Below are positions 1-64,000 of a DNA stretch of 64,000 bases, in pieces; within the stretch, counting starts at the first letter, position 1, and the number at the start of each line of letters is the position of its first letter. The notes below the pieces were generated by a model that was given only the letters and a program-made list of their open reading frames with translations, ran no database searches and was not told the origin of the DNA. The position numbers and the translations under genes are program-made. Source of the DNA: Thermoplasmata archaeon (lineage in GTDB: Archaea; Thermoplasmatota; Thermoplasmata; Lutacidiplasmatales; UBA184). The stretch lies in the NCBI GenBank assembly GCA_022750435.1, contig JAKIVS010000007.1, forward strand, positions 1 through 64,000, written 5' to 3'.

Positions 1-1190
1 TCGCGCTCGACGATCAGGCTGAGCCCGTTCCCGCCGCCCATGCAGAGGGTGGCGAGGCCGAGCGACCCGTTGGCACGCACGAGCTCGTGGACGAGCGTCA
101 CGACGATGCGCGCCCCGCTCGCCCCGATCGGGTGACCGAGCGCCACGGCGCCGCCGTGGACGTTGAACTGCTGCTCCGTGAAGTCGAACGCGCGTTGCAC
201 GGCGATCGACGCCGAGGCGAACGCCTCGTTGTGCTCGACCCGGTCGAACGCGGACGGGGAGAGTCCGACCGCGGCGAGGTGCTTGCGGACCGTCGGGATC
301 GGGGCCTCCATTACTTCCGACGGGGCAAGGCCGTCGACCGCCGAGGAGTGCAGGTACGCGATCGGGCGGAGTCCGCGGCGCTCCGCCTCGGCCTCGCTGG
401 CGAGCACGAGCGCCGCGGCCCCATCGGAGAGCTGCGCTGAGTTCCCGGCGGTGAGGAGTCCGTCGGGGCGGAACGACGGGCGGAGACGCGCGAGGCTCTC
501 GAGCGTGGAGTCGCCCCGGGGGCCCTCGTCCTTCTCGAACGGAGTCCGCGAGGTCGTCCACGCGGCGGGGACTGGGACGATCTCCGAGGCGAATGTGCCG
601 TCGGCGTTCGCCCGGGCCGCTCGCGTGTGGCTCCGGACCGCGAAGGCGTCGACTTCGGTCCGGCTGAGCTTGAGGCGGGTCGCGATCCGCTCCCCGGTCT
701 GGCCCATGTGCTCGTGCTCGCCGTACGCGTCGAGCAGACTGTCCCGCAGCATCGCGTCGTCGAGTGGGGGCGAACCGGACTTGAGTCCCCACCGCGCCGC
801 GGCCGGCACGAGGAACGGGGCGGAGGACATCGATTCCATGCCGCCCGCCAGGACGAGCGGGAAGTCGCCCGCCCGGATCAACGCTGACGAGAGGAGGAGC
901 GCCTGAAGGCCCGATCCACAGACCATGTTCACGGTCACGGCGCCCGCATGGTCCGGGATTCGGGCCGCGCGCAGCACCTGCCGGGCGGGATTCTGGCCGG
1001 TCCCCGCCTGGATGCAGTGACCGAACACGAGCTGGGGGACGTCGGCGGCCGAAACATGGGCCCGGGCGAGCGCGGCCGTCGCCGCAAGCCCCCCCAGCCC
1101 GACGGCCGGGACGTTCCGGAGGGCCGAGCCGAACTTGCCGATCGGCGTGCGGACCGCCGAGAGGATCGCGACGCGCGCCGGTCGAGCCAT
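1..1190 (-). CDS. acetyl-CoA acetyltransferase / thiolase (C-terminus truncated by window edge)
   Basis: Minus-strand reading frame MARPARVAILSAVRTPIGKFGSALRNV...NMVCGSGLQA...GGMESMS...HNEAFA...NVHGGAVALGHPIGASGARI...CMGGGNGLSLIVER; classic thiolase motifs. Not in the ORF track because it is open at the window edge. Confidence 0.95.
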   Translation of the reverse strand, partial: MARPARVAILSAVRTPIGKFGSALRNVPAVGLGGLAATAALARAHVSAADVPQLVFGHCIQAGTGQNPARQVLRAARIPDHAGAVTVNMVCGSGLQALLLSSALIRAGDFPLVLAGGMESMSSAPFLVPAAARWGLKSGSPPLDDAMLRDSLLDAYGEHEHMGQTGERIATRLKLSRTEVDAFAVRSHTRAARANADGTFASEIVPVPAAWTTSRTPFEKDEGPRGDSTLESLARLRPSFRPDGLLTAGNSAQLSDGAAALVLASEAEAERRGLRPIAYLHSSAVDGLAPSEVMEAPIPTVRKHLAAVGLSPSAFDRVEHNEAFASASIAVQRAFDFTEQQFNVHGGAVALGHPIGASGARIVVTLVHELVRANGSLGLATLCMGGGNGLSLIVER

Positions 1191-1252
1191 CGGCGCGTCG
1201 GACCCGGATGCGGATTATAGGGCTAGCGGGCGCTCGGCCCGAATCCTACCGC

Positions 1253-1990
1253 TCAGTCCTCTTCGACACGCGGGGCGAGCAGGAACCGCCCGTCGCCCTT
1301 GCCGCCGGCGACGGAGAATTCGATCTTGAGCGGGTACTCGTTCCCGACGTGGAGCGTCACCTCGTCGGAGGAGGTGATCGACTTCACCATGCTCGAGAAG
1401 AAATCGAGCGGGTACATGCTCCGGACCGTCTCCTTGACCTCGAGCTTAGAGAGGCTCGCCTTTTCGAGCTTCATGTCGACCCGGTCGGTCTCGCCCTCGC
1501 TGTGCATGGTGAAGCTGTCGGGCTCCAGCGTGATCGTGACGTGGTCGGAGATCGACTCGCTGCCGCGGATCCCCTGGCGGAGCTCGTCCATCTTCACGAC
1601 GACGAGGCCGGGGGGCGAGACGTTCGGGACCTTCGGGTCGGTGATGCCCGCCGGGTCGACGACCGACATGTGGCGCGTGACCTTGCCCACGTGGACGACC
1701 AGGCGGTTCTTGCCGCCGTCGTACTGCAGGTCGAGGATGTCGCCGGGCTTGGAGAGTCTGAGGACCTCCTTCAGCTTCTCGACGTCGATGCCGATCTCGG
1801 TCGGCTCGCCGGTGAACTCCTCGAACGCCGACTTGTTCAGGTGGAGCACCAGCATGGCGACGTGCGACGGGTCGACGGCCTTGACCTCGATGCCGTCCTT
1901 GGAGACCGTGAACTTGACCTCGGAAACGAGGGTGGAGATCACCTCGACAATCTCGCGGAGGACCTCCATCTTGACGCGGGCTTTGAACAT
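1253..1990 (-). CDS. pcn: DNA polymerase sliding clamp (PCNA)
   Basis: 245 aa; MFKARVKMEVLREIVEVISTLVSEVKF...DGIEVKAVDPSHVAMLVLHL..., C-terminal YPLKIEFSVAGGKGDGRFLLAPRVEED. Confidence 0.97.
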   Translation of the reverse strand: MFKARVKMEVLREIVEVISTLVSEVKFTVSKDGIEVKAVDPSHVAMLVLHLNKSAFEEFTGEPTEIGIDVEKLKEVLRLSKPGDILDLQYDGGKNRLVVHVGKVTRHMSVVDPAGITDPKVPNVSPPGLVVVKMDELRQGIRGSESISDHVTITLEPDSFTMHSEGETDRVDMKLEKASLSKLEVKETVRSMYPLDFFSSMVKSITSSDEVTLHVGNEYPLKIEFSVAGGKGDGRFLLAPRVEED

Positions 1991-2288
1991 GCGAAACCTC
2001 GGAGGCGGCTACCTAAGTCGTCTCTAAAAAGCTTCGCCAAGTCAACTTCAGAACCCATGAGGGTCCCACGACTCGGTCGGGGCCGGCCCCGGGTCGGGCG
2101 ACGCGAGCGCGACGCCCCCGTGGAAGGGTGGTCGCCCTCAGACTCACGCCCAACTTCGGGGCACGAGACCCATCCGATTTCGCCCATTCTGGGGCGTCCG
2201 GCTTCCGCAGACGACCGAACGATCGCGCGGCGGGCCAGTCTCAACGCCCGACCGTTCGGCCCGATGGTCGAACGGTCGATGCGCCCGC

Positions 2289-2537
2289 CTACGTACTGCG
2301 CGGCTTCGCGTGACGCGCGCGCTTCAAGCGGTTGCCGGCCCGAGTCATCCCATGCTCGGTGGCCGTCTTGACCCGCTGGCTGGCGCGTTGGACGTCGACT
2401 CGAACCGTGCGGGCTCCGTGCCGGATCGTGCTGCCGGCCCGGACCATTCCCTTCTTCACGTCGCGACCGACTGTCTCGGATCCGCGAACGACCTTCTTCT
2501 CCAGACTCTTTCCTCGTGCCTTGATCGACATTCTCAA
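2289..2537 (-). CDS. small highly basic hypothetical protein (82 aa)
   Basis: Lys/Arg-rich ORF between well-supported genes; not recognised. Confidence 0.5.
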   Translation of the reverse strand: MRMSIKARGKSLEKKVVRGSETVGRDVKKGMVRAGSTIRHGARTVRVDVQRASQRVKTATEHGMTRAGNRLKRARHAKPRST

Positions 2538-2740
2538 CCTTCCGTTTGGACAACAGGGACGAGTCGGGCTCGGTACTTAACCGACGGCTCAATCGCGATC
2601 AGGCACGTCGGAGGGCGCTCGCCGCATCGTTCCGGTCCCGGGATCCCCTTGCGAGCCGGGCGTCGGCGTCCCGAGTAGGGTCGGTGCGCGGTAGTCGGAG
2701 TTCCCCGGAAAGGTCCATCTCCCTCCGGCGCTCGGGATGG

Positions 2741-3499
2741 ATGGTGACGGACCTCGCGTACCTGGAGAGCGCCGGCGCGGGGTATGAGACCACCTTCACG
2801 GCCCGGGTCCTCGCCCTACCCCCGGGCGGCATCGTGCTCGACCGGACACTGTTCTACCCGGCCGGCGGGGGTCAACCGAGCGACCGGGGCGTCGTGACCG
2901 GGCCCGACGGGCGTCCGTTGTCGATCGCGGACGTGACGAAGAGCGGCTCCGTGGTCGTTCATCGACTCGGTCGGGGGAGCCGGCCGTCGCTCGCAGTGGG
3001 CGACTCGGTGGAAGGGAAGCTGGACTGGGACCGGCGCTACGGGCACATGCGCCTCCACACCGCTCAGCACCTCCTCAGCGCCGTCGTCTTCCAACGGACC
3101 GGCCGGAAGACGCGGAAGGCGACGTTCGGCGCCGGCCGGGGGGTCATCGACGTGGTTGGGACGTGGCCCCCGGTCGAGACGGCCTCGACCCTCGCGGAGG
3201 CGTTCGCGTCCTACCTCGCCCCCGCCCGCGAGGTCCGGATCCGCTGGCTGCCACGAACGGAGTGGGAGGCGAACCCCTCCGCCCGCGCCGGCCTCGTGCC
3301 GCTCCCCCCGCAGGTCGACCCAGTCCGGGTCATCGAGATCGACGGGATCGACACGTGCCCGTGCGGGGGAACCCACCTGCGCTCGACCGGGGAGATCGGC
3401 GAGTTCACGCTCGAGCCGTTCGCTCAGGCCGGGGACGCGACCCGCATCGGGTTCGCGTTGCGGACGGCGGCGGCCCATTCCGAGCGCGTGACGCCGTAG
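2741..3499 (+). CDS. alaX: alanyl-tRNA editing protein (AlaX-like)
   Basis: MVTDLAYLESAGAGYETTFTARVLALPPGGIVLDRTLFYPAGGGQPSDRG...GHMRLHTAQHLLSAVVF...DTCPCGGTHLRSTGEIG; HxxxH and CxxxH editing-site motifs. Confidence 0.93.
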   Translation: MVTDLAYLESAGAGYETTFTARVLALPPGGIVLDRTLFYPAGGGQPSDRGVVTGPDGRPLSIADVTKSGSVVVHRLGRGSRPSLAVGDSVEGKLDWDRRYGHMRLHTAQHLLSAVVFQRTGRKTRKATFGAGRGVIDVVGTWPPVETASTLAEAFASYLAPAREVRIRWLPRTEWEANPSARAGLVPLPPQVDPVRVIEIDGIDTCPCGGTHLRSTGEIGEFTLEPFAQAGDATRIGFALRTAAAHSERVTP

Positions 3500-4011
3500 A
3501 CCGCCACGTCGTGCCACCGGCCGTGGTGGAACAGGGCGACCTTCAGGGTGCCTTCGCGACGGAACCCGAGCCGCTCGAGAAGCTTGTACGACGGGGCGTT
3601 GTCGGTGTCGCAGGTGGCGCCCACGCGGGCGAGGCCCGTCGTGTGGAACAGGTAGTCGACGAGGAGCCCGACCGCCTCCCGTCCGTATCCCTTGTGGCGT
3701 TCGGAGCGCTCCGCAAGCACGTACCAGACGTCCGTGAGCTCCAGCACCGGGTGCGCCTGGTAGTGTCCGACGAACCCGAGGACCTTGTGGTCGTTCGTCC
3801 GCTCCACGACGAAGCGCGGTGCGAGGGACCTCGGGTCGTCGGGTGCGGTTTCGACGGCGTGGACGAAGTCGTCGAAGCTGTCGATCGCGAACCGGTCGAA
3901 CGGGGCGACGGTCTCGGGGTCGTTGTACCAGCCGAACAGGGTCATCAGGTCGGCCGGTCGCGGCGCGCGGAGGCGGAGCTCGAACCCCTGCAGGGTGGGG
4001 ACGTCGCTCAT
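3424..4011 (-). CDS. GNAT-family N-acetyltransferase (RimJ/RimL type)
   Basis: MSDVPTLQGFELRLRAPRPADLMTLFGWYNDPETV...GYGREAVGLLVDYLFHTTGLARVGATCDTDNAPSYKLLERLGFRREG. Confidence 0.9.
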   Translation of the reverse strand: MSDVPTLQGFELRLRAPRPADLMTLFGWYNDPETVAPFDRFAIDSFDDFVHAVETAPDDPRSLAPRFVVERTNDHKVLGFVGHYQAHPVLELTDVWYVLAERSERHKGYGREAVGLLVDYLFHTTGLARVGATCDTDNAPSYKLLERLGFRREGTLKVALFHHGRWHDVAVYGVTRSEWAAAVRNANPMRVASPA

Positions 4012-4376
4012 GTCCCGGATTCCCGCGGGGCCACCGGGCCGAGCGGGGCGGCGGTGAGCTCGGGACCCGACGTCTCCTCGCCGGAGTCCTCCCGGCGGAG
4101 GTCGAGCGCCTTGCGGTGGCCACTCGGGGTGAGCGAGTAGACGAGCTTCGGCTCGGAGTAGCCGATGACGTACTGGACGCGGCGGTAGATGTACCGCGTC
4201 ATTTCGAGCGACCGGAGCGTGTTCTTCAGGCCGGCGAGGTCCTCGTGGGCGAACGCGCGGAAGATCCCGAACTCGGTGGTCCACTGGTCGGCCTCGAACC
4301 GGACCTGCTGGCCGCGGTGCTCGAGGAGATGGAGGAGGAGCGACCGCTCCAGTCGACTCGGCCCTTCCCGCTCCAT
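4008..4376 (-). CDS. winged-helix transcriptional regulator-like protein
   Basis: 122 aa, MEREGPSRLERSLLLHLLEHRGQQVRF...LAGLKNTLRSLEMTRYIYRRVQYV...KLVYSLTPSGHRKAL; winged-helix C-terminus typical of MarR/PadR-like proteins. Confidence 0.65.
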   Translation of the reverse strand: MEREGPSRLERSLLLHLLEHRGQQVRFEADQWTTEFGIFRAFAHEDLAGLKNTLRSLEMTRYIYRRVQYVIGYSEPKLVYSLTPSGHRKALDLRREDSGEETSGPELTAAPLGPVAPRESGT

Positions 4377-4395
4377 GGTGGTTCGGTTCGGTGGC

Positions 4396-4620
4396 TTAGG
4401 AGATCGTCGTGATCTCGTAGTTCACGTCGAGGCCCTTCATCCGGGTGTGCATCTCGCCCACCAGGCGGATCACGTCGTCGAGCGACGCCTTCTCCTTCCA
4501 CTTGAACACAAAATCGTGCATGCCCATCGACTCCTCGAATCCGAGCTCGCGCATCAGCTTCAGCACGTCGAGCGGGCTCGCCCCCTCGGAGTGAAACACC
4601 ATGCGGACGTAGGTGCGCAT
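4396..4620 (-). CDS. conserved small hypothetical protein (74 aa)
   Basis: MRTYVRMVFHSEGASPLDVLKLMRELGFEESMGMHDFVFKWKEKASLDDVIRLVGEMHTRMKGLDVNYEITTIS; compact alpha/beta composition; start follows a TATA-containing divergent promoter. Confidence 0.75.
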   Translation of the reverse strand: MRTYVRMVFHSEGASPLDVLKLMRELGFEESMGMHDFVFKWKEKASLDDVIRLVGEMHTRMKGLDVNYEITTIS

Positions 4621-4670
4621 CGACGACCCGCCCACTCTCGTGGACGGACGGTCTTTAGGCGGTCGTCCTC

Positions 4671-4679
4671 TTATATATG
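4671..4679. promoter_or_regulatory. TATA box in divergent intergenic region
   Basis: TTATATATG between the divergent starts at 4620 (-) and 4709 (+); about 38 bp upstream of the + start. Confidence 0.55.
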
Positions 4680-4708
4680 CTTCCGTCACGGAACCAGTCT
4701 CCCCATCC

Positions 4709-5662
4709 ATGAACAACGACGGACCGACGGTCGTCACCGGAGGCGCCGGGGCGATTGGCCACATTCTCGTCGACCGGTTGCTCGCGCGGGGCGCCAAGGT
4801 CCGCGTCATCGACAACTTCTCGAGCGGTCGGCGGGACCATCTCGCCCCCCACCGACGGAATCCGAAGCTCTCGGTCGTCGAGGCCGACCTCCGACGACCG
4901 GATACCTACCGCGACCAGTTCCGGGGCGCCTCCTCGGTCTGGCACCTCGCGGCGAACCCGGATATACGTCTCGGCACCGCCGAGCCGTCCGTGGACCTCG
5001 AGCAGGGGACGATGTCGACGTTCCGCGTCCTCGAAGCGGCGCGGGCGTACGAGGTTCCGAAGGTCCGATTCTCCTCCTCCTCCGTCGTGTACGGCTACCC
5101 GACGGTGTTCCCGACCCCAGAGGAGTACGGGCCGCTCCTTCCCCAATCGCAGTACGGCGCCGCCAAGCTCGCGAGCGAGGCGCTCCTGAGCGCCTTCGCC
5201 TACTCCTACGGGATCGAGACCCACGTCTTCCGGTTCGCGAACATCATCGGCCCGCGCATGACGCACGGCGTGCTCTACGATTTCTTCGAGAAGCTGAAGG
5301 CCACCCCCGACCGGCTCGAGGTCCTCGGCGACGGACGCCAGGCGAAGAGCTACCTCCGCACCGAGGAGTGCGTCGACGCCATGCTGCTCGCCACCGAACG
5401 GGCCCGCGAGCGCGTCAACGTGTTCAACCTCGGCACCACGGACCGGATCTCCGTCCGCGAGATCGCCGAGAAGGTCGTTCAGGCGCACGGCGGCCGCGCC
5501 CGGATCGAGTACACCGGCGGCACGACCGGCTGGGTCGGGGACGTTCCCCAGCAGCTCCTTGCCGTGGAACGGATCCGGGCCGCGGGTTGGACCGCCCAGC
5601 GGACTTCGGCCGAAGCGGTCGACTTCACCATCGCCGAGCTCCTGCGTGCCCGCAGCGGTTGA
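4709..5662 (+). CDS. NAD-dependent epimerase/dehydratase (UDP-glucose 4-epimerase-like, extended SDR)
   Basis: MNNDGPTVVTGGAGAIGHILVDRLLARGAKVRVIDNFSSGRRDHL...; TGGAGxIG Rossmann motif, SSSVVYGYP..YGAAK (YxxxK). Confidence 0.93.
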   Translation: MNNDGPTVVTGGAGAIGHILVDRLLARGAKVRVIDNFSSGRRDHLAPHRRNPKLSVVEADLRRPDTYRDQFRGASSVWHLAANPDIRLGTAEPSVDLEQGTMSTFRVLEAARAYEVPKVRFSSSSVVYGYPTVFPTPEEYGPLLPQSQYGAAKLASEALLSAFAYSYGIETHVFRFANIIGPRMTHGVLYDFFEKLKATPDRLEVLGDGRQAKSYLRTEECVDAMLLATERARERVNVFNLGTTDRISVREIAEKVVQAHGGRARIEYTGGTTGWVGDVPQQLLAVERIRAAGWTAQRTSAEAVDFTIAELLRARSG

Positions 5663-6704
5663 CCCCGCGGTCCCCCGTCGGGGCCGGGTGACGGTCATCG
5701 TCACGGTTCTGAAGGACCCGCGGGTCGCCGAGACGCTCGAGAGCCTCCTCCAGCAGAGCCGGCTCCCCGACGAGGTGCTCGTCGACGACGGCGGCGTCAC
5801 CGACGTCGTCCGGACGATCACGGAACGGTTCCACGCCCGAGACCCCAGAATCCTCTACCTGTCCGCGCCGGGCAACATCCCGGAGAGCCGGAACACCGCG
5901 ATTGCGGCCGCGACCGGCGAGTTCCTCGCCTTCCTCGACGCCGACGAGGTGGCGCCTCCCGGTTGGCTGGAGGCGCTTCTCCGCCCGTTCGACGACCCGA
6001 GCGTCGGGTTCACCGGGGGCCCGACCCCCGGGCGTCCGGGCACGGTCCGGACGATCGGGGCGCGCTACTACGATGGCTATCTGCAACGGTTCTACGAGAC
6101 GGTCGCGCGGCTTCGGCCGCACGCGCTCCCGATGGGGAACTCGGCGTGGCGCAAGGCCGCGTTCGACCGGGTCGGGCCTCTCGACACGACCCTCTACCGC
6201 CGAGCCGCGAGCGAGGACCAGGAGGTTGCGGACCGGGTACTCCGCGCCGGCTACACGGGCCGCTATGTTCGCGAGGCGTGGGTGCAGCACGACTTCTCCG
6301 ACTTGACGGTGCTCCGCCTCCTTCGGAAGCAGCGGATCTACGCCGAGGGTGGCTACGTCGTTTGGCGCCGCCGCGGGACCACCTACGAGGCGACCGGGGG
6401 CCGGGTCCTCCCGTACGTGGCGCTCCCGGCGGTCGTCGTTCTCGGACTGATCCTCCTGATTCCCTCCGTCACCCGTCTGGCGGGGGAGATCCTGGCCGCC
6501 GCCGGGGTCATCGGACTGGGCCTGCTCGCGGTCGCGCTGACGGTCTCGGGGTTCCGCGAGGAGGCCCACTATCCGGGCCTCAAGTTCCGCGCCCTCGAGA
6601 TCCCCCGCCGCTGGGCGACCCTGTACGGGGCCTTCCGAGGGTTCCTGACGTACGGTTGGAGCGGCCGTCGCTCCACCGTCGGACGGCCCTCGGGCAAACG
6701 TTAA
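5646..6704 (+). CDS. glycosyltransferase family 2, C-terminal TM segments
   Basis: VTVIVTVLKDPRVAETLESLLQQSRLPDEVLVDDGG...PESRNTAIAAATGEFLAFLDADEVAPPGWLE; GTG start at 5646 or 5689 uncertain. Confidence 0.85.
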   Translation: MPAAVDPAVPRRGRVTVIVTVLKDPRVAETLESLLQQSRLPDEVLVDDGGVTDVVRTITERFHARDPRILYLSAPGNIPESRNTAIAAATGEFLAFLDADEVAPPGWLEALLRPFDDPSVGFTGGPTPGRPGTVRTIGARYYDGYLQRFYETVARLRPHALPMGNSAWRKAAFDRVGPLDTTLYRRAASEDQEVADRVLRAGYTGRYVREAWVQHDFSDLTVLRLLRKQRIYAEGGYVVWRRRGTTYEATGGRVLPYVALPAVVVLGLILLIPSVTRLAGEILAAAGVIGLGLLAVALTVSGFREEAHYPGLKFRALEIPRRWATLYGAFRGFLTYGWSGRRSTVGRPSGKR

Positions 6705-6730
6705 AGGGCGTCTCCTCTCGGCGGCGCCAT

Positions 6731-7576
6731 ATGACCAGCCGCGCCGACGACAAGGGCCCCGCGAAGGACGGCGAGCTCGTGCTGCTCGACTACGAGCTGT
6801 GGTCGGAGACCGGCGGCCGGACCGAACTCGTCGACACCACGCGCGAGGACGTCGCCCGGGCCGAGAACATCCCGATCCCCGACGGCGCCACCTTCGGGCC
6901 TCGGGCCCACCTGGTCGGCGGGGACGACTTCCCGAGCGGCATCGAGAAGGCAATCCTCGGCGCGAAGGTTGGCGAAGAGGTCGAGCGCGACTTCGAGCCC
7001 GCCGACGCCTTCGGCGAGAAGGACCCGAAGTTGATCGAGCTGTTCAGCATGCACGAGGTCGGCCGCCTCCCCGAGATGCGGCGCGACGACGCCGACCTCA
7101 ACATCGGCACCGTACTGACCATCCGCGGCCGGCGCGGCCGCGTCGTTTCGCTCACCGCCGCGCGGGTCCGCGTCGACTTCAACCCCGCGTTCGCCGGGCG
7201 CAAGATCCACGGCAAGTTCAAGATCGCCTCCAAGGTCCACGACCCCGCCGAGCAGGCGACGGCGCTCATCGAGCTCGGCTACGGCCGCTCGAAGGAGTTC
7301 GACGTCCAGGTCGCGGACGAGGTCGTCACGATCAAGGTCCCGGAGCGCTCCAAGTTCGATTTCGCGTGGATGGCCGCCAAGCCTCGCGTCATCGACCGAA
7401 TCCGCAGCCACCTCAAGCCGAAGTCGATCCGCGTCGTCGAGGAGTACGTCACCCCGACCCCGTCGAAGGACGCGGCCAAAGGGGCCGAGCCCGCCGAGAA
7501 GCCGGCCGCAAAGTCGACGACGCACGCACACGACCACGCTCACAAGGCCGAGACCCCGGCCGAAAAGGCGCCGTAA
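6731..7576 (+). CDS. FKBP-type peptidyl-prolyl cis-trans isomerase (SlyD-like, archaeal)
   Basis: MTSRADDKGPAKDGELVLLDYELWSETGGRTELVDTTRE...GIEKAILGAKVGEEVERDFEPADAFGEKDPKLIELF; His-rich C-terminus THAHDHAHKAE. Confidence 0.9.
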   Translation: MTSRADDKGPAKDGELVLLDYELWSETGGRTELVDTTREDVARAENIPIPDGATFGPRAHLVGGDDFPSGIEKAILGAKVGEEVERDFEPADAFGEKDPKLIELFSMHEVGRLPEMRRDDADLNIGTVLTIRGRRGRVVSLTAARVRVDFNPAFAGRKIHGKFKIASKVHDPAEQATALIELGYGRSKEFDVQVADEVVTIKVPERSKFDFAWMAAKPRVIDRIRSHLKPKSIRVVEEYVTPTPSKDAAKGAEPAEKPAAKSTTHAHDHAHKAETPAEKAP

Positions 7577-7648
7577 GGGACGATCCCGCCCAGGGGCAGT
7601 TCGCCCCGCCGAGACCCGAAGCGAATCGGTCGGCCGACCTGTCTCCCG

Positions 7649-8089
7649 CTAGAGGATGGGCGCCAACCAGACGACGGTGAACGTCGTCGGCTCGACGAGG
7701 CTGCAGCTCGCGACGTCGGCGCCTGGTCGCACCTCGAACGCGTAGCGTCCCCCGTCGCCGGGAAACGAAAAGCTCCCGGACGACCGGGCCCGGTCGTAGA
7801 CGGCATGGCCGGACGGGTCCAGGATCACCGCCGGCTCCAGAACGGCGCCCGCGCGGGTCCACGTTCCCGTGACCTCCGGGGACTGCGGAACGTCGACGGA
7901 CCGGCTCCCGAGGCAGTCGGCGACCGGCGGAGTCGCGAACCCCATCGAGTGGGAGACGGGAACCGCGACGAGGGCGATCGGCACCTCGACGGCGGGGGCA
8001 CACCGAGAGCGATCACCCCGCCCCGGCGGGCGGCTCGCTGCCACCACCGGCTCGGCCGATGGAAGGTCCGGGGGCCGACCATGACCCAC
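7649..8089 (-). CDS. hypothetical, possibly secreted, protein
   Basis: 146 aa ORF with beta-rich non-Arg composition (TGTWTRAGAVLEPAVILDPSGHAVYDRARSSGSFSFPGDGGRYAFEV); start site uncertain. Confidence 0.4.
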   Translation of the reverse strand: MGHGRPPDLPSAEPVVAASRPPGRGDRSRCAPAVEVPIALVAVPVSHSMGFATPPVADCLGSRSVDVPQSPEVTGTWTRAGAVLEPAVILDPSGHAVYDRARSSGSFSFPGDGGRYAFEVRPGADVASCSLVEPTTFTVVWLAPIL

Positions 8090-8152
8090 CGGAGGGGGAC
8101 GCTCGGCGTGCGCCTTGGTGGAGGCCCGGACGGCCCCGCTGGCCGCCGTGTC

Positions 8153-8902
8153 CTACGCGGGGGTGGCCGCCCCCGAGGGACGGAACCACATTTCGACGAC
8201 CGAGGCGAGGAGCCCGCCGAGGATCGGCGCGACCCAGAACAGCCAAGACTCCTGGATGGCCCAGCTCGCGTTGCTCCAGTAGAGGGAGATCAGGGCCGGG
8301 GAGAAGCTGCGGACCGGGTTGATCGACGCCCCATCGACGTTGATCGCGACCAGGTTCGTGACGAGGAGCATCATCCCGATCGCGACGGGGGCGAGGTTCT
8401 TCGCGCCGCTCTCGGCGCGGGTCACCATCTGGATGACGAGCACGAAGATGAAGGTCAACGCCAGCTCGATCAAGAACACCGAGCCGATCGCGTACGAGCA
8501 GCCGGCGGGGGCGCCGGAGCCGGAGTAGCACTGGGAGCCGAGCGCGGCCCCCTGGGCGAGGGTGAACGGAATGCTCGAGCCGTGGACGATCCCGAACACG
8601 ACCCCCATCCCGACGATCCCGCCGAGGATCTGGGCGGCGAGGTACGGGACAACGTCCTTCATCGGCATCCTCTTCGACAGGGCCATCGAGAGGGTGACGG
8701 CCGGGTTGAAGTGGCCGCCGGAAACGTCGCCGAAGGCGTACGCCGCCCCGAGGACCGTCAGACCGAACGCGGCCGAGACGAGCACGACCCGGGCATTGCC
8801 CGGATCCCCCAGGCTGAACACAGCGGCGCCCCCTCCGAACAGGAGCAGGGCGAACGTTCCCAGGAATTCGGCCAGATACTTCTGCGTCGACGTCCACGCC
8901 AT
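8153..8902 (-). CDS. aquaporin / MIP-family channel
   Basis: MAWTSTQKYLAEFLGTFALLLFGGGAAVF...VSGGHFNPAVTLSMAL...VDGASINPVRSFSPALI; two NPx half-helices. Confidence 0.95.
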   Translation of the reverse strand: MAWTSTQKYLAEFLGTFALLLFGGGAAVFSLGDPGNARVVLVSAAFGLTVLGAAYAFGDVSGGHFNPAVTLSMALSKRMPMKDVVPYLAAQILGGIVGMGVVFGIVHGSSIPFTLAQGAALGSQCYSGSGAPAGCSYAIGSVFLIELALTFIFVLVIQMVTRAESGAKNLAPVAIGMMLLVTNLVAINVDGASINPVRSFSPALISLYWSNASWAIQESWLFWVAPILGGLLASVVEMWFRPSGAATPA

Positions 8903-8926
8903 CGCCGGGCGTATTGAGGTTGGGGG

Positions 8927-9793
8927 TTAAAGTTTGCGAGCGCGGACCGAACGCGCCCCCGGTCGAGGGGGGACGACGGCCATCTTCGGCGCCCGCAGGG
9001 ACGCCGACCCGGCTCCCTCCCAGACGACGTTGAAGTAGTGGAGCTGCCCGAGCACGAACGCCGGATTGTCGGTCCAGACCGCGAGCTCCTCGAGCTGCCC
9101 CGAGCGCGCCTCCGGCACCAGGAACAGCATCGCCTCGGCGCGGTCGACGATCGTGAGCCGCGTGGGCTGCGGCGACAGTTGCCGCAACTCCGCGAGCGGA
9201 TGTCGGCGCGAGACGCCCGAGAACCGCTGGACGAGCGTGCGGACCCGCGGGTCGGACTCGACGATGAGGCGGAACCGACCGCCTCCCTTGAGCAGCCGGG
9301 GGAGTTCCACGGGGAGACCGTAGTCGACCGACCCGCGGAGCGCGCGGTGGGTCACCATCGCGCACACCTCCTCCTGCGCGCGGCGAAGCATCTCCCGCAG
9401 GTACGCGAAGATCGCCGGGGTTCCCTGCAGGACCTGGAAGCGGGGCGCCTCGTCGTTCACTTCGCGAACCAGGGTCGGGAGCGTCTCCGCGAGCGTGGTC
9501 GCGAGGGCCTCGTCCTGGGCAAGCATCGCGGCTCGCTCCCTCAGCGACCGCTCGAAGAGCGCCCGCGGAGGCACCGCGGCGTAGCGGCGGGGGCGTTCCG
9601 CCGTCGCCTCGACGACCCCTCGGGCCCGGAGCGCGTCGAGCATCCGATACCCGAGGACCCGGTCGAGCCCGGCCTCGTGGGCCAGCTCGCGGGCGCTCGC
9701 CCGGCCCTTGCGGAGCAGGGCGAGGTAGAGGCGGGCCTCCCGGTCGGTGAGCCCGAAGCGGGCGACCGATCCGACCAGCTCCTCGAACTCCAT
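8927..9793 (-). CDS. TrmB-family transcriptional regulator
   Basis: MEFEELVGSVARFGLTDREARLYLALLRKGRASARELAHEAGLDRVLGYRMLDALRARGVVEATAERPRRYAAVPP; TrmB HTH plus PLD-like C-terminal region. Confidence 0.88.
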   Translation of the reverse strand: MEFEELVGSVARFGLTDREARLYLALLRKGRASARELAHEAGLDRVLGYRMLDALRARGVVEATAERPRRYAAVPPRALFERSLRERAAMLAQDEALATTLAETLPTLVREVNDEAPRFQVLQGTPAIFAYLREMLRRAQEEVCAMVTHRALRGSVDYGLPVELPRLLKGGGRFRLIVESDPRVRTLVQRFSGVSRRHPLAELRQLSPQPTRLTIVDRAEAMLFLVPEARSGQLEELAVWTDNPAFVLGQLHYFNVVWEGAGSASLRAPKMAVVPPRPGARSVRARKL

Positions 9794-9947
9794 CGGCGAC
9801 CCGCCCCGGACCGGACGAGCGAGATACTTGTGCCTTGTTGTGGGTGGTTGCCACCGGGACGACCCACCCCACCGCGGGGACGCGGGCGTGGGAGGCGGCC
9901 GGAAACGTACCGCACCCAGAAAAACGGCCGTGGCCGTCGTCGGGCCC

Positions 9948-10658
9948 ATGAGTCCGGCCACGCCCATCTCCTCCTCGCCGAGCCCGCCGACCACTTCCGC
10001 TCGACCCACGGCGTTCATCGTCGGGGCATTCGTCCTCGCCTCGGTCATCGGCGGCACGGTCCTCTACATCGGACTCACCAGCGGGTTCCCGGGAACGATC
10101 CCCGGCTCCCACATCGGCTCGGGGATCACCGCGCCGCCGAACCCGGCCTCATGTCAGGGGAGGGACCGACTCGGAAACGACACCTTCGCCTTCGTCGCGG
10201 GAGGCGGCGGCGGCTTCTGGTTCAATGGCACCCATCCCGGCCCATGCGTAGCGGTCGTCGTGGGAAGTCAGATCACGGTCGACTTCTCCGTCGCCGCCGA
10301 CGCGGGCCAGAACCACTCGTGGGTTCTCGTCAACGCCTCGAACGCCTCCAGCGCCCTGTCCACGCCGGCGTTCCCCGGGGCCGGGCTCACCGGCGTCGCC
10401 CGGTTCATGGGGATTGCGCCGGGGAGTTCGCTCGTGTTCCACTTCAACGCGACGGCGGTCGGCTCCTACCAGTACATCTGCGAAATGACCGGTCACTACA
10501 GTCAGGGGATGTGGGGTTGGTTCAACGTCACCAGCACCCCCGCGAGTTCCGCGGCCGCCACCCACGCTCCGGCTTCGACGACCGGGGCCCTCGGTCTTGG
10601 CGGGACCGCCTTCGGGCTCGCTCGCCGTGGCGGAGAAGGTCGTACTCCGGGGGAATAA
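9948..10658 (+). CDS. membrane-anchored cupredoxin (sulfocyanin-like blue copper protein)
   Basis: N-terminal TM, then NHSWVLVN...GSYQYICEMTGHYSQGMWGWFNVT: His...Cys-x4-His-x4-Met type I copper ligand pattern resembling sulfocyanin. Confidence 0.82.
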   Translation: MSPATPISSSPSPPTTSARPTAFIVGAFVLASVIGGTVLYIGLTSGFPGTIPGSHIGSGITAPPNPASCQGRDRLGNDTFAFVAGGGGGFWFNGTHPGPCVAVVVGSQITVDFSVAADAGQNHSWVLVNASNASSALSTPAFPGAGLTGVARFMGIAPGSSLVFHFNATAVGSYQYICEMTGHYSQGMWGWFNVTSTPASSAAATHAPASTTGALGLGGTAFGLARRGGEGRTPGE

Positions 10659-10688
10659 ACCCCCGCGACGGTCGACCGGAGGATCCCC

Positions 10689-10796
10689 ATGTCGATGAGC
10701 GTCGATGAGAATCCGAATATCGGCTGGATCGCCGGCGGCGCCATCGTCCTCGCGGTCCTCGCCGGAGCCGCCTCGCTCTGGCTCTACTACCACTGA
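10689..10796 (+). CDS. 35-aa single-TM miniprotein
   Basis: MSMSVDENPNIGWIAGGAIVLAVLAGAASLWLYYH*, immediately downstream and co-directional with the cupredoxin; below the ORF-track length cutoff. Confidence 0.5.
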   Translation: MSMSVDENPNIGWIAGGAIVLAVLAGAASLWLYYH

Positions 10797-10806
10797 ACCG
10801 GCTGCG

Positions 10807-11331
10807 TCAGGGCCGCCGGTAGAGGTAGACCCGGGTCTCCCGGTCGAACCATTCCGGCTCCCATCCCGGCACGGGGTGCCAGTGGCTGACGACGCGGGCG
10901 CCCGGGCGCAGCTGTGCCTCGAAAATCGGACGCAACCGCTCCATCGCCCCGGGCCAGAGGAAGACGGTGACGACCGTGGCGTCCCGGAAATTGAGGTCGA
11001 ACAGGTTCCCCCACTCGATCTGGACCCGGTCCTTCGGGCCGCCGAACCGGCGGCGCAGTCGTAGGATCGCCACGCGCAGCGGCTCCACCTCGACGCCGAC
11101 GACGCGCGCCCCTCGTTCCCGGGCGGCCCGGAACACGATGGCGCCGGTCCCGGCGCCGAGGTCGAAGAGGAGGTCGTTCGGACCAACTTCGGCCTTCTCC
11201 AGCATGGTCGTGACGACGCGCCGCGGCGCCGGTTGGTACCCCGCCCCGAACGCGAACGACGCGAACACGAAGTAGACGAGCGCGACGGCGAGGATCCCGA
11301 ACGCGCCCGCGATCAGGAGGAGGAGGCTCAT
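10807..11331 (-). CDS. SAM-dependent class I methyltransferase with N-terminal TM helix
   Basis: [86 protein letters not shown]. Confidence 0.85.
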   Translation of the reverse strand: MSLLLLIAGAFGILAVALVYFVFASFAFGAGYQPAPRRVVTTMLEKAEVGPNDLLFDLGAGTGAIVFRAARERGARVVGVEVEPLRVAILRLRRRFGGPKDRVQIEWGNLFDLNFRDATVVTVFLWPGAMERLRPIFEAQLRPGARVVSHWHPVPGWEPEWFDRETRVYLYRRP

Positions 11332-12311
11332 GGGCGGCGCCGGCGGGCCTTCGGCGCGTGCTGGCGCTCAAAGATCCCGTCCGCCGCTGTCCGAGGGTCC
11401 GTCCTTCGGGCCGCCACGTCGTCGAGCCAGTGGCTCCGTGAGGCCTCGCTGAGTTCCTCCCGCGCCGACTCGGTGTACCGCTCCCGGACGAGCTCCACGA
11501 GTTCCGTCGCGAGTCTCGTTCGTTCGGCCGCCGCGCGTCGTTTCGGGTCGGCGTCGAGGAACTTCTCGTGCGCGGCGATCGCGGTCCAGAGTTCCGAGAT
11601 GCCGGTCCCGTCCCGCGCGCTCGCGACGACCACGGCCGGCCGCCAGCCGTCCCGCGGGGCGCCCAGCCCCACGAGCTCGGAGAGGTCCCGGGCCGCCAGG
11701 TCGGCGCCGGCCAGGTCCGCCTTGTTCACGCAGAAGACGTCGGCGATCTCGAACAGGCCGGCTTTGAGCGTCTGCACCTCGTCGCCGAGGTGAGGCACGA
11801 GCACGACAACGCTCGTCGACGCGATGTCCCGGATCTCGATGTCCACCTGGCCGCTCCCGACGGTCTCGACCAGGATGACGGAGAAGCCGGCGGCGTCCAG
11901 GAGGCGGACGACTTCCCGTGTGGCGGCGGAGACGCCGCCCGCCCGACCGCGGCTGGCCATCGACCGGATGAAGACGCCCGCATCCCCCGGGTCTCGCTCG
12001 AGACGGATCCGGTCGCCAAGCACCGAACCACCCGAGAACGGGCTCGACGGGTCGACGGCCACGACGGCGACCGTCGTGCCGAGTTTGCGAAGATGGGCGA
12101 GGAGCGCGTTGACGACGCTGGACTTCCCAACGCCGAGGGGTCCCGCGAGACCGATGACGTGGGCTCGACCCGTCTTGGGGTAGAGCGCGCGGAGTACGGG
12201 AAGCACCGCCGGGTCGTGGTTCTCCACCTGCGTCATCAGGCGCGCCAGGGCGCGCCGGTCTCCCGAAAGGAGCGCCCGCGCGGCGGCGGGCAGACGAGCG
12301 CCGCCGGTCAT
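11328..12311 (-). CDS. meaB: methylmalonyl-CoA mutase-associated GTPase MeaB
   Basis: [103 protein letters not shown]; diagnostic MeaB/ArgK motifs. Confidence 0.96.
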
Positions 12312-12733
12312 GCGGGGCGTCGGGCGATCCCTCGGGCGGTTCGGACAATCTCCTCGAGGGTGGTCCCGGGCCCGAACACGGCCTTGATGCCGATTCGGCG
12401 GAGCTTCTTCGCGTCGTCGTCGGGGATGATCCCGCCGGCGAACACCGGCACGTCGCGGACTTTGCGGGCCTGGAGGAGTTTGAGGACCCGCGGGAAGAGG
12501 GCCATGTGGGCGCCGGAGAGGCAGGAGAGACCGATCAGGTCGACATCCTCCTCAATGGCGGACTCGACGATCTCCTCCGGCGTCTGGCGGAGCCCCGCGT
12601 AGATCACTTCCATCCCCGCGTCGCGGAGCGCCCGCGCGACGACCTTCGCGCCGCGGTCGTGGCCGTCAAGTCCGGGTTTCGCGATGAGGACCCGGATCGG
12701 GGGCGGAGTCGCGGCCTTCGGCATCGGAGTCAA
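12308..12733 (-). CDS. mcmA2: methylmalonyl-CoA mutase small (cobalamin-binding) subunit
   Basis: [77 protein letters not shown]; DxHxxG...SxL...GG B12 fold motifs. Confidence 0.96.
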
Positions 12734-12772
12734 CGAGAAGGGCCGGCGGGAAAAGGATTCCTCCGCACTCCG

Positions 12773-13672
12773 TCAGAGGAGCGACAGAAGGTCGAGGATG
12801 ACATTGCCCACGAGGACGCCCAGGACCGCCCCGGCTGCGAGCAGGACGATGAACGGAATCTGGGGCGTCACCCACACCGCCTGGACCCCCTTCGCCCGGA
12901 GCTCGTCGCGGAGTCGCTCGCGCTCGTGCTGGTCGTCCTCGCTGGTTTCGGCGTCGTCGCGACGGAACGTCGGGTCGGCGACCCAGACATACCGATGGGG
13001 GAGGAGTTCCACGTCGAGAGGGTACCCCGTGAACGTCCGCAACCCGTTCCAGTCGCGGTGACGAGCGTTCCGGACCAGGAGGGCGAGGGGGACGACGATG
13101 GCAACGAACGCGCCGTTCATCAGAACCGTCAGGGCGAACGGGTAGAGCGCGAGGATCCCCAGCGCCACCCCATGCGGGGCGAGCCACGGGCTCGCGTCAA
13201 TCGGAACGGCGACCGCGGCGACCATCAGCGCCTTCGCGTCGGCTCCCCCGTAGAGGAGCCCCGACTCGAACAACCCCCGAGCGAGGAGAACGCTGACGTA
13301 GACGGCCACGGCGACCGCCGGGACTCCGGAGGGGCCAATCCCGGAGCGGAGGCCGACCAGAACGAGCGCCACGCCGACGGCGGCGTACGCTCCGATTTCG
13401 ACGTAGCCGGCGAGGGACGGGTTGTTCCCAAACACCACGTCGTCCCACGGCAGGAGATGTTGCACGGCGAACGCTACGACGACGAGCCAGACCGCGACCG
13501 GGAGGACGCCGCCCGGAGAGACGACGACAGCTTCCAGCGCACCCCCGAGCAGCGCGATCGCGAGCCACAGGCGGTCGTCGACCTCGCGGGTCCGCCAATC
13601 CACGATGGCGGCCACGACGAATCCGGCGAGCAGAACGACCGTTGCACCGACGGAGACGTCGACGAACTGCAT
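12773..13672 (-). CDS. A24-family prepilin/preflagellin peptidase
   Basis: MQFVDVSVGATVVLLAGFVVAAIVDWRTREVDDRLWLAIALLGGALEAVVVSPG...LLYGGADAKALMVAAVAVPIDASPWL; D-W-R-TREVDD and GGADAK catalytic Asp motifs. Confidence 0.88.
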   Translation of the reverse strand: MQFVDVSVGATVVLLAGFVVAAIVDWRTREVDDRLWLAIALLGGALEAVVVSPGGVLPVAVWLVVVAFAVQHLLPWDDVVFGNNPSLAGYVEIGAYAAVGVALVLVGLRSGIGPSGVPAVAVAVYVSVLLARGLFESGLLYGGADAKALMVAAVAVPIDASPWLAPHGVALGILALYPFALTVLMNGAFVAIVVPLALLVRNARHRDWNGLRTFTGYPLDVELLPHRYVWVADPTFRRDDAETSEDDQHERERLRDELRAKGVQAVWVTPQIPFIVLLAAGAVLGVLVGNVILDLLSLL

Positions 13673-13752
13673 CGGGCCGCCGGTGGACGATTGAGCGTGG
13701 CGCTACCTATTTAAACCGAGTGAAACTGCGGCGCTCGCACCGTCGAGGACCC

Positions 13753-14130
13753 ATGGTCGAATTCAAGCTCGTCATCTCCGACCAGGCGAAGTCGTTCGCC
13801 CGGACCGTCGGGGACCCCCAATCCGCCGGCTTCCTCGGGAAGCGCATCGGGGAGTCGATCGGTGGCGAGTTGATCGGGCTCGCCGGCTACACGTTCACGA
13901 TCCGCGGCGGGACCGACAAGAGCGGCTTCCCGCTCCGCCCCGACCTGCCGGGGGCTCGCCAGACGCGCGTCTACGTCAGCGAGGGATTCGGATTCCACGC
14001 CCCGCGGCGGGGGATGCGCAAGCGGCGAACGTTCCGCGGCAACGCGATCAGCGAGGACACCGTCCAGGTCAACCTCGTCGTCGAGCAGAAGGGGCCGAAG
14101 CCGCTCCCGGAGCTGCTCGGCGCGTCATGA
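13753..14130 (+). CDS. rps6e: 30S ribosomal protein eS6
   Basis: MVEFKLVISDQAKSFARTV...GESIGGELIGLAGYTFTIRGGTDKSGFPLRPDLPGARQTRVYVSEGFGFHAPRRGMRKRRTFRGNAISEDTVQVN. Confidence 0.97.
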   Translation: MVEFKLVISDQAKSFARTVGDPQSAGFLGKRIGESIGGELIGLAGYTFTIRGGTDKSGFPLRPDLPGARQTRVYVSEGFGFHAPRRGMRKRRTFRGNAISEDTVQVNLVVEQKGPKPLPELLGAS

Positions 14131-15362
14131 AGGCCCCGAAGCAACCCGAGGTCAACATCGGCCTAGTCGGCCACGTCGACCACGGCAAGACCACGCTCAC
14201 GCAGGCGCTCACCGGCGAGTGGACCGACCGGCACTCCGAGGAGTTGCGCCGGGGAATTTCGATCAAGCTCGGCTACGCCGACGCGGCGTTCTACCTGTGC
14301 CCGACCTGCCCGTATCCGACCAATTACTCCACCGACCCGAAGTGCCCGAACGACGGCTCGAAGGGCAAGTTCCTCCGGGCCGTCTCGTTCGTCGACGCTC
14401 CGGGGCACGAGACGCTCATGGCGACGATGCTGAGCGGCGCCGCGATCATGGACGGGGCGCTCCTGCTCGTCGCCGGGAACGAGCACGTCCCCCAGCCGCA
14501 GACGCGCGAGCACCTCTACGCGCTCGACATCATCGGCGTGCGCAAGGTCGTCGTCGTCCAGAACAAGATCGACCTGCTCACCAACGAGCAGGCGACCGCG
14601 AACTACGAAGAGATCCGCACGTTCCTGAAGGGGTCGCCGATCGAGGGAGCCCCGGTGGTGCCTCTTTCCGCCAACCACCGCGTCAACATCGACACCCTCA
14701 TCGCGACCATCGAGAAGACCATCCCCACCCCGCCGCGGGACACCACCAAGCCGCCGCTGATGTACGTGGCCCGGTCGTTCGACGTCAACCGCCCCGGGAC
14801 CCGGGCGAAGGAACTCCGCGGCGCCGTGTTGGGCGGCTCGCTCGTCCAGGGCCACCTCAAGATTGGCGATGACATCGAGATCCGGCCGGGAGGTGCGGGC
14901 CTCCTCGAGGGCCGGGCCGATGCGCTTCGCACGAAGATCACGAGCCTGGTATCGGGGGGAATCGAGCTCGACGCGCTCAAGCCGGGCGGCCTCGCCGCCA
15001 TCGGAACCAGCCTCGACCCAGCCCTCGCGAAGGGCGACGGGCTCACGGGCCGATTGGTCGGGACTCCGGGCACGCTTCCTCCCGTCACCCAGAAGATCCG
15101 CCTGAAGGTCACCCTCCTCGATCGGGTCCTGGGCGCCGTCCGCGAGACCAAGGTGGAGAAGATCCGGTCGAGCGAGCTCCTCGGCGTCACGGTCGGGACG
15201 ACGATCTCGGCGGGCAAGGTGACGAGCGCCCGCGGCGACGAGGTCGAGCTGACGCTCAGCCGCTCGGTGACGGTGTTTCCGGGAAGCCGGGTCGCGATCT
15301 CTCGCAAACTGAATGCCTGGCGGCTGATTGGCTACGGGATCGTGGAAGGAGGCTCGAAGTGA
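14127..15362 (+). CDS. eif2g: translation initiation factor aIF2 subunit gamma
   Basis: 411 aa; PEVNIGLVGHVDHGKTTLTQALTGEWTDRHSEELRRGISIKLGYADAAFYLCPTCPYP...FVDAPGHETLMATMLSGAAIMDGALLLVAGNE. Confidence 0.98.
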   Translation: MKAPKQPEVNIGLVGHVDHGKTTLTQALTGEWTDRHSEELRRGISIKLGYADAAFYLCPTCPYPTNYSTDPKCPNDGSKGKFLRAVSFVDAPGHETLMATMLSGAAIMDGALLLVAGNEHVPQPQTREHLYALDIIGVRKVVVVQNKIDLLTNEQATANYEEIRTFLKGSPIEGAPVVPLSANHRVNIDTLIATIEKTIPTPPRDTTKPPLMYVARSFDVNRPGTRAKELRGAVLGGSLVQGHLKIGDDIEIRPGGAGLLEGRADALRTKITSLVSGGIELDALKPGGLAAIGTSLDPALAKGDGLTGRLVGTPGTLPPVTQKIRLKVTLLDRVLGAVRETKVEKIRSSELLGVTVGTTISAGKVTSARGDEVELTLSRSVTVFPGSRVAISRKLNAWRLIGYGIVEGGSK

Positions 15363-15541
15363 AGCCGGACCTGATGGAGATCCTCTGCTGCCCGGTCTGC
15401 AAGGGCGACCTGACGCTCACCTCCACGAAGACGGAAGGGACCGAGATCCTCCAGGGGAACTTGCGCTGTGCGAAGTGCGCGCTCGATTTCCCGATCGACG
15501 ACGGCATCCCCAACCTCCTGCCGCCGGAAGACCGCGACTAA
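15359..15541 (+). CDS. Trm112-like zinc-binding protein
   Basis: 60 aa; MKPDLMEILCCPVCKGDLTLTSTKTEGTEILQGNLRCAKCALDFPIDDGIPNLLPPE; overlaps aIF2-gamma stop (operon). Confidence 0.93.
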   Translation: MKPDLMEILCCPVCKGDLTLTSTKTEGTEILQGNLRCAKCALDFPIDDGIPNLLPPEDRD

Positions 15542-15576
15542 GTCCCCGTCGCCCGTGGGGGGGCCGTACGCCCTCC

Positions 15577-16008
15577 CTACGGGTGGCCGAAGTAGTACCC
15601 GAACAGGAGGAGAAACAGCAGCGCGCACGCGGCCAGCGACGGGATCATCCATGCCGCGACGCCTCGGGAACGGCTCTCGACCGAGCTGCCAATCGTGACC
15701 ACGGGAATCGAGAATGTGAGCCAGTAGCCGCTCAGCACCACGTGGTACAAGGCCACGGAGGTCCGGTTGCCCGACGGGTCGTGCGAGGCGAGGGCGACCA
15801 CCAGAACGACGCCAAAGGCGAGGAACGCGAGGTCGATCCCGGCCGCCTCGAAGAACCCCTCGAGAATCCTCTTGCGGCCGGGGTACTGCTCGTGCACCCA
15901 CCACAGGAGGAGCACGAAGAGCCCTAGAAGTCCGACGAGGACGTAGAACGCCGGGACGTTGAGGTTCACCGGATACGGGCCGGTGCCGGGCGAGGGGGGC
16001 CAACCCAT
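15577..16008 (-). CDS. hypothetical membrane protein (about 4 TM)
   Basis: 143 aa with hydrophobic segments (VPAFYVLVGLLGLFVLLLWWV, IDLAFLAFGVVLVVALA, VVLSGYWLTFSIPVV, IPSLAACALLFLLLFGYYF). Confidence 0.75.
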   Translation of the reverse strand: MGWPPSPGTGPYPVNLNVPAFYVLVGLLGLFVLLLWWVHEQYPGRKRILEGFFEAAGIDLAFLAFGVVLVVALASHDPSGNRTSVALYHVVLSGYWLTFSIPVVTIGSSVESRSRGVAAWMIPSLAACALLFLLLFGYYFGHP

Positions 16009-16017
16009 GGCTGTCTC

Positions 16018-16647
16018 CTACGGGGCGAGGAGGACGGCGCGGCACGGCCCCCCGTCCCCGCCTACGACGCGCAGCGGCAGGCACCGGAGCTCGTACGGCC
16101 CCGGCGCGACGTCGGCCAACTGCAATCCTTCGAGGATCACCACGCCCGCCCCGAGCAGCTCATGGTGCAACGGAAACCGCCCAGCGGGGTCGTGCTCGAT
16201 GCTCAAGGAGTCGATCCCGACCAGCCGGACGCCTCGCGCGACGAGGGGCGCTCCGGCCTCGGGGGCGACTGCCACGTAGTCCGGGAAGAATCGCGTGGCG
16301 TGGGTCCACCGGGCCGAGTTCGTGGTCCGGAACAGGACCCGGTCGGTTCCCCGGGGAATCTGCGCGACCTCCGCTGGCCCGACCGAGCGAGCCGGTGCGG
16401 GCACGTCGACGACGGTGCATGGGCCATTCAACGTCGTGAGGTCGAAGGCGTCGGCGCCGGCACCCTCCGGGAGGAAGTGAAGGGGCGGGTCGAGGTGGGT
16501 GCCCGCGTGTGACCCGAACGTCCAGCGGGAGAGGTTGTACGGGTCTCCCCGGTCGATCCGTTGCACGGGCTCGACCGTCACCGGAGGGTCGCCCGGAAAC
16601 GCCGGCATCGCCGGATGCACCGGCATCGAAATGTCGATCGTCCGCAT
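16018..16647 (-). CDS. kynurenine formamidase-like cyclase family protein
   Basis: MRTIDISMPVHPAMPAFPGDPPVTVEPVQRIDRGDPYNLSRWTFGSHAGTHLDPPLHFLPEG; HxGTHxDxPxHF metal-binding motif. Confidence 0.92.
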   Translation of the reverse strand: MRTIDISMPVHPAMPAFPGDPPVTVEPVQRIDRGDPYNLSRWTFGSHAGTHLDPPLHFLPEGAGADAFDLTTLNGPCTVVDVPAPARSVGPAEVAQIPRGTDRVLFRTTNSARWTHATRFFPDYVAVAPEAGAPLVARGVRLVGIDSLSIEHDPAGRFPLHHELLGAGVVILEGLQLADVAPGPYELRCLPLRVVGGDGGPCRAVLLAP

Positions 16648-16727
16648 GCGCGCCGGGACCGCTCCGCGGCCCCGTTCTCGACGTCCGGGCGGTCTCGGGT
16701 TAATATCTTCGGTCGCATCGGCCGTCG

Positions 16728-17435
16728 ATGATCTCCCTCTCGTTCTCCGTTCCGGCCCTCGTGATCGCCTTCGTCATCACGGTGACCGAGATGACCGAGG
16801 TCGTCGCCCTCGTCTTCGCGCTGTCCGCGGAAGCCGGTCGGATCCGCACCGGGGCCCTCGGTGCCATCGCGGGGACGGGTACGATCGCTGCCGTGGCCCT
16901 GGTCTCCGGAGCCGCTCTTGAGGCGGTCCCCCACGCCGACCTCCTCGGCGTTTCCGCGATCGTCCTCTTCGCGTTCGGGGTCTTCCTATTCCGAAGCACG
17001 CTGCGGAGCTATCGCCGAGCTGCGCGCCCGTCCACGGCCCCGGCGCCATCGACCCAGCACGCCGCGCACTTCGCGGGCGGTTTCACCGTCGGGGCGATCG
17101 AAGCGACCGAGGCCGTCATCGTCCTCCTGGCACTCGCGGCCGGCGGCGCGGGGACCTCCGCGCTCGTCGGAGCGCTCGCGGGCGGAGCTGTCCTGATCGT
17201 CGCGGCGGCGATCGTCCACGAGAGGATCCGAAAGATCAAGGTCCCGACCCTGAAGTTGGGCGGCACCTCCCTCCTGTTCTCGTTCGGCGTCTTCTGGGGC
17301 GGGGAGGCCCTCGGGTTCAGTTGGCCCGGGTCCGACTTGATCTTGATCCCGATGTTCTTCGTCGCTCTCGTCCTCGTGCGGGGGGCGGTCGCCCTCCGCC
17401 TCTCGTACGACCGACCGGTCCAGCCGAAGGGTTAA
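16728..17435 (+). CDS. GDT1-like / COG4280-like integral membrane transporter candidate
   Basis: Polytopic; two internally repeated acidic motifs VITVTEMTEVVALVFAL and VGAIEATEAVIVLLAL. Confidence 0.7.
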   Translation: MISLSFSVPALVIAFVITVTEMTEVVALVFALSAEAGRIRTGALGAIAGTGTIAAVALVSGAALEAVPHADLLGVSAIVLFAFGVFLFRSTLRSYRRAARPSTAPAPSTQHAAHFAGGFTVGAIEATEAVIVLLALAAGGAGTSALVGALAGGAVLIVAAAIVHERIRKIKVPTLKLGGTSLLFSFGVFWGGEALGFSWPGSDLILIPMFFVALVLVRGAVALRLSYDRPVQPKG

Positions 17436-17460
17436 GCGGGCCAACGGCCCCGAGGAATCG

Positions 17461-18795
17461 ATGCCCCGGCGCCGGCGTCCGGATCCGGAAGACGAGCCGG
17501 AGGAGACCGAGACCACCGTCGAGGACGTGGAACCGTCCGGTCCCCCCCGGGTGCGTAGGTCGACGACGACGCGCGCCCCGCCGAAGGCGTGGTCGATCGA
17601 TGGGGAGACGGCGGACCCTTCGGAGGAGGAGGCCGACGACGACAGTCCGGGATGGTTTCACCGCTCGCGGCGGCCCGTGTTCTTCCGGGCGCGGGATGCC
17701 TGGTGGTTCGAGCCGCTCGTTGCCCTGATGGTCATCATCGTGCTCCTCGCAGGGCTGTTCGCCTACACCCAGAACTGGCCCCCGCTCTACGTGGTCGAAT
17801 CCTCCAGCATGCAGCACGGCACCAACGACAACGTCGGCCTCATCAACACGGGCGACCTCGTGTTGGCCCAGCAGGTCCCGACCACCTCCATCACGCCGTA
17901 CGTCGTCGGCCTGCAAACCGGCTACAAGACGTACGGCGAGTACGGCGACGTCCTCCTGTACCACGCCAACGGCGTGCTCGGGCCCGCCCCGATCGTCCAC
18001 CGGTCGCTCGCCTACCTCGTGCACAACCCCAACGGGTCGTACGACATTCCCGACCTCGCCGGACTGCCCTGCGGGCACGCCAGCGACCGAGTGTACTACG
18101 TCGACACGCCGACCGGATGCGGCACGACGGACCTGCGGGGCAACTTCACGCTCTTCGGCATCGGCTGGCAGTCGGTGACCGTCAACGTGACGTTCGCCGA
18201 CCTCGGCGACCACTCCGGATTCCTCACGATGGGGGACAACAACATCAACTCCGGCACGGCGACGGGCGAGGAAGACCAGCCCGGCCTCTCCACCCTCGTG
18301 GAGCCCGGCTGGATCGTCGGGGTCGCCCGCGGCATGGTGCCGTGGGTCGGTTCCCTCAAGCTGCTCCTGAGCGGCGACGCCAACGAGGTGCCATCGCAGT
18401 CCTGGCAATTCCTCGGCATCTCCATCATCGCCCTGTTCGGCATCGGCGCCCTCATCCACTACGGTCTCCGGGCGGAGGGCGTGGAGGACGACCGGCGACG
18501 GGCGCTCGAGGAGGAGGAGGCCGCGGAGGAACGGTCCCACCCCTCCCGATGGGGGGCGCTCCGAGGCTGGATCTCTCGCGCCGACGAGTCGGAGGAGCCC
18601 GACGAGGAAGCGGAGTCGGCGGAGGATCGGTTGCCCCCGCGTCGACCGCGGAAGCCGGCCCACACGCTCTCGGGCGGGGGCCGGCCCCGACCGTCGGTTC
18701 GGCGCGGAGATGCCCACCGTGCCCCCAAGCGGGCCAAGCGGAGCTCCCGATCCTCGAAGGACGACGACGAGGACGACGACTCCTCGGGCCTCTGA
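17461..18795 (+). CDS. signal peptidase I (S26B, archaeal) with charged N- and C-terminal extensions
   Basis: PLYVVESSSMQHGTNDNVGLINTGDLVLAQQVP...PIVHRSLAYLV...FLTMGDNNINSG...LVEPGWIVGVARGMVPWVG; S-M and H-R boxes plus GDNN box. Confidence 0.85.
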   Translation: MPRRRRPDPEDEPEETETTVEDVEPSGPPRVRRSTTTRAPPKAWSIDGETADPSEEEADDDSPGWFHRSRRPVFFRARDAWWFEPLVALMVIIVLLAGLFAYTQNWPPLYVVESSSMQHGTNDNVGLINTGDLVLAQQVPTTSITPYVVGLQTGYKTYGEYGDVLLYHANGVLGPAPIVHRSLAYLVHNPNGSYDIPDLAGLPCGHASDRVYYVDTPTGCGTTDLRGNFTLFGIGWQSVTVNVTFADLGDHSGFLTMGDNNINSGTATGEEDQPGLSTLVEPGWIVGVARGMVPWVGSLKLLLSGDANEVPSQSWQFLGISIIALFGIGALIHYGLRAEGVEDDRRRALEEEEAAEERSHPSRWGALRGWISRADESEEPDEEAESAEDRLPPRRPRKPAHTLSGGGRPRPSVRRGDAHRAPKRAKRSSRSSKDDDEDDDSSGL

Positions 18796-18835
18796 GGCGG
18801 TCGGCCCGACCTCTTGGCCGAGCCGTCGCTCCGGC

Positions 18836-19945
18836 CTAGAGAATCTTTCCTGCCCGGACGACCGGCATACCGTCGACGGCAATCTCGGCGCCGGCGAGCG
18901 TCAACCAGGTAAAGAAACTCGATCTGTTGGAGCCCTTCAGATATCGGTTCCCTCCGATCTGCAGCGACACGGAGCCGCCCTCGACCGTCTCCAGGTTGGG
19001 GACGTCCCGGACGGCCGGGTTCAGCCCGAGTTTGAGCACGCTCGTACGATCCTTGCCCGCCGTACCGTTCTTGAATTGGCGGGCAACTTCGTTCCCTCCT
19101 TCCTCGAAGGAAGACGAGGTAAGCTTGCCCTCGGCAAATTCGAGCTTTCCACCGGAGTGCACGTTCCACCAGATATTGGTCCGACGGTTGGCCGAGAAGC
19201 TCCCCTCCGCGGTCTGGGAGTCGAGGGCCACGTCGACGGTTCCGGCGGGGACTTGCTGCAGCATGCCCGAGGGGGAGTCTCCCTTCCGGTAGGGGTGGGG
19301 TCTCCCGTCGTGAATCCGGGACGCGATCCCGGCCAGGGCGACCTCCAGGTGGGTCCCGTTGGAATGAGAGATCCGCACCCGGTTCCCCCGGGAGAACGCC
19401 TTGACGAGCCGGGCGCCGCGCTTGGCCAACTCCCCCGGGTCGACGAGGCTCGCCCGCAGAACGCTTTCCTCCCAGAGCGCGCGGTCCAGGCCCCACCTCG
19501 TGGCCCGCCCCTCGGACACGAACCCCGTGGTCATCCGCACCCCCCGGAGCCGCGCCTTTCGGGCGACGGCGTACCAAGGCCAGTTCCAGGCGAAGGCTTC
19601 GTTGCCGGGTTTGTCGGGAAGCTTCTCGAGGCGGTCTCCGTCGGCCGGGCCCCAGAAATTCACGTACACGTCCGCGGCCCTCAGCGCCGCCCACTCCGGC
19701 GCGCTCGACGTCCCGAGGAGCCGGCTCTGCTTCCGGTCCATCGCGCGCCACCAGGCGTCCTCGTCGTTGCGAACGAGGAGCACCTTCCCGCCCACCCGGC
19801 GGACCTCGTCGACCATCGCCGAGGCCAGAGGCATCGTGTGGTCCCAGGATTCGATGATCGCGTTCTCTCCCGGTCGGACCTTGAGGTACTTGGTCACGAC
19901 GTTGCGGGCGGCCTCGCGCTGCAGCTTCGTGGGGGTTCCCGGCAT
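18836..19945 (-). CDS. M29-like leucyl aminopeptidase family protein
   Basis: ARNVVTKYLKVRPGENAIIESWDHTMPLASAMVDEVRRVGGKVLLVRNDEDAWWRAM...VDVALDSQTAEGSFSANRRTNI...GLNPAVRDVPNLETVEGGSVSLQIGGN. Confidence 0.7.
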   Translation of the reverse strand: MPGTPTKLQREAARNVVTKYLKVRPGENAIIESWDHTMPLASAMVDEVRRVGGKVLLVRNDEDAWWRAMDRKQSRLLGTSSAPEWAALRAADVYVNFWGPADGDRLEKLPDKPGNEAFAWNWPWYAVARKARLRGVRMTTGFVSEGRATRWGLDRALWEESVLRASLVDPGELAKRGARLVKAFSRGNRVRISHSNGTHLEVALAGIASRIHDGRPHPYRKGDSPSGMLQQVPAGTVDVALDSQTAEGSFSANRRTNIWWNVHSGGKLEFAEGKLTSSSFEEGGNEVARQFKNGTAGKDRTSVLKLGLNPAVRDVPNLETVEGGSVSLQIGGNRYLKGSNRSSFFTWLTLAGAEIAVDGMPVVRAGKIL

Positions 19946-20096
19946 GGCTCGAGGCCGAACTCTCGGGACCTACTTGTAACCCGCCGGGGGCAGGGACGCC
20001 GCGGGCTGACTCGAAGGCTCAGTGGCACCCGTTCCCGTATCGCCCGTCGCCGGGGGACGAGGCGTTCTGGGCTTGGCCCTGGAGGAGGGAGAGGAG

Positions 20097-20103
20097 AAAA
20101 AAA
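20097..20103 (-). terminator. oligo-T terminator downstream of pilin genes
   Basis: AAAAAAA on + (T7 on the coding - strand) about 40 bp after the pilin stop, typical archaeal U-tract terminator; marginal. Confidence 0.45.
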
Positions 20104-20142
20104 GGGGATTGGAAAGGGTTGTCGCGCGGGTGCTCCCGAGCC

Positions 20143-20688
20143 CTACGGGAGACTGGCCGTGACCTGGCCCGAGAAGGTGCCCGTCCCAACCGCCACGAAC
20201 TTGTCGCTGAGACCCGTCTGGGTCGGGGTCACCACGAGCGAGAGTTGCATCCCGCTCGTCAGCGTCAGAGTCGTGCTCGCACCGGCGCACGCCGTGCCGC
20301 CCACCGAGGCCGCCCACGCGTTCGTCGCGAACGTGTAGACCGCATCGAAACAGCCCGTGACACCGACGACGGTGACCGTGGTGCCCACGCCGAGGATCGT
20401 GCCCGTCGAGCTGGTGACCTCAAAGGTCATCCCGGCCGGGGTGAGGCCGCTCGAGGGGGTGATGCCCATCGTGTACGTCAGGCCGCCGTTGGACTGCGGG
20501 GTCCCGATCGCGAGCGCGGTCCCGAGGGGCGTGTTGCCGGGCCCCTTGGTCAGCCCCGAGATCAGGATGTACAGCACGGCAGCCAGCACGACCGTGATCG
20601 CCACGAGCAAGATCGTAGCGATGATCGGCGACACTCCGCGCTTTCCCTTCTGTCTCCACCGGCGGGTCGTTCCCATTTGGTTCTGCAT
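20143..20688 (-). CDS. archaeal type IV pilin
   Basis: MQNQMGTTRRWRQKGKRGVSPIIATILLVAITVVLAAVLYILISGLTKG...; class III signal peptide (KRG|VSPIIATILLV). Confidence 0.92.
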   Translation of the reverse strand: MQNQMGTTRRWRQKGKRGVSPIIATILLVAITVVLAAVLYILISGLTKGPGNTPLGTALAIGTPQSNGGLTYTMGITPSSGLTPAGMTFEVTSSTGTILGVGTTVTVVGVTGCFDAVYTFATNAWAASVGGTACAGASTTLTLTSGMQLSLVVTPTQTGLSDKFVAVGTGTFSGQVTASLP

Positions 20689-20728
20689 TTCTGTTTTCCT
20701 CTTCCTTCGTTGTTGAGTTGCGTCCGAT

Positions 20729-21301
20729 CTACGGCAGCGCCTCAGAGACCGTTCCCGAGAACGTCCCCACGCCAATCGCGACGAGGGAGTCCCCGCCGCC
20801 CTGGATGTTCGTCGTGCCGGTCGAGAGATAGAATTGCATGCCGCTCGACAGGACCGTGGTCGTGGTGCCCGGCGGGACGCACGCGTGGGTCGAGGCACCG
20901 GCGGAACCGACAGCCCAACTGTTGGTACTGAAGGTATAGGTGTCCTCAAGGCAACCCTGCGGCCCGATCAGCTGGATGGCGGATCCCGCCAGTGCCGTGA
21001 TCGCACCCGTGGAGGTCTGAATCTGGAAGTTCAGGCTCGCGGGGGTCAGTCCGCTCGACGGCGTGATCGACAGCGTGTAGGTGAACGCGGTGCCGTTCGC
21101 GCCCGCCAGCGGAGATCCCATCGCCAGCGCGGTGCCGAGCGGGGTGTTCCCCGGTCCCTTCGTCAGCCCCGAGATCAGGATGTACAGCACGGCAGCCAGC
21201 ACGACCGTGATCGCCACGAGCAAGATCGTAGCGATGATCGGCGACACTCCGCGCCGTCCGTTCTTTCTCCAACGGCGTTGGCTCTCCGTCCACATCTGCA
21301 T
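20729..21301 (-). CDS. archaeal type IV pilin (paralog)
   Basis: MQMWTESQRRWRKNGRRGVSPIIATILLVAITVVLAAVLYILISGLTKGPGNTPLGTALAMG...; same class III signal and hydrophobic helix as 20143..20688. Confidence 0.92.
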   Translation of the reverse strand: MQMWTESQRRWRKNGRRGVSPIIATILLVAITVVLAAVLYILISGLTKGPGNTPLGTALAMGSPLAGANGTAFTYTLSITPSSGLTPASLNFQIQTSTGAITALAGSAIQLIGPQGCLEDTYTFSTNSWAVGSAGASTHACVPPGTTTTVLSSGMQFYLSTGTTNIQGGGDSLVAIGVGTFSGTVSEALP

Positions 21302-21527
21302 TCGTTTGTTCCTCCAGGGAGTCTCTCCCTGTGGGGAACGCGAGGGGCCGGTTGTGGTATTTGAATATTCCGCAACCTGAATCGGCAATCGACGAACTCG
21401 ATATCGACACGCACCAATACGTATCGGCCTCGCCGGAGCGCCGTGTGTTCCCGGCACACGGCCGACGGGCCGGAGAGGCTCGTAAGGGTTATGGAGCCGC
21501 ACCCCGCTGAGCGGCCCCGGAGCTCCC

Positions 21528-23111
21528 GTGGAGTTCAAGTGGAAGGTCCTCGGCGTCGTCAGCGTCGGGAGCCTCATGGGGGCGATCGACAGCACGGTGC
21601 TGATCATCGCCTTCCCGTCCATCGCCCGCGACCTCTCGGCGAGCCTCGCCGAGATGGTCTGGGCGATCATGATCTACACCCTGATGGGGACCGCCCTGGT
21701 CCTCTCCCTCGGCCGCATCTCCGACATGAAGGGTCGGAAGCGGATGTACAACGCCGGGTTCGTCGTCTTCGTCGTGGGGAGCGCCCTTTGCGGTCTCGCC
21801 AGCGACGGCCTCCAGCTGGTCCTGTTCCGCGGCCTCCAAGGGGTCGGGGGAGCCATGCTGGTCGCGAACAGCTTCGCGATCCTCTCCGACGTCTTCCCGC
21901 CGAACGAGCGCGGCCGCGCCTTCGGCATGAACTCCGTCGTCTGGGGGGTCGGCTCCGTCTTCGGCATCGGCGTCGGGGGCCTGATCCTCACGGTCACCGA
22001 CTGGCGGTGGATCTTCTGGATCAACGTCCCGATCGGCATCGTGGCGACGGCGCTCGCCTTCCTCGTCCTTCGGGAATCGGTCACGCCGAACCCAAAGGAC
22101 ACGTTCGACCTCCCCGCCGCGATCCTGTTCACCGGCGGCTTGGCGACGTTCCTGCTCGGCATCACCGAGGGGATCCTCAACGGCTGGACGGCCCCCATCA
22201 CCGTCTGGCCCTTGCTCGGGTCCCTCCCCCTGCTCGCCGCCTTCGTGGTCTGGGAGGGGTACTACAGCCGGGACCCGATCCTGCCGTTCGAGCTGTTCCG
22301 GAGCTGGTTGTTCAGCGCCTCGCTGATGGCGGCGGTCCTCCAGGGGATCGCGCTGTTCGCCACGAACTTCCTGCTGATGGTGTACTTCCAGGGAATTCGG
22401 GGCGTCCCGGTCCTTACTGCCGCCTTCCTCCTGATCCCCCTGTCCGTCACCCTCTCCGTCTTCGGCCCGCTCGGAGGCCGCTTCTCGGACCGGTACGGCG
22501 CCCGCATCGTCTCGACCGCCGGCCTCGTGATCCAGGCGGGGGTGCTGTTCGCCTTCGCCACCATCACGCCGTCCACGTCCCTCTGGGTCGTTGCCGGGTA
22601 CGAGGCGGCCCTCGGGGTCGGCGGCGGACTGTTCTTCCCGGCGAACACATCGGCGGTCATGTCCGGAGTGCCGAAGCAGCGGTACGGGGTCGCGGCCGGC
22701 GTGATGATGACGCTCCGGAACTCCGCGATGGCCCTCAGCTTCGCCGTCGCCCTGGTTGCATTGACGACCTCGCTCCCCGCGGGGACGTCCGCGGCGATCT
22801 TCGGGGGCACGTTCAGCGCCCAGGGCGCCGCGAGCCTCGGCTTCACGGCGGCCCATCTTGACTCGGTGTTCGTGGGCGGCATGCACACGGTGTTCCTGGT
22901 GGCGGGCACCTTGGTGTCGGCCGCGGCGGTGTTCTCCATCCTTCGGGGACGGGAGTACCGGGCGGGAGCGACGGTCAGCGGGCACGTTCGGTCGGTGCGG
23001 GAGCCGTTCCGGGGCCAGGACGGCCTCTCCCAAGGATCCCGAACAGCCTCTGCCCGCTCGGCCCCCGACCGCCTCGCACCGAGCGTGACCGGGACCGAAC
23101 GTCGCACCTAA
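21528..23111 (+). CDS. MFS transporter, DHA2-like (14-TM drug exporter type)
   Basis: GSLMGAIDSTVLIIAFPSIARDLSASLAEMVWAIMIYTLMGTALVLSLGRISDMKGRKRMYNAGFVVFVVGSALCGLA; motif A and antiporter motif C region. Confidence 0.93.
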   Translation: MEFKWKVLGVVSVGSLMGAIDSTVLIIAFPSIARDLSASLAEMVWAIMIYTLMGTALVLSLGRISDMKGRKRMYNAGFVVFVVGSALCGLASDGLQLVLFRGLQGVGGAMLVANSFAILSDVFPPNERGRAFGMNSVVWGVGSVFGIGVGGLILTVTDWRWIFWINVPIGIVATALAFLVLRESVTPNPKDTFDLPAAILFTGGLATFLLGITEGILNGWTAPITVWPLLGSLPLLAAFVVWEGYYSRDPILPFELFRSWLFSASLMAAVLQGIALFATNFLLMVYFQGIRGVPVLTAAFLLIPLSVTLSVFGPLGGRFSDRYGARIVSTAGLVIQAGVLFAFATITPSTSLWVVAGYEAALGVGGGLFFPANTSAVMSGVPKQRYGVAAGVMMTLRNSAMALSFAVALVALTTSLPAGTSAAIFGGTFSAQGAASLGFTAAHLDSVFVGGMHTVFLVAGTLVSAAAVFSILRGREYRAGATVSGHVRSVREPFRGQDGLSQGSRTASARSAPDRLAPSVTGTERRT

Positions 23112-23208
23112 CGAACCAGCGGCCCCGCGGGATTCCTGCCCCGGCGTCGCCGCCTTCCGCCACAAGCCTTTTCCTCGGCGCCCCGTCCCCAACTTAGGGA
23201 GTCGCTCG

Positions 23209-24087
23209 ATGCACGTCATCGGAGGGTCGGCCTCCACCGCCCTCGCCGAACGGATCTCGCGCGAGCTCGGCAACGCGCCGTTCGCCATCCCGTTCGTCAA
23301 GCGGTTTCCCGACGGGGAACTGTACGTCCGGATCGGCGGGCGCCTGACCGGGGAGGACGTCGTCCTCGTCCAGTCGACCCGCACCGACCAGGACATGATC
23401 GAGCTGCTCCTCCTCGAAGACGCGATCCGGGAGGCCGGGGCGCGGCGTCTGATCGTCGTGGTCCCGTACTTCGGCTACGCCCGGCAGGACCGGTCGTTCT
23501 TCCCCGGCGAACCGATCAGCGCCCGGTCGCTCGCCCACCACATTGAGCTCGACGCCGACGCGGTCGTCACCGTCGACCTCCACTCCCCCTCCACCCGGAG
23601 CGTGTTCGGCAAACCGGCGTACGAGGCGAGCGGCATCCCGGCGATCGCGCGCCTGCTTCGGGAGCGCCCGGTCGACCTCCTGGTCTCCCCCGACAAGGGC
23701 GGGGTGGAACGGGTTCGCCGCATGTCGGAGCTCCTCGACAAGCCGTGGATCGCGCTCGAGAAGAAGCGGATCGACAGCGAGCACGTGGAGCTCGCCCTGC
23801 CCGCCCACGTTCCGCTCGAGCTCGAGGGAAAGCACGTCATCATCGTCGACGACGTCATCTCGACGGGCGGCACCATCGTCGAAGCCGCGAAGCTGCTCAA
23901 GCGCCGGCGCGTCGGTGCGATCGCAGCGGCGTGCACGCACGGCCTGTTCCTCCGCGACGCCTTCGAGCGGATCAAGGCCGTCACCGACGACGTCTACTCC
24001 ACGGACACCCTCGTGAACCCCGCGGAGAAGGCGTCGGTCGCCCCCGACATCGCCCAGATCCTCGAGCGCGAAGGACCGTCCCACTAG
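23209..24087 (+). CDS. prs: ribose-phosphate pyrophosphokinase
   Basis: MHVIGGSASTALAERISRELGNAPFAIPFVKRFPDGELYVRIGG...VVPYFGYARQDRSFFPGEPISA...VIIVDDVISTGGTIVEAAKLL (PRPP loop). Confidence 0.97.
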   Translation: MHVIGGSASTALAERISRELGNAPFAIPFVKRFPDGELYVRIGGRLTGEDVVLVQSTRTDQDMIELLLLEDAIREAGARRLIVVVPYFGYARQDRSFFPGEPISARSLAHHIELDADAVVTVDLHSPSTRSVFGKPAYEASGIPAIARLLRERPVDLLVSPDKGGVERVRRMSELLDKPWIALEKKRIDSEHVELALPAHVPLELEGKHVIIVDDVISTGGTIVEAAKLLKRRRVGAIAAACTHGLFLRDAFERIKAVTDDVYSTDTLVNPAEKASVAPDIAQILEREGPSH

Positions 24088-24094
24088 GGGCCCC

Positions 24095-25060
24095 GTGCCG
24101 GTCCCGGACGTCCGGCCGGCCACCGAGGCCCGCCCCGACGCCCTCCTCGAGCTCGTGCACAGCGCCCGCAAGGAGCTCGTCGCCCGGGGCGAGTCCATCA
24201 CCTCAAGCTGGGTGGAGGAGGCCGCGAACGACCTGAAGGCCGGCCGCCAGGTCGGCTGGACGATCCCGGGTCGGGGCCTCGCCTTCGCCTCGTCCCGGCC
24301 GACGCGGACGTTCGCGCACGTCCATGTCGCGGACGACTCGGACGACGTGGAGGTCGCCGAGGCGCTCCTCGCCGTCCTGATCGCCCACTTCGGCACGCTC
24401 GTCCCACGCCTCGAATCCGGCGTCTCGGGGCTGTCGGAGGAGGCCGAGTCGACCCTCGCCGAGCGGTTCCTCCGGGTTCCGGGAGCCAGCATCCTCCTCA
24501 GGGCCCGAATGGAGCGGCTCGTTCCCCCCGCACTGCCGGGTCCGCCCCTCGCGGACCCGCCGGGATTCGAGCGCACCTCCGTCCGCTCGATCCCGGTCGC
24601 CGCGCTGGCCGAGCTGGACTGGCGCTCGTTCCAGGGGACGCCCGACGAACGGCTGGTCGCGGACACGGTCGAGGAGGACCGGCAGAGCCTGGAGGAGATC
24701 CTGAACGGCCGCATCGGGCGGTTCCTCGAGGAGGCCTCGTGCGCCCTCCTGAGAGACGGACGGGAGCTCGTCGGCGGGATCCTCGTCTCCGAGCACGACC
24801 CGCGGACCGCCGTCGTCCTCGACCTCCTGGTCGAGCCCTCGGAGCGTCGCAAGGGAATCGGCCGGTTCCTCCTCCTCTGGGGTCTGCGCGCCCTGACGGC
24901 CCTCGGGTACAGCTCGGTGCGCCTCTGGGTCACCGAGGCGAACCGCCCGGCCCGAGCCCTCTACGACTCCCTCGGGTTCTCGGTCTCCGGCCGCTCGCGG
25001 ATCTTCCGCTACGAGCGGGAGGGCGGCGGATCGGCCGCGCACCCGCAGACCGCGGCGTGA
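24095..25060 (+). CDS. protein with C-terminal GNAT acetyltransferase domain
   Basis: VLDLLVEPSERRKGIGRFLLLWGLRALTALGYSSVRLWVTEANRPARALYDSLGFSVSGRSRIFRYER. Confidence 0.85.
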   Translation: MPVPDVRPATEARPDALLELVHSARKELVARGESITSSWVEEAANDLKAGRQVGWTIPGRGLAFASSRPTRTFAHVHVADDSDDVEVAEALLAVLIAHFGTLVPRLESGVSGLSEEAESTLAERFLRVPGASILLRARMERLVPPALPGPPLADPPGFERTSVRSIPVAALAELDWRSFQGTPDERLVADTVEEDRQSLEEILNGRIGRFLEEASCALLRDGRELVGGILVSEHDPRTAVVLDLLVEPSERRKGIGRFLLLWGLRALTALGYSSVRLWVTEANRPARALYDSLGFSVSGRSRIFRYEREGGGSAAHPQTAA

Positions 25061-26373
25061 GCACACCCCTCGGCCATCCATCGCGGGCACGCCGGCAGGT
25101 CCACTCCGGAGCCCGAAACGCGGGCGGCCCGGAGGGCCGCCTCGCGGCGCTCGAACAGGGCGCGGAGCGCGTCCGCGGAGCCGAACCGAACGTGCTGGGC
25201 GACGATCCACGGGCCGTCGGAGGGGACCCGCTCGAGTCCGGTGAACAGGTAGCCGGAGGGCACGCCGACCCCAACGCACCGGAGCGCCAATTCGAGCAGG
25301 TAATGCGGGCGGTCCTGGGCCACGCGGTCGGCCGGGACCACCCGGAGGGAGCGCGTGGACTTGACGAGGCACGGCTCCCCACGGAAGCACGCGACGCCCT
25401 CGGCCGGCTCCCCGGACTCGGCGTGGCTCCATGCATACTCCCCTTCCGGCCCGTCCTCCAATACCCCTTGGAGCGCGCTCCACGTCTCGTCGGCTTCCCC
25501 GGTCGGAGGCGGGGCTCGGCGCTCGGCCGGTGCGTCGGACCGCTCGTCGAAGAACCTGCGGCGGGGGTAGGCGAGGTCGCGATACCGGGCGACGCCCGAC
25601 GGGTCGACGGGGGCCGAGGAGAGCCACTCTGCGATCCGGGTCGCCTCAGCGGGGTTCGGTGCCGGGGGATGCACCTCGTCCAGGATCGTTCCGGCGATCG
25701 GTGTCTCCGTGCCCGCGCAGCCGCACACTCCGGAAGAGCGGTACGAGCACCCTCGGTCGAACCACGCACAGCGGGGGAGTCCGGAGGGGTCTCCGCGCTC
25801 CTTCGCGTCCCGGAGGTTCTGGGCCCGCCGAGCCATCTCGTCCTCGATGCGGTCGACCCGGCCAAACCCGACGTCCCAGACTCCGACCGGGTCGGTGACG
25901 CCGGCCGTCGACGAAACGACAATGAGCCGGCCCTCGGAGTGGCCCGCGAGGGCGGCGTACATCGCGAGCTGCTCGAGATAGGTCGGTCGGCTGGCCCGGA
26001 GGTCCTCCTCGGCCCGAGGGGGGCTCGCCGTCGATTTCAGTTCGACCGGCCGACCATCGAGGACGTCGATTCGCCCGACGATCCCGCGCCGCCGGACCCG
26101 CACCTCGCGTGCGCTCGCCGGAACAAGGAAGCGACCCAGGCGTTCGTGCAGCTCTTGGCCGGCCTGAAGCCGGGCCTCCTCCTCCGGAGTGGACGGGAGG
26201 GGGTGGACCGAGCGCCAGTACGCCGCCCGAGGGTCGAGGAGGTCGGTCACCATCACGCCCCGGACCGGACGGTGGGTCCGGTACCGCGTGCGCAGCTCCT
26301 CGGTGAGCGCGGCCGCTTCCTCGACGGTCGCGAGGAGAGGGGCAAGCTCCGCGGGGTCGTCGGCGCGCGTCAT
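25009..26373 (-). CDS. PD-(D/E)XK (Cas4/RecB-like) nuclease family protein, apparent tandem two-domain form
   Basis: GIVGRIDVLDGRPVELKSTAS...RPTYLEQLAMYAAL...CAWFDRGCSYRSSGVCGC, then second half CFRGEPCLVKSTRS...RPHYLLELALRC...CPRWMAEGCAHAAVCGC. Confidence 0.82.
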   Translation of the reverse strand: MTRADDPAELAPLLATVEEAAALTEELRTRYRTHRPVRGVMVTDLLDPRAAYWRSVHPLPSTPEEEARLQAGQELHERLGRFLVPASAREVRVRRRGIVGRIDVLDGRPVELKSTASPPRAEEDLRASRPTYLEQLAMYAALAGHSEGRLIVVSSTAGVTDPVGVWDVGFGRVDRIEDEMARRAQNLRDAKERGDPSGLPRCAWFDRGCSYRSSGVCGCAGTETPIAGTILDEVHPPAPNPAEATRIAEWLSSAPVDPSGVARYRDLAYPRRRFFDERSDAPAERRAPPPTGEADETWSALQGVLEDGPEGEYAWSHAESGEPAEGVACFRGEPCLVKSTRSLRVVPADRVAQDRPHYLLELALRCVGVGVPSGYLFTGLERVPSDGPWIVAQHVRFGSADALRALFERREAALRAARVSGSGVDLPACPRWMAEGCAHAAVCGCAADPPPSRS

Positions 26374-26452
26374 CGAACCCGCCAGCGCGGGCGAGTATAG
26401 AGGACGAGGGGGCCGGAACGCGCGCTTTAACCCGCCGCTCCCTCCGAGGGCC

Positions 26453-28006
26453 ATGCCCTCGAACGGTCCCCTGATCGTCGGCAGCGGGATCGCCGGGCTC
26501 TACGTCGCCCTCCGGGCTCGCGAGCTCGGCCTCCGGCCGACGCTGATCACGAAGTCGCGCCTCGAGGAGTCGAACACGCGCTACGCGCAGGGCGGCATCG
26601 CCGCCGCGGTCGGGGAGGACGACTCGGTCGGGCGCCATCTCGCCGATACGGTGAACGCCGGCGGGGGCCTCGTCGACCGCCGGGCCGCACGGCAACTGAC
26701 CGAGGAGGCCCCGAAGCGGATCGCCGACCTGGTCCGGATGGGAGTGCCGTTCGACACCTTCGATGGCCGCGTCGCGCTCGGACGGGAAGCGGCGCACTCC
26801 CGGTCCCGGATCCTGCACGCGGGCGGGGACGCCACGGGTCTCCAGATCGAAGAGACCCTCCGGCGGCGGGCCCTCCACGAAGGGATCGAGGCGCGGGAAC
26901 GGACCGTCCTCCGCCGCCTCGTGGCGACGAAGGGGGGGGTGACGGCCACCCTCTCCCGCGACGACGGCCGCTCGGTCGAGGTCGTTGAAGGACGCCCGGT
27001 CGTTCTCGCCACCGGCGGGGCCGGCGGGCTCTACCAGTACAGCTCCAACCCGTCGATCACGACCGGGGAGGGGATCGGCCTCGCCTTCCGGGCGGGGGCG
27101 ACCGTCACCGACCTCGAGTTCGTCCAGTTCCATCCCACGACGTTCTACCACGATGGCGCGCCCCGGTTCCTGATGACCGAGGCGATCCGCGGCGAGGGCG
27201 CGGTCCTCCGGAACGACGCCGGGGAGCGGTTCCTCCCGAAGTACGACCGGGCCGCCGAGCTCGCCCCCCGCGACGTGGTCAGCCGCGCCATCGACCGCGA
27301 GATGCGGAGGACGGGGGCGCCGTGCGTCTGGCTCGATGCCACCGGGATCCCGCGCGACCGGCTGTTCGCCCGGTTCCCGACCATCATCCGGTTCTTGGCC
27401 TCGTACGGCATCGACCCGTCGCGGGAGCCGATCCCGGTGGCCCCGGCGGCCCACTACACCGTGGGGGGCGTCGCGACCGACCTGGACGGTCACTCCACGG
27501 TTCCCGGACTGTTCGGGTGTGGGGAGGCCGCCTCCACCGGCGTTCACGGCGCGAACCGCCTCGCCTCGAACTCCCTCCTCGAAGGGCTCGTGTTCGGCGA
27601 ACGGGTCGCCCGACAGTTGCTCCATCCGACGGCCGGTGCGCCCCCCGCGCCGGGTCGGACGGTCACCGTCCGCCTCCGACCGGGTCGGGGGGCGCCGATG
27701 GGGACCGCCGATTTCGAGGAGGTCCGCAAGACCCTCTGGGAGAAGGTGGGGATCGTTCGAGACGGGCCCGGGCTCCGCGAGGCGGTGCGGACCCTGCAGG
27801 CGGTCGGCGACCGGCTCGAGCCCCCGGAGCGAATCGAACTACCAGGGCCCGGCGCCGACGCGGTCCTGACGGCGCGTCTGATCGCCACCGCCGCGCTTAC
27901 CCGGACGGAGAGCCGCGGGGCGCACTGGCGGAGCGACCACCCCAAGACGCTCGACGCCTGGAAGTTCCACCTGGGCCTCTCCGCCGTCGGTGCTCGAACC
28001 CGCTGA
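26453..28006 (+). CDS. nadB: L-aspartate oxidase
   Basis: [75 protein letters not shown]...[15 protein letters not shown]...[33 protein letters not shown]. Confidence 0.97.
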
Positions 28007-28053
28007 ACCCCCCGGCCGTGCAACGGTTATCCTTCCCCCTCCCTCGCCGAACC

Positions 28054-29223
28054 ATGGACCTCACGGAATCCGAGACGGACCGCGACCTTCGGGAGGCCGC
28101 GCGCCGGTTCGTCCAGAAGGAGGTCCGGCCGGTCGCCGCCCGCATGGACCGGGACGACTGGTTCCCCCGGGACGTCTTCCGCGCCCTTGGGGAGGCCGGC
28201 TTCCTCGGCCTGACCGTCCCGGAGGCATACGGAGGGCTCGGGCTCTCGTACACCGCCCAGGCGGTCGTGCTCGAGGAGATCGCCCGCTCGAGCCCCGCCC
28301 TTGCCCTCAGCGTCGGGGCGCACTCGAATCTCTGCGCGGACAACCTCGCCCGGAACGGGTCGGAGGAGCAGAAGCAACGGTTCCTCCCCGGGCTCGTCCG
28401 CGGGGAGAAGGTCGGGGCGCTCGCTCTCACGGAACCCGGCGCGGGCTCCGACGCCGTGGCGCTCTCCACCACCGCGCGTCGCGACGGCACCGTCTACGTG
28501 CTGACCGGGACGAAGCAGTTCATCACGAACGGCCCCGTCGCCGACGTGCTCCTCGTCTACGCCAAGACCGAGCCGGCCCGAGGATCGCGCGGCATCAGCG
28601 CGTTCCTCGTGGAGTCCAGCGCGCCCGGATTCTCCGTCTCGCGGGCTCACGACAAGATGGGGATGCGCGGCTCCCCGACGGGCGAGCTCGCCTTCCAGGA
28701 CGTCCGGGTGCCCGCCTCCCAGCGCGTCGGCGCCGAGAACGAGGGCGTCGGGATCGTCATGGGCGGATTGAACGTGGAGCGCGCCGTACTCTCGGCGATC
28801 CCGGTCGGGATCCTCGCCGAATGCCTCGCGCTCTCGGTCGAATACGCCCGGCAGCGCGAACAGTTCGGCCAGAAGATCGGACGCTTCCAGTTGATCCAGG
28901 AGAAGATTGCGAACATGTACCTCGCGCTCGAGTCCTCCCGCCTCCTGATGCTCGCGGCGCTCACTGCGGTGGAGGGCGACACGCGGAGCGGTCGGCAGAG
29001 CTCCGCGGCCCTGACGTTCGCCAGCGAGGCGTCGACCCGCGTCGCCCTCGACGCCATCCAGGTCCACGGCGGCTACGGCTACATGCGCGACCTGCCCGTC
29101 GAGCGCCTCGCCCGGGATGCGAAGCTCCTCGAGATCGGGGCAGGCACGAGCGAGATCCGGCGGCTGCTCATCGCCCGCGAGCTCCTCGGCGCGGGCTTCG
29201 ACTCGAACGACCGCGCCGCGTGA
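28054..29223 (+). CDS. acyl-CoA dehydrogenase
   Basis: [34 protein letters not shown]...[20 protein letters not shown]...[33 protein letters not shown]. Confidence 0.97.
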
Positions 29224-29963
29224 CGGTCTCCGTCCGCTACCCGGGGCGACCGACCCGAGTGCGGGTCCTCGAGCGGCCGAATCGCTTCCTCGTGGTCGTC
29301 CGGGACGACAACGGCCGTGTTCGGCGCGCCCACCTCCCAAACCCTGGTCGGATGGAAGAGCTCCTGATCCCGGGGGAGACCATCGGATGGGTCGTGCCGG
29401 CACCGGCCGGCCGGAACCGGTCGACGGACTCGACGCTCGTCGCCGTCCGCCACGGCCGCACTCCGGTCTCCGTGGACACCGGGATCGCCACGCGACTCCT
29501 CGGGCAGGCCCTCGGGGCCGGAGCGCTCGTGGGGATCCGGAAGGGCCCGTGGCGACCGGAGGTTCGGCAGGGTCGTCACCGGTTCGACTTCGGGATTCCG
29601 GACCGCGGCGGAACGGGGTGGCGGTCCCTGCTCGAGGTGAAGAGCTCCAACCTTCGGGTCGGATCGACCGCGCTGTTTCCCGACGCGCCGACGGAGCGAG
29701 GGCGCCGCCACCTGGAGGCCCTGGCCGGATTCGTCGGGAACGGTCGGACGGCCGACGTCGTCTTCGCGATCCAGCGGGACGACGTGACGGAGTTCCGTCC
29801 CAACACCGCGCTCGACCCGGCGTTCTCGGTCGCCCTCCAGAGCGCCCGGGACGCGGGGGTCCGACTTCGCGCCATCACGCTTCGCGTCCGTCCCGGCGGC
29901 GCCACGCTTGGCCGTCCGGTCCCGGTCGTCCTCTCGTCGAACGCCGCGCTCGCGTCGTACTAA
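29220..29963 (+). CDS. sfsA: SfsA family protein (GTG start overlapping upstream stop)
   Basis: [45 protein letters not shown]...[49 protein letters not shown]. Confidence 0.93.
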
Positions 29964-29998
29964 CCTATTTAGTGCTCGGAAACCCATCGGACACTCGG

Positions 29999-30733
29999 AT
30001 GAGCGGGCGCCCGACCGCTCCTCCCGGGGCTCCGACGCTCCGGGTCGAGGTCCTCAAGGAACTGCAACAGCTCATTGACAGCCGCGAGGCCCGGGATCGG
30101 CTCGAGAAGAGCCCGCTCGCCGAGGCGAAGGGGAAGGAGCACTGGGTGCTCCATCTCCTGCTCCGCTCCCAGGAACTCACGACTGCGCACTTCGACACCC
30201 TCATCGGGACGGCGTACTCGAACCTCGTCGCGCGTCTGCAGGCCCTCGACGACCGCCTCGGCCGCCTCGAGGAGCACGACGCGAGCACCGAGGCCGACGT
30301 CCGTGCCCGATTGGACTCGCTCGACACGAACCTTCTCGCCCGGGTCGACAAGGGGCTCGCCGACGGCCACGAGAAGCTCTCCACCGCCCTCCAGGAAGGG
30401 CTTGGCCAGAACCTCGACGCGAAGTGGAAGCCGGTGGGGGAGTCGATCGAGACGTTCGCGCAGGGCTCCCGTCAGATCCTGAAGGACGTCAGCGACACCT
30501 ACCGGGTCGCGACGCAAACGCGCCTGCTCCTCAACGAGAACGCCCGACGGATCGTCGACCTGGGGCGGGACATCGTGGCTCTCGAGGAGAGCCTCAAGCT
30601 CGTCGTCCAGAAGACCATCGAGGACGGTCTCTCGCCGCTCGAGGCGCGGGTCGCGGCCCTCGAGACCCATTCGGGGCTCGGAACGCCGACGACCAACGGC
30701 GAGCGGCCCGCGACGCCCCCGGCCGAACCGTAG
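29999..30733 (+). CDS. coiled-coil hypothetical protein
   Basis: Heptad-like LQALDDRLGRLEEHDASTEADVRARLDSLDTNLLARVDKGLADGHEKLSTALQ...; preceded by TA-rich ACCTATTTAG promoter-like element. Confidence 0.7.
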   Translation: MSGRPTAPPGAPTLRVEVLKELQQLIDSREARDRLEKSPLAEAKGKEHWVLHLLLRSQELTTAHFDTLIGTAYSNLVARLQALDDRLGRLEEHDASTEADVRARLDSLDTNLLARVDKGLADGHEKLSTALQEGLGQNLDAKWKPVGESIETFAQGSRQILKDVSDTYRVATQTRLLLNENARRIVDLGRDIVALEESLKLVVQKTIEDGLSPLEARVAALETHSGLGTPTTNGERPATPPAEP

Positions 30734-30751
30734 TCCCGGACCGCCGCCGGC

Positions 30752-31567
30752 ATGACCCGTCTTTCTCCCCGCCATCCGCGCTACCGGAGCCTGCGAACGA
30801 GGGCCCACCTCGGTGCGCTCGCCCGCACGGGCGTGGTCGCGCCGGAAGGTCTCATCGCCCACGGCCGCGGCGAAGCGTTCGACTACTTCCTCGGCGAGCG
30901 CACGACCGCATCGGCGCGGCGCGCCATCCGGGCGGCCGCCGTGTGGCTCGCGAACGCCGACCACCCGGTCGTCTCGGTCAACGGGAACGTGGCCGCGCTG
31001 GCCGCGCCGGCGGTGGCCCGCCTCCAGCGCGCCCGCCCCGGTCTCTCGGTCGAGGTCAACCTGTTCCACCGCACCCCCGGCCGCGCCCGCCGGATTGCGA
31101 CCCTCCTACGGTCGGCCGGCGTCCTCGACGTCCTCGGGGTAGTGCCGAACTCGCGTATCCCGGGATTGCCCAGCGACCGGGCGAGGGTCGACCGGCGCGG
31201 AATCCTCGTGGCCGACGTCTGCCTCGTTCCGTTGGAGGACGGGGACCGGACCGAAGCGCTCCGGGCGATGGGGAAGCACGTGATCTCCATCGACCTCAAC
31301 CCGCTCTCCCGGACCTCCGAGACCGCCGACCTCCCGATCGTCGACGAGCTGACGCGGGCCCTCGAAGGGCTCGCGGCCGAGCTGGGGAGGTCACGGCGGA
31401 GGACGGTGGGGGAGTTCCCGCCGTTCGACGCGCGGGGCGCGCTCAGGGCGGCGCGGAGGACGATGGCGCGGCGTCTGACCTCGGTCGGAGCACGTCCCCC
31501 AACGGCACCGCGATCCGCTCGGCGACCTTCTGCAGGAACCCCGCGTCGCTCGCGTCGAACACCTTGA
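30752..31567 (+). CDS. 4-phosphopantoate--beta-alanine ligase (archaeal phosphopantothenate synthetase)
   Basis: HPRYRSLRTRAHLGALARTGVVAPEGLIAHGRGEAFDYFLGERTT...NGNVAALAA...VEVNLFHRTPGR...KHVISIDLNPLSRTSETADLPIVDELTRA. Confidence 0.93.
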   Translation: MTRLSPRHPRYRSLRTRAHLGALARTGVVAPEGLIAHGRGEAFDYFLGERTTASARRAIRAAAVWLANADHPVVSVNGNVAALAAPAVARLQRARPGLSVEVNLFHRTPGRARRIATLLRSAGVLDVLGVVPNSRIPGLPSDRARVDRRGILVADVCLVPLEDGDRTEALRAMGKHVISIDLNPLSRTSETADLPIVDELTRALEGLAAELGRSRRRTVGEFPPFDARGALRAARRTMARRLTSVGARPPTAPRSARRPSAGTPRRSRRTP

Positions 31568-31958
31568 CCCGCGTGCCATCGATGTCGATCTCGCCGAGGA
31601 CCACGCCGTGGTCCATCACCGGGACGACGATCTCGGCGCGGGTCTCGAGGAAGCAGGCGAGGTAGTCCGGGTCCACCTGGACGTCGTCCACGACGACGGT
31701 GCGGCGCTCCCGGGCAGCCCGGCCGCACACTCCGCGTCCCAGGGGGATCTCGACATGCTCGGTCGGCTGGTCTCCCTCCCACGCCACGAGGGAGAGGGTC
31801 TCCCCGCGGAGGGCGTAGACCCCGATCCATCGGTAGTGGGAGAACTCGGCGCGGAGGAAACGGCAGACCTCCTGCAGCGCGTCCTTCCCTTGCAAGTGGG
31901 TGAGGATCGAGCCCACGTGCAGGAGCGCGGGCGTCGTCTGCCGGGGAGGAACCGTCAC
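31443..31958 (-). CDS. GAF-domain protein
   Basis: RAEFSHYRWIGVYALRGETLSLVAWEGDQPTEHVEIPLGRGVCGRAARERRTVVVDDVQVDPDYLACFLETRAEIVVPVMDHGVVLGEIDIDGTRVKVFDASDAGFLQKVAERIAVPL. Confidence 0.92.
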   Translation of the reverse strand: MTVPPRQTTPALLHVGSILTHLQGKDALQEVCRFLRAEFSHYRWIGVYALRGETLSLVAWEGDQPTEHVEIPLGRGVCGRAARERRTVVVDDVQVDPDYLACFLETRAEIVVPVMDHGVVLGEIDIDGTRVKVFDASDAGFLQKVAERIAVPLGDVLRPRSDAAPSSSAPP

Positions 31959-31980
31959 GCGCCCGTCCCGGAGGGGAGAG

Positions 31981-32098
31981 CGCCGAGGGGGAGAATTTCG
32001 GCCGCACCGGAGCGTCCGGCGGCGGCGTTTGAACTCCCGAGGCGTATTCCGCCACGAGCTTTCCAGACTCGCGCCGTACCGGACTGAGCCACCTCGGC
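31981..32098 (-). tRNA. tRNA-Ser(GGA), interrupted in the T-loop by about 33 nt (candidate intron)
   Basis: Minus strand GCCGAGG-TG-GCTCAGTCCGGTACGGCG-CGAGT-CTGGAAA-GCTCG-T-GGCG-GAATA-CGCC-TC-GGGAG-TTCAAA[insert]T-CTCCC-CCTCGGC-G: perfect 7-bp acceptor, 5-bp anticodon stem, 4-bp variable arm (class II) and 5-bp T-stem. Confidence 0.88.
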
Positions 32099-32159
32099 AC
32101 CTCCGGTCCGATGGGACCGGTCGAGGGCGATAACAGTATCGAAACTGGGGAAGCCGACG

Positions 32160-32426
32160 TCAGGGAAGCAGCAGGCTGCCGCACCGCGGGCAGCCGGAGG
32201 AGCGCTGCGGGAGCGGGACATCGAGCCCGCACTCCGGGCACGGGACGGGGTCGGGACCGAGCAGCGAGAGGCAATCGAAGCAGCTTCCCCCCCGCCGGTC
32301 GCTGGGGAGCACCACGAGCTCCTTCCCGCAGAAGGTGCAGTGCTGGAAGCGGTCGTCGGGACTCGAAAACGCGCGGTGGTCCGCGAACGAAAGCATGCGA
32401 GGCGCGCGAGCACGGTCCCCGTACAT
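32160..32426 (-). CDS. zinc-ribbon protein with four CxxC knuckles
   Basis: HCTFCGKELVVL..GSCFDCLSLLGPDPVPCPECGLDVPLPQRSSGCPRCGSLLLP. Confidence 0.8.
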   Translation of the reverse strand: MYGDRARAPRMLSFADHRAFSSPDDRFQHCTFCGKELVVLPSDRRGGSCFDCLSLLGPDPVPCPECGLDVPLPQRSSGCPRCGSLLLP

Positions 32427-32489
32427 AAGCGCTCGCCAAATCGGCCCGGGCCGACCGTCCGGAGGGCTCCGGAACGGGGGAAATCAGGG

Positions 32490-33647
32490 TCAGACGGGGA
32501 CCGTCGGACCCACGGGCCGAGGGTGGGGAATCTCCGCCGGCCGGTCCTTCGGGATGAAGTCGCCCTTCGACGGCCGGGTGACGAGCGCGTACCACGGGGC
32601 GAGGACGTCGACGAGCGCGCCGAGCACGCCGTGGAGGGCGAGGCGCGGCCACGAGGCGGGGTGGTACAGGTAGCGCCGGTGCAGCCGGTAGCCCTCGACG
32701 TAGGCGAACACCATCGACGTCCAGATGAAGCCGGTGAAGACGCCGGTGACGATCAGGAGCGGGCCGTAGTGGAACGCCACGCTCGCGACGAGCACCGCGA
32801 CCGATGGGAGAGCGGAGAACCAGGAGAGGGCGGAGTACGCGAGCGTCGCCTTGCGGCGGAGCGGCACCTCGTCGGAACGTCGGAGTGCGTGCAGGACTCC
32901 GTGGACCCACCGTCGACGTTGGCGGAGTTGGTCGCGCATCGAGAACGCGCCCTTTTCGTAGGCGAACCCCTTCAGCAGCCCGAACACCGAGCCGAATTCC
33001 CGCCGGACGCGGATCTCGAACAGGAGGTCCTCGCCAGGGACGTAGCCCCGGGCATCCCAGCCGATGGAGTCCTCGACGTCCGCCCGGGTGAGGAAGTGGG
33101 AGCCGTGGAAGCCGGACGTCGGGTTCCCGGCGGCGGTCATCGAGTCGAGCACCCGGAAGTCGTCGTACGAGCGGGTCAGCTCCTGGACGTGGCTCGGGGA
33201 GCCCGCCCAGTCGAGCGGATACAGGATCACGCCGGTGCCGACGAGGCGGTCGCCCCGGGCCACGAAGTCGGAAATCCCTTCGAGCGTGTCTTGGCCGACG
33301 CACGTCTCCTCGTCCTGGTGGTAGACCCAGATGAGAGGGTCGGAGAGCCTCAGGCGGATTCGCTCCTCCGAGGCGAACTGGAGGGCGCGCGCCTTTCCCG
33401 AGGTGCCCAGCTTCGTTCGGTACGCCCGGGGGATCACCGTCACGGTGACCCCTTCGGTCCGCAGCCCCTCGTACAGGTCCGGATCCGTCGCATAGCCGTC
33501 GGGTTCGATGAGCAGCCAGACGAGGTAGCGGAATCGGAGCTTCGGGGTGTTCCGGACCCAGTAGAGGACCGAGCGTACGGTCGTGGCGAGGGCCCGCGGG
33601 GACGTTCCGATCGCGGTGACCTGGAAGATCACCGTAGGCGCGCTCAC
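32490..33647 (-). CDS. glycosyltransferase family 2 with C-terminal TM helices
   Basis: VSAPTVIFQVTAIGTSPRALATTVRSVLYWVRN...LIWVYHQDEETCVGQDTLEGI...GEDLLFEIRVRREFG...QRRRWVHGVLHAL (QxxRW); GTG start overlaps upstream stop. Confidence 0.88.
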   Translation of the reverse strand: MSAPTVIFQVTAIGTSPRALATTVRSVLYWVRNTPKLRFRYLVWLLIEPDGYATDPDLYEGLRTEGVTVTVIPRAYRTKLGTSGKARALQFASEERIRLRLSDPLIWVYHQDEETCVGQDTLEGISDFVARGDRLVGTGVILYPLDWAGSPSHVQELTRSYDDFRVLDSMTAAGNPTSGFHGSHFLTRADVEDSIGWDARGYVPGEDLLFEIRVRREFGSVFGLLKGFAYEKGAFSMRDQLRQRRRWVHGVLHALRRSDEVPLRRKATLAYSALSWFSALPSVAVLVASVAFHYGPLLIVTGVFTGFIWTSMVFAYVEGYRLHRRYLYHPASWPRLALHGVLGALVDVLAPWYALVTRPSKGDFIPKDRPAEIPHPRPVGPTVPV

Positions 33648-34534
33648 GCCGCCTCCGGAAGGTCGAGCGGCCCGGCGGAGAGGATCCGGTGGGTGCCGAC
33701 GAAGGAAACGACGAAGAATGGAACCGGAATCATCCAGACGAGCGGAAGACCCGCGAGCCACCAGACCGGCATCGCCTCGTGCGCGAAGAACGCGAGCGTC
33801 ACCAGGACCGCGCTGATCGCGGCGGCGAGGAGGAGGGTTGTGCCGAACAGGCGGGGACGGCGGTCGCGCGCCTCGCCGACCGTCTCGTTGTAGCGGGCCA
33901 CGGTGAAGGCGGCGTACGCCGGCGGAGTCGGTTCGCCCCCGACCGGGATGGCCCCAGGAGTCGTTGGGCTCCCGGTACGACCCTTCGGCAGAGAATTGGG
34001 AGGAACGGCGGCTGGGCCGCTTCCGGAACGGGAGTCGACGCCGGGACCGGCGCGGAGGAAGGAGAGCTCTTCGGCCGCCCGGTCGAGCTCCGCGCGGAGC
34101 GTCGCCACCGAATCCCCGAGGCCCTGGGTCCTCCGCTGGATTGCCTCGAACTCCGTCGAGATCCCGGCGGCGGCCTCACGGGCGGAAGCGAGTCGGTCGT
34201 CGAGGTACGGGCTCGGAGCTCCCCGGGCGTCCCCGAGGGGCGGGAGCCCTTCGACACCCTCGGCAGCAGGAGACGACGCCCGAGCCGGGGCGCGCGGAAC
34301 GAGGGCTCCGGGTTCTGCAGGGACGCCAAGGATCCGGTGAATCGCGTCGAGCTCCGCGAGAACGGTCCGGTACTCGAGCTCGCGTTCGGCACGGGTCGGC
34401 CACCGGGCCGTGGGTCGAGGGTCGTTCCGCGCGGGGCCGTCCGATGGGAGCGCATCCCGGCTCGGTTCGGACGGGCCGGCTCCGGACGGCGCTCGCGCCC
34501 GCTGGTCGCCGAACGTGGCGTTCGCCTCGGTCAC
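33644..34534 (-). CDS. hypothetical coiled-coil protein with two C-terminal TM helices
   Basis: EFEAIQRRTQGLGDSVATLRAELDRAAEELSFL then LFGTTLLLAAAISAVLVTLAFFAHEAMPVWWLAGLPLVWMIPVPFFVVSFVG; translationally coupled to the GT2 gene. Confidence 0.7.
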   Translation of the reverse strand: MTEANATFGDQRARAPSGAGPSEPSRDALPSDGPARNDPRPTARWPTRAERELEYRTVLAELDAIHRILGVPAEPGALVPRAPARASSPAAEGVEGLPPLGDARGAPSPYLDDRLASAREAAAGISTEFEAIQRRTQGLGDSVATLRAELDRAAEELSFLRAGPGVDSRSGSGPAAVPPNSLPKGRTGSPTTPGAIPVGGEPTPPAYAAFTVARYNETVGEARDRRPRLFGTTLLLAAAISAVLVTLAFFAHEAMPVWWLAGLPLVWMIPVPFFVVSFVGTHRILSAGPLDLPEAA

Positions 34535-34731
34535 GGGTCCCGGTGGTGGTGCCCCCTCACGCCGAGCGAGGACCCGGATCCTCGGTTCGGGGGGAGACGC
34601 CGAATCGAATTGCGAACCTCTGGGATATCAACCCTCGGCTTGGGTCGCCAAGTTCCGGACCGAGGCCGACGCTCGGCCGGCCGGTCGCCCGGGCCGGGGC
34701 GTTCTCGGGGTGTTCGGCGACTGCGCCGCGC

Positions 34732-35478
34732 CTACGGGTCGCGCCACCGCGCCTTCAGCCCCGCGATCGCGAGGAGGGCGAGGCTGGACAGGAGGAGGAC
34801 GGTCCAGTCGATCAGGGCCGAGCCGAGCGAGAGGTGCGTGAGTCCGAAGGCGCTCTGCATCAGGAACGCCGCGTACGTCGTCGGCGAGAGGTAGGCCAGC
34901 CACCGGACCGACGCCGGGATCGCGGTGATCGGGTAGTACACGGGGGGGAGAACCGTCAGCCCGAGAGAGACCAAGGAGGAGAACACGAACGTCTCTCGGA
35001 CGTCGGCAAAGAACGTGGCGAGCGTGAACCCGAGGCACGTTGCCAGCACCCACACCGTCAGGAGGACGCCGAAGATCTCCAACGCGGCAAGGACGGTGAC
35101 GGGCGCCTCGAACGCCCCCAGGAGGATGAACACGGCGATCCCGGGCAGCGAATAGACGAGCTCCGAGAACGCGATCCCGACGACGTAGACGGGGGCCTCG
35201 ACCGGCGAGGCGACGATCACGTCCTGGAACTTCAGGTCCGTCCGGTAGTGGGACATGTCGGTCTGGAGGGAGGTGCCGACCGAGAGGACCGTGAGGAGCA
35301 TCCCGCCCGCGATCCCGTAGAGGAACAGGGTGCCCCCGGACGCCACCGTGACGAAGAACAGGAAGGAGAGCGGCGAGGCAAGGATGCTGAGCAGGTAGAG
35401 CGGCTGCGTCCGCATCGGGACGACGCCGTTCATGTAGGCGAGGGTCAGCACGCTCCGGAGCCGGTGACGCTCGGTCAT
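34732..35478 (-). CDS. ABC-2 type transporter permease
   Basis: MTERHRLRSVLTLAYMNGVVPMRTQPLYLLSILASPLSFLFFVTVASGG...FFADVRETFVFSSLVSLGLTVLPPVYYPITAIPASVRWLAYLSPTTYAAFLMQ. Confidence 0.93.
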   Translation of the reverse strand: MTERHRLRSVLTLAYMNGVVPMRTQPLYLLSILASPLSFLFFVTVASGGTLFLYGIAGGMLLTVLSVGTSLQTDMSHYRTDLKFQDVIVASPVEAPVYVVGIAFSELVYSLPGIAVFILLGAFEAPVTVLAALEIFGVLLTVWVLATCLGFTLATFFADVRETFVFSSLVSLGLTVLPPVYYPITAIPASVRWLAYLSPTTYAAFLMQSAFGLTHLSLGSALIDWTVLLLSSLALLAIAGLKARWRDP

Positions 35479-36416
35479 GCGGCCGTCTCCAACGGCGTGT
35501 CGTCCGCGTCGATCGCCTTGCCGACGACCTGGAGGAAGATGTCCTCGAGCGTGACCGGACCCAGGGAGACACGGGCGCCCTTCGAGAGCGCGAGTTGCGC
35601 CAACTCCCTCGCCGGGGCCTCCTTGGCGAAGACGAGGAAGCCGCCCTCGACCGCACTGACGGTTCCGAACGTTTCGAGTTCCGCGCGGCCGAGAACGCCG
35701 CTCACCACCAGCCGGAACGGCTGGCGGACCCGGTCGCGGATCTCGGTCGGGCTCCCCTCGAGCCGGACCTTGCCACCCTCGAGAAGGGCGAGCCGGCTCG
35801 ACAACGCCTCCGCCTCGTCGAGGTAGTGGGTCGTCAGGAGCACCGTACGGCCGTCGTGGATCGCCCGCCGGATGGCGGTCCACACCTCCCTCCGGGCGAT
35901 CGGGTCGAGCCCGGTTGTCGGTTCGTCGAGGAACAGGACGTCGGCGTCGGAGGCGAGGACCATCGCGACCATCGCGCGTCGCCGCATCCCGCCGGAGAGG
36001 TGGCTGACGAGGCTCTTCCGCACCGACGTCAGGCCGAGCTCCGCGAGGACGGCGTCGGTCCGCTGGCGCGCATCGTGCGCCTCCGCCCCGCGGATCTTCA
36101 GGTAGAGGTACACGAGCTCGTCGACGTTGAGGAAGTAGAGCGGACGGGACTCTTGCGGGACCGCCGCGATGCGGAGCCGGACCTTCGAGGTCTCGGTCAT
36201 CACATCGTGGCCGAGGACGGTCATCGAGCCGGACGTGAGCGCGAGCTGAGTCGCGCCGATGCGGACGAACGTGGTCTTCCCAGCGCCGTTGCGCCCGATC
36301 ATCCCGTACACCCGTCCCGCGGGGATGTTCAGGTCGACGCCGGCGAGGGCCTCGGTCTTCCCGCCGGAGTGGGTGTACGTCTTCGAGACGCCGTGAGCTT
36401 CGATGGCGTTGGACAT
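35475..36416 (-). CDS. ABC transporter ATP-binding protein (ABC-2 exporter type)
   Basis: GMIGRNGAGKTTFVRIGATQL...HLSGGMRRRAMVAMVLASDADVLFLDEPTTGLDPIARREVWTAIR...LLTTHYLDEAEALS. Confidence 0.98.
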   Translation of the reverse strand: MSNAIEAHGVSKTYTHSGGKTEALAGVDLNIPAGRVYGMIGRNGAGKTTFVRIGATQLALTSGSMTVLGHDVMTETSKVRLRIAAVPQESRPLYFLNVDELVYLYLKIRGAEAHDARQRTDAVLAELGLTSVRKSLVSHLSGGMRRRAMVAMVLASDADVLFLDEPTTGLDPIARREVWTAIRRAIHDGRTVLLTTHYLDEAEALSSRLALLEGGKVRLEGSPTEIRDRVRQPFRLVVSGVLGRAELETFGTVSAVEGGFLVFAKEAPARELAQLALSKGARVSLGPVTLEDIFLQVVGKAIDADDTPLETAA

Positions 36417-36466
36417 CGTCGTTCGGCGAGCGAGGCTCGGTTCTTAACTCGGAAGTTTCGCCGGCG

Positions 36467-37534
36467 TCAGCTCAGGACTTCGGTGAGTCGGCCCTCGGAG
36501 CGGGCCCGCTTCAGCTCGAGCGCGATGCGGCGGCCCATCGACAGGTCCGGGGCGACGAGGTCGGAATACGGGGAGCCGTGGACGTACACGTTCGTCCCCG
36601 CGACGATGCGCGTGGAGATCTCGAACACCTTGAACACGAGGTCCTCGGTCATGATCCCCTCGACGCAGAACGGTCCGACCATCCCGCCGAACAGCTCGAT
36701 CGAGCGTTCGATGATGCTAGCCCCCACGTCGAACACCTGCGGCAGCAGGGACTCGCGCATCACGACCGGGACGTTCCCCGTCACGACGAACGTCGGCCGG
36801 ATCCCGGCGCGGAGCAGCTCCTCGTGCGCCCCGAGCTTGTACAGCTCGTCGATGTTGGCCTCGTCGCGACGGTCCATGCCGAGCAGTTCCAAGGAGCCGG
36901 ACCCGACGCGGTAGCCGTCGGTGGAGAGGGGCGAATAGAAGAAATGCAGATAGTAGCGGGTCCCCAGCACGTACTCCTGGATGACGTGCGGCCCCGTCGG
37001 CTGGAATCCCTCGAGCGCCTCGCGGTTCTTCGCGAGGAAGAACCCCTTGCCCCCTTTCGCCCCGTAGTACTTCACGATCGCCGGACCGTCGACCTCCTCG
37101 GGGGTCGCGTACCGCCGCGGCATCCGCACGCCGGCCGATTCGAGCCAGACGCGCTCCTTCTCCCGGTCCGACTCCCAGGCGATGACGGCCCGGTTCCCGA
37201 ACACCGGGACCTTCAGCTCGGCGAACCGCTCCGGTCCGACGTACTCGACGAAGGAGCCGTGCGGGACGATGACCGCGTTCGCCGCGTTCAGCTTCTCGCT
37301 TTCCCGCGCGAGGAGCGGGAGGGATTCGACGGAAAGGAACGAGTCGGGCCGGCCGAGGGGAAACGCGTCGTAGTACTTCGGCGGCGTTCCCGTGCATACG
37401 CCGAGGCTTTTGAATCCCTCCACGCGGGCGCCGTGGAAGATCTGCAACGAAGAATGGGAGCAGACGGTCGTGATGGTCGGGGCGCGGGCGGCGACCGGAG
37501 CCACGTGCTCCGGCGTGGAAAGTTCGATACCCAT
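36467..37534 (-). CDS. purP: 5-formaminoimidazole-4-carboxamide-1-beta-D-ribofuranosyl 5'-monophosphate synthetase
   Basis: 355 aa; CSHSSLQIFHGARVEGFKSLGVCTG...AVIVPHGSFVEYVG...PAIVKYYGAKGGKGFFLAKN...VIQEYVLGTRYYLHFFYSPL...FEISTRIVAGTNVYVHGSPYSDL. Confidence 0.96.
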   Translation of the reverse strand: MGIELSTPEHVAPVAARAPTITTVCSHSSLQIFHGARVEGFKSLGVCTGTPPKYYDAFPLGRPDSFLSVESLPLLARESEKLNAANAVIVPHGSFVEYVGPERFAELKVPVFGNRAVIAWESDREKERVWLESAGVRMPRRYATPEEVDGPAIVKYYGAKGGKGFFLAKNREALEGFQPTGPHVIQEYVLGTRYYLHFFYSPLSTDGYRVGSGSLELLGMDRRDEANIDELYKLGAHEELLRAGIRPTFVVTGNVPVVMRESLLPQVFDVGASIIERSIELFGGMVGPFCVEGIMTEDLVFKVFEISTRIVAGTNVYVHGSPYSDLVAPDLSMGRRIALELKRARSEGRLTEVLS

Positions 37535-37595
37535 ATCGAACGGACAAGCGTTCGTCTGATAGCCTTTGCGCGGACGCCCCGTCGACGTCCGGCCG

Positions 37596-38807
37596 TCAAC
37601 GCTCGAGCTCCCAGTACCAGCGGGTTCGCCGGCTCCCGGCCGAGGCGATCGCTTCCCGAGCCGCCGCGGGGACCTCGGGGTCTTTCGCGAGCTTCCGGAC
37701 GGCCTCCGAATCCGACCGGTCGACCCGCGCGCTGAGGCCGTGCTCGGCGAGCACCTGACCCACCCGGTAGGCGTCGTAGCGCCAACTCTCCTCCCGGCGA
37801 CGAATCGCCACGTCCTTCGTCCCGGGAATCCGATGGAGTCCCAAGTCCTCGGCGGCCTTGTGAAGCTCCGAGGCCGTCGCCTCGAGCTCCCCGCTCAGGG
37901 CGAGCTCCCGCTCCCGGAGCTCCCGGAACCGGTCGACGAGGAGCGCAAGACGCTCCCGGTCCCCGTCGGGGACCTCCTTGAACTCCGGACAGATCGAGCG
38001 GAAGTCGCACCGCGGGCACTGACGTCCTGGGGTCGGGGGGTATTCGGCCGCGCGGATGCCGTCGCGGACCACAGCGACGCGGCCGTGCAACTCCTCCAGC
38101 ACGGGCGGTGCGCGGGGAGAGGTCCGGAGCGGCGTGAGCGAACGGAGATGGTACAGCGTCAGGCCCTCGACGGGGTCCGAGAAGTTCTCCTGAACGAGCA
38201 CCTGGTAGAGGGCGAGCTGGTCCGACTCCTTCGCTTCGGTGCGCGAGATCTCGCGGCTCGTCTTGTAGTCGACGACGTCGAGACCCCCGGTTGGTGTACG
38301 GTCCACCCGGTCGACGTACCCGTGGACCGGAATCCCGTCCCACGTCGCCTCGAGATGCTCCTCAATCGCCACCGGCGTCGGGGGGCTCGCACGGACGGTC
38401 TCCCAATACCCGGTGAGGATCTCCTCGCCGAGCCGCTTGTAGCGGGTCTCCTCCTCGGGGGAGGTGTAGCCGTCCGACACCCACGCCCGGCGGTACATCT
38501 CGAGGACCGCCTCGGTTTCCCCGACCGCCCGCGGCTCCGAGGCCGCGCGCTTCGCCTCTCCGGCGCGGAAGTCCTCCAAGGTCAGCTGCGAACGCCCGCT
38601 CGGCGTCTTCCGGACGCTCGGGACCACCAGAGGGCGGACCGCCTCTTCGAGGACGGAATGGATGACCCGGCCGAAGGAGAAGTATCCGCGCGGCGCCTCC
38701 GGCAGGCGGTCGATGTAGAGGTACTTCCACCGGAGCGGGCACTCGAGGTAGGCCCGGACCGACGAGTAGCTGAGCGGGCTTCCCCGATTCACGATGGGGG
38801 AAGCCAT
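37596..38807 (-). CDS. PD-(D/E)XK nuclease superfamily (RecB/AddB-C/Cas4-like)
   Basis: LSYSSVRAYLECPLRWKYLYIDRLPEAPRGYFSFGRVIHSVLEEAV...GYVDRVDRTPTGGLDVVDYKTSREISRTEAKESDQLALYQVLV...CPRCDFRSICPEF. Confidence 0.93.
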   Translation of the reverse strand: MASPIVNRGSPLSYSSVRAYLECPLRWKYLYIDRLPEAPRGYFSFGRVIHSVLEEAVRPLVVPSVRKTPSGRSQLTLEDFRAGEAKRAASEPRAVGETEAVLEMYRRAWVSDGYTSPEEETRYKRLGEEILTGYWETVRASPPTPVAIEEHLEATWDGIPVHGYVDRVDRTPTGGLDVVDYKTSREISRTEAKESDQLALYQVLVQENFSDPVEGLTLYHLRSLTPLRTSPRAPPVLEELHGRVAVVRDGIRAAEYPPTPGRQCPRCDFRSICPEFKEVPDGDRERLALLVDRFRELRERELALSGELEATASELHKAAEDLGLHRIPGTKDVAIRRREESWRYDAYRVGQVLAEHGLSARVDRSDSEAVRKLAKDPEVPAAAREAIASAGSRRTRWYWELER

Positions 38808-38892
38808 CGCCGGGTAAAATGATTCGGGACCGCCCTGCGGCCCGGCGCGCCCTGGAGGCGGGAGGGCAGGAAAGGGTTCGAGCCGGACCCGC

Positions 38893-39993
38893 TCAGTTGA
38901 GCGCGCCGACGGAGCTCTCCTCGAGCACCGAGGACGGGCGGGGCAACGGCATCGGCAACGGGTTCGTGCCGCGCGCCTGCGGGTTGGTGAGGTTCTTCGG
39001 CAGCCCGAGGAGGTCGAGGAGCTCCTTGTAGTGGTTGCGGATCGTCACGGGTGTGACGTTCGCGACCGCCGCGATCCGGTCCTGGCTGCGGGGCTCGCCC
39101 ATCAGGTTCGAGGCGATGTAGATGATCGTCGCCAAGATCCCGTTCGGCAGCACCCCCGAGGTCGAGTAGACCTGCTCCACTTGCTCGAGCAGGTCGAGCA
39201 CCTTGTGCCGGACCTCCTTCGAGAGGTTAAGGTCCTGCGTGAACCGGACCAGGTAGTCGCGGGGCTCGACGGGCTTGAGACCGAGCTTGAGCTCACGCGC
39301 GAGCAGCGTGTAGGCCCGGCCGACCTCGATCTTGGTCGCCTTCGAGTGCGCGATGATCTCCTTCATCGTGCGGGGCACGTGGCACTGCCGGCACGCCGCG
39401 TAGACGGAGGCGGCGACGAGCGCGACGATTTTCTTGCCGCGAGTCGCTTTGTGCTCGAGCGCGCGGCGGTAGATGTACGTCGCCGACTCCTTGACCTCTC
39501 GCGAGAGTCCCAGGACCCCGGCGAGCCGGTTGAGCTCGCCGAGCGCGACGACCAGGTTCCGCTGGTGCGTGCGGGCCGCGCGCAGGCGGTGGTTGAGCTT
39601 CCGCAGGTGGTAGAACTTCAGCGAAGCGTGGCGGGAGAGCGAGTTGCCCTGAAAGTCCCGCGTGGGGACGCCAATCTCGCTGAAGAGCCCCTTGTCGGGC
39701 ATGAGGGGGGAGATGACGGGACCCCAACCGCGGGCCTCACGGCCCGTGTCCTCTTTGGAGCCGCGCTGGCCCCGGTCCGAGACGAGGGCGGAGGCGTCCA
39801 CCACGAGGCCGCAGTCGGCGCACACGATCTCCCCGCGCATGTCGTCGCGGGTGAGGTGCGAAGACCCGCACTCGGGGCACGCATCTTGGGGTGGCGCCTC
39901 GTCCGAAACCGTCGGTTTCGAAGGTTTCGTAGCCCCCTTCGGCGCGTTCGCCGCCGTCGAAGACCGAACCGTGGACGAGGTGTGGCCCTTCAT
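38893..39993 (-). CDS. tfb: transcription initiation factor B (TFB/TFIIB)
   Basis: CPECGSSHLTRDDMRGEIVCADCGLVVDASALVSDRG...two cyclin-like repeats (YIYRRALEHKATRGKKIVALVAASVYAACRQCHVPRTMKEI; IIYIASNLMGEPRSQDRIAAVANVTPVTIRNHYKEL). Confidence 0.98.
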   Translation of the reverse strand: MKGHTSSTVRSSTAANAPKGATKPSKPTVSDEAPPQDACPECGSSHLTRDDMRGEIVCADCGLVVDASALVSDRGQRGSKEDTGREARGWGPVISPLMPDKGLFSEIGVPTRDFQGNSLSRHASLKFYHLRKLNHRLRAARTHQRNLVVALGELNRLAGVLGLSREVKESATYIYRRALEHKATRGKKIVALVAASVYAACRQCHVPRTMKEIIAHSKATKIEVGRAYTLLARELKLGLKPVEPRDYLVRFTQDLNLSKEVRHKVLDLLEQVEQVYSTSGVLPNGILATIIYIASNLMGEPRSQDRIAAVANVTPVTIRNHYKELLDLLGLPKNLTNPQARGTNPLPMPLPRPSSVLEESSVGALN

Positions 39994-40022
39994 ACTGACC
40001 GTTTAAGCTCATCGGACCACCC

Positions 40023-40033
40023 GTATATATAGT
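40023..40033 (-). promoter_or_regulatory. TATA box of tfb
   Basis: CTATATATACG on the minus strand about 30 bp upstream of the TFB ATG (39993), consistent with near-leaderless transcription. Confidence 0.7.
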
Positions 40034-40634
40034 CTGGGCCAACTCCTGTCAGGGTTGTTTGTACACTTCCGACACCGTGAGCCGCCCTGTCACGGCTTTG
40101 AAACTAACCTAGGCTCTTGAAACCGAACCCCGGCTCATGAATCGAAACGACTCGACCTTCGACCTCCCAGCGGACGCCTCGACTGCTAGGGCACAAGTTG
40201 GCTGAGAACAGCGTCTCACGGGGGGATGGGAACGCCCGGGCCGCTACCTTTGGGAACACAAGGGAGCAGAGACTACCTCCCCCACCCACGGTGACGCCCC
40301 CCTCTCGAAGCGACTCCAAAGCCGTTCGAGAAGCGAGGGCATTGTCGCGCGGTCGGACCCTCGGTTCCAACCCCTCCGCGGACCCCAGGGTAAGTCCGAA
40401 CGGCTGAGTTCAGCCTCAGAGACGTAACGTCCATTGCGGTCGGTTCTCAGATCGGGCAGCCCGACGCTCTTGCCCTCTCTGGTCGCACCTCACCCGGTGG
40501 TGGTCGCCCGAGACTCGATCCGGCTCCGATCGCGCGAATCCGAACCGCAAGGACGCTGCCTTCCATCCGGGAAAGGAGCCTACCGGCCCCGGTGCTGCGT
40601 GAGCCGCTTTGGAGCCGGCGAGGTATGAGTCATG

Positions 40635-41060
40635 TCACGCCCCATAGGAAAGGAGTAGCTTCAGAAGGTTCGCACGATCGCCCGGACTCAGGCGATTCAT
40701 CACGTGATCCTCGACCCCGACGGTGGCTCGTGTGCAAGCACTGAGCTTCCGACGTCCCTCGGCGGTCAGTCGGGCCCCCCTCGCGCGACCCACGTCGGGC
40801 GTTTCGGGTCGGGTCGCCCACCCCCTTCGCTCCAACCCGCTAAGGATTCGAAACATCGTCTGCGGCGTCACGAACGTTTGACGGGCCAATTGAGCGTTTG
40901 AAAGCCCTGGAGACTGCTCAAGAATCGCCATGGTCGCGTACTGAGACAGAGTGACGCCGAGTCTTCGCAGGGAGCGGTCCATCATGGTGTGGAGCTCGTG
41001 CTGGGCCCGTTTCAGCTGGTACCCGACGCGCATGCGGGCATCCTGTTCTTCGAAGGTCAT
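40635..41060 (-). CDS. MarR-family transcriptional regulator
   Basis: MTFEEQDARMRVGYQLKRAQHELHTMMDRSLRRLGVTLSQYATMAILEQSPGLSNAQLARQTFVTPQTMFRILSGLERRGWATRPETPDVGRARGARLTAEGRRKL. Confidence 0.95.
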   Translation of the reverse strand: MTFEEQDARMRVGYQLKRAQHELHTMMDRSLRRLGVTLSQYATMAILEQSPGLSNAQLARQTFVTPQTMFRILSGLERRGWATRPETPDVGRARGARLTAEGRRKLSACTRATVGVEDHVMNRLSPGDRANLLKLLLSYGA

Positions 41061-41061
41061 A

Positions 41062-41094
41062 TCAGCGTGCTTATATGTTGTCAGCGTGCTTATA
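41062..41094. promoter_or_regulatory. divergent promoter with duplicated 14-bp direct repeat
   Basis: TCAGCGTGCTTATA at 41062-41075 and 41081-41094, each including a TTATA-type element between marR (-) and the monooxygenase (+). Confidence 0.75.
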
Positions 41095-41110
41095 CTCGTT
41101 GGAGCAAGCC

Positions 41111-41443
41111 ATGCCAACCACCATCGAGACCGGAGCGCGCATCGTGACGCTGATCAACGTCTTCACCGTGGAGCCGGGCCGACAGGACGACCTCGTGCGG
41201 GAGCTTGAAGACGTCACCGAGCACTTCATGAAGAAGGCTCCGGGCTTCATCTCGGCGAGCATCCACCGCGGCCTTGACGGACAGCACGTCGCCAACTACG
41301 GTCAGTGGGAGTCTATGGAGGCCCTCGACGCCATGCGTCGGAACCCGGACGCGCAGGCCACCATGAAGAAGGCCGCCGCGATCGGGACCCCGGCCGCCTA
41401 CCTGTACACGGTGGAATCCGTTCACCACCGGTCCAGCGAGTAG
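41111..41443 (+). CDS. antibiotic biosynthesis monooxygenase (ABM) family protein
   Basis: IVTLINVFTVEPGRQDDLVRELEDVTEHFMKKAPGFISASIHRGLDGQHVANYGQWESMEALDAMRR. Confidence 0.93.
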   Translation: MPTTIETGARIVTLINVFTVEPGRQDDLVRELEDVTEHFMKKAPGFISASIHRGLDGQHVANYGQWESMEALDAMRRNPDAQATMKKAAAIGTPAAYLYTVESVHHRSSE

Positions 41444-41703
41444 GATTCGCCTCGGAAGGGGCCAGGTCGTGTCCAACCCGGGGAGGAGCCTCGAACGCAG
41501 AGAGCTGGTCGCACCGGGACCCCGGTACTGCTGGGACCGGGCAGAATACTCGGGCGGCCGGTCGTCCCCCCGCTGTACGGCGGGCGCCCTCCCGTCGGCC
41601 ATCCGTTCTTGTCGGGCGAGCCCTCCCGAGCGCGCCCCGGGCCGGCCGCCGTGCGATGCCGCCGCTCGCGGACCCGTGTACTCTTAAGCGAGCGCGCCGC
41701 TCG

Positions 41704-43173
41704 ATGGAACGAGACCGGGCCGGGTCCCGGTCGGTGACGACGATGGACCGCTACGAACGGGTGCCGATCGAGGAACAGCCCCCCGCTGAGCGGGTCCGGA
41801 AGTTCGCGCTGATCGACGAGCCGTACACGCTCGAGCAAGCCGTGCTCGAGGGGCAGCGGTGTCTCCAATGCGCGATGCCCTACTGTGTCCAAGGGTGCCC
41901 GATCACCCAGGATTGCCGGGGGTACAACATCCTCGTCGGGGAGCGAGATTTCGACGGCGCGGCGCGCCTCACGCTCCGCGACAACCCGCTCTCGACGGTG
42001 CTCTGCAAGACCTGCTACCACTTTTGCGAGGACGATTGCATCATGGCCGGGCGGGGCGTTCCCATCGCCATCCGCCACCTCAAGCGCGCGGCGCTCGACT
42101 TCGGAAAATCCGACCTCCTCTACGTCCCCTCCAAACGGCGGGAGGAACGGGTCGCCATCATCGGGGGCGGCCCGGCCGGGCTGATGGCCGCGTGGGACCT
42201 CGCCGTGCGGGGCCACCCCGTGACCGTCTTCGAGCAGGAGCCGTTCCTCGGCGGCCAAGTCAACACGATCCCCCGCTACCACCTCGAGAAGGACGACGTC
42301 GACACCGACCTGGCGCGCTGGAAGAACCTCGACGTCACCTTCGTCGTCGGCGAGAAGGCGGGGCCGGACCTTTCTCCGAAGAAGCTCCTGACGGACGGGT
42401 ACGAGGCCGTACTCGTCACCGTGGGAGCCTCGAAGGCGCGCGAGCTCAACGTGCCGGGGGAACATCTCCCGGGCGTCTACCACGCCCTCCCGTTCCTGCT
42501 CGCGATCAACAAGCGCCCCGAGGGCCTGTTCGGCCGGACCGGCCGCCGGGTGATCGTCATCGGCGCCGGGGACGTCGCCCTCGACGCGGCGCGGTCGGCG
42601 CGACGCCTCACCGGAGGGGGGGAAGTCCTCCTCGTCTACCGCCGTGGACCTGAGGACATGAAAGCCACGGAGGAAGAGAAAGCCGGCGGGGAGATCGAGG
42701 GCATCCGCTTCGTCTTCTACCGCTCGCCCAAGTCGATCGTCGGTTCCCAGCACGTCGAGGGACTGATGGTGGAGCGCACCGAGCATGGCCCGGTGGACGC
42801 GAAGGGCCGTCGTCCGCTCATCACGGTGCCGAACTCCGAGGAGCTCCTCCCGGCGGACATGGTCATCATCGCCGTCGGCGAGGTCGCCGACGTCGCGGGG
42901 TTCGAGCCCGACTACAAGTTCAAATTCGCCTCGATGGGCTGGCCGGAGGGCGCCCGCGACGACACGATGACGGAGGTCGAGGGGGTCTTCGCCACCGGCG
43001 GCCGGTCCGTGGTCCATGCGATGGGCGCGGGCGAGCGCGCCGCCGCGGCCATCGACGCCTACCTCGCGAAAAAACACGGCCGCGCGCCGGAGCCCCGCCC
43101 CGACCCCTTCGGTGGGACCACCCCGCCGCCGGTCGTGCCGCCGGGCTACGGCGCCCCGACGTGGACTCCGTAG
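41704..43173 (+). CDS. NADPH-dependent glutamate synthase small subunit-like oxidoreductase
   Basis: QRCLQCAMPYCVQGCPITQDCRGYN...CKTCYHFCEDDCIMAGRG...VAIIGGGPAGLMAAWDLAVRGHPVTVFEQEPFLGGQ...VIVIGAGDVALDAARSARRL; start 41704 or 41743. Confidence 0.94.
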   Translation: MERDRAGSRSVTTMDRYERVPIEEQPPAERVRKFALIDEPYTLEQAVLEGQRCLQCAMPYCVQGCPITQDCRGYNILVGERDFDGAARLTLRDNPLSTVLCKTCYHFCEDDCIMAGRGVPIAIRHLKRAALDFGKSDLLYVPSKRREERVAIIGGGPAGLMAAWDLAVRGHPVTVFEQEPFLGGQVNTIPRYHLEKDDVDTDLARWKNLDVTFVVGEKAGPDLSPKKLLTDGYEAVLVTVGASKARELNVPGEHLPGVYHALPFLLAINKRPEGLFGRTGRRVIVIGAGDVALDAARSARRLTGGGEVLLVYRRGPEDMKATEEEKAGGEIEGIRFVFYRSPKSIVGSQHVEGLMVERTEHGPVDAKGRRPLITVPNSEELLPADMVIIAVGEVADVAGFEPDYKFKFASMGWPEGARDDTMTEVEGVFATGGRSVVHAMGAGERAAAAIDAYLAKKHGRAPEPRPDPFGGTTPPPVVPPGYGAPTWTP

Positions 43174-43330
43174 CGCCGGACCGAAGCGAGCCGTCCCGGT
43201 CGACGGGATTCGTGGTCGGCGTCCCACGCCGCGCCATCTCCGCGGGAGTTCGGGGTCGGTGGGCAACGGTCTCCGAGCTATGCAAAGACGCCGACGGGAC
43301 GACCGTCGCATCGGTCGTCGCGGGAGGTGT

Positions 43331-44608
43331 CTACGCCGCCGCCGAGACCGAGAAGACGCAGCCGCGCTGCGCGTGGCGGCGGGGGTCCGGCCGCGACACG
43401 TCGTAGCCGTTCCCAAGGCGGGTCTCCAGGGCGGCCTTGATCAGCTGGGGGCAGAGGATCCGCCCGACCTCGGGCGACTGCGCGACGCACGCGAAGCAGC
43501 CGTTCACCCGCAGCACGAGCGGCTGACTCTTGACCATGGAGAGGCGCCCCATCGCGTGGGTGTCGTAGTACGTCTGGAGCGAGCGGGCGACCTCGACGGG
43601 CGTCTCCCCCTCGAGCGACCGGCCGACCTCGCGGCCGACCTGGCGGCCGATGGTCGCAATCAGCTCCGTGATGTCGAGGGTCATGCCCGAGACCCCGGCG
43701 ATCCGCATTCCGAGCGCAGTCACGTCCCGGATCCGGTCGACCGACTCCGCCTCCCGTCCCTGGACGACCGGTAGGCCGGCGCTCACCGGCGTCTCGAGCT
43801 CGACCAAACGGCGCTCCACCTTCGAGCTCTTGCTCCACAGGCGTTGGTGATAGTCCCGCGCGAGCCGGAAGAACGACGGCGCGCTCGACCAGAGCGCCAC
43901 CTGGTGGGTGTCGGAAGCGCCCAGGCCCTCCGCGCCGGACACGTAGATGAGCGCCCCGGTCCGGTCGATGACCACCGTGCGGTTCGAGACCGGGCCGCTC
44001 GCATGGCGGAGCTCGCTGAACGTACCGAACAGCTTCGCCTCGGTCAGGTTCCCGAAGGTGACCTCGGTGACGACCCGCACGCGGACGCCGCGCTCGGACG
44101 CGTCCCGGAGGGCCCGGTCGACGCCGCCGTCGACCGCGCGGGAGAGCGAGAAGCCGCCCACGGCGACCCGGATCTCCTCCCGGGCCATACCGATCCGCTT
44201 GTTCAGGAACTTGTGGATCGTGTCCGGCCCCTCGAGGACCGTGAACCGGTGGGCGTCGCCGGTCGCGGGCGCCTCGAGGCTCTCGCGCCAATCCGCGAGC
44301 ACGCGCTCTCGGTCGCCTTCGAGGCGGCGGAGCTTGTCCCCGGCCCGCCGGATCCACCGATTGACCACGGCCTCGGGGGGGACGGCGGCGAAGCGCATCG
44401 GCCGCTGGCCGTAGGAGGTGACGAGACCGGCCGTCTCCAGTTGCCGGATGAACCGGTACGCCTCGGCCCGGTTCAGCGCCGAAAGGCGAGCGAGTTCGGC
44501 CGCAGTTTGCGGCCCCTCGCGGCAGAGCGCGAGGTAGAGGCGGGCCCCCTGTTCCGGGACCCCGTGCTCGACGAGCAGACCGTGGAGGCCCCCGTTCGGC
44601 TGCCCCAC
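43331..44608 (-). CDS. TrmB-family transcriptional regulator with Cys-containing (V4R-like) C-terminal extension
   Basis: HGVPEQGARLYLALCREGPQTAAELARLSALNRAEAYRFIRQLETAGLVTSYGQRPMRFAAVPPE...; C-terminus LRVNGCFACVAQSPEVGRILCPQLIKAALETRLGNGYDVSRPDPRRHAQRGCVFSV. Confidence 0.87.
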   Translation of the reverse strand: MGQPNGGLHGLLVEHGVPEQGARLYLALCREGPQTAAELARLSALNRAEAYRFIRQLETAGLVTSYGQRPMRFAAVPPEAVVNRWIRRAGDKLRRLEGDRERVLADWRESLEAPATGDAHRFTVLEGPDTIHKFLNKRIGMAREEIRVAVGGFSLSRAVDGGVDRALRDASERGVRVRVVTEVTFGNLTEAKLFGTFSELRHASGPVSNRTVVIDRTGALIYVSGAEGLGASDTHQVALWSSAPSFFRLARDYHQRLWSKSSKVERRLVELETPVSAGLPVVQGREAESVDRIRDVTALGMRIAGVSGMTLDITELIATIGRQVGREVGRSLEGETPVEVARSLQTYYDTHAMGRLSMVKSQPLVLRVNGCFACVAQSPEVGRILCPQLIKAALETRLGNGYDVSRPDPRRHAQRGCVFSVSAAA

Positions 44609-44659
44609 GGCCTTCGAGGCCGCCGACGGGATAAAAGGACGGCGAGACGACGGGACGAT

Positions 44660-45319
44660 CTAGAGCGCGGCCTGGAAGTCTTCGATGGTGAGCGGGTACG
44701 GGACTTCGGCCCCGCCCGCCCGCGCCCGCAGCACTTCGCGCGAGAGCAGCCAGTAGACGGTCGCGAGCGCGACCCGTCCCTTGTTGTTGGCGGGAATCAC
44801 CAGGTCGACGTTCCGCGTCTCGTTGTTCACGTCGCAGAGGCCGACGACGGGGATGCCGATCGAGACCGCCTCGCTGAGCGCCTGCTGGTCGGTCGCCGGG
44901 TCCGTCACGACGAGGACCTTGGGCTCGAAATAGTCGGCGAGGCTCGGATTGGTGAGGCAGCCCGGGACGAATCGCTCGGAGTAGGAGACCGCCCCGATCG
45001 TCTTCGCGAAGACCCGGACCGGCTTCTGTCCGTACTGGCGCTGCGAGACGGAGAGGATCTTCTCGGCGGGGTAGCGGGAGAGGAACTTCGCGGCGAGCCG
45101 AATCCGCCGGTCGGTCTCGCGGATGTCGAGGACGTGGAGGCCGTCGAACCGGACCTTGTAGACGAATCGGCGCATCGACGCCGACTTCTGCTGGGTGCCG
45201 ATGTGGACGCCGCTCGTGAGGTAGGTCTCCTCCGGGATGAGGAGCTCCCCCGGCCGCGTGTCCTGGCCGTCGCTCTCCGTCGGGGGGAGCGGCTCGGCCA
45301 TGGCGTCCTCAGGGGTCAA
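44660..45319 (-). CDS. rps2: 30S ribosomal protein uS2
   Basis: LLIPEETYLTSGVHIGTQQKSASMRRFVYKVRFDGLHVLDIRETDRRIRLAAKFLSRY...VLVVTDPATDQQALSEAVSIGIPVVGLCDVNNETRNVDLVIPANNKG. Confidence 0.98.
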   Translation of the reverse strand: MTPEDAMAEPLPPTESDGQDTRPGELLIPEETYLTSGVHIGTQQKSASMRRFVYKVRFDGLHVLDIRETDRRIRLAAKFLSRYPAEKILSVSQRQYGQKPVRVFAKTIGAVSYSERFVPGCLTNPSLADYFEPKVLVVTDPATDQQALSEAVSIGIPVVGLCDVNNETRNVDLVIPANNKGRVALATVYWLLSREVLRARAGGAEVPYPLTIEDFQAAL

Positions 45320-46533
45320 TGTGGGGCCTCGGTGGCGCCGCCGAGACGCAGGAGTTCATTTAGTTTTGCCACGCGTTCTCCGCCCAGCAAACCGCACTTG
45401 AGGCCGGCCGAGCCGAACGCGACCGCGACGTGGGCGAGCCACCCTTCCGGGAGGTCCCCGGACCGGTGGGAGGTCACGGTCGCCATCCCGTTCGCCTTCG
45501 CGAGCGCGACCGTCGCGAGGGTGTCGGTGAGGGTGCCGACCTGGTTGACCTTGATCAGGATCGCGTTCGACGACTTTTCGGCGATCCCCCGACCGAGGCG
45601 GGAGCGCTTCGTCGTGTAGATGTCGTCGCCGACCACGAGGCATTTCGAGCCGACGGCGGCCGTGAGTTGCGCGAACGGTCCGAACGCCTCCTGGTCGAAC
45701 GGGTCCTCCACGTACCGCAGGTCGTACCGGTCCACGAGCTCGGCCACGAAGGCGACCTGGCCGTCCGAGTCCAGGGTCCGGTCCTTGTAGCGGTACTTCC
45801 CGTCAGAGTAGAATTCGCTCGCCGCCAGGTCGAGGCCCGGATACACCGGCAGCTTCGTCGTGTCGCGAACGCTCGCGCAGGCGGCGGTCAGGATCTCGAG
45901 CGCCTCGATATTCCCGATCGGAGCGACCCAGCCGCCTTCGTCTCCCCGGCCGAGCGCGAGCGTCGGGTACGCTTTGTGGATCGCCTCCCCGACGGCGCGG
46001 TGGACCGCGATGGCGGCCCGCACCTCCTCGAGGGGAGTGGCGTCGGGAGCGTAGGCGTGGAACTCCTGGATGTCCGGTCCACCGATCGCGTGTCGGCCGC
46101 CGTTGAGGCAGTTCCCGACGACCGCGGGCCATTGGGACGGGTGCGCCGCGGCCCCGAGGGACTCGGCGAGGGTGCGACCGTCCTCGGCCGCATGCGCGAG
46201 GGCCGCGGCGAGGGAGAGCGCGGTGGCGGTGTTGCCGCCGATCCGGGAGAAGTTCTCCGTCCCGTCGACTTCGTGGAGCTTCGCGTCGAACCCCGCTTGG
46301 TCCGCCACGTCGCGCGCGACGAGTGCCGGCCGAAGGTCGCGCGCGGCGGTGGCCATCGCCTCGGTCACGCCGCCCTTTGGGAACGCCTGGACCTCGTGGG
46401 TCCCGGTGCTCTCCCCGCTCGGACCGCCCGCGGTTCCCCGGAATCCCCGCGCGGTCTCGACCGTCGCCTCGAGCGTCTCGCGGCCGCGGCTATCGAAGAT
46501 CCGACGGAATCGGACGTCGGTGATGACGCTCAT
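45316..46533 (-). CDS. eno: enolase
   Basis: ITDVRFRRIFDSRGRETLEATVETARGFRGTAGGPSGESTGTHEVQAFP...DPFDQEAFGPFAQL...VVGDDIYTTKRSRLGRGIAEKSSNAILIKVNQVGTLTDTL...ATVTSHRSGD. Confidence 0.98.
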   Translation of the reverse strand: MSVITDVRFRRIFDSRGRETLEATVETARGFRGTAGGPSGESTGTHEVQAFPKGGVTEAMATAARDLRPALVARDVADQAGFDAKLHEVDGTENFSRIGGNTATALSLAAALAHAAEDGRTLAESLGAAAHPSQWPAVVGNCLNGGRHAIGGPDIQEFHAYAPDATPLEEVRAAIAVHRAVGEAIHKAYPTLALGRGDEGGWVAPIGNIEALEILTAACASVRDTTKLPVYPGLDLAASEFYSDGKYRYKDRTLDSDGQVAFVAELVDRYDLRYVEDPFDQEAFGPFAQLTAAVGSKCLVVGDDIYTTKRSRLGRGIAEKSSNAILIKVNQVGTLTDTLATVALAKANGMATVTSHRSGDLPEGWLAHVAVAFGSAGLKCGLLGGERVAKLNELLRLGGATEAPH

Positions 46534-46928
46534 CGCGGAGCTCCGACGAACTCGACCAGGACACCGTGGAACGACGCGGGGTGGGCGAATCCGACCGTCC
46601 GGCCGCGCGCCCCGATGCGGGGGGTCTCGTCGATCAGGCGTCCTCCATGGGCCTTCACGTTGGCCAGCGCCTCACCGACGTCGGGAACCTGGAAGGCGAG
46701 GTGGTGGATCCCCTCCCCCCGTTTCTCGAGGAACTTTCCGACGGCCGACTCCGGCCGGAGAGGTTCGAGGAACTCGAGATGCGATTCCCCGGCTTCGAGG
46801 AACGAGACGCGGACCCCCTGGGTCTCCACGTTCTCCGGGGGCGAACCGTGACCGCCCACGACCGGTTCGTACTTCGCCAAGGCGTCCGAAAGGCTCCGGA
46901 CCGCAATTCCGAGGTGGTCGATCTGCAT
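46530..46928 (-). CDS. mce: methylmalonyl-CoA epimerase
   Basis: MQIDHLGIAVRSLSDALAKYEPVVGG...QGVRVSFLEAGESHLEFLEPLRPESAVGKFLEKRGEGIHHLAFQVPDV. Confidence 0.96.
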   Translation of the reverse strand: MQIDHLGIAVRSLSDALAKYEPVVGGHGSPPENVETQGVRVSFLEAGESHLEFLEPLRPESAVGKFLEKRGEGIHHLAFQVPDVGEALANVKAHGGRLIDETPRIGARGRTVGFAHPASFHGVLVEFVGAPR

Positions 46929-46941
46929 CGGCGCGCTCCCC

Positions 46942-48618
46942 TCAGAACGTCCTCGGCGGGCGGTACTCTCCGAACAGGCCCCGCCACAGCTCGGCGACCT
47001 CGCCGAGCGTCGCGCCCGCGCGCACGGCGGCGAGCAGCGGCGGCATGACGTTGTGGCCCGCCTCAGTCTCCCGACCGAGAGTCTCTAGGGCCGTTCGGCT
47101 CTTCGCCGCGTCCCGCTCCCGGCGCCATCGCTCGAGGTCGCGGCGTTGGCCGCGCTCCAGCTCGGGTGATATGGTGAGACCGCGCTTCTGGCCGGCGCCG
47201 GACTCGTCCGGGAACAGGGAGAATCCGTCGTTCCCCTCCGCGAAGGCGTTCACGCCGACGACGAGCTCCTCCTTCGCCTCGCGGGCCCGGGCGATCCGGT
47301 ACGCCTCGCGGGCGATCTCGGCCTGGAAGAATCCCTTCTCGACGGCGACCAGGGCCCCGCCCATCGCTTCCACCCGGTCGAGGTACGCGCGCGCCTCGGC
47401 TTCGATTCGGTCGGTGAGGTACTCGATCTCGTACGCCCCACCGAGCGGGTCGATCGTGGACGGAACGCCGGACTCCTCTGCCAAGATCTGCTGGGTCCGA
47501 AGGGCGAGTCGAGCCGACGCCTCGGTCGGCAGGCCCCGGGCCTCGTCGAGCGCGTTGGTGTGGAGGGACTGGGTCCCGCCGAGGACCGCCGCGAGCGCCT
47601 CCAGGGTGGTTCGGACCACGTTGAGCTCGGGCTGCTGCGCGGTGAGCGACGAACCCGCCGTCTGGGTGTGGAACCGCATCGCCCAGCTCCGGGGATTTCG
47701 GGCCCCGAGAGTCTCCTGGGCCACGGACGCCCAGAGCCTCCGGGCCGCCCGGAACTTCGCGATCTCCTCGAGGAAGTTCCGGTCGGAGGAGAAGAAGAAC
47801 GAGAGGCGCGGAAGGAACTCGTCGCGGTCGAGCCCGCGGGCCACGGCGGCGCGCACGTAGGCGATGGCGTTCGCGAGGGTGAAGGCGACCTCCTGGGCGG
47901 CGGTCGACCCGGCCTCGCGCATGTGGTAGCCGGAGACGGAGATGTAGTTCCACTGCGGCATCTCGCGCGTCGCGAACTCGATGACGTCGGTGGTGAGGCG
48001 GATCGACGGCTCGGGCGGGTAGATGTACGTCCCGCGGGCGATGTACTCCTTCAGGATGTCGTTCTGCACCGTCCCGCCGAGCTTCGCCCGGGGCACCTCG
48101 GCCTCCTCCCCGACGGCCACCAGCAGGGCGAGGAGGATGGGCGCCGTGGCGTTGATCGTCATCGAGACGGTGGCGCGGTCGAGCGGGATCCCGTCGAACA
48201 TCCGGCGCATGTCGCCGAGGCTCGTGATGGCGACCCCGACCCGGCCGACCTCCCCCTTCGCCTTCTCGTGGTCCGAATCGTAGCCGATCTGGGTCGGCAG
48301 GTCGAAGGCGGTCGAGAGCCCGGTTTGTCCGCGCTCGAGCAGGAACCGGAAGCGTTGGTTCGTTTCGCGCGCGCTTCCGAATCCGGAGTACTGGCGCAGG
48401 GTCCACAGTCGCCCCCGGTACATCGTCGGCTGGACGCCGCGGGTGTAGGGCGGCACCCCCGGAAACCCCAGGTGGTCGACGGCCACGGCGTCCGGGTCGT
48501 CGGGAGGACCGACCAGGAGCGGGATCGCCCCGCCCTCGACCTTGGCCCCGATTTGGGCCCGCGCCGCCGCCTCCCAGCGCGCCTTCGGATCGGCCCCGGT
48601 CCGTCGACGTGCCGGCAT
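46942..48618 (-). CDS. mcmA1: methylmalonyl-CoA mutase large (alpha/N-terminal) subunit
   Basis: [102 protein letters not shown]...[32 protein letters not shown]. Confidence 0.98.
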
Positions 48619-48642
48619 TCGGCGTCCGACCGGGACACGCTA

Positions 48643-50334
48643 TTAATCGACTTCGGCGCGTCGTACGAGGGGCCAAAACGCCGACAGGTCGAGCTCGGCC
48701 CACGCGACGGGAACGGGCACGCGCAGGCTGGTCAGCACCGCGGGGTGGATCTCGCCGGTCTCCCCGATCGATTCCCCCGCCAGCCGGAGCCGGGCGGCCC
48801 GGCCCGGGATCGTACCTGGAATCTCGACGGGCTCGCGCACGCCGACCGCGGCAAACGTCCGGGTGAGGTAGTCGAGCATCGAAGCGCCGTCGGCGAACCC
48901 GGCCCCCTCCCCCGCGAGGAGGATCCCGGCCCGGTAGCCGGTGCGTCCGCCGGTCTCCGAGGACGGGTCGGCGACGACGACCGGGCCGACCTCGTACATT
49001 CGTTGCGGGTAGGCGTGGCGCACGTTGTGGGAGAGGCTCGTGAGCAGCGACGGGAGCATCCGGTTCCGGAGCTGGGAGAACAGCTCCGAGACCGGATTGG
49101 CGAGCGCGATGGCGCCCGACGGGGCCAGCAGGCGGTCGAGGTCGCGGCCGACGAGCATGGGCGTGTAGAGCTCGGCGTAGCCGAGTCCGAGGAGAAGGTC
49201 GGCGACCTGCCGCCGGAACACGCTCTCCGGGCGACGTCGTCCGCGGGTGAGGCTGGGGGGGACGACGCCGTCCTCGGCGCGGACGCCGCGGGCGAGGATC
49301 ACGTCCTCGGCGACGTCGACGGCGGCGAGGACGTCCGGCCGCCACGGCGGCACATCGACCGCGAAGCCGCCCGGGATCGGATGGGCGTTCAGTCGGCTCG
49401 CCGAGAGGAGATGTTCCGCCTCCGGGACGGTGTAGATCCGGCCCGACAGGGCGTCGAGCGTGGCGAGGGGCAGTTCGATGCGGCGGGTGGCGACCACGCT
49501 GGTCCCGGTGTCGGTCCCCTCGGGCCCCTCGACGGCCACGGGGATCACGGACCATCCGTTGGCGACGAACACGAGAGAGAGGAGTCCGAGGCTCTCGCGG
49601 ACTCGAGCCAGACTGGTTCCGGTGGACTCGAGGAGGAGGGACCGGTCGCCGGGCCGCGCCTCGCCGGACTCTCGGCTGTTCAGGAGGGGAGGGACGCTCA
49701 GGATCTTGCCGTCCGCGTCCGTCAGCGCCAGCATCCGGTCGCCCACGACACCGAGCGCCCCATACCGGAGCGCGAGAGGGTGCGTGGAGAGGAACGTGCG
49801 CCCATCGAGGGCGGTCTCCGCGTCCAGCGGCACGAACCGAACCTCCTCGATCGGTCGGAGGGAGTACCGGACCGGGAATCGGAAGCGGTCGGTCGGGTAG
49901 ATGCCGATGCTCGCCCGCTTTCGGTCCGCGCCGAACGTCGCGTGGAGGAGCTCCTGGAATCGGATCGCCTCATCGAGGAGGCCCGCCGTGAGCGGCCGGT
50001 CCGCGGGCGCCTCGACGACGACCCCCGCGATCGCCGGTCGGATCGAGGCGACGGACGGGTCGGCCCGGAGGACCGGGGCGGGTCCGGGCCACGCGCCGAG
50101 GCGGATAGGCACGCCCCCGTGGGCACCTCCCAGGTTCGGCGTGAGCGCGAGCGCAAGACCCGCCTCCGTCAGGAGGTCGAGACGGTCGGCGGTTGCCTCG
50201 ATGGTGACCTGACCCTCCGCCGCCCCGTCGAACTCCGCCTTCGTCTCCCAAAGACGGTCGTGGAACTCCTCGTCCGTGAGCTCGCGTCCGAGCGCTTCGA
50301 TGAGCCGGCTCCGGGGAAGGACCGCGCGCGGCAT
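48643..50334 (-). CDS. pheT: phenylalanyl-tRNA synthetase beta subunit (archaeal type)
   Basis: MPRAVLPRSRLIEALGRELTDEEFHDRLWETKAEFDGAAEGQVTIEATADRLDLLTEAGLALAL...DVLAAVDVAEDVILARG...LANPVSELFSQLRNRMLPSLLTSLSHN. Confidence 0.96.
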   Translation of the reverse strand: MPRAVLPRSRLIEALGRELTDEEFHDRLWETKAEFDGAAEGQVTIEATADRLDLLTEAGLALALTPNLGGAHGGVPIRLGAWPGPAPVLRADPSVASIRPAIAGVVVEAPADRPLTAGLLDEAIRFQELLHATFGADRKRASIGIYPTDRFRFPVRYSLRPIEEVRFVPLDAETALDGRTFLSTHPLALRYGALGVVGDRMLALTDADGKILSVPPLLNSRESGEARPGDRSLLLESTGTSLARVRESLGLLSLVFVANGWSVIPVAVEGPEGTDTGTSVVATRRIELPLATLDALSGRIYTVPEAEHLLSASRLNAHPIPGGFAVDVPPWRPDVLAAVDVAEDVILARGVRAEDGVVPPSLTRGRRRPESVFRRQVADLLLGLGYAELYTPMLVGRDLDRLLAPSGAIALANPVSELFSQLRNRMLPSLLTSLSHNVRHAYPQRMYEVGPVVVADPSSETGGRTGYRAGILLAGEGAGFADGASMLDYLTRTFAAVGVREPVEIPGTIPGRAARLRLAGESIGETGEIHPAVLTSLRVPVPVAWAELDLSAFWPLVRRAEVD

Positions 50335-50336
50335 GA

Positions 50337-51881
50337 CTACCGGGAGCCCCCCGTGAGTTGCTCGAGGTCGTCGCGGAACAGATCCCGGATGTCGGAAACG
50401 CCGAGCGCGACCATGGCGAGCCGCATGACCCCGATCCCCCAGGCGGCGACCGGGACGTCGACGCCGAGCGGACGGAGGACCTCGGGGCGGAGCATCCCGC
50501 CCGGGAACACCTCGATCCATCCGAGCCGGGGATGCTTCACGTACCCTTCGACGGACGGCTCGGTGAACGGGAAGTAGCTCGGTCGGATCCGGAGCTCCCG
50601 GATCCCGATCGCGTCGGCGAGCGCCTGGAACACGCCGACGAGGTCCCGGAGCGATGTCCCCTCGCCACCGAGGACCCCTTCGCACTGGGTGAAGTCGATC
50701 GCGTGGGTCGCATCGATCGCCTCGACCCGGAAGTTCCGGTCGAGGGAGAACATCCGGAAGGGCGGCTTCGGATGGGCCGCCAGGTACCGCGCGCTGACGG
50801 AGGTCGTCTGGGACCGGAGCACCAGTCGCTTCGCGATGGAGCGGTCGTACGGCGCCCTCCAGCCGGGCGTGATCGGAGACGGCTCGCCGGGGATCGCCCG
50901 CCCCTCGTGGACGGCCGCCACCCGCTCGAGCAACTCCGCCGGGGGAAGCTTCCCTTCGACCCCCTCGACCGCGAACGCGTCGTGGATCGAACGCGCCGGG
51001 TGCTGCTGGGGCATGAACAGCGCATCGCAGTTCCAGAACTCGGTCTCGAGGAGCGGACCCTCCGCCTGCTCGAAGCCGAGTCCGAGCAGCACCTCCTCGA
51101 ACTCCCGCAGCCAGGCGGAGTACCGGTGCGGGCGGGCGCCCGTCACGTACGGGACGGTCGCACGGACGTCGTACGGCCGGAACTCCGCGGTGCGCCAACC
51201 GCCGTCCCGCAGGAGCGCCGGAGTGACCGTGCCGAGCAGGTGTGCGTCGTCGGCGAGGACCGCGTGCTTGCCCTCCTCCGACGGTTGCCAGCGCTTGGTC
51301 GAGCGATGGTCGATCTCGACGAGTCCACGGCGGCGCAGGTCCTTCACGACCGCCGCGTCGGGCGGCGCGGCATCGTCCCCGATGGTCCGGAGGGCGAGCT
51401 CCTCGTCGAACCGGTCGACCGAGTCCGGATGCCCCTCCTTCAGGCGGAACGGGACGCCCTCGGCGAGGTAGCCGCGGCGTCGCAGCAGCCCGATGGCGGC
51501 GGAACGTTCCTCGCCCACGAGCCCCTCCGCCTCGATCTCCTCCGGAGCCATGCCCTTCGGGTTTCGCAGGAGCAGCTGGAGGAGCCGGCGCTCGGGGAGG
51601 CCGGTCGCGAGCGCCGTCTTTCCGCGCGGGCTGAGCCGGATCTCCTCGCGGTGCTCCTCCTCGACGACGGCGAGGCCCTTCGACCGCAACCGCTGGAGCG
51701 CCCCCCGAACGGCCTCCAGGGGGAGGTCCGTCCGAGCCGGTAGCGCCTCCTCCTCGATGGCGAGGCCCCCCGTCGAGCGCAACGCCGAGAGAACGGCCCG
51801 CTCCGGGGCTCCGAGGGAGACCGATTGGGGCGCCACCGCCTCCTCCGGTTCCTCCGGTTCCGGCGGCACGGGGCGTGGCAC
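50337..51881 (-). CDS. pheS: phenylalanyl-tRNA synthetase alpha subunit (archaeal type)
   Basis: TGARPHRYSAWLREFEEVLLGLGFEQAEGPLLETEFWNCDALFMPQQHPARSIHDAFAV...RSQTTSVSARYLA...FRVEAIDATHAIDFTQCEGVLGGEG...YFPFTEPSVEGYVKHPRLGWIEVFPGGMLRPEVLRPLGVDVPVAAWGIGVMRLAM. Confidence 0.97.
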   Translation of the reverse strand: MPRPVPPEPEEPEEAVAPQSVSLGAPERAVLSALRSTGGLAIEEEALPARTDLPLEAVRGALQRLRSKGLAVVEEEHREEIRLSPRGKTALATGLPERRLLQLLLRNPKGMAPEEIEAEGLVGEERSAAIGLLRRRGYLAEGVPFRLKEGHPDSVDRFDEELALRTIGDDAAPPDAAVVKDLRRRGLVEIDHRSTKRWQPSEEGKHAVLADDAHLLGTVTPALLRDGGWRTAEFRPYDVRATVPYVTGARPHRYSAWLREFEEVLLGLGFEQAEGPLLETEFWNCDALFMPQQHPARSIHDAFAVEGVEGKLPPAELLERVAAVHEGRAIPGEPSPITPGWRAPYDRSIAKRLVLRSQTTSVSARYLAAHPKPPFRMFSLDRNFRVEAIDATHAIDFTQCEGVLGGEGTSLRDLVGVFQALADAIGIRELRIRPSYFPFTEPSVEGYVKHPRLGWIEVFPGGMLRPEVLRPLGVDVPVAAWGIGVMRLAMVALGVSDIRDLFRDDLEQLTGGSR

Positions 51882-52002
51882 GAGGACAGTCGATTAAGGC
51901 TTTCTCAGCCGCCGGTCCGACGGACGCGCGCCCGAGCGCGGCCGGCGCCTCGGGTCCGCAAGAGGTGGAAGTGGTTTCCGTGCGCACGCGGTGCGGCTTC
52001 GC

Positions 52003-55000
52003 CTACGAGCGGTTGGAGGCGACGAGGTCGTTCCCCGTCAGCTCGTAGAACAGCGTGTCCCCGCCACCGCCGATCGTCACGTTGGTGTTGACACTCGACG
52101 GGTTCAGCCACGCGGCGACGCTCGCCACGATGTTGCTCTGCGTGGAGTAGGTGTAGAGCGAGAGCCCGTACGCGATCTTCTCCGCCTCGTCGTAGAGCAT
52201 CACCCGCGCCGGTCCCGCCGGCGTCGACGCGGCGACGGTCAGAGCCTTCAGCATCGCCTTGTAAGCGATCCCCTGGCAGGACTGCGTGATCGTCTGGTTC
52301 GCCCAGAACGAGTAGTCCGTGTAGGGCTGCGCGCACCCGGTCGTGAACGCCGTGGTGTAGAGCGACTGCTCGACGGAGTCCCCCTCGGTGTAGGTCGCGT
52401 TGGCGCTGTAGAGGGGGATCACGTAGTCGGTGGGGTCGGGGTAGTCGGGGGCCCAGCCGAGGCCGTACACCGGCATCGGGTTGTTCCCCGGACCCTCGTC
52501 CTGCGCGTTCGTGATGATGGCGACGAAGTCGATGTCGACCGGCGTCACCTTGAGCGCGCCTCCCGTCAGCGTCGACAGCTCGCTCGTCCAGAGGGCGAGC
52601 ACCTGGTCGCCGGCCGGGTTCCCCGTCGTGCCGAACATCGGCATCTGGCACGGGTTCGAGGAGGTGCAGGTGGCGACCTGGGGGTCGTAGTACCCGCTGG
52701 AGGGGTTGTGCATCGCGTTCCACCAGAAGATCGGGCAACTCATGTTGGAGGCGTCCGAACAGGGGTCGGAGTTCGGCCACGGGATGTTCGTGGGGTAGTA
52801 GTTCGCCATGAATTGCGGGATCGCCCCACCGTAGTTGAATCCGAGTTGGATCCCGTCCTTGGTGTTGATCGTGTTCTCGATCGTCGCGTACGGGTACGCC
52901 CGAGAGAAGAACTCCCGCATGCCGAGGTAGCTGAACCACGTCGAGGGCACGTTCACCGTGCTGGTGGTGTACCGTTGCGCAGTCCCGACGTTGAAGTCGA
53001 GGTCGTACGGGTAGAACCCGATCGTGATCGTCGGCGCGGAGATCGCCTGGATCTTCCCGAGGTTGATCAGCTGGATGAACAGCGAGAAGTCCGTCGACGG
53101 GATGCTGGCGAGGTCCGCGGTCCCGGCGATGTAGGCCTGCTCGCCGGGTTGCGCGGCGCTTTCCCAGGTGACCTCGACCGTCGAGGCGTAGCTGCCGGCC
53201 CTCGGCGGGCAGCCAGTCCAGGTGCAGTCTGGGTTCTGCGAGTACGAGGGGTTCGCTTTCAGCGTGTAGCCGACCGCGATCTGGTAGTTGGCGATCGCGT
53301 ACGGCCCGCTCCCGACGAGGTTCCACTGAACGTGCCCGAGGTAGCTTCCGCCGAAGGATCCGCTGCCGAGCTGCTCCCACTGGTCCCAACCCTGGGACGG
53401 CATCTGGCTGAACGGCACGCCGTAGCCCCCGGTGCCCGGCATCGGGCACGGGTGGTCGCCGGACCCCGAGACATTCCCGCGGCTCCAGTAGGGGATTCCC
53501 GAGGCCTGGGCGGGGGCGCTGAACCAGCCGCACGGTACCACGGAGCCGCCGAGGGGGTCCGCGAGGAGCTCGAGGAAGTACGGCCAATTCTCGTTGTGAC
53601 CGTGCGCGGAGAACGTGATACATCCGCGGGCGCTCGGGTCGCTCAGGACGGAGGACGGGCAGTCGGTCCCGTTGATCGTCATCGCCGCGGAGACGTTCTC
53701 GGGCGTGTTGTTGTACGGCCCGTGGATGGAATCCCAGGTGCTGTTGCCGGGGCTGAGGAGCGACTGTCCGATGATCCATCCCGGGTTCGCGGTCGGGAAC
53801 GGTAGGGTCGAGAATCCGAGGGAGCGGATCATGGAGAACTCCACGTCCGTGGGATAGACGGGCCAGGTGGTCTGGGTCGCCGGGTCGTAGAACGTCGCGT
53901 TCGGCTGGATGACGAAGGTGTAGTTCCAGCCGGAGATCAGCGTGTTGCCGCCGTAGAGCTTCGCGCACTCCGCGCTCCCGGGGACGCAGGTCGAGAGGAC
54001 TGGGACGAACGAGTCGGGGGTTGGGCCCGTGACCGTGCCGTTGTAAGTAAGGAGGGTCTGGTAGACGTTGATGATCGGCTCCGTGCCGACCGTCTCGTAG
54101 TCGATGGCCGGGTCTTCGGAGAGACCGCCGCCGGGGGCGAGCTCGTAGCTGATGATCGTTCCCGGGTGAGGGTCCTTGACGTTGGTGAGCCCGGAGATGC
54201 CCGGGTGCAGGCCCGCGGGCGCGACGAAGACGGTCCAGTTGTACGAGATCACGACGGGGGTCACGCCGTTCGTTCCCCCACCGACGAAGCTGACCTCGTA
54301 GGAGCCGGGGGACTGGAAGGTGGCGGTGGCCGACGCGGAGCTGTTGGACGGGCCCGTGGGGTTGGTGATCGTTCCGCCCGAACTGACCTTCATCGTCGGC
54401 GGAATGACCGTGTACGCCGGATTGGTCGGCGCCGTGGTGTAGGAAGCCGAGACGGTCACCGATTGGCCGGGCACGATCGCGGCCGTGACCTGCGGAGTCC
54501 CCGCAGGTGCGGTTGTGTTGGAGACGAGGAGGCCGGAGATCCCGGGGACGGTGCCGGCCGTGGCCGCGGAGTACGACGACGTCACGGAGACCTGCACGAG
54601 TCCGTACAGGTTGTCGTGCTGGACGCCGTTGACGGACGCGGTCACGTAGACGAGGAACGTACCGATGTTGGAGTAGGCGTGCGAGATCGACGGGGACTTC
54701 GAGGAGACGACGGGTGTTCCGTCGCCGAAGTTCACGTTGAACGTGCTGGCGGATTCTCCCGCGGGGAGCGAGACGGTGAACGGAACGGAGCTTCCTTCCT
54801 GGATCGACTTGAGCGGCAGTTCGAGGACGACGTCGTGCAGGTTCTGGAACGACGCGCAGGCAGGAGCGCTGAGGGGCTGGCACGTCAACGGGGAGGGCTT
54901 CGAGAACCCCCCCTCAAGCGCGTAGGCACCCACGCCTACGACCACCAGGACGACGACGATCAGAATCGCGGAGGTCACGGTCGTAAGACCGCGGGTCCGC

Positions 55001-55038
55001 CCGGCCAGCGGCGGTCGCACGGTCATTTGGGTTGCCAT
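52003..55038 (-). CDS. family 5 (peptide/nickel-type) ABC solute-binding protein, N-terminal TM anchor, PKD-like domain
   Basis: TRGLTTVTSAILIVVVLVVVGVGAYAL; FNVNFGDGTPVVSSKSPSISHAYSNIGTFLVYV (PKD); DPAIDYETVGTEPIINVYQTLLTYNGT...; FNYGGAIPQFMANYYPTNIPWPNSD; YGLGWAPDYPDPTDYVIPLYSAN. Confidence 0.88.
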   Translation of the reverse strand: MATQMTVRPPLAGRTRGLTTVTSAILIVVVLVVVGVGAYALEGGFSKPSPLTCQPLSAPACASFQNLHDVVLELPLKSIQEGSSVPFTVSLPAGESASTFNVNFGDGTPVVSSKSPSISHAYSNIGTFLVYVTASVNGVQHDNLYGLVQVSVTSSYSAATAGTVPGISGLLVSNTTAPAGTPQVTAAIVPGQSVTVSASYTTAPTNPAYTVIPPTMKVSSGGTITNPTGPSNSSASATATFQSPGSYEVSFVGGGTNGVTPVVISYNWTVFVAPAGLHPGISGLTNVKDPHPGTIISYELAPGGGLSEDPAIDYETVGTEPIINVYQTLLTYNGTVTGPTPDSFVPVLSTCVPGSAECAKLYGGNTLISGWNYTFVIQPNATFYDPATQTTWPVYPTDVEFSMIRSLGFSTLPFPTANPGWIIGQSLLSPGNSTWDSIHGPYNNTPENVSAAMTINGTDCPSSVLSDPSARGCITFSAHGHNENWPYFLELLADPLGGSVVPCGWFSAPAQASGIPYWSRGNVSGSGDHPCPMPGTGGYGVPFSQMPSQGWDQWEQLGSGSFGGSYLGHVQWNLVGSGPYAIANYQIAVGYTLKANPSYSQNPDCTWTGCPPRAGSYASTVEVTWESAAQPGEQAYIAGTADLASIPSTDFSLFIQLINLGKIQAISAPTITIGFYPYDLDFNVGTAQRYTTSTVNVPSTWFSYLGMREFFSRAYPYATIENTINTKDGIQLGFNYGGAIPQFMANYYPTNIPWPNSDPCSDASNMSCPIFWWNAMHNPSSGYYDPQVATCTSSNPCQMPMFGTTGNPAGDQVLALWTSELSTLTGGALKVTPVDIDFVAIITNAQDEGPGNNPMPVYGLGWAPDYPDPTDYVIPLYSANATYTEGDSVEQSLYTTAFTTGCAQPYTDYSFWANQTITQSCQGIAYKAMLKALTVAASTPAGPARVMLYDEAEKIAYGLSLYTYSTQSNIVASVAAWLNPSSVNTNVTIGGGGDTLFYELTGNDLVASNRS

Positions 55039-55155
55039 CGATTCACCAACGCCTGAGCGAGAACTACTCAACTCGGGGTGGCATCCTAACGATGGGCCCA
55101 TATATACCTCTCCGGCGAAGACGGCTGTCGAGAATCCGGACCGGTGCCGGGGCGT

Positions 55156-55890
55156 CTACTCGAAGCCGGACGGTTCCGTGATTGCGGGGTGGACGAGGCC
55201 CGAGAGGACCTGGAACGCGTGGAGGACGTCGGCCTCCCGGACGACGAATGTGGAGTCCGTGTAGACGCTCATCAGCTCGAGCGAGTTGATCCCGGCTTGG
55301 AACAGAGCACCGGCGAGGAAGGCGAGCACACCCGGGGTGTCGACGATCGTCTCCGGGCTGCGTACCGTGACGGCCGAGAGTCTCCGATGGACGCCGAGGG
55401 TCGCCCGCTTGCCGGTCGCCGCGAGCACCGCCTCGACGAGGTCCTCCTCGCAGAGGATCGTCACGGCGCTCGGACCCTGCAGGAGCTGCAGCAGGTGCCG
55501 CCGGTCGGCCAGCAGCGTGCGTCCCGTTTCGAGGACGCGCCCCATCATCTCCCAATCCGAGCGGGCGGTGACGATCGCGACCCGCGTCCGGACCTCGAGA
55601 CGGCTCGCCTTCACGACCTCGAGCACCCGGCTCTCGAGCGTCCGCTCCGCGCCCATCTGGCGCTGGTAGCGGCGGCACGCGACCTCGATCGCCTCCTGGT
55701 TCGCGAGGCCGGTCTCCTGCCGGATCTTCTTCGCCAGGCTGGTGAAATTCAGGATGTTGTACGAGAGGCAGTCGCGGACCGCCGGGTGGTCCTCGATGTA
55801 CCGCCGCGTGACCTCGGCCGCCGTCGGGCCGCCCGCGCGTTCCTTCCCCGGCACCGTCGCTCCGGACAAGGCCCACCCGGGCGAGGGCAA
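55156..55890 (-). CDS. HTH/ACT-like domain regulatory protein (paralog A)
   Basis: TAAEVTRRYIEDHPAVRDCLSYNILNFTSLAKKIRQETGLANQEAIEVACRRYQRQ...; C-terminal ACT-like PGVLAFLAGALFQAGINSLELMSVYTDSTFVVREADVLHAFQVLSGLV. Confidence 0.82.
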   Translation of the reverse strand: MPSPGWALSGATVPGKERAGGPTAAEVTRRYIEDHPAVRDCLSYNILNFTSLAKKIRQETGLANQEAIEVACRRYQRQMGAERTLESRVLEVVKASRLEVRTRVAIVTARSDWEMMGRVLETGRTLLADRRHLLQLLQGPSAVTILCEEDLVEAVLAATGKRATLGVHRRLSAVTVRSPETIVDTPGVLAFLAGALFQAGINSLELMSVYTDSTFVVREADVLHAFQVLSGLVHPAITEPSGFE

Positions 55891-56136
55891 TCAACGTTTC
55901 CGTCTGATTTGGGAGCCCTTATCCCGAGCGCGGGCCATGCGCCGGGCTCGCACGCCGCGTGCGACGTGCCGGCACATGGAGCGTCAAACGAGACGACTTG
56001 TCGCGCCCGAGACACTCTCGCTATATTCGGGCCGGCCACGAACGGCCACACGGGAGTCCGGGACTCCCAGGGTTCACCGCCGACGGTGGACCCGACCCCA
56101 ACGAACCACCAACCTTCAGGAGGAAGCGAACCTACC

Positions 56137-56535
56137 GTGGTAACCCAGCGTCGTCACCTGCGCCTCCTCCCGTGCCGCGAGTGCGGCCATCTCCGGGCCA
56201 GCCACTACCTGCTCGCCCCGCAAGAGGGCCGGGTCCGTCGCCACTTCGCGCGCCCCCGCGACCGGACCACCCCGATGCCCTGCCACGTCCTCACCTGCAA
56301 CTGCGCCCGCTTCGGCGCCGACAGCCAGGTGTTCCTCTGCCCCGTCTGCTCCCGCGAGTATGCGACCCGCGCAAGCCTCGAGATCCACCTGTACGGCCAG
56401 CATCCGGGACTTTCCTCCCGCGAACGCTCCGTGCTGCTCCAGGGCGCCATGAGCGGCCAGACCGTCTTGCCCCCGTCGGTGGTGGCGCGACTTCCGTCGC
56501 GGCCGAGCACCGAGGAAGAGATCGCCGAGGCGTAG
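56137..56535 (+). CDS. C2H2-type zinc-finger protein (GTG start)
   Basis: VVTQRRHLRLLPCRECGHLRASHYLL...PCHVLTCNCARFGADSQVFLCPVCSREYATRASLEIHLYGQHPG; AGGAGG upstream. Confidence 0.78.
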   Translation: MVTQRRHLRLLPCRECGHLRASHYLLAPQEGRVRRHFARPRDRTTPMPCHVLTCNCARFGADSQVFLCPVCSREYATRASLEIHLYGQHPGLSSRERSVLLQGAMSGQTVLPPSVVARLPSRPSTEEEIAEA

Positions 56536-56550
56536 CGCCTCGCGCGACGC

Positions 56551-57987
56551 CTACTCGAAGAGACGTTCCGGAATTCCCGCCGCCCGGCGGAGCCGCATCA
56601 GCCGCAGGGTCTCACGGAGCCGCGCCCGCTCCGCGATCCTGCGCCGGCCGTCGACCTCCGCGAGCAATTTTCGGACCGAGCGCCAGGCCGAACCTCCCGC
56701 GCTGGTTCTTCGTTCGGGCTCCTCGACCGCCCCGGGAAACAGGAATTCCGACGGGAGCTCCGGGAACGCGCGGTGGAGCTCGTCGTTCCGCACGGGGGCG
56801 GCTCGGTCGGCCGTGCCCTCGCGCTGGGACAGCCACGCTCCGACCCGTCGGTGGGCCGTCCGGAACGGGAGCCCCGCGCGGACGAGGGCGTCCGCCACCT
56901 CGACGGATCCGGTGGCCGCATCGACGACGGGAGGGACCCGGTAGGACGCTTCCCCCGCCATCCGGGCGAGCACCTCCAAGGCGAGTCGCGTCCGGAGCAC
57001 GCCCTCCAGCACGATCGGTTTCCCGAGCTGGAGGTCCCTCTGGTAGCCGACCGGCAGGGCCTTCAGCACCGTCAGATGCGACACGAGGCGTCCGATGGCG
57101 GGCCCGCTCTCCGCGCGGACGAGCTCCGCGAGGTCGGGGTTCCGCTTGTGGGGCATCAGCGAACTCGTGGTGACGAATCCGTCGCTCAACCGGACGCGGT
57201 CCACACCCGGGAGCGAGCCGAGCACGAACTCTTCGGCGAGGCTGCTGGCGTGAAGGAGCGCGACCGAACACGCGTAGAGGGCGTCGCTCCCCGCATCGCG
57301 GTCGGAGACCGCGTCGAGCGAGGAGGCGGTCGGGCGGGCGAATCCAAGGGCGCGGGCGGTCGCCCGGCGGTCCACGGGGAGCGACGTGCCGGCAATGGCC
57401 CCGCTGCCCAGAGGAGAGGAGTCGATTCGCTCTCGGATCCTCCGAAACCGTTCGGCGTCGCGGACGAACCGGAGCGCGTGGGTGCCGAGGATCTGGCCCC
57501 AGTAGAGGCGCTGCGCCGGCTGGGTATGGGTCCAGCCGTCGACGACCGTTCGACCCTCGGAGCCCCGGGCGGCGCGAAGGAGCGAGTCGGCGACGCGGGC
57601 CGACGCCGCTTCCAGGCCCAGCAACGATTCGCGGAGCACCAGGGCGAGGTCGGTCGCGACCTGGTCGTTCCGGCTCCGAGCCGTATGGAGGCGTTCGCCG
57701 TCCGCGCCGATCCGGCGGGTCAGCTCGGTCTCGACGTTCAGATGGACGTCCTCGTGCTCCGGGTCGAGCTCGAAGCGACCGGCCGCGGCGTCGCGCGCGA
57801 TGGTGCGCAGCCCCGCGACGATCCGCCGCGAGCTCGTCTTCGGGATGATGCCGGTCGCGCCGAGCATCTCGGCGTGGACGATCGAGCCCCACAGGTCGAC
57901 GCCGAGCAGCGCCCGGTCTTCGACGACGGAGCTCGAGAGCGCCGCCGCCGCCCGGTCAAGCGGTGCGGAGAACCGGTCGCGCAGCAT
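56551..57987 (-). CDS. argH: argininosuccinate lyase
   Basis: LLGVDLWGSIVHAEMLGATGIIPKTSSRRIVAGLRTIARD...DVHLNVETELTRRIG..RLHTARSRNDQVATDLAL...VDGWTHTQPAQRLYWGQILGTHAL...TSSLMPHKRNPDLAELVRAESG. Confidence 0.97.
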   Translation of the reverse strand: MLRDRFSAPLDRAAAALSSSVVEDRALLGVDLWGSIVHAEMLGATGIIPKTSSRRIVAGLRTIARDAAAGRFELDPEHEDVHLNVETELTRRIGADGERLHTARSRNDQVATDLALVLRESLLGLEAASARVADSLLRAARGSEGRTVVDGWTHTQPAQRLYWGQILGTHALRFVRDAERFRRIRERIDSSPLGSGAIAGTSLPVDRRATARALGFARPTASSLDAVSDRDAGSDALYACSVALLHASSLAEEFVLGSLPGVDRVRLSDGFVTTSSLMPHKRNPDLAELVRAESGPAIGRLVSHLTVLKALPVGYQRDLQLGKPIVLEGVLRTRLALEVLARMAGEASYRVPPVVDAATGSVEVADALVRAGLPFRTAHRRVGAWLSQREGTADRAAPVRNDELHRAFPELPSEFLFPGAVEEPERRTSAGGSAWRSVRKLLAEVDGRRRIAERARLRETLRLMRLRRAAGIPERLFE

Positions 57988-59221
57988 CCGGCGTCCGTTC
58001 CGTGGCGGCCCGGGCCGCCTCGACGCGGGCGTGGGCCAGTTGGTTGGGAAGGCCGTAGAGGTGGATGAAACCGACGGCGAGCTCCTGCGGGAACCGGCTG
58101 TCCGCCCCGTACGTGGCGAGTTCGTGGGCGAGGAGGGAGTACTCCGAGCTCCGTCCGACGGCCCGGCAGCTTCCCTGGTGGAACCGGAGGGTGACATGAC
58201 CCGTGACGACGGTCTGGGTCGAGGCCACGAACGCCTGCAGCGCCTCCCGAAGCGGCGAGAACCAGAGGCCCTCGTACACGAGGTCGGAGAAGCGGCGGTC
58301 GACGGACGCCTTGAACTGAAGAAGGTCCCGCGGCAGGACGAGCGCCTCGAGCGCCTGGTGGGCGCAGACGAGCGCGACCGACCCGGGGCATTCGTACGTC
58401 TCGCGCGACTTGATCCCGACCACGCGGTCCTCGACGTGGTCGATGCGCCCGATGCCGTGACGGCCGGCGCGTTGGTTCATCGTCCGGACGAGCTCGACTG
58501 GGTCGAGCCGAACTCCGTCCACGGCGACCGGGATTCCCCGAACGAATTCGAGGTCGACGGCCTCAGCGGCGGCTGGCCACGTGGAAGGGTGGCCCGTCCA
58601 GTCGTAGACCTCCTCCGGTGCCGCCACGCCCGCGTCCTCGAGCCGGCCGCCCTCGATCGAACGCCCCCAGAGGTTCTCGTCGACCGAGTACGGCGATTCC
58701 TTCGTCGCGCGGATCTCGATCCCGTGGGTCCGGGCATAGGCGATCTCGTCGTCGCGGTTCATGTTCCATTCCCGGACGGGGGCGATGATGTGGAGCGACG
58801 GGGCGAGGGTGTGCACCGCCACATCGAACCGGACCTGGTCGTTCCCCTTCCCCGTGCACCCGTGCGCCACGGCCTCCGCGCCGAGCGCGAGGGCGGTCTC
58901 GGCGAGCGTGCGGGCGATCAGCGGTCGCGCGAGCGCAGTGGAGAGCGGATAGATTCCCTCGTAGAGCGCGTTCGCCTGCAGCGCGGGGAAGCAGAACTCC
59001 TCCACGAACGTCCGCTTCGCGTCGACGAGCTGCGCATCGCGCGCGCCGTTCCGCTTCGCCCGGTCGAGGGCGCCGGTGAGCTCCCCTTCCTGGCCAACGT
59101 CGACGCTCAGGGCGGTCACCTCGGCGTCGTGCTTCTCGGCGATCCATCGGATCGCGACCGAGGTGTCGAGGCCGCCGGAGTAGGCAAGGACCACGTGGCG
59201 CTTCGTCGAACCGTTCGTCAT
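57956..59221 (-). CDS. argG: argininosuccinate synthase
   Basis: KRHVVLAYSGGLDTSVAIRWIAEKHDAEVTALSVDVGQEGELTGALDRA...AVAHGCTGKGNDQVRFDVAV...ENLWGRSIEGG. Confidence 0.98.
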   Translation of the reverse strand: MTNGSTKRHVVLAYSGGLDTSVAIRWIAEKHDAEVTALSVDVGQEGELTGALDRAKRNGARDAQLVDAKRTFVEEFCFPALQANALYEGIYPLSTALARPLIARTLAETALALGAEAVAHGCTGKGNDQVRFDVAVHTLAPSLHIIAPVREWNMNRDDEIAYARTHGIEIRATKESPYSVDENLWGRSIEGGRLEDAGVAAPEEVYDWTGHPSTWPAAAEAVDLEFVRGIPVAVDGVRLDPVELVRTMNQRAGRHGIGRIDHVEDRVVGIKSRETYECPGSVALVCAHQALEALVLPRDLLQFKASVDRRFSDLVYEGLWFSPLREALQAFVASTQTVVTGHVTLRFHQGSCRAVGRSSEYSLLAHELATYGADSRFPQELAVGFIHLYGLPNQLAHARVEAARAATERTPDAARPVLRTA

Positions 59222-60051
59222 CGTCGGACCTCCCGCGCGTTCGCCGGGAGGAGAGGAACGGAGGCCGGCCGACCGGGGGAGATCCGAGTCCCCGCGGAGG
59301 GCGACGGACCATCGTCGGCGAGTCCGGCGACGGAGCCGATCCAGGCGGACCGCGCCCCGCCGTGGACCGCCCGCACCGCACTCGTGAGCTTCGGGATCAT
59401 ACCGCCCGTGACGGCCCCGGTCCGGAGCAACGCCTCCGCGTCCTTCGGGCCGACGGATCGGAGAGGAGCGCCCGAGGCGTCGAGGACGGCCGGCACGTCG
59501 GTGATGAGGAGCATCTCCGCACCGAGCGCCGAAGCGATGGCCGCGGCGGCGACGTCCGCGTTGACGTTGTAGACGCCCCCATCGTGGTCCGTGCCGATCG
59601 GGGCCACGACCGGGGTGTACCCTTCGTCCAGCAGTGTCTGCAGAAGCCGGGTACGGGCGCCGGTCGGCTCGCCAACGAGCCCGAGCGAGCCCGGAGGATT
59701 CCCCGCCGGCTTGACCGGGAGGAGCCGGCCCGAGAGGCCCGTCAGTCCGACGGCCGGGATTCCCGCATCGGTGAGCGCGTTCACGATGCGGCCGTTCACG
59801 CGGCCCGCGAGGACCTCGACGACGACGTCGAGCAGGGCGGCGTCGGTGACCCGCTGGCCGTCGACCTTGACGGTCGGGAGGCCGAGCGCCGTCGCGCGTT
59901 CGCTGACTTCTTCCCCGCCTCCATGGACCACCACGACCTCCCGGCCGGAGCGCTGGGCCCGAAGCACAAAGGCGACGACCTCGGCGAGACCCTTCGATGG
60001 GTCGGTCTCCCGACCACCGATCTTCACGAGGAGAGGTACCGATCGTTCCAT
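59218..60051 (-). CDS. argB: acetylglutamate kinase
   Basis: MERSVPLLVKIGGRETDPSKGLAEVVAFVLRAQRSGREVVVVHGGGEEVSERATALGLPTVKVDGQRVTDAALLDVVVEVLAGRVNGRIVNALTDAGIPAVGLTGLSG...NVNADVAAAAIASALGAEMLLITDVP. Confidence 0.96.
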   Translation of the reverse strand: MERSVPLLVKIGGRETDPSKGLAEVVAFVLRAQRSGREVVVVHGGGEEVSERATALGLPTVKVDGQRVTDAALLDVVVEVLAGRVNGRIVNALTDAGIPAVGLTGLSGRLLPVKPAGNPPGSLGLVGEPTGARTRLLQTLLDEGYTPVVAPIGTDHDGGVYNVNADVAAAAIASALGAEMLLITDVPAVLDASGAPLRSVGPKDAEALLRTGAVTGGMIPKLTSAVRAVHGGARSAWIGSVAGLADDGPSPSAGTRISPGRPASVPLLPANAREVRR

Positions 60052-60053
60052 GG

Positions 60054-61298
60054 TCACGTCCGGTACGCGGCGTTGATCTGCACGTAGGCGTAGGAGAGGT
60101 CGCATCCCCAGGCGGTCGCGCTGGCCCGGCCCTCGTGGAGCCGGACCTCGAGCGGGACCTCATCGAGCTGGCGGAGCAGGTCGCGGACGCGCGCGCCGCC
60201 GCCGTTCTCGAGGGACGGCGCGGGTCGTCCCTGGACGATCAACGGGACGGACTGGCGCGGCCGGGTGATGGAGACGTCCATACGGTCGGGGTCGAGACGG
60301 GCGCCGGAGTACCCGAGCGCGCACGCAATGCGTCCGACGTTCGGGTCGGCGCCGAAGAGGGCGGCCTTCACCAGGGTCGAGCCAACGACCGCACGGGCGG
60401 CCGCGCGGGCCTCGCCGAGATTGCGGGCGCCGGTGACGTGGACGGTCAGGAGCTTCGTGGCCCCTTCCCCATCGCGGGCGACCTGGCGCGCGAGCGACTC
60501 AAGGACAGCATGAACCGCGACGGCAAACGCCGGGTCGTCGTCGGCGGGTGCCCCGCCGGCCGCGCCGTTCGCGAGCAGGTACACCGTGTCGTTCGTGCTC
60601 GTGTCTCCATCGACGCTCAGCATGTTGAACGTGGCATCCGACGCGCGGGCGAGCAGGCGGCCGAGCGGAGCGGGGCGAGCCTTCGCGTCGGTGGTGAGGA
60701 ACGCGAGCGTCGTGGCGTGCAGCGGCGCGAGGCGCGGCGCGATCATGCCACTCCCCTTCGCCATGCCGCCGACGCGGACGACGGTGCCGTCGGCGAGTCG
60801 GGCCCGGACGGAGGCGACCTTCGCACGAGTGTCCGTCGTGAGGATGGCGTGGGCGGCGCGCTCCGCTCCGTCGCCGGCGCCCGCGAGGGCGGTCTTGAGC
60901 TGAGGGAGCGCCGCCACGACCCGGTCGACCGGGAGCCTCGGTCCGATCACCCCGGTGCACGCCGGGAGGAGCGAGCCCTCGGGGAGCCCGAGCTCGGACT
61001 CGGCGGCGGCCAGGAGGCGACGATTGTCCTCGATCCCCTCCGGCCCCGTGAGGGCATTCGCGACGCCCGAGACGGTGAGAATCCCTCGAATCCCGGACGG
61101 CGAGGCATCCAGCCGTTCGGCCCCGAGGACCACCGGCGCGGCCTGGACGCGGTTGGTCGTGAACACGCCGGCGGCGGCGCACGGTGTGTCGGAGAGCACG
61201 ATGGCGAGGTCCGGTCGTCCGCTCCGTTTGACGCCGCTCGCCACGCCGGCCGCCTGGAATCCCCGGGGCGCGGTGATGCCGCCCGCCACGCGCAGCAT
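60054..61298 (-). CDS. argJ: bifunctional glutamate N-acetyltransferase/ornithine acetyltransferase-like
   Basis: GGITAPRGFQAAGVASGVKRSGRPDLAIVLSDTPCAAAGVFTTNRVQAAPV...MAKGSGMIAPRLAPLHATTLAFLTTDA...NMLSVDGDTSTNDTVYLLANG. Confidence 0.98.
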   Translation of the reverse strand: MLRVAGGITAPRGFQAAGVASGVKRSGRPDLAIVLSDTPCAAAGVFTTNRVQAAPVVLGAERLDASPSGIRGILTVSGVANALTGPEGIEDNRRLLAAAESELGLPEGSLLPACTGVIGPRLPVDRVVAALPQLKTALAGAGDGAERAAHAILTTDTRAKVASVRARLADGTVVRVGGMAKGSGMIAPRLAPLHATTLAFLTTDAKARPAPLGRLLARASDATFNMLSVDGDTSTNDTVYLLANGAAGGAPADDDPAFAVAVHAVLESLARQVARDGEGATKLLTVHVTGARNLGEARAAARAVVGSTLVKAALFGADPNVGRIACALGYSGARLDPDRMDVSITRPRQSVPLIVQGRPAPSLENGGGARVRDLLRQLDEVPLEVRLHEGRASATAWGCDLSYAYVQINAAYRT

Positions 61299-61300
61299 CG

Positions 61301-62317
61301 TTAGACTCCGAATCCGGGCTGGAGGAGGCCGGCGGTCTCGTCGAACCCGAGCATCAGGTTCGCGTTCTGGATCGCCTGCGCGGCGCCGCCCTTGCCGAGG
61401 TTGTCGATGGCGCTGAAGACGACGGGGGTGCCGCCCGCGAACTGCACCGAGAGGTAGCAGCGGTTGGTCCCCTGCGCCCAGGGAAGCCGGGGGACGCCGC
61501 CGACGCGCACGAAGTGGGAGGAAGCGTACCGCTTCGCGTAGAGGTCCGCCCACCGGCCGGCCTCCGCACCGGCGGCGGGAGAGGCGTAGATCGAGCAAAG
61601 GATTCCCCGCACGAGCGGGACCAGATGCGGGACGAACACGAGAGGGACGGAGGCCGTGCCCCCGAGGCGGTCGAGCGCGGCCGCCATCTCCGGAGCGTGC
61701 CGGTGTTCCGGGCTCCCGTAGGGCATCACCGTCAGCGCCGCTTCCGGGTGGTGAGCGCTGGACGACGGCTGGGCCCCCGAACCGGACGTGCCGCTCTTCG
61801 CGTCCACGATCACCGAGCCGGTGATCTCCCCGGCCTCGGCGAGGGGCGCGACAGCGAGCAGCGTGGCCGTGGGGTAGCAACCGGGGTTCGCGACGAGGCG
61901 CGCCTTGCGGATGGCGGGAGCGAACAGTTCGGGCAATCCGTACGCCGCCTCGGCCAGGTGGGCCGTGTCGGTGTGCTCGCGGCCGTAGACGCGCGCGTAC
62001 TCCGACGCGAGCGGAAGCCGGTAGTCCGGCCCGAGGTCGACGACGCGAATGCCGCGGTCGAGCAGCGACGGGACGACCTTCATCGCCTCGCCGGCGCCCT
62101 GCGCCAGGAACGCCACGTCGACGTCGAGCCCGTCCGGCTCGGCGCGGAGGACGAGGTCGGCGAACCGCTCGGCGTTCGGCGCGACCTCGCCGATCGTCTT
62201 GCCGGCCTGGCTGCGAGAGACCGCGGCCGTCAACTCGAGCTGGGGATGGAAGGAAAGGAGTCGCACCAGTTCGCCGCCGAGATAGCCGTTCGCGCCGAGC
62301 ACCGCCGCACTCGCCAT
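61301..62317 (-). CDS. argC: N-acetyl-gamma-glutamyl-phosphate reductase
   Basis: AAVLGANGYLGGELVRLLSFHPQLELTAAVSRSQAGKTIGE...YGLPELFAPAIRKARLVANPGCYPTATLLAVAPL...DAKSGTSGSGAQPSSSAHHPE. Confidence 0.97.
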   Translation of the reverse strand: MASAAVLGANGYLGGELVRLLSFHPQLELTAAVSRSQAGKTIGEVAPNAERFADLVLRAEPDGLDVDVAFLAQGAGEAMKVVPSLLDRGIRVVDLGPDYRLPLASEYARVYGREHTDTAHLAEAAYGLPELFAPAIRKARLVANPGCYPTATLLAVAPLAEAGEITGSVIVDAKSGTSGSGAQPSSSAHHPEAALTVMPYGSPEHRHAPEMAAALDRLGGTASVPLVFVPHLVPLVRGILCSIYASPAAGAEAGRWADLYAKRYASSHFVRVGGVPRLPWAQGTNRCYLSVQFAGGTPVVFSAIDNLGKGGAAQAIQNANLMLGFDETAGLLQPGFGV

Positions 62318-62449
62318 CGGTGTCGGGATTGAGCCATCATCCGACCCCGCAATCTTGAGTCTGGTGTCCTCTGGGGGTCGCCGGGTTCTCCGGCGTGTCC
62401 CCCTTGCGACTCGCGCCGGTGGTTCCCCGACGGAGCCGGGAGGCCGAGA

Positions 62450-63148
62450 CTACCGGCTCGACTCCGACCCCGAACCGGCGGGCACGAGGGTGGAAAGCAC
62501 CTGGTAGGCCCGGATGGCGTCCTTGTCCCGGAAGACGAAGAGGGAGTCGGTGTGGACGCTCACGGTCTCCAGGCAGTTGATGCCCGAGCGGAACAACGCC
62601 TCGACCATGTAGGCGAGCACGCCGGGAATCTCGGCGACCTCGGGCCGGCTCCGGAAGGCGAGCACGGCGAGGCCGCGCTCGGTCCCCAGGAGCAGCTTCG
62701 CCGGGATCGCCGGACGGATCTCCGCGAGGAGGGACTCCTCGCACAGCACCGTGATCGCGCGCGTTCCGATGATGATCTCGAACAGCCGACGACCGGCGGC
62801 CTCGTCGAGCAAGCGCCGACCGAGCGCGAGGAGCGCGTCGACGACATCCCAGTCGTCGCGCAGCCGGACGATCGCCACGCGGGCATGCACCTCGAGCCGG
62901 CTTTCGCGGACGAGGGCGCGGACGCGCTCGATCGACGGGTCCTCGGTGGCGAGGCCGCGCTGGTAGCGCCGGACCGCCACGGTCACCGCCTCCTCGCTGG
63001 TCGTGCCCGTCTCGGACTCGACGCGCCGGGCGAGGGCCGTGTAGTTCACGAGGTCGTCGCGGAGCGCCTCTCGGACGCTCGGATGCTCGTCGATGTACTG
63101 GCGCGTGGCGTCGGCGGCCGAGGGTCCGGTGCGCACCGCCCGCCGCAC
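62450..63148 (-). CDS. HTH/ACT-like domain regulatory protein (paralog B)
   Basis: SAADATRQYIDEHPSVREALRDDLVNYTALARRVESETGTTSEEAVTVAVRRYQRG...PGVLAYMVEALFRSGINCLETVSVHTDSLFVFRDKDAIRAYQVLSTLV; parallel to 55156..55890. Confidence 0.82.
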   Translation of the reverse strand: MRRAVRTGPSAADATRQYIDEHPSVREALRDDLVNYTALARRVESETGTTSEEAVTVAVRRYQRGLATEDPSIERVRALVRESRLEVHARVAIVRLRDDWDVVDALLALGRRLLDEAAGRRLFEIIIGTRAITVLCEESLLAEIRPAIPAKLLLGTERGLAVLAFRSRPEVAEIPGVLAYMVEALFRSGINCLETVSVHTDSLFVFRDKDAIRAYQVLSTLVPAGSGSESSR

Positions 63149-63234
63149 GCTCGACCCACCGGTCGAATCCGCTTAAGGGCGAGGGCGACGGGCGACCGGC
63201 GGGCCCAGGGCGACGTCGGCGCGCGCCGGGCGGG

Positions 63235-64000
63235 TTAGGGTTCCAGGGTCGGTGGGGCCGGCGCGTCGGGGGCGAGGGACTCCGCGGGAGGATCCAACGG
63301 CGGAGGGGCGGCCGGGATCGGAGGCGACCTCACCGGGTCCGGAGGCGCCGCGCCGGCCGCCGGGGCCGAGGGCGGGGGAGCCGGTGGGGCCGTCGGCCGC
63401 ACCGCCCCCGGGGGAGGGCCCGCCGGACGGCGCCGCAGGAGGCGGCGCTTGTGGCGGGAGCTCGCAAACAGGCCGATCGACGTCGCGACGGCCATGATCG
63501 CCACGAACCCGATCACGTTGTACGGGTACTGCTGAAGGGCCGCGAGGACGCCGGAGAGTCCGTCGAGGTTGACGGTGACCGTGGTTTGGTTGCTCCCATA
63601 GTACCCGTTCGCACTCACCGTGACGGACAGCGAGACCTGGGTTCCGAAGTAGCAGCCCGGCACCGGTACGCCGACCGTGAACGAGCCGTTCGCGTCCGTC
63701 GGTCCGGTCGCCGTCGCCAGGACGCCGCCGCACGGCCCGGTGTAGGAGAGGGCATCGAGTTCGACATACACGGAGAGCGAGGCGAGCCCCTGCTTGCTCG
63801 TCTGGTTGAAGGCGTGGATCGTCGCCGTCAGCGTTTCGCCGGGGGCGACCGGCTTCGGCGAGGCGCTGAGATCGACCACGACGTACGTTCCCGCAATCTC
63901 CTCGAAGAGTGGAAGGGCGCGTGGAGTACCCCATCCCGTCGAGGTGTCCCACCCCGGCCCCGCCGGTCCGAGGCAGTTCCCGCCCTGGGTAATGTCGACC
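63235..64000 (-). CDS. C-terminal part of S53-like (sedolisin) secreted peptidase with Ig-like region, TM helix and Pro/Ala-rich tail (5' end outside window)
   Basis: Minus-strand frame reads open from 64000: VDITQGGNCLGPAGPGWDTSTGWGTPRALPLFEEIAGTYVVVDLSASPKPVAPGETLTATIHAFNQTSKQGLASLSVYVELD...VIGFVAIMAVATSIGLFASSRHKRRLLRRR; DIT-x-G-x(n)-GPGWD-x-x-TG-x-GTP is the sedolisin Ca-site/C-terminal signature. Confidence 0.75.
   Translation of the reverse strand, partial: VDITQGGNCLGPAGPGWDTSTGWGTPRALPLFEEIAGTYVVVDLSASPKPVAPGETLTATIHAFNQTSKQGLASLSVYVELDALSYTGPCGGVLATATGPTDANGSFTVGVPVPGCYFGTQVSLSVTVSANGYYGSNQTTVTVNLDGLSGVLAALQQYPYNVIGFVAIMAVATSIGLFASSRHKRRLLRRRPAGPPPGAVRPTAPPAPPPSAPAAGAAPPDPVRSPPIPAAPPPLDPPAESLAPDAPAPPTLEP

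Follow-up and report, generated by a model that had tools for sequence, protein, structure and literature searches.

A T-loop intron in the tRNA-Ser(GGA) gene of a Thermoplasmata archaeon and similar inserts across its family

Results

A tRNA-Ser(GGA) gene with 40 nucleotides in its T-loop

The 64,000-nucleotide stretch analysed here (the window) belongs to the 1.92 Mb genome (28 contigs, 84% complete) of an uncultured soil archaeon. Its minus strand reads as a class II tRNA-Ser gene in which all stems are paired: the acceptor stem is GCCGAGG/CCTCGGC, the variable arm GGCG-GAATA-CGCC and the T-stem GGGAG/CTCCC, and the anticodon loop is CTGGAAA (Table 1). These helices lie where the initial annotation had placed them, and its count of 40 nucleotides in the T-loop, 33 of them inserted, was likewise correct. 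Deletion of the 33 nucleotides leaves the predicted 7-nucleotide loop TTCAAAT, with the insertion site at position 59/60 (TTCAAA^...^T). ARAGORN found no tRNA in the window and called tRNA-Ser(gga) on the spliced sequence, while the Rfam tRNA model, whose cut-off is 29 bits, gave the unspliced gene 22.8; scanners therefore miss the gene, as had been foreseen. Removal of the insert restores a normal tRNA, as expected of an archaeal intron, judged by ARAGORN and by the same loop in the intron-less orthologues described below. The unspliced RNA folds better than shuffled sequences (z=–2.7).

Table 1. Features of the tRNA-Ser(GGA) locus, in window positions
Feature	Position	Strand	Length	Basis
tRNA-Ser(GGA) gene with intron	31981–32098	–	118 nt	Helices read; exact ends from model R1; ARAGORN
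5′ exon, 3′ end ...GGGAGTTCAAA (position 59)	32028–32098	–	71 nt	Nearly invariant in about 30 orthologues
Intron, CGCCGCCGCCGGACGCTCCGGTGCGGCCGAAAT	31995–32027	–	33 nt	Missing from g17 and other-family orthologues; covarying hairpin
3′ exon, TCTCCCCCTCGGCG, starting at position 60	31981–31994	–	14 nt	Sequence reading; orthologues
Anticodon GGA	32062–32064	–		Sequence reading; ARAGORN on spliced sequence
T54-T55-C56, putative exon strand of the BHB central helix	32031–32033	–		Pairs with 31997–31999 in 20 of 20 distinct Ser orthologues
GAA, intron –5 to –3, putative intron strand of the BHB central helix	31997–31999	–		12 of 13 T-loop introns of the genome, 1.3 expected
3′ bulge AT^T, putative 3′ cut before T60	31994–31996	–		Register from orthologues; cut site inferred
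Promoter-like box GATACTGTTATC, conserved, about –42 to –31	32129–32140	–		A+T peak at –34 to –32 in 30 orthologues

In relatives the promoter-like box reads CTAAGCTTATC and lies at about –41 to –31; its conservation speaks for expression of the gene. The tRNA is flanked by genes for a zinc-ribbon protein (32160–32426, minus strand) and a GAF-domain protein (31443–31958, minus strand), a three-gene neighbourhood that is stable in most family members. Two open reading frames cross the tRNA (31955–32413, minus strand, 152 aa; 31608–32087, plus strand, 159 aa). At such G+C content both are probably spurious, and they carry a risk of mis-annotation.

Exons are nearly invariant and the insert keeps its form

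A pattern search located tRNA-Ser(GGA) in 20 other genomes of the same genus, and a syntenic copy lies on the public contig JAKIVT010000027 (L050), where the adjoining glycosyltransferase is 78% identical. In all of these copies the insert is 32–33 nucleotides long and sits at exactly TTCAAA|T, and most same-genus copies are flanked by the GAF and zinc-ribbon genes, as in the window. The insert is also present in the family genera g18, g19, g21 and g22, and some 30 orthologues share site and hairpin. This conservation rules out chance and assembly error, since the genomes are independent. Three genomes of genus g17, in the same family, have an uninterrupted TTCAAAT, and the two of them that were examined for it retain the GAF neighbour. 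Five genomes from other families of the class are likewise uninterrupted, and these intron-less genes fix the insertion point. A tree of the GAF neighbour was too weak, without an outgroup, to give a direction of gain or loss in g17. The neighbouring genes have matches in Thermoplasmata MAGs, Candidatus Lutacidiplasma silvani among them, which makes Lutacidiplasmatales the probable order of the window.

Within the genus, mean pairwise identity was 98.4% in the exons (a slightly low value, the 3′ exon of L103 having been misread in the computation), 70.5% in the insert, 53.5% in the 33 nucleotides upstream and 41.9% downstream. By this comparison the tRNA body is under purifying selection, and the insert varies yet keeps its form. 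One g18 genome (G274, locus L202) has the anticodon stem CAGGC/GCCTG instead of CGAGT/GCTCG and keeps the anticodon GGA, a compensatory exon change that likewise points to a functional tRNA.

The gene might instead be a disrupted pseudo-tRNA, killed by a random insertion while an intact tRNA-Ser(GGA) works elsewhere, and the initial annotation had named such a second copy, combined with the lack of any possible BHB fold and of splicing evidence, as what would overturn the intron reading. The failure of standard scanners speaks for a pseudo-tRNA, as does the incompleteness of the MAG, which leaves some room for a second copy. The pattern search, however, gave one match per genome and no second tRNA-Ser(GGA), either in the window's own genome or in relatives that are 93–100% complete. 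The exons show no relaxation, the changes in the insert are compensatory, and the same kind of inactivation would have to have struck one in three tRNAs of the set. We consider this explanation highly improbable.

Similar inserts in about one in three of the tRNA genes found

Model searches of the genome returned several tRNA genes truncated at the T-loop, and these were read individually. An intron at 59/60 was found in 13 of about 40 tRNA genes, a hand count from these searches that may miss genes and leaves out an ARAGORN Leu-gag call in L009 that looked spurious. The 13 are Ser-GGA, Ser-GCT, Arg-TCT, Arg-TCG, Gly-TCC, Asn-GTT, Ala-GGC, Glu-CTC, Gln-CTG, Leu-TAG, Asp-GTC, Lys-TTT and His-GTG. 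A covariance model (R1) trained on eight non-Ser members found the window gene at exactly its ends in Table 1 (E=1.7e-5) and revealed two further genes, Lys-TTT and His-GTG. ARAGORN recognised 12 of 12 T-loop-intron tRNAs when spliced (for Lys, with the D-loop insert removed too) and 3 of 12 when unspliced. A T-loop intron had been expected to be unusual here; the literature does place them mostly in Thermoproteota, but the present one is no isolated case.

Inserts in the D-loop were seen in iMet (L031), Lys-TTT (L063) and, less certainly, Leu-TAG (L032), the last two of which carry D-loop and T-loop inserts within the same gene. Removal of the iMet insert gives the standard sequence, and its central helix is CAGG:CCTG. 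Four genes have anticodon-loop introns: one CAT (Met/Ile), Tyr, Leu-TAA and Trp.

Pairwise comparison of the T-loop introns gave a mean score of 4.1, against 2.3 for shuffles. As the introns are only slightly more alike than shuffles, the idea that a single intron was recently copied from tRNA to tRNA was rejected. The most similar pair, Gly-TCC (L025) and Arg-TCG (L034), scored 13.5 (99% null, 9), a hint in the sequences of copying between these two tRNAs.

Proposed pairing of exon TTC with the 3′ end of the intron

The proposed structure, composed of T-stem, TTC:GRR helix and intron hairpin, was paired in 94.4% of cells across 20 distinct Ser sequences, and six of its pairs had changed on both sides. 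None of 500 shuffles attained this, and sliding the pairing partners lowered the paired fraction to at most 67%. The initial annotation had expected a bulge-helix-bulge (BHB) substrate built from the insert's own hairpin. The hairpin exists and covaries, but the central helix appears to be formed by exon TTC with GAA near the 3′ end of the intron. The same pairing recurs across the isotypes of this genome: in 12 of 13, each of T54, T55 and C56 finds its partner at intron positions –3, –4 and –5 (1.3 expected; 0 of 20,000 shuffles), the exception being Gly-TCC, which pairs T55-C56-G57 and leaves T54 unpaired. All three bases are likewise paired in 53 of 53 T-loop introns from 52 other loci, many of them orthologous and thus not independent.

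Exon base 57 and intron position –6 are also related. G57 faces C in 19 of 19 cases, including every G57 isotype seen, and A57 faces G (27), T (6) or C (1). In G57 tRNAs the result is a canonical BHB with a 4-bp central helix and 3-nucleotide bulges AA^N and NN^T, whereas the inner pair is mismatched in most A57 tRNAs. The window gene is among the latter; it has three of the four central-helix pairs, the fourth being an A57-C mismatch. The register at its junctions fits the anticipated fold with these three pairs, and RNAfold alone leaves the 3-bp helix open.

Two other fates of the insert can be weighed against these pairings. It could persist in the mature molecule and enlarge the T-loop, a reading that its structure and steady length of 32–33 nucleotides would suit. 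The contact between T-loop and D-loop at the tRNA elbow depends on a 7-nucleotide T-loop, however; the intron-less orthologues have exactly the loop that remains once the insert is taken out, and the bases pair as in a splice substrate. Retention is, if anything, still harder to credit than a pseudo-tRNA. Alternatively, the insert could be spliced by way of a relaxed motif, either a bulge-helix-loop (BHL) or loop cuts guided by the mature body, and not through the TTC:GAA helix. The central helix has just 3 bp and is often left open by RNAfold, and the α′2 EndA of A. fulgidus removes a BHL intron at 37/38 from full-length pre-tRNA (PMC6379350). Against this stand the TTC:GRR pairing in 20 of 20 distinct Ser introns and nearly all others, and the dependence of intron position –6 on exon base 57. 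A relaxed motif is therefore unlikely, though it deserves more weight than the two preceding alternatives.

The genome encodes an α′2-type EndA and RtcB

Endonuclease and ligase for splicing are both encoded in the genome, as EndA and RtcB. EndA is a single gene (L053:1471–2532, minus strand) for a 353-aa protein with two repeats, of which the C-terminal one has intact Tyr, His and Lys catalytic motifs. Structure prediction (pLDDT 93.7) gives it a fold that matches 5x89, a subunit fusion of Methanopyrus kandleri, and 2gjw of A. fulgidus. By Pfam, alignment and fold prediction, the enzyme is of α′2-type layout, one chain with two repeats and a catalytic C-terminal unit. Broad-specificity enzymes have an extra loop with a conserved Lys (CSL or ASL) ahead of the L-x-L-S-L-x-E-A helix in their catalytic repeat; sequence alignments including 1rlv and 4fz2 revealed no insertion at that place.

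The N-terminal repeat contains a class-conserved segment, FxVxPRGGxxxKTPSKYWV (residues about 104–128), that is missing in A. fulgidus EndA; its counterpart by alignment in ARMAN-2 EndA lies in the C-terminal unit (DFELYHRRGG...GKNSPRF). The segment's motif, PRGG-x3-K-[TS]-P-[SA]-[KR]-[FYW]-W, was considered as a dedicated new Lys loop and rejected: it is class-wide, occurring also in relatives with an uninterrupted tRNA-Ser(GGA), and it sits in the degenerate active-site region, not at the CSL/ASL position.

T-loop inserts throughout the family

We surveyed 395 genomes of the phylum, all at least 85% complete except the window's own, at a threshold of E≤1e-12. Each of the 47 genomes sampled from the window's family gave 2–8 matches at this threshold; among the genomes listed, the first to lack a match are found at the next rank. 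One or two matches were seen in 11 genomes outside the family. Matches were classed by model and length, and 52 loci were read base by base. The outside-family cases that were read (L148–L150, L152–L155) are 59/60 inserts, low-GC introns ending in ...GAAAA^T or ...CGAAAC^T. They occur sporadically in other families of Thermoplasmatota and are probably independent gains, and the site has therefore probably been used more than once.

Discussion

The 33-nucleotide insert is very probably a functional archaeal tRNA intron at 59/60 of the sole tRNA-Ser(GGA) found, excised by EndA at a BHB and followed by joining by RtcB. The initial proposal of a non-canonical T-loop intron thus holds up, on the intron-less orthologues, near-invariant exons, covariation of the insert and BHB register, together with the encoded EndA and RtcB and the single gene copy. 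Cleavage, the exact cut sites and ligation we infer from sequence. In the precursor, the T-stem would stack on the short helix between exon T54-T55-C56 and the intron's 3′ GAA. An A-rich bulge on the 5′ side of this central helix and an NN^T bulge on its 3′ side would complete the BHB, and the intron hairpin would follow further out. After cleavage of the two bulges by the α′2-type EndA, ligation of A59 to T60 by RtcB would give TTCAAAT.

α′2 endonucleases are reported to be narrow in specificity (PMC6379350, PMC12397907). According to reviews, α4 and α′2 enzymes cut the canonical BHB only, and Euryarchaeota that have them contain few tRNA introns, essentially at 37/38 (PMC4090602, PMC4033280), or only at that canonical position (PMC4090602). 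The present family, which combines an α′2-type enzyme with T-loop introns in roughly one in three of the tRNA genes found, contrasts with these statements. EndA may be strict about BHB shape and not about position, which would reconcile a narrow enzyme with T-loop introns. Because the TTCR in the T-loop of nearly every tRNA amounts to half a BHB, an intron ending in approximately YGAA-NN could be removed without a broad-specificity enzyme.

More speculatively, 59/60 could be a recurrent landing site at which a process in this family repeatedly inserts introns, a narrow α′2 EndA sufficing for their removal; we regard this as possible but doubtful. The route would perhaps be reverse splicing into the T-loops of mature tRNAs, then recombination into the gene, and any hairpin ending in about YGAA-NN would create a near-canonical BHB in the T-loop, which contains TTCR in almost all tRNAs. 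If so, tRNA introns could spread across isotypes, against the view that this needs a broad-specificity endonuclease. In this family one could test directly whether the spread of tRNA introns is limited by enzyme type or by BHB fit, and the presence or absence of one intron can be tracked at a conserved locus. In practical terms, tRNA counts for such archaea are too low wherever a scanner misses genes with T-loop introns.

Comparison with known systems

The kind of intron is already known: T-loop introns, including those at 59/60, have been described in Thermoproteota (PMC4090602; counts in PMC8450103). The window gene holds a real intron of this kind, and what appears to be new is the expansion across a Thermoplasmatota family. 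We found no description of a family-wide T-loop intron expansion in Thermoplasmatota in the open-licence literature searched, and the main text of a paper on Lutacidiplasmatales (PMC9287336) does not mention introns. The non-canonical BHB introns of Thermoproteota resemble those reported here in being short, in lying at 59/60 and 20/21 with BHB-type junctions, in affecting several isotypes and in occurring two to a tRNA. Thermoproteota, however, have (αβ)2 broad-specificity endonucleases, whereas the present lineage has an α′2-type enzyme and a dominant T-loop site. ARMAN-2 (Micrarchaeota), with its ε2 endonuclease (PMC12397907), also lies outside Thermoproteota and has introns at several tRNA positions; its enzyme has three repeats, whereas the one here has two and, by alignment, shows no ASL-like insertion at the equivalent site.

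Euryarchaeota with canonical 37/38 introns and α4 or α′2 EndA share the enzyme type and the canonical BHB seen here in G57 tRNAs, and anticodon-loop introns occur in this genome too (Tyr, Trp, Leu-TAA, Met/Ile CAT). They differ in having introns in under 10% of tRNA genes (PMC4090602); here the T-loop is the site and introns are far commoner. The permuted tRNAs of Thermofilum pendens and Cyanidioschyzon merolae (PMC3218864, PMC3978253) have the same 59/60 T-loop junction, and those of C. merolae undergo BHB-type processing of the sort proposed here. In permuted genes the halves are reordered, whereas here they stand in normal order with an intron between them.
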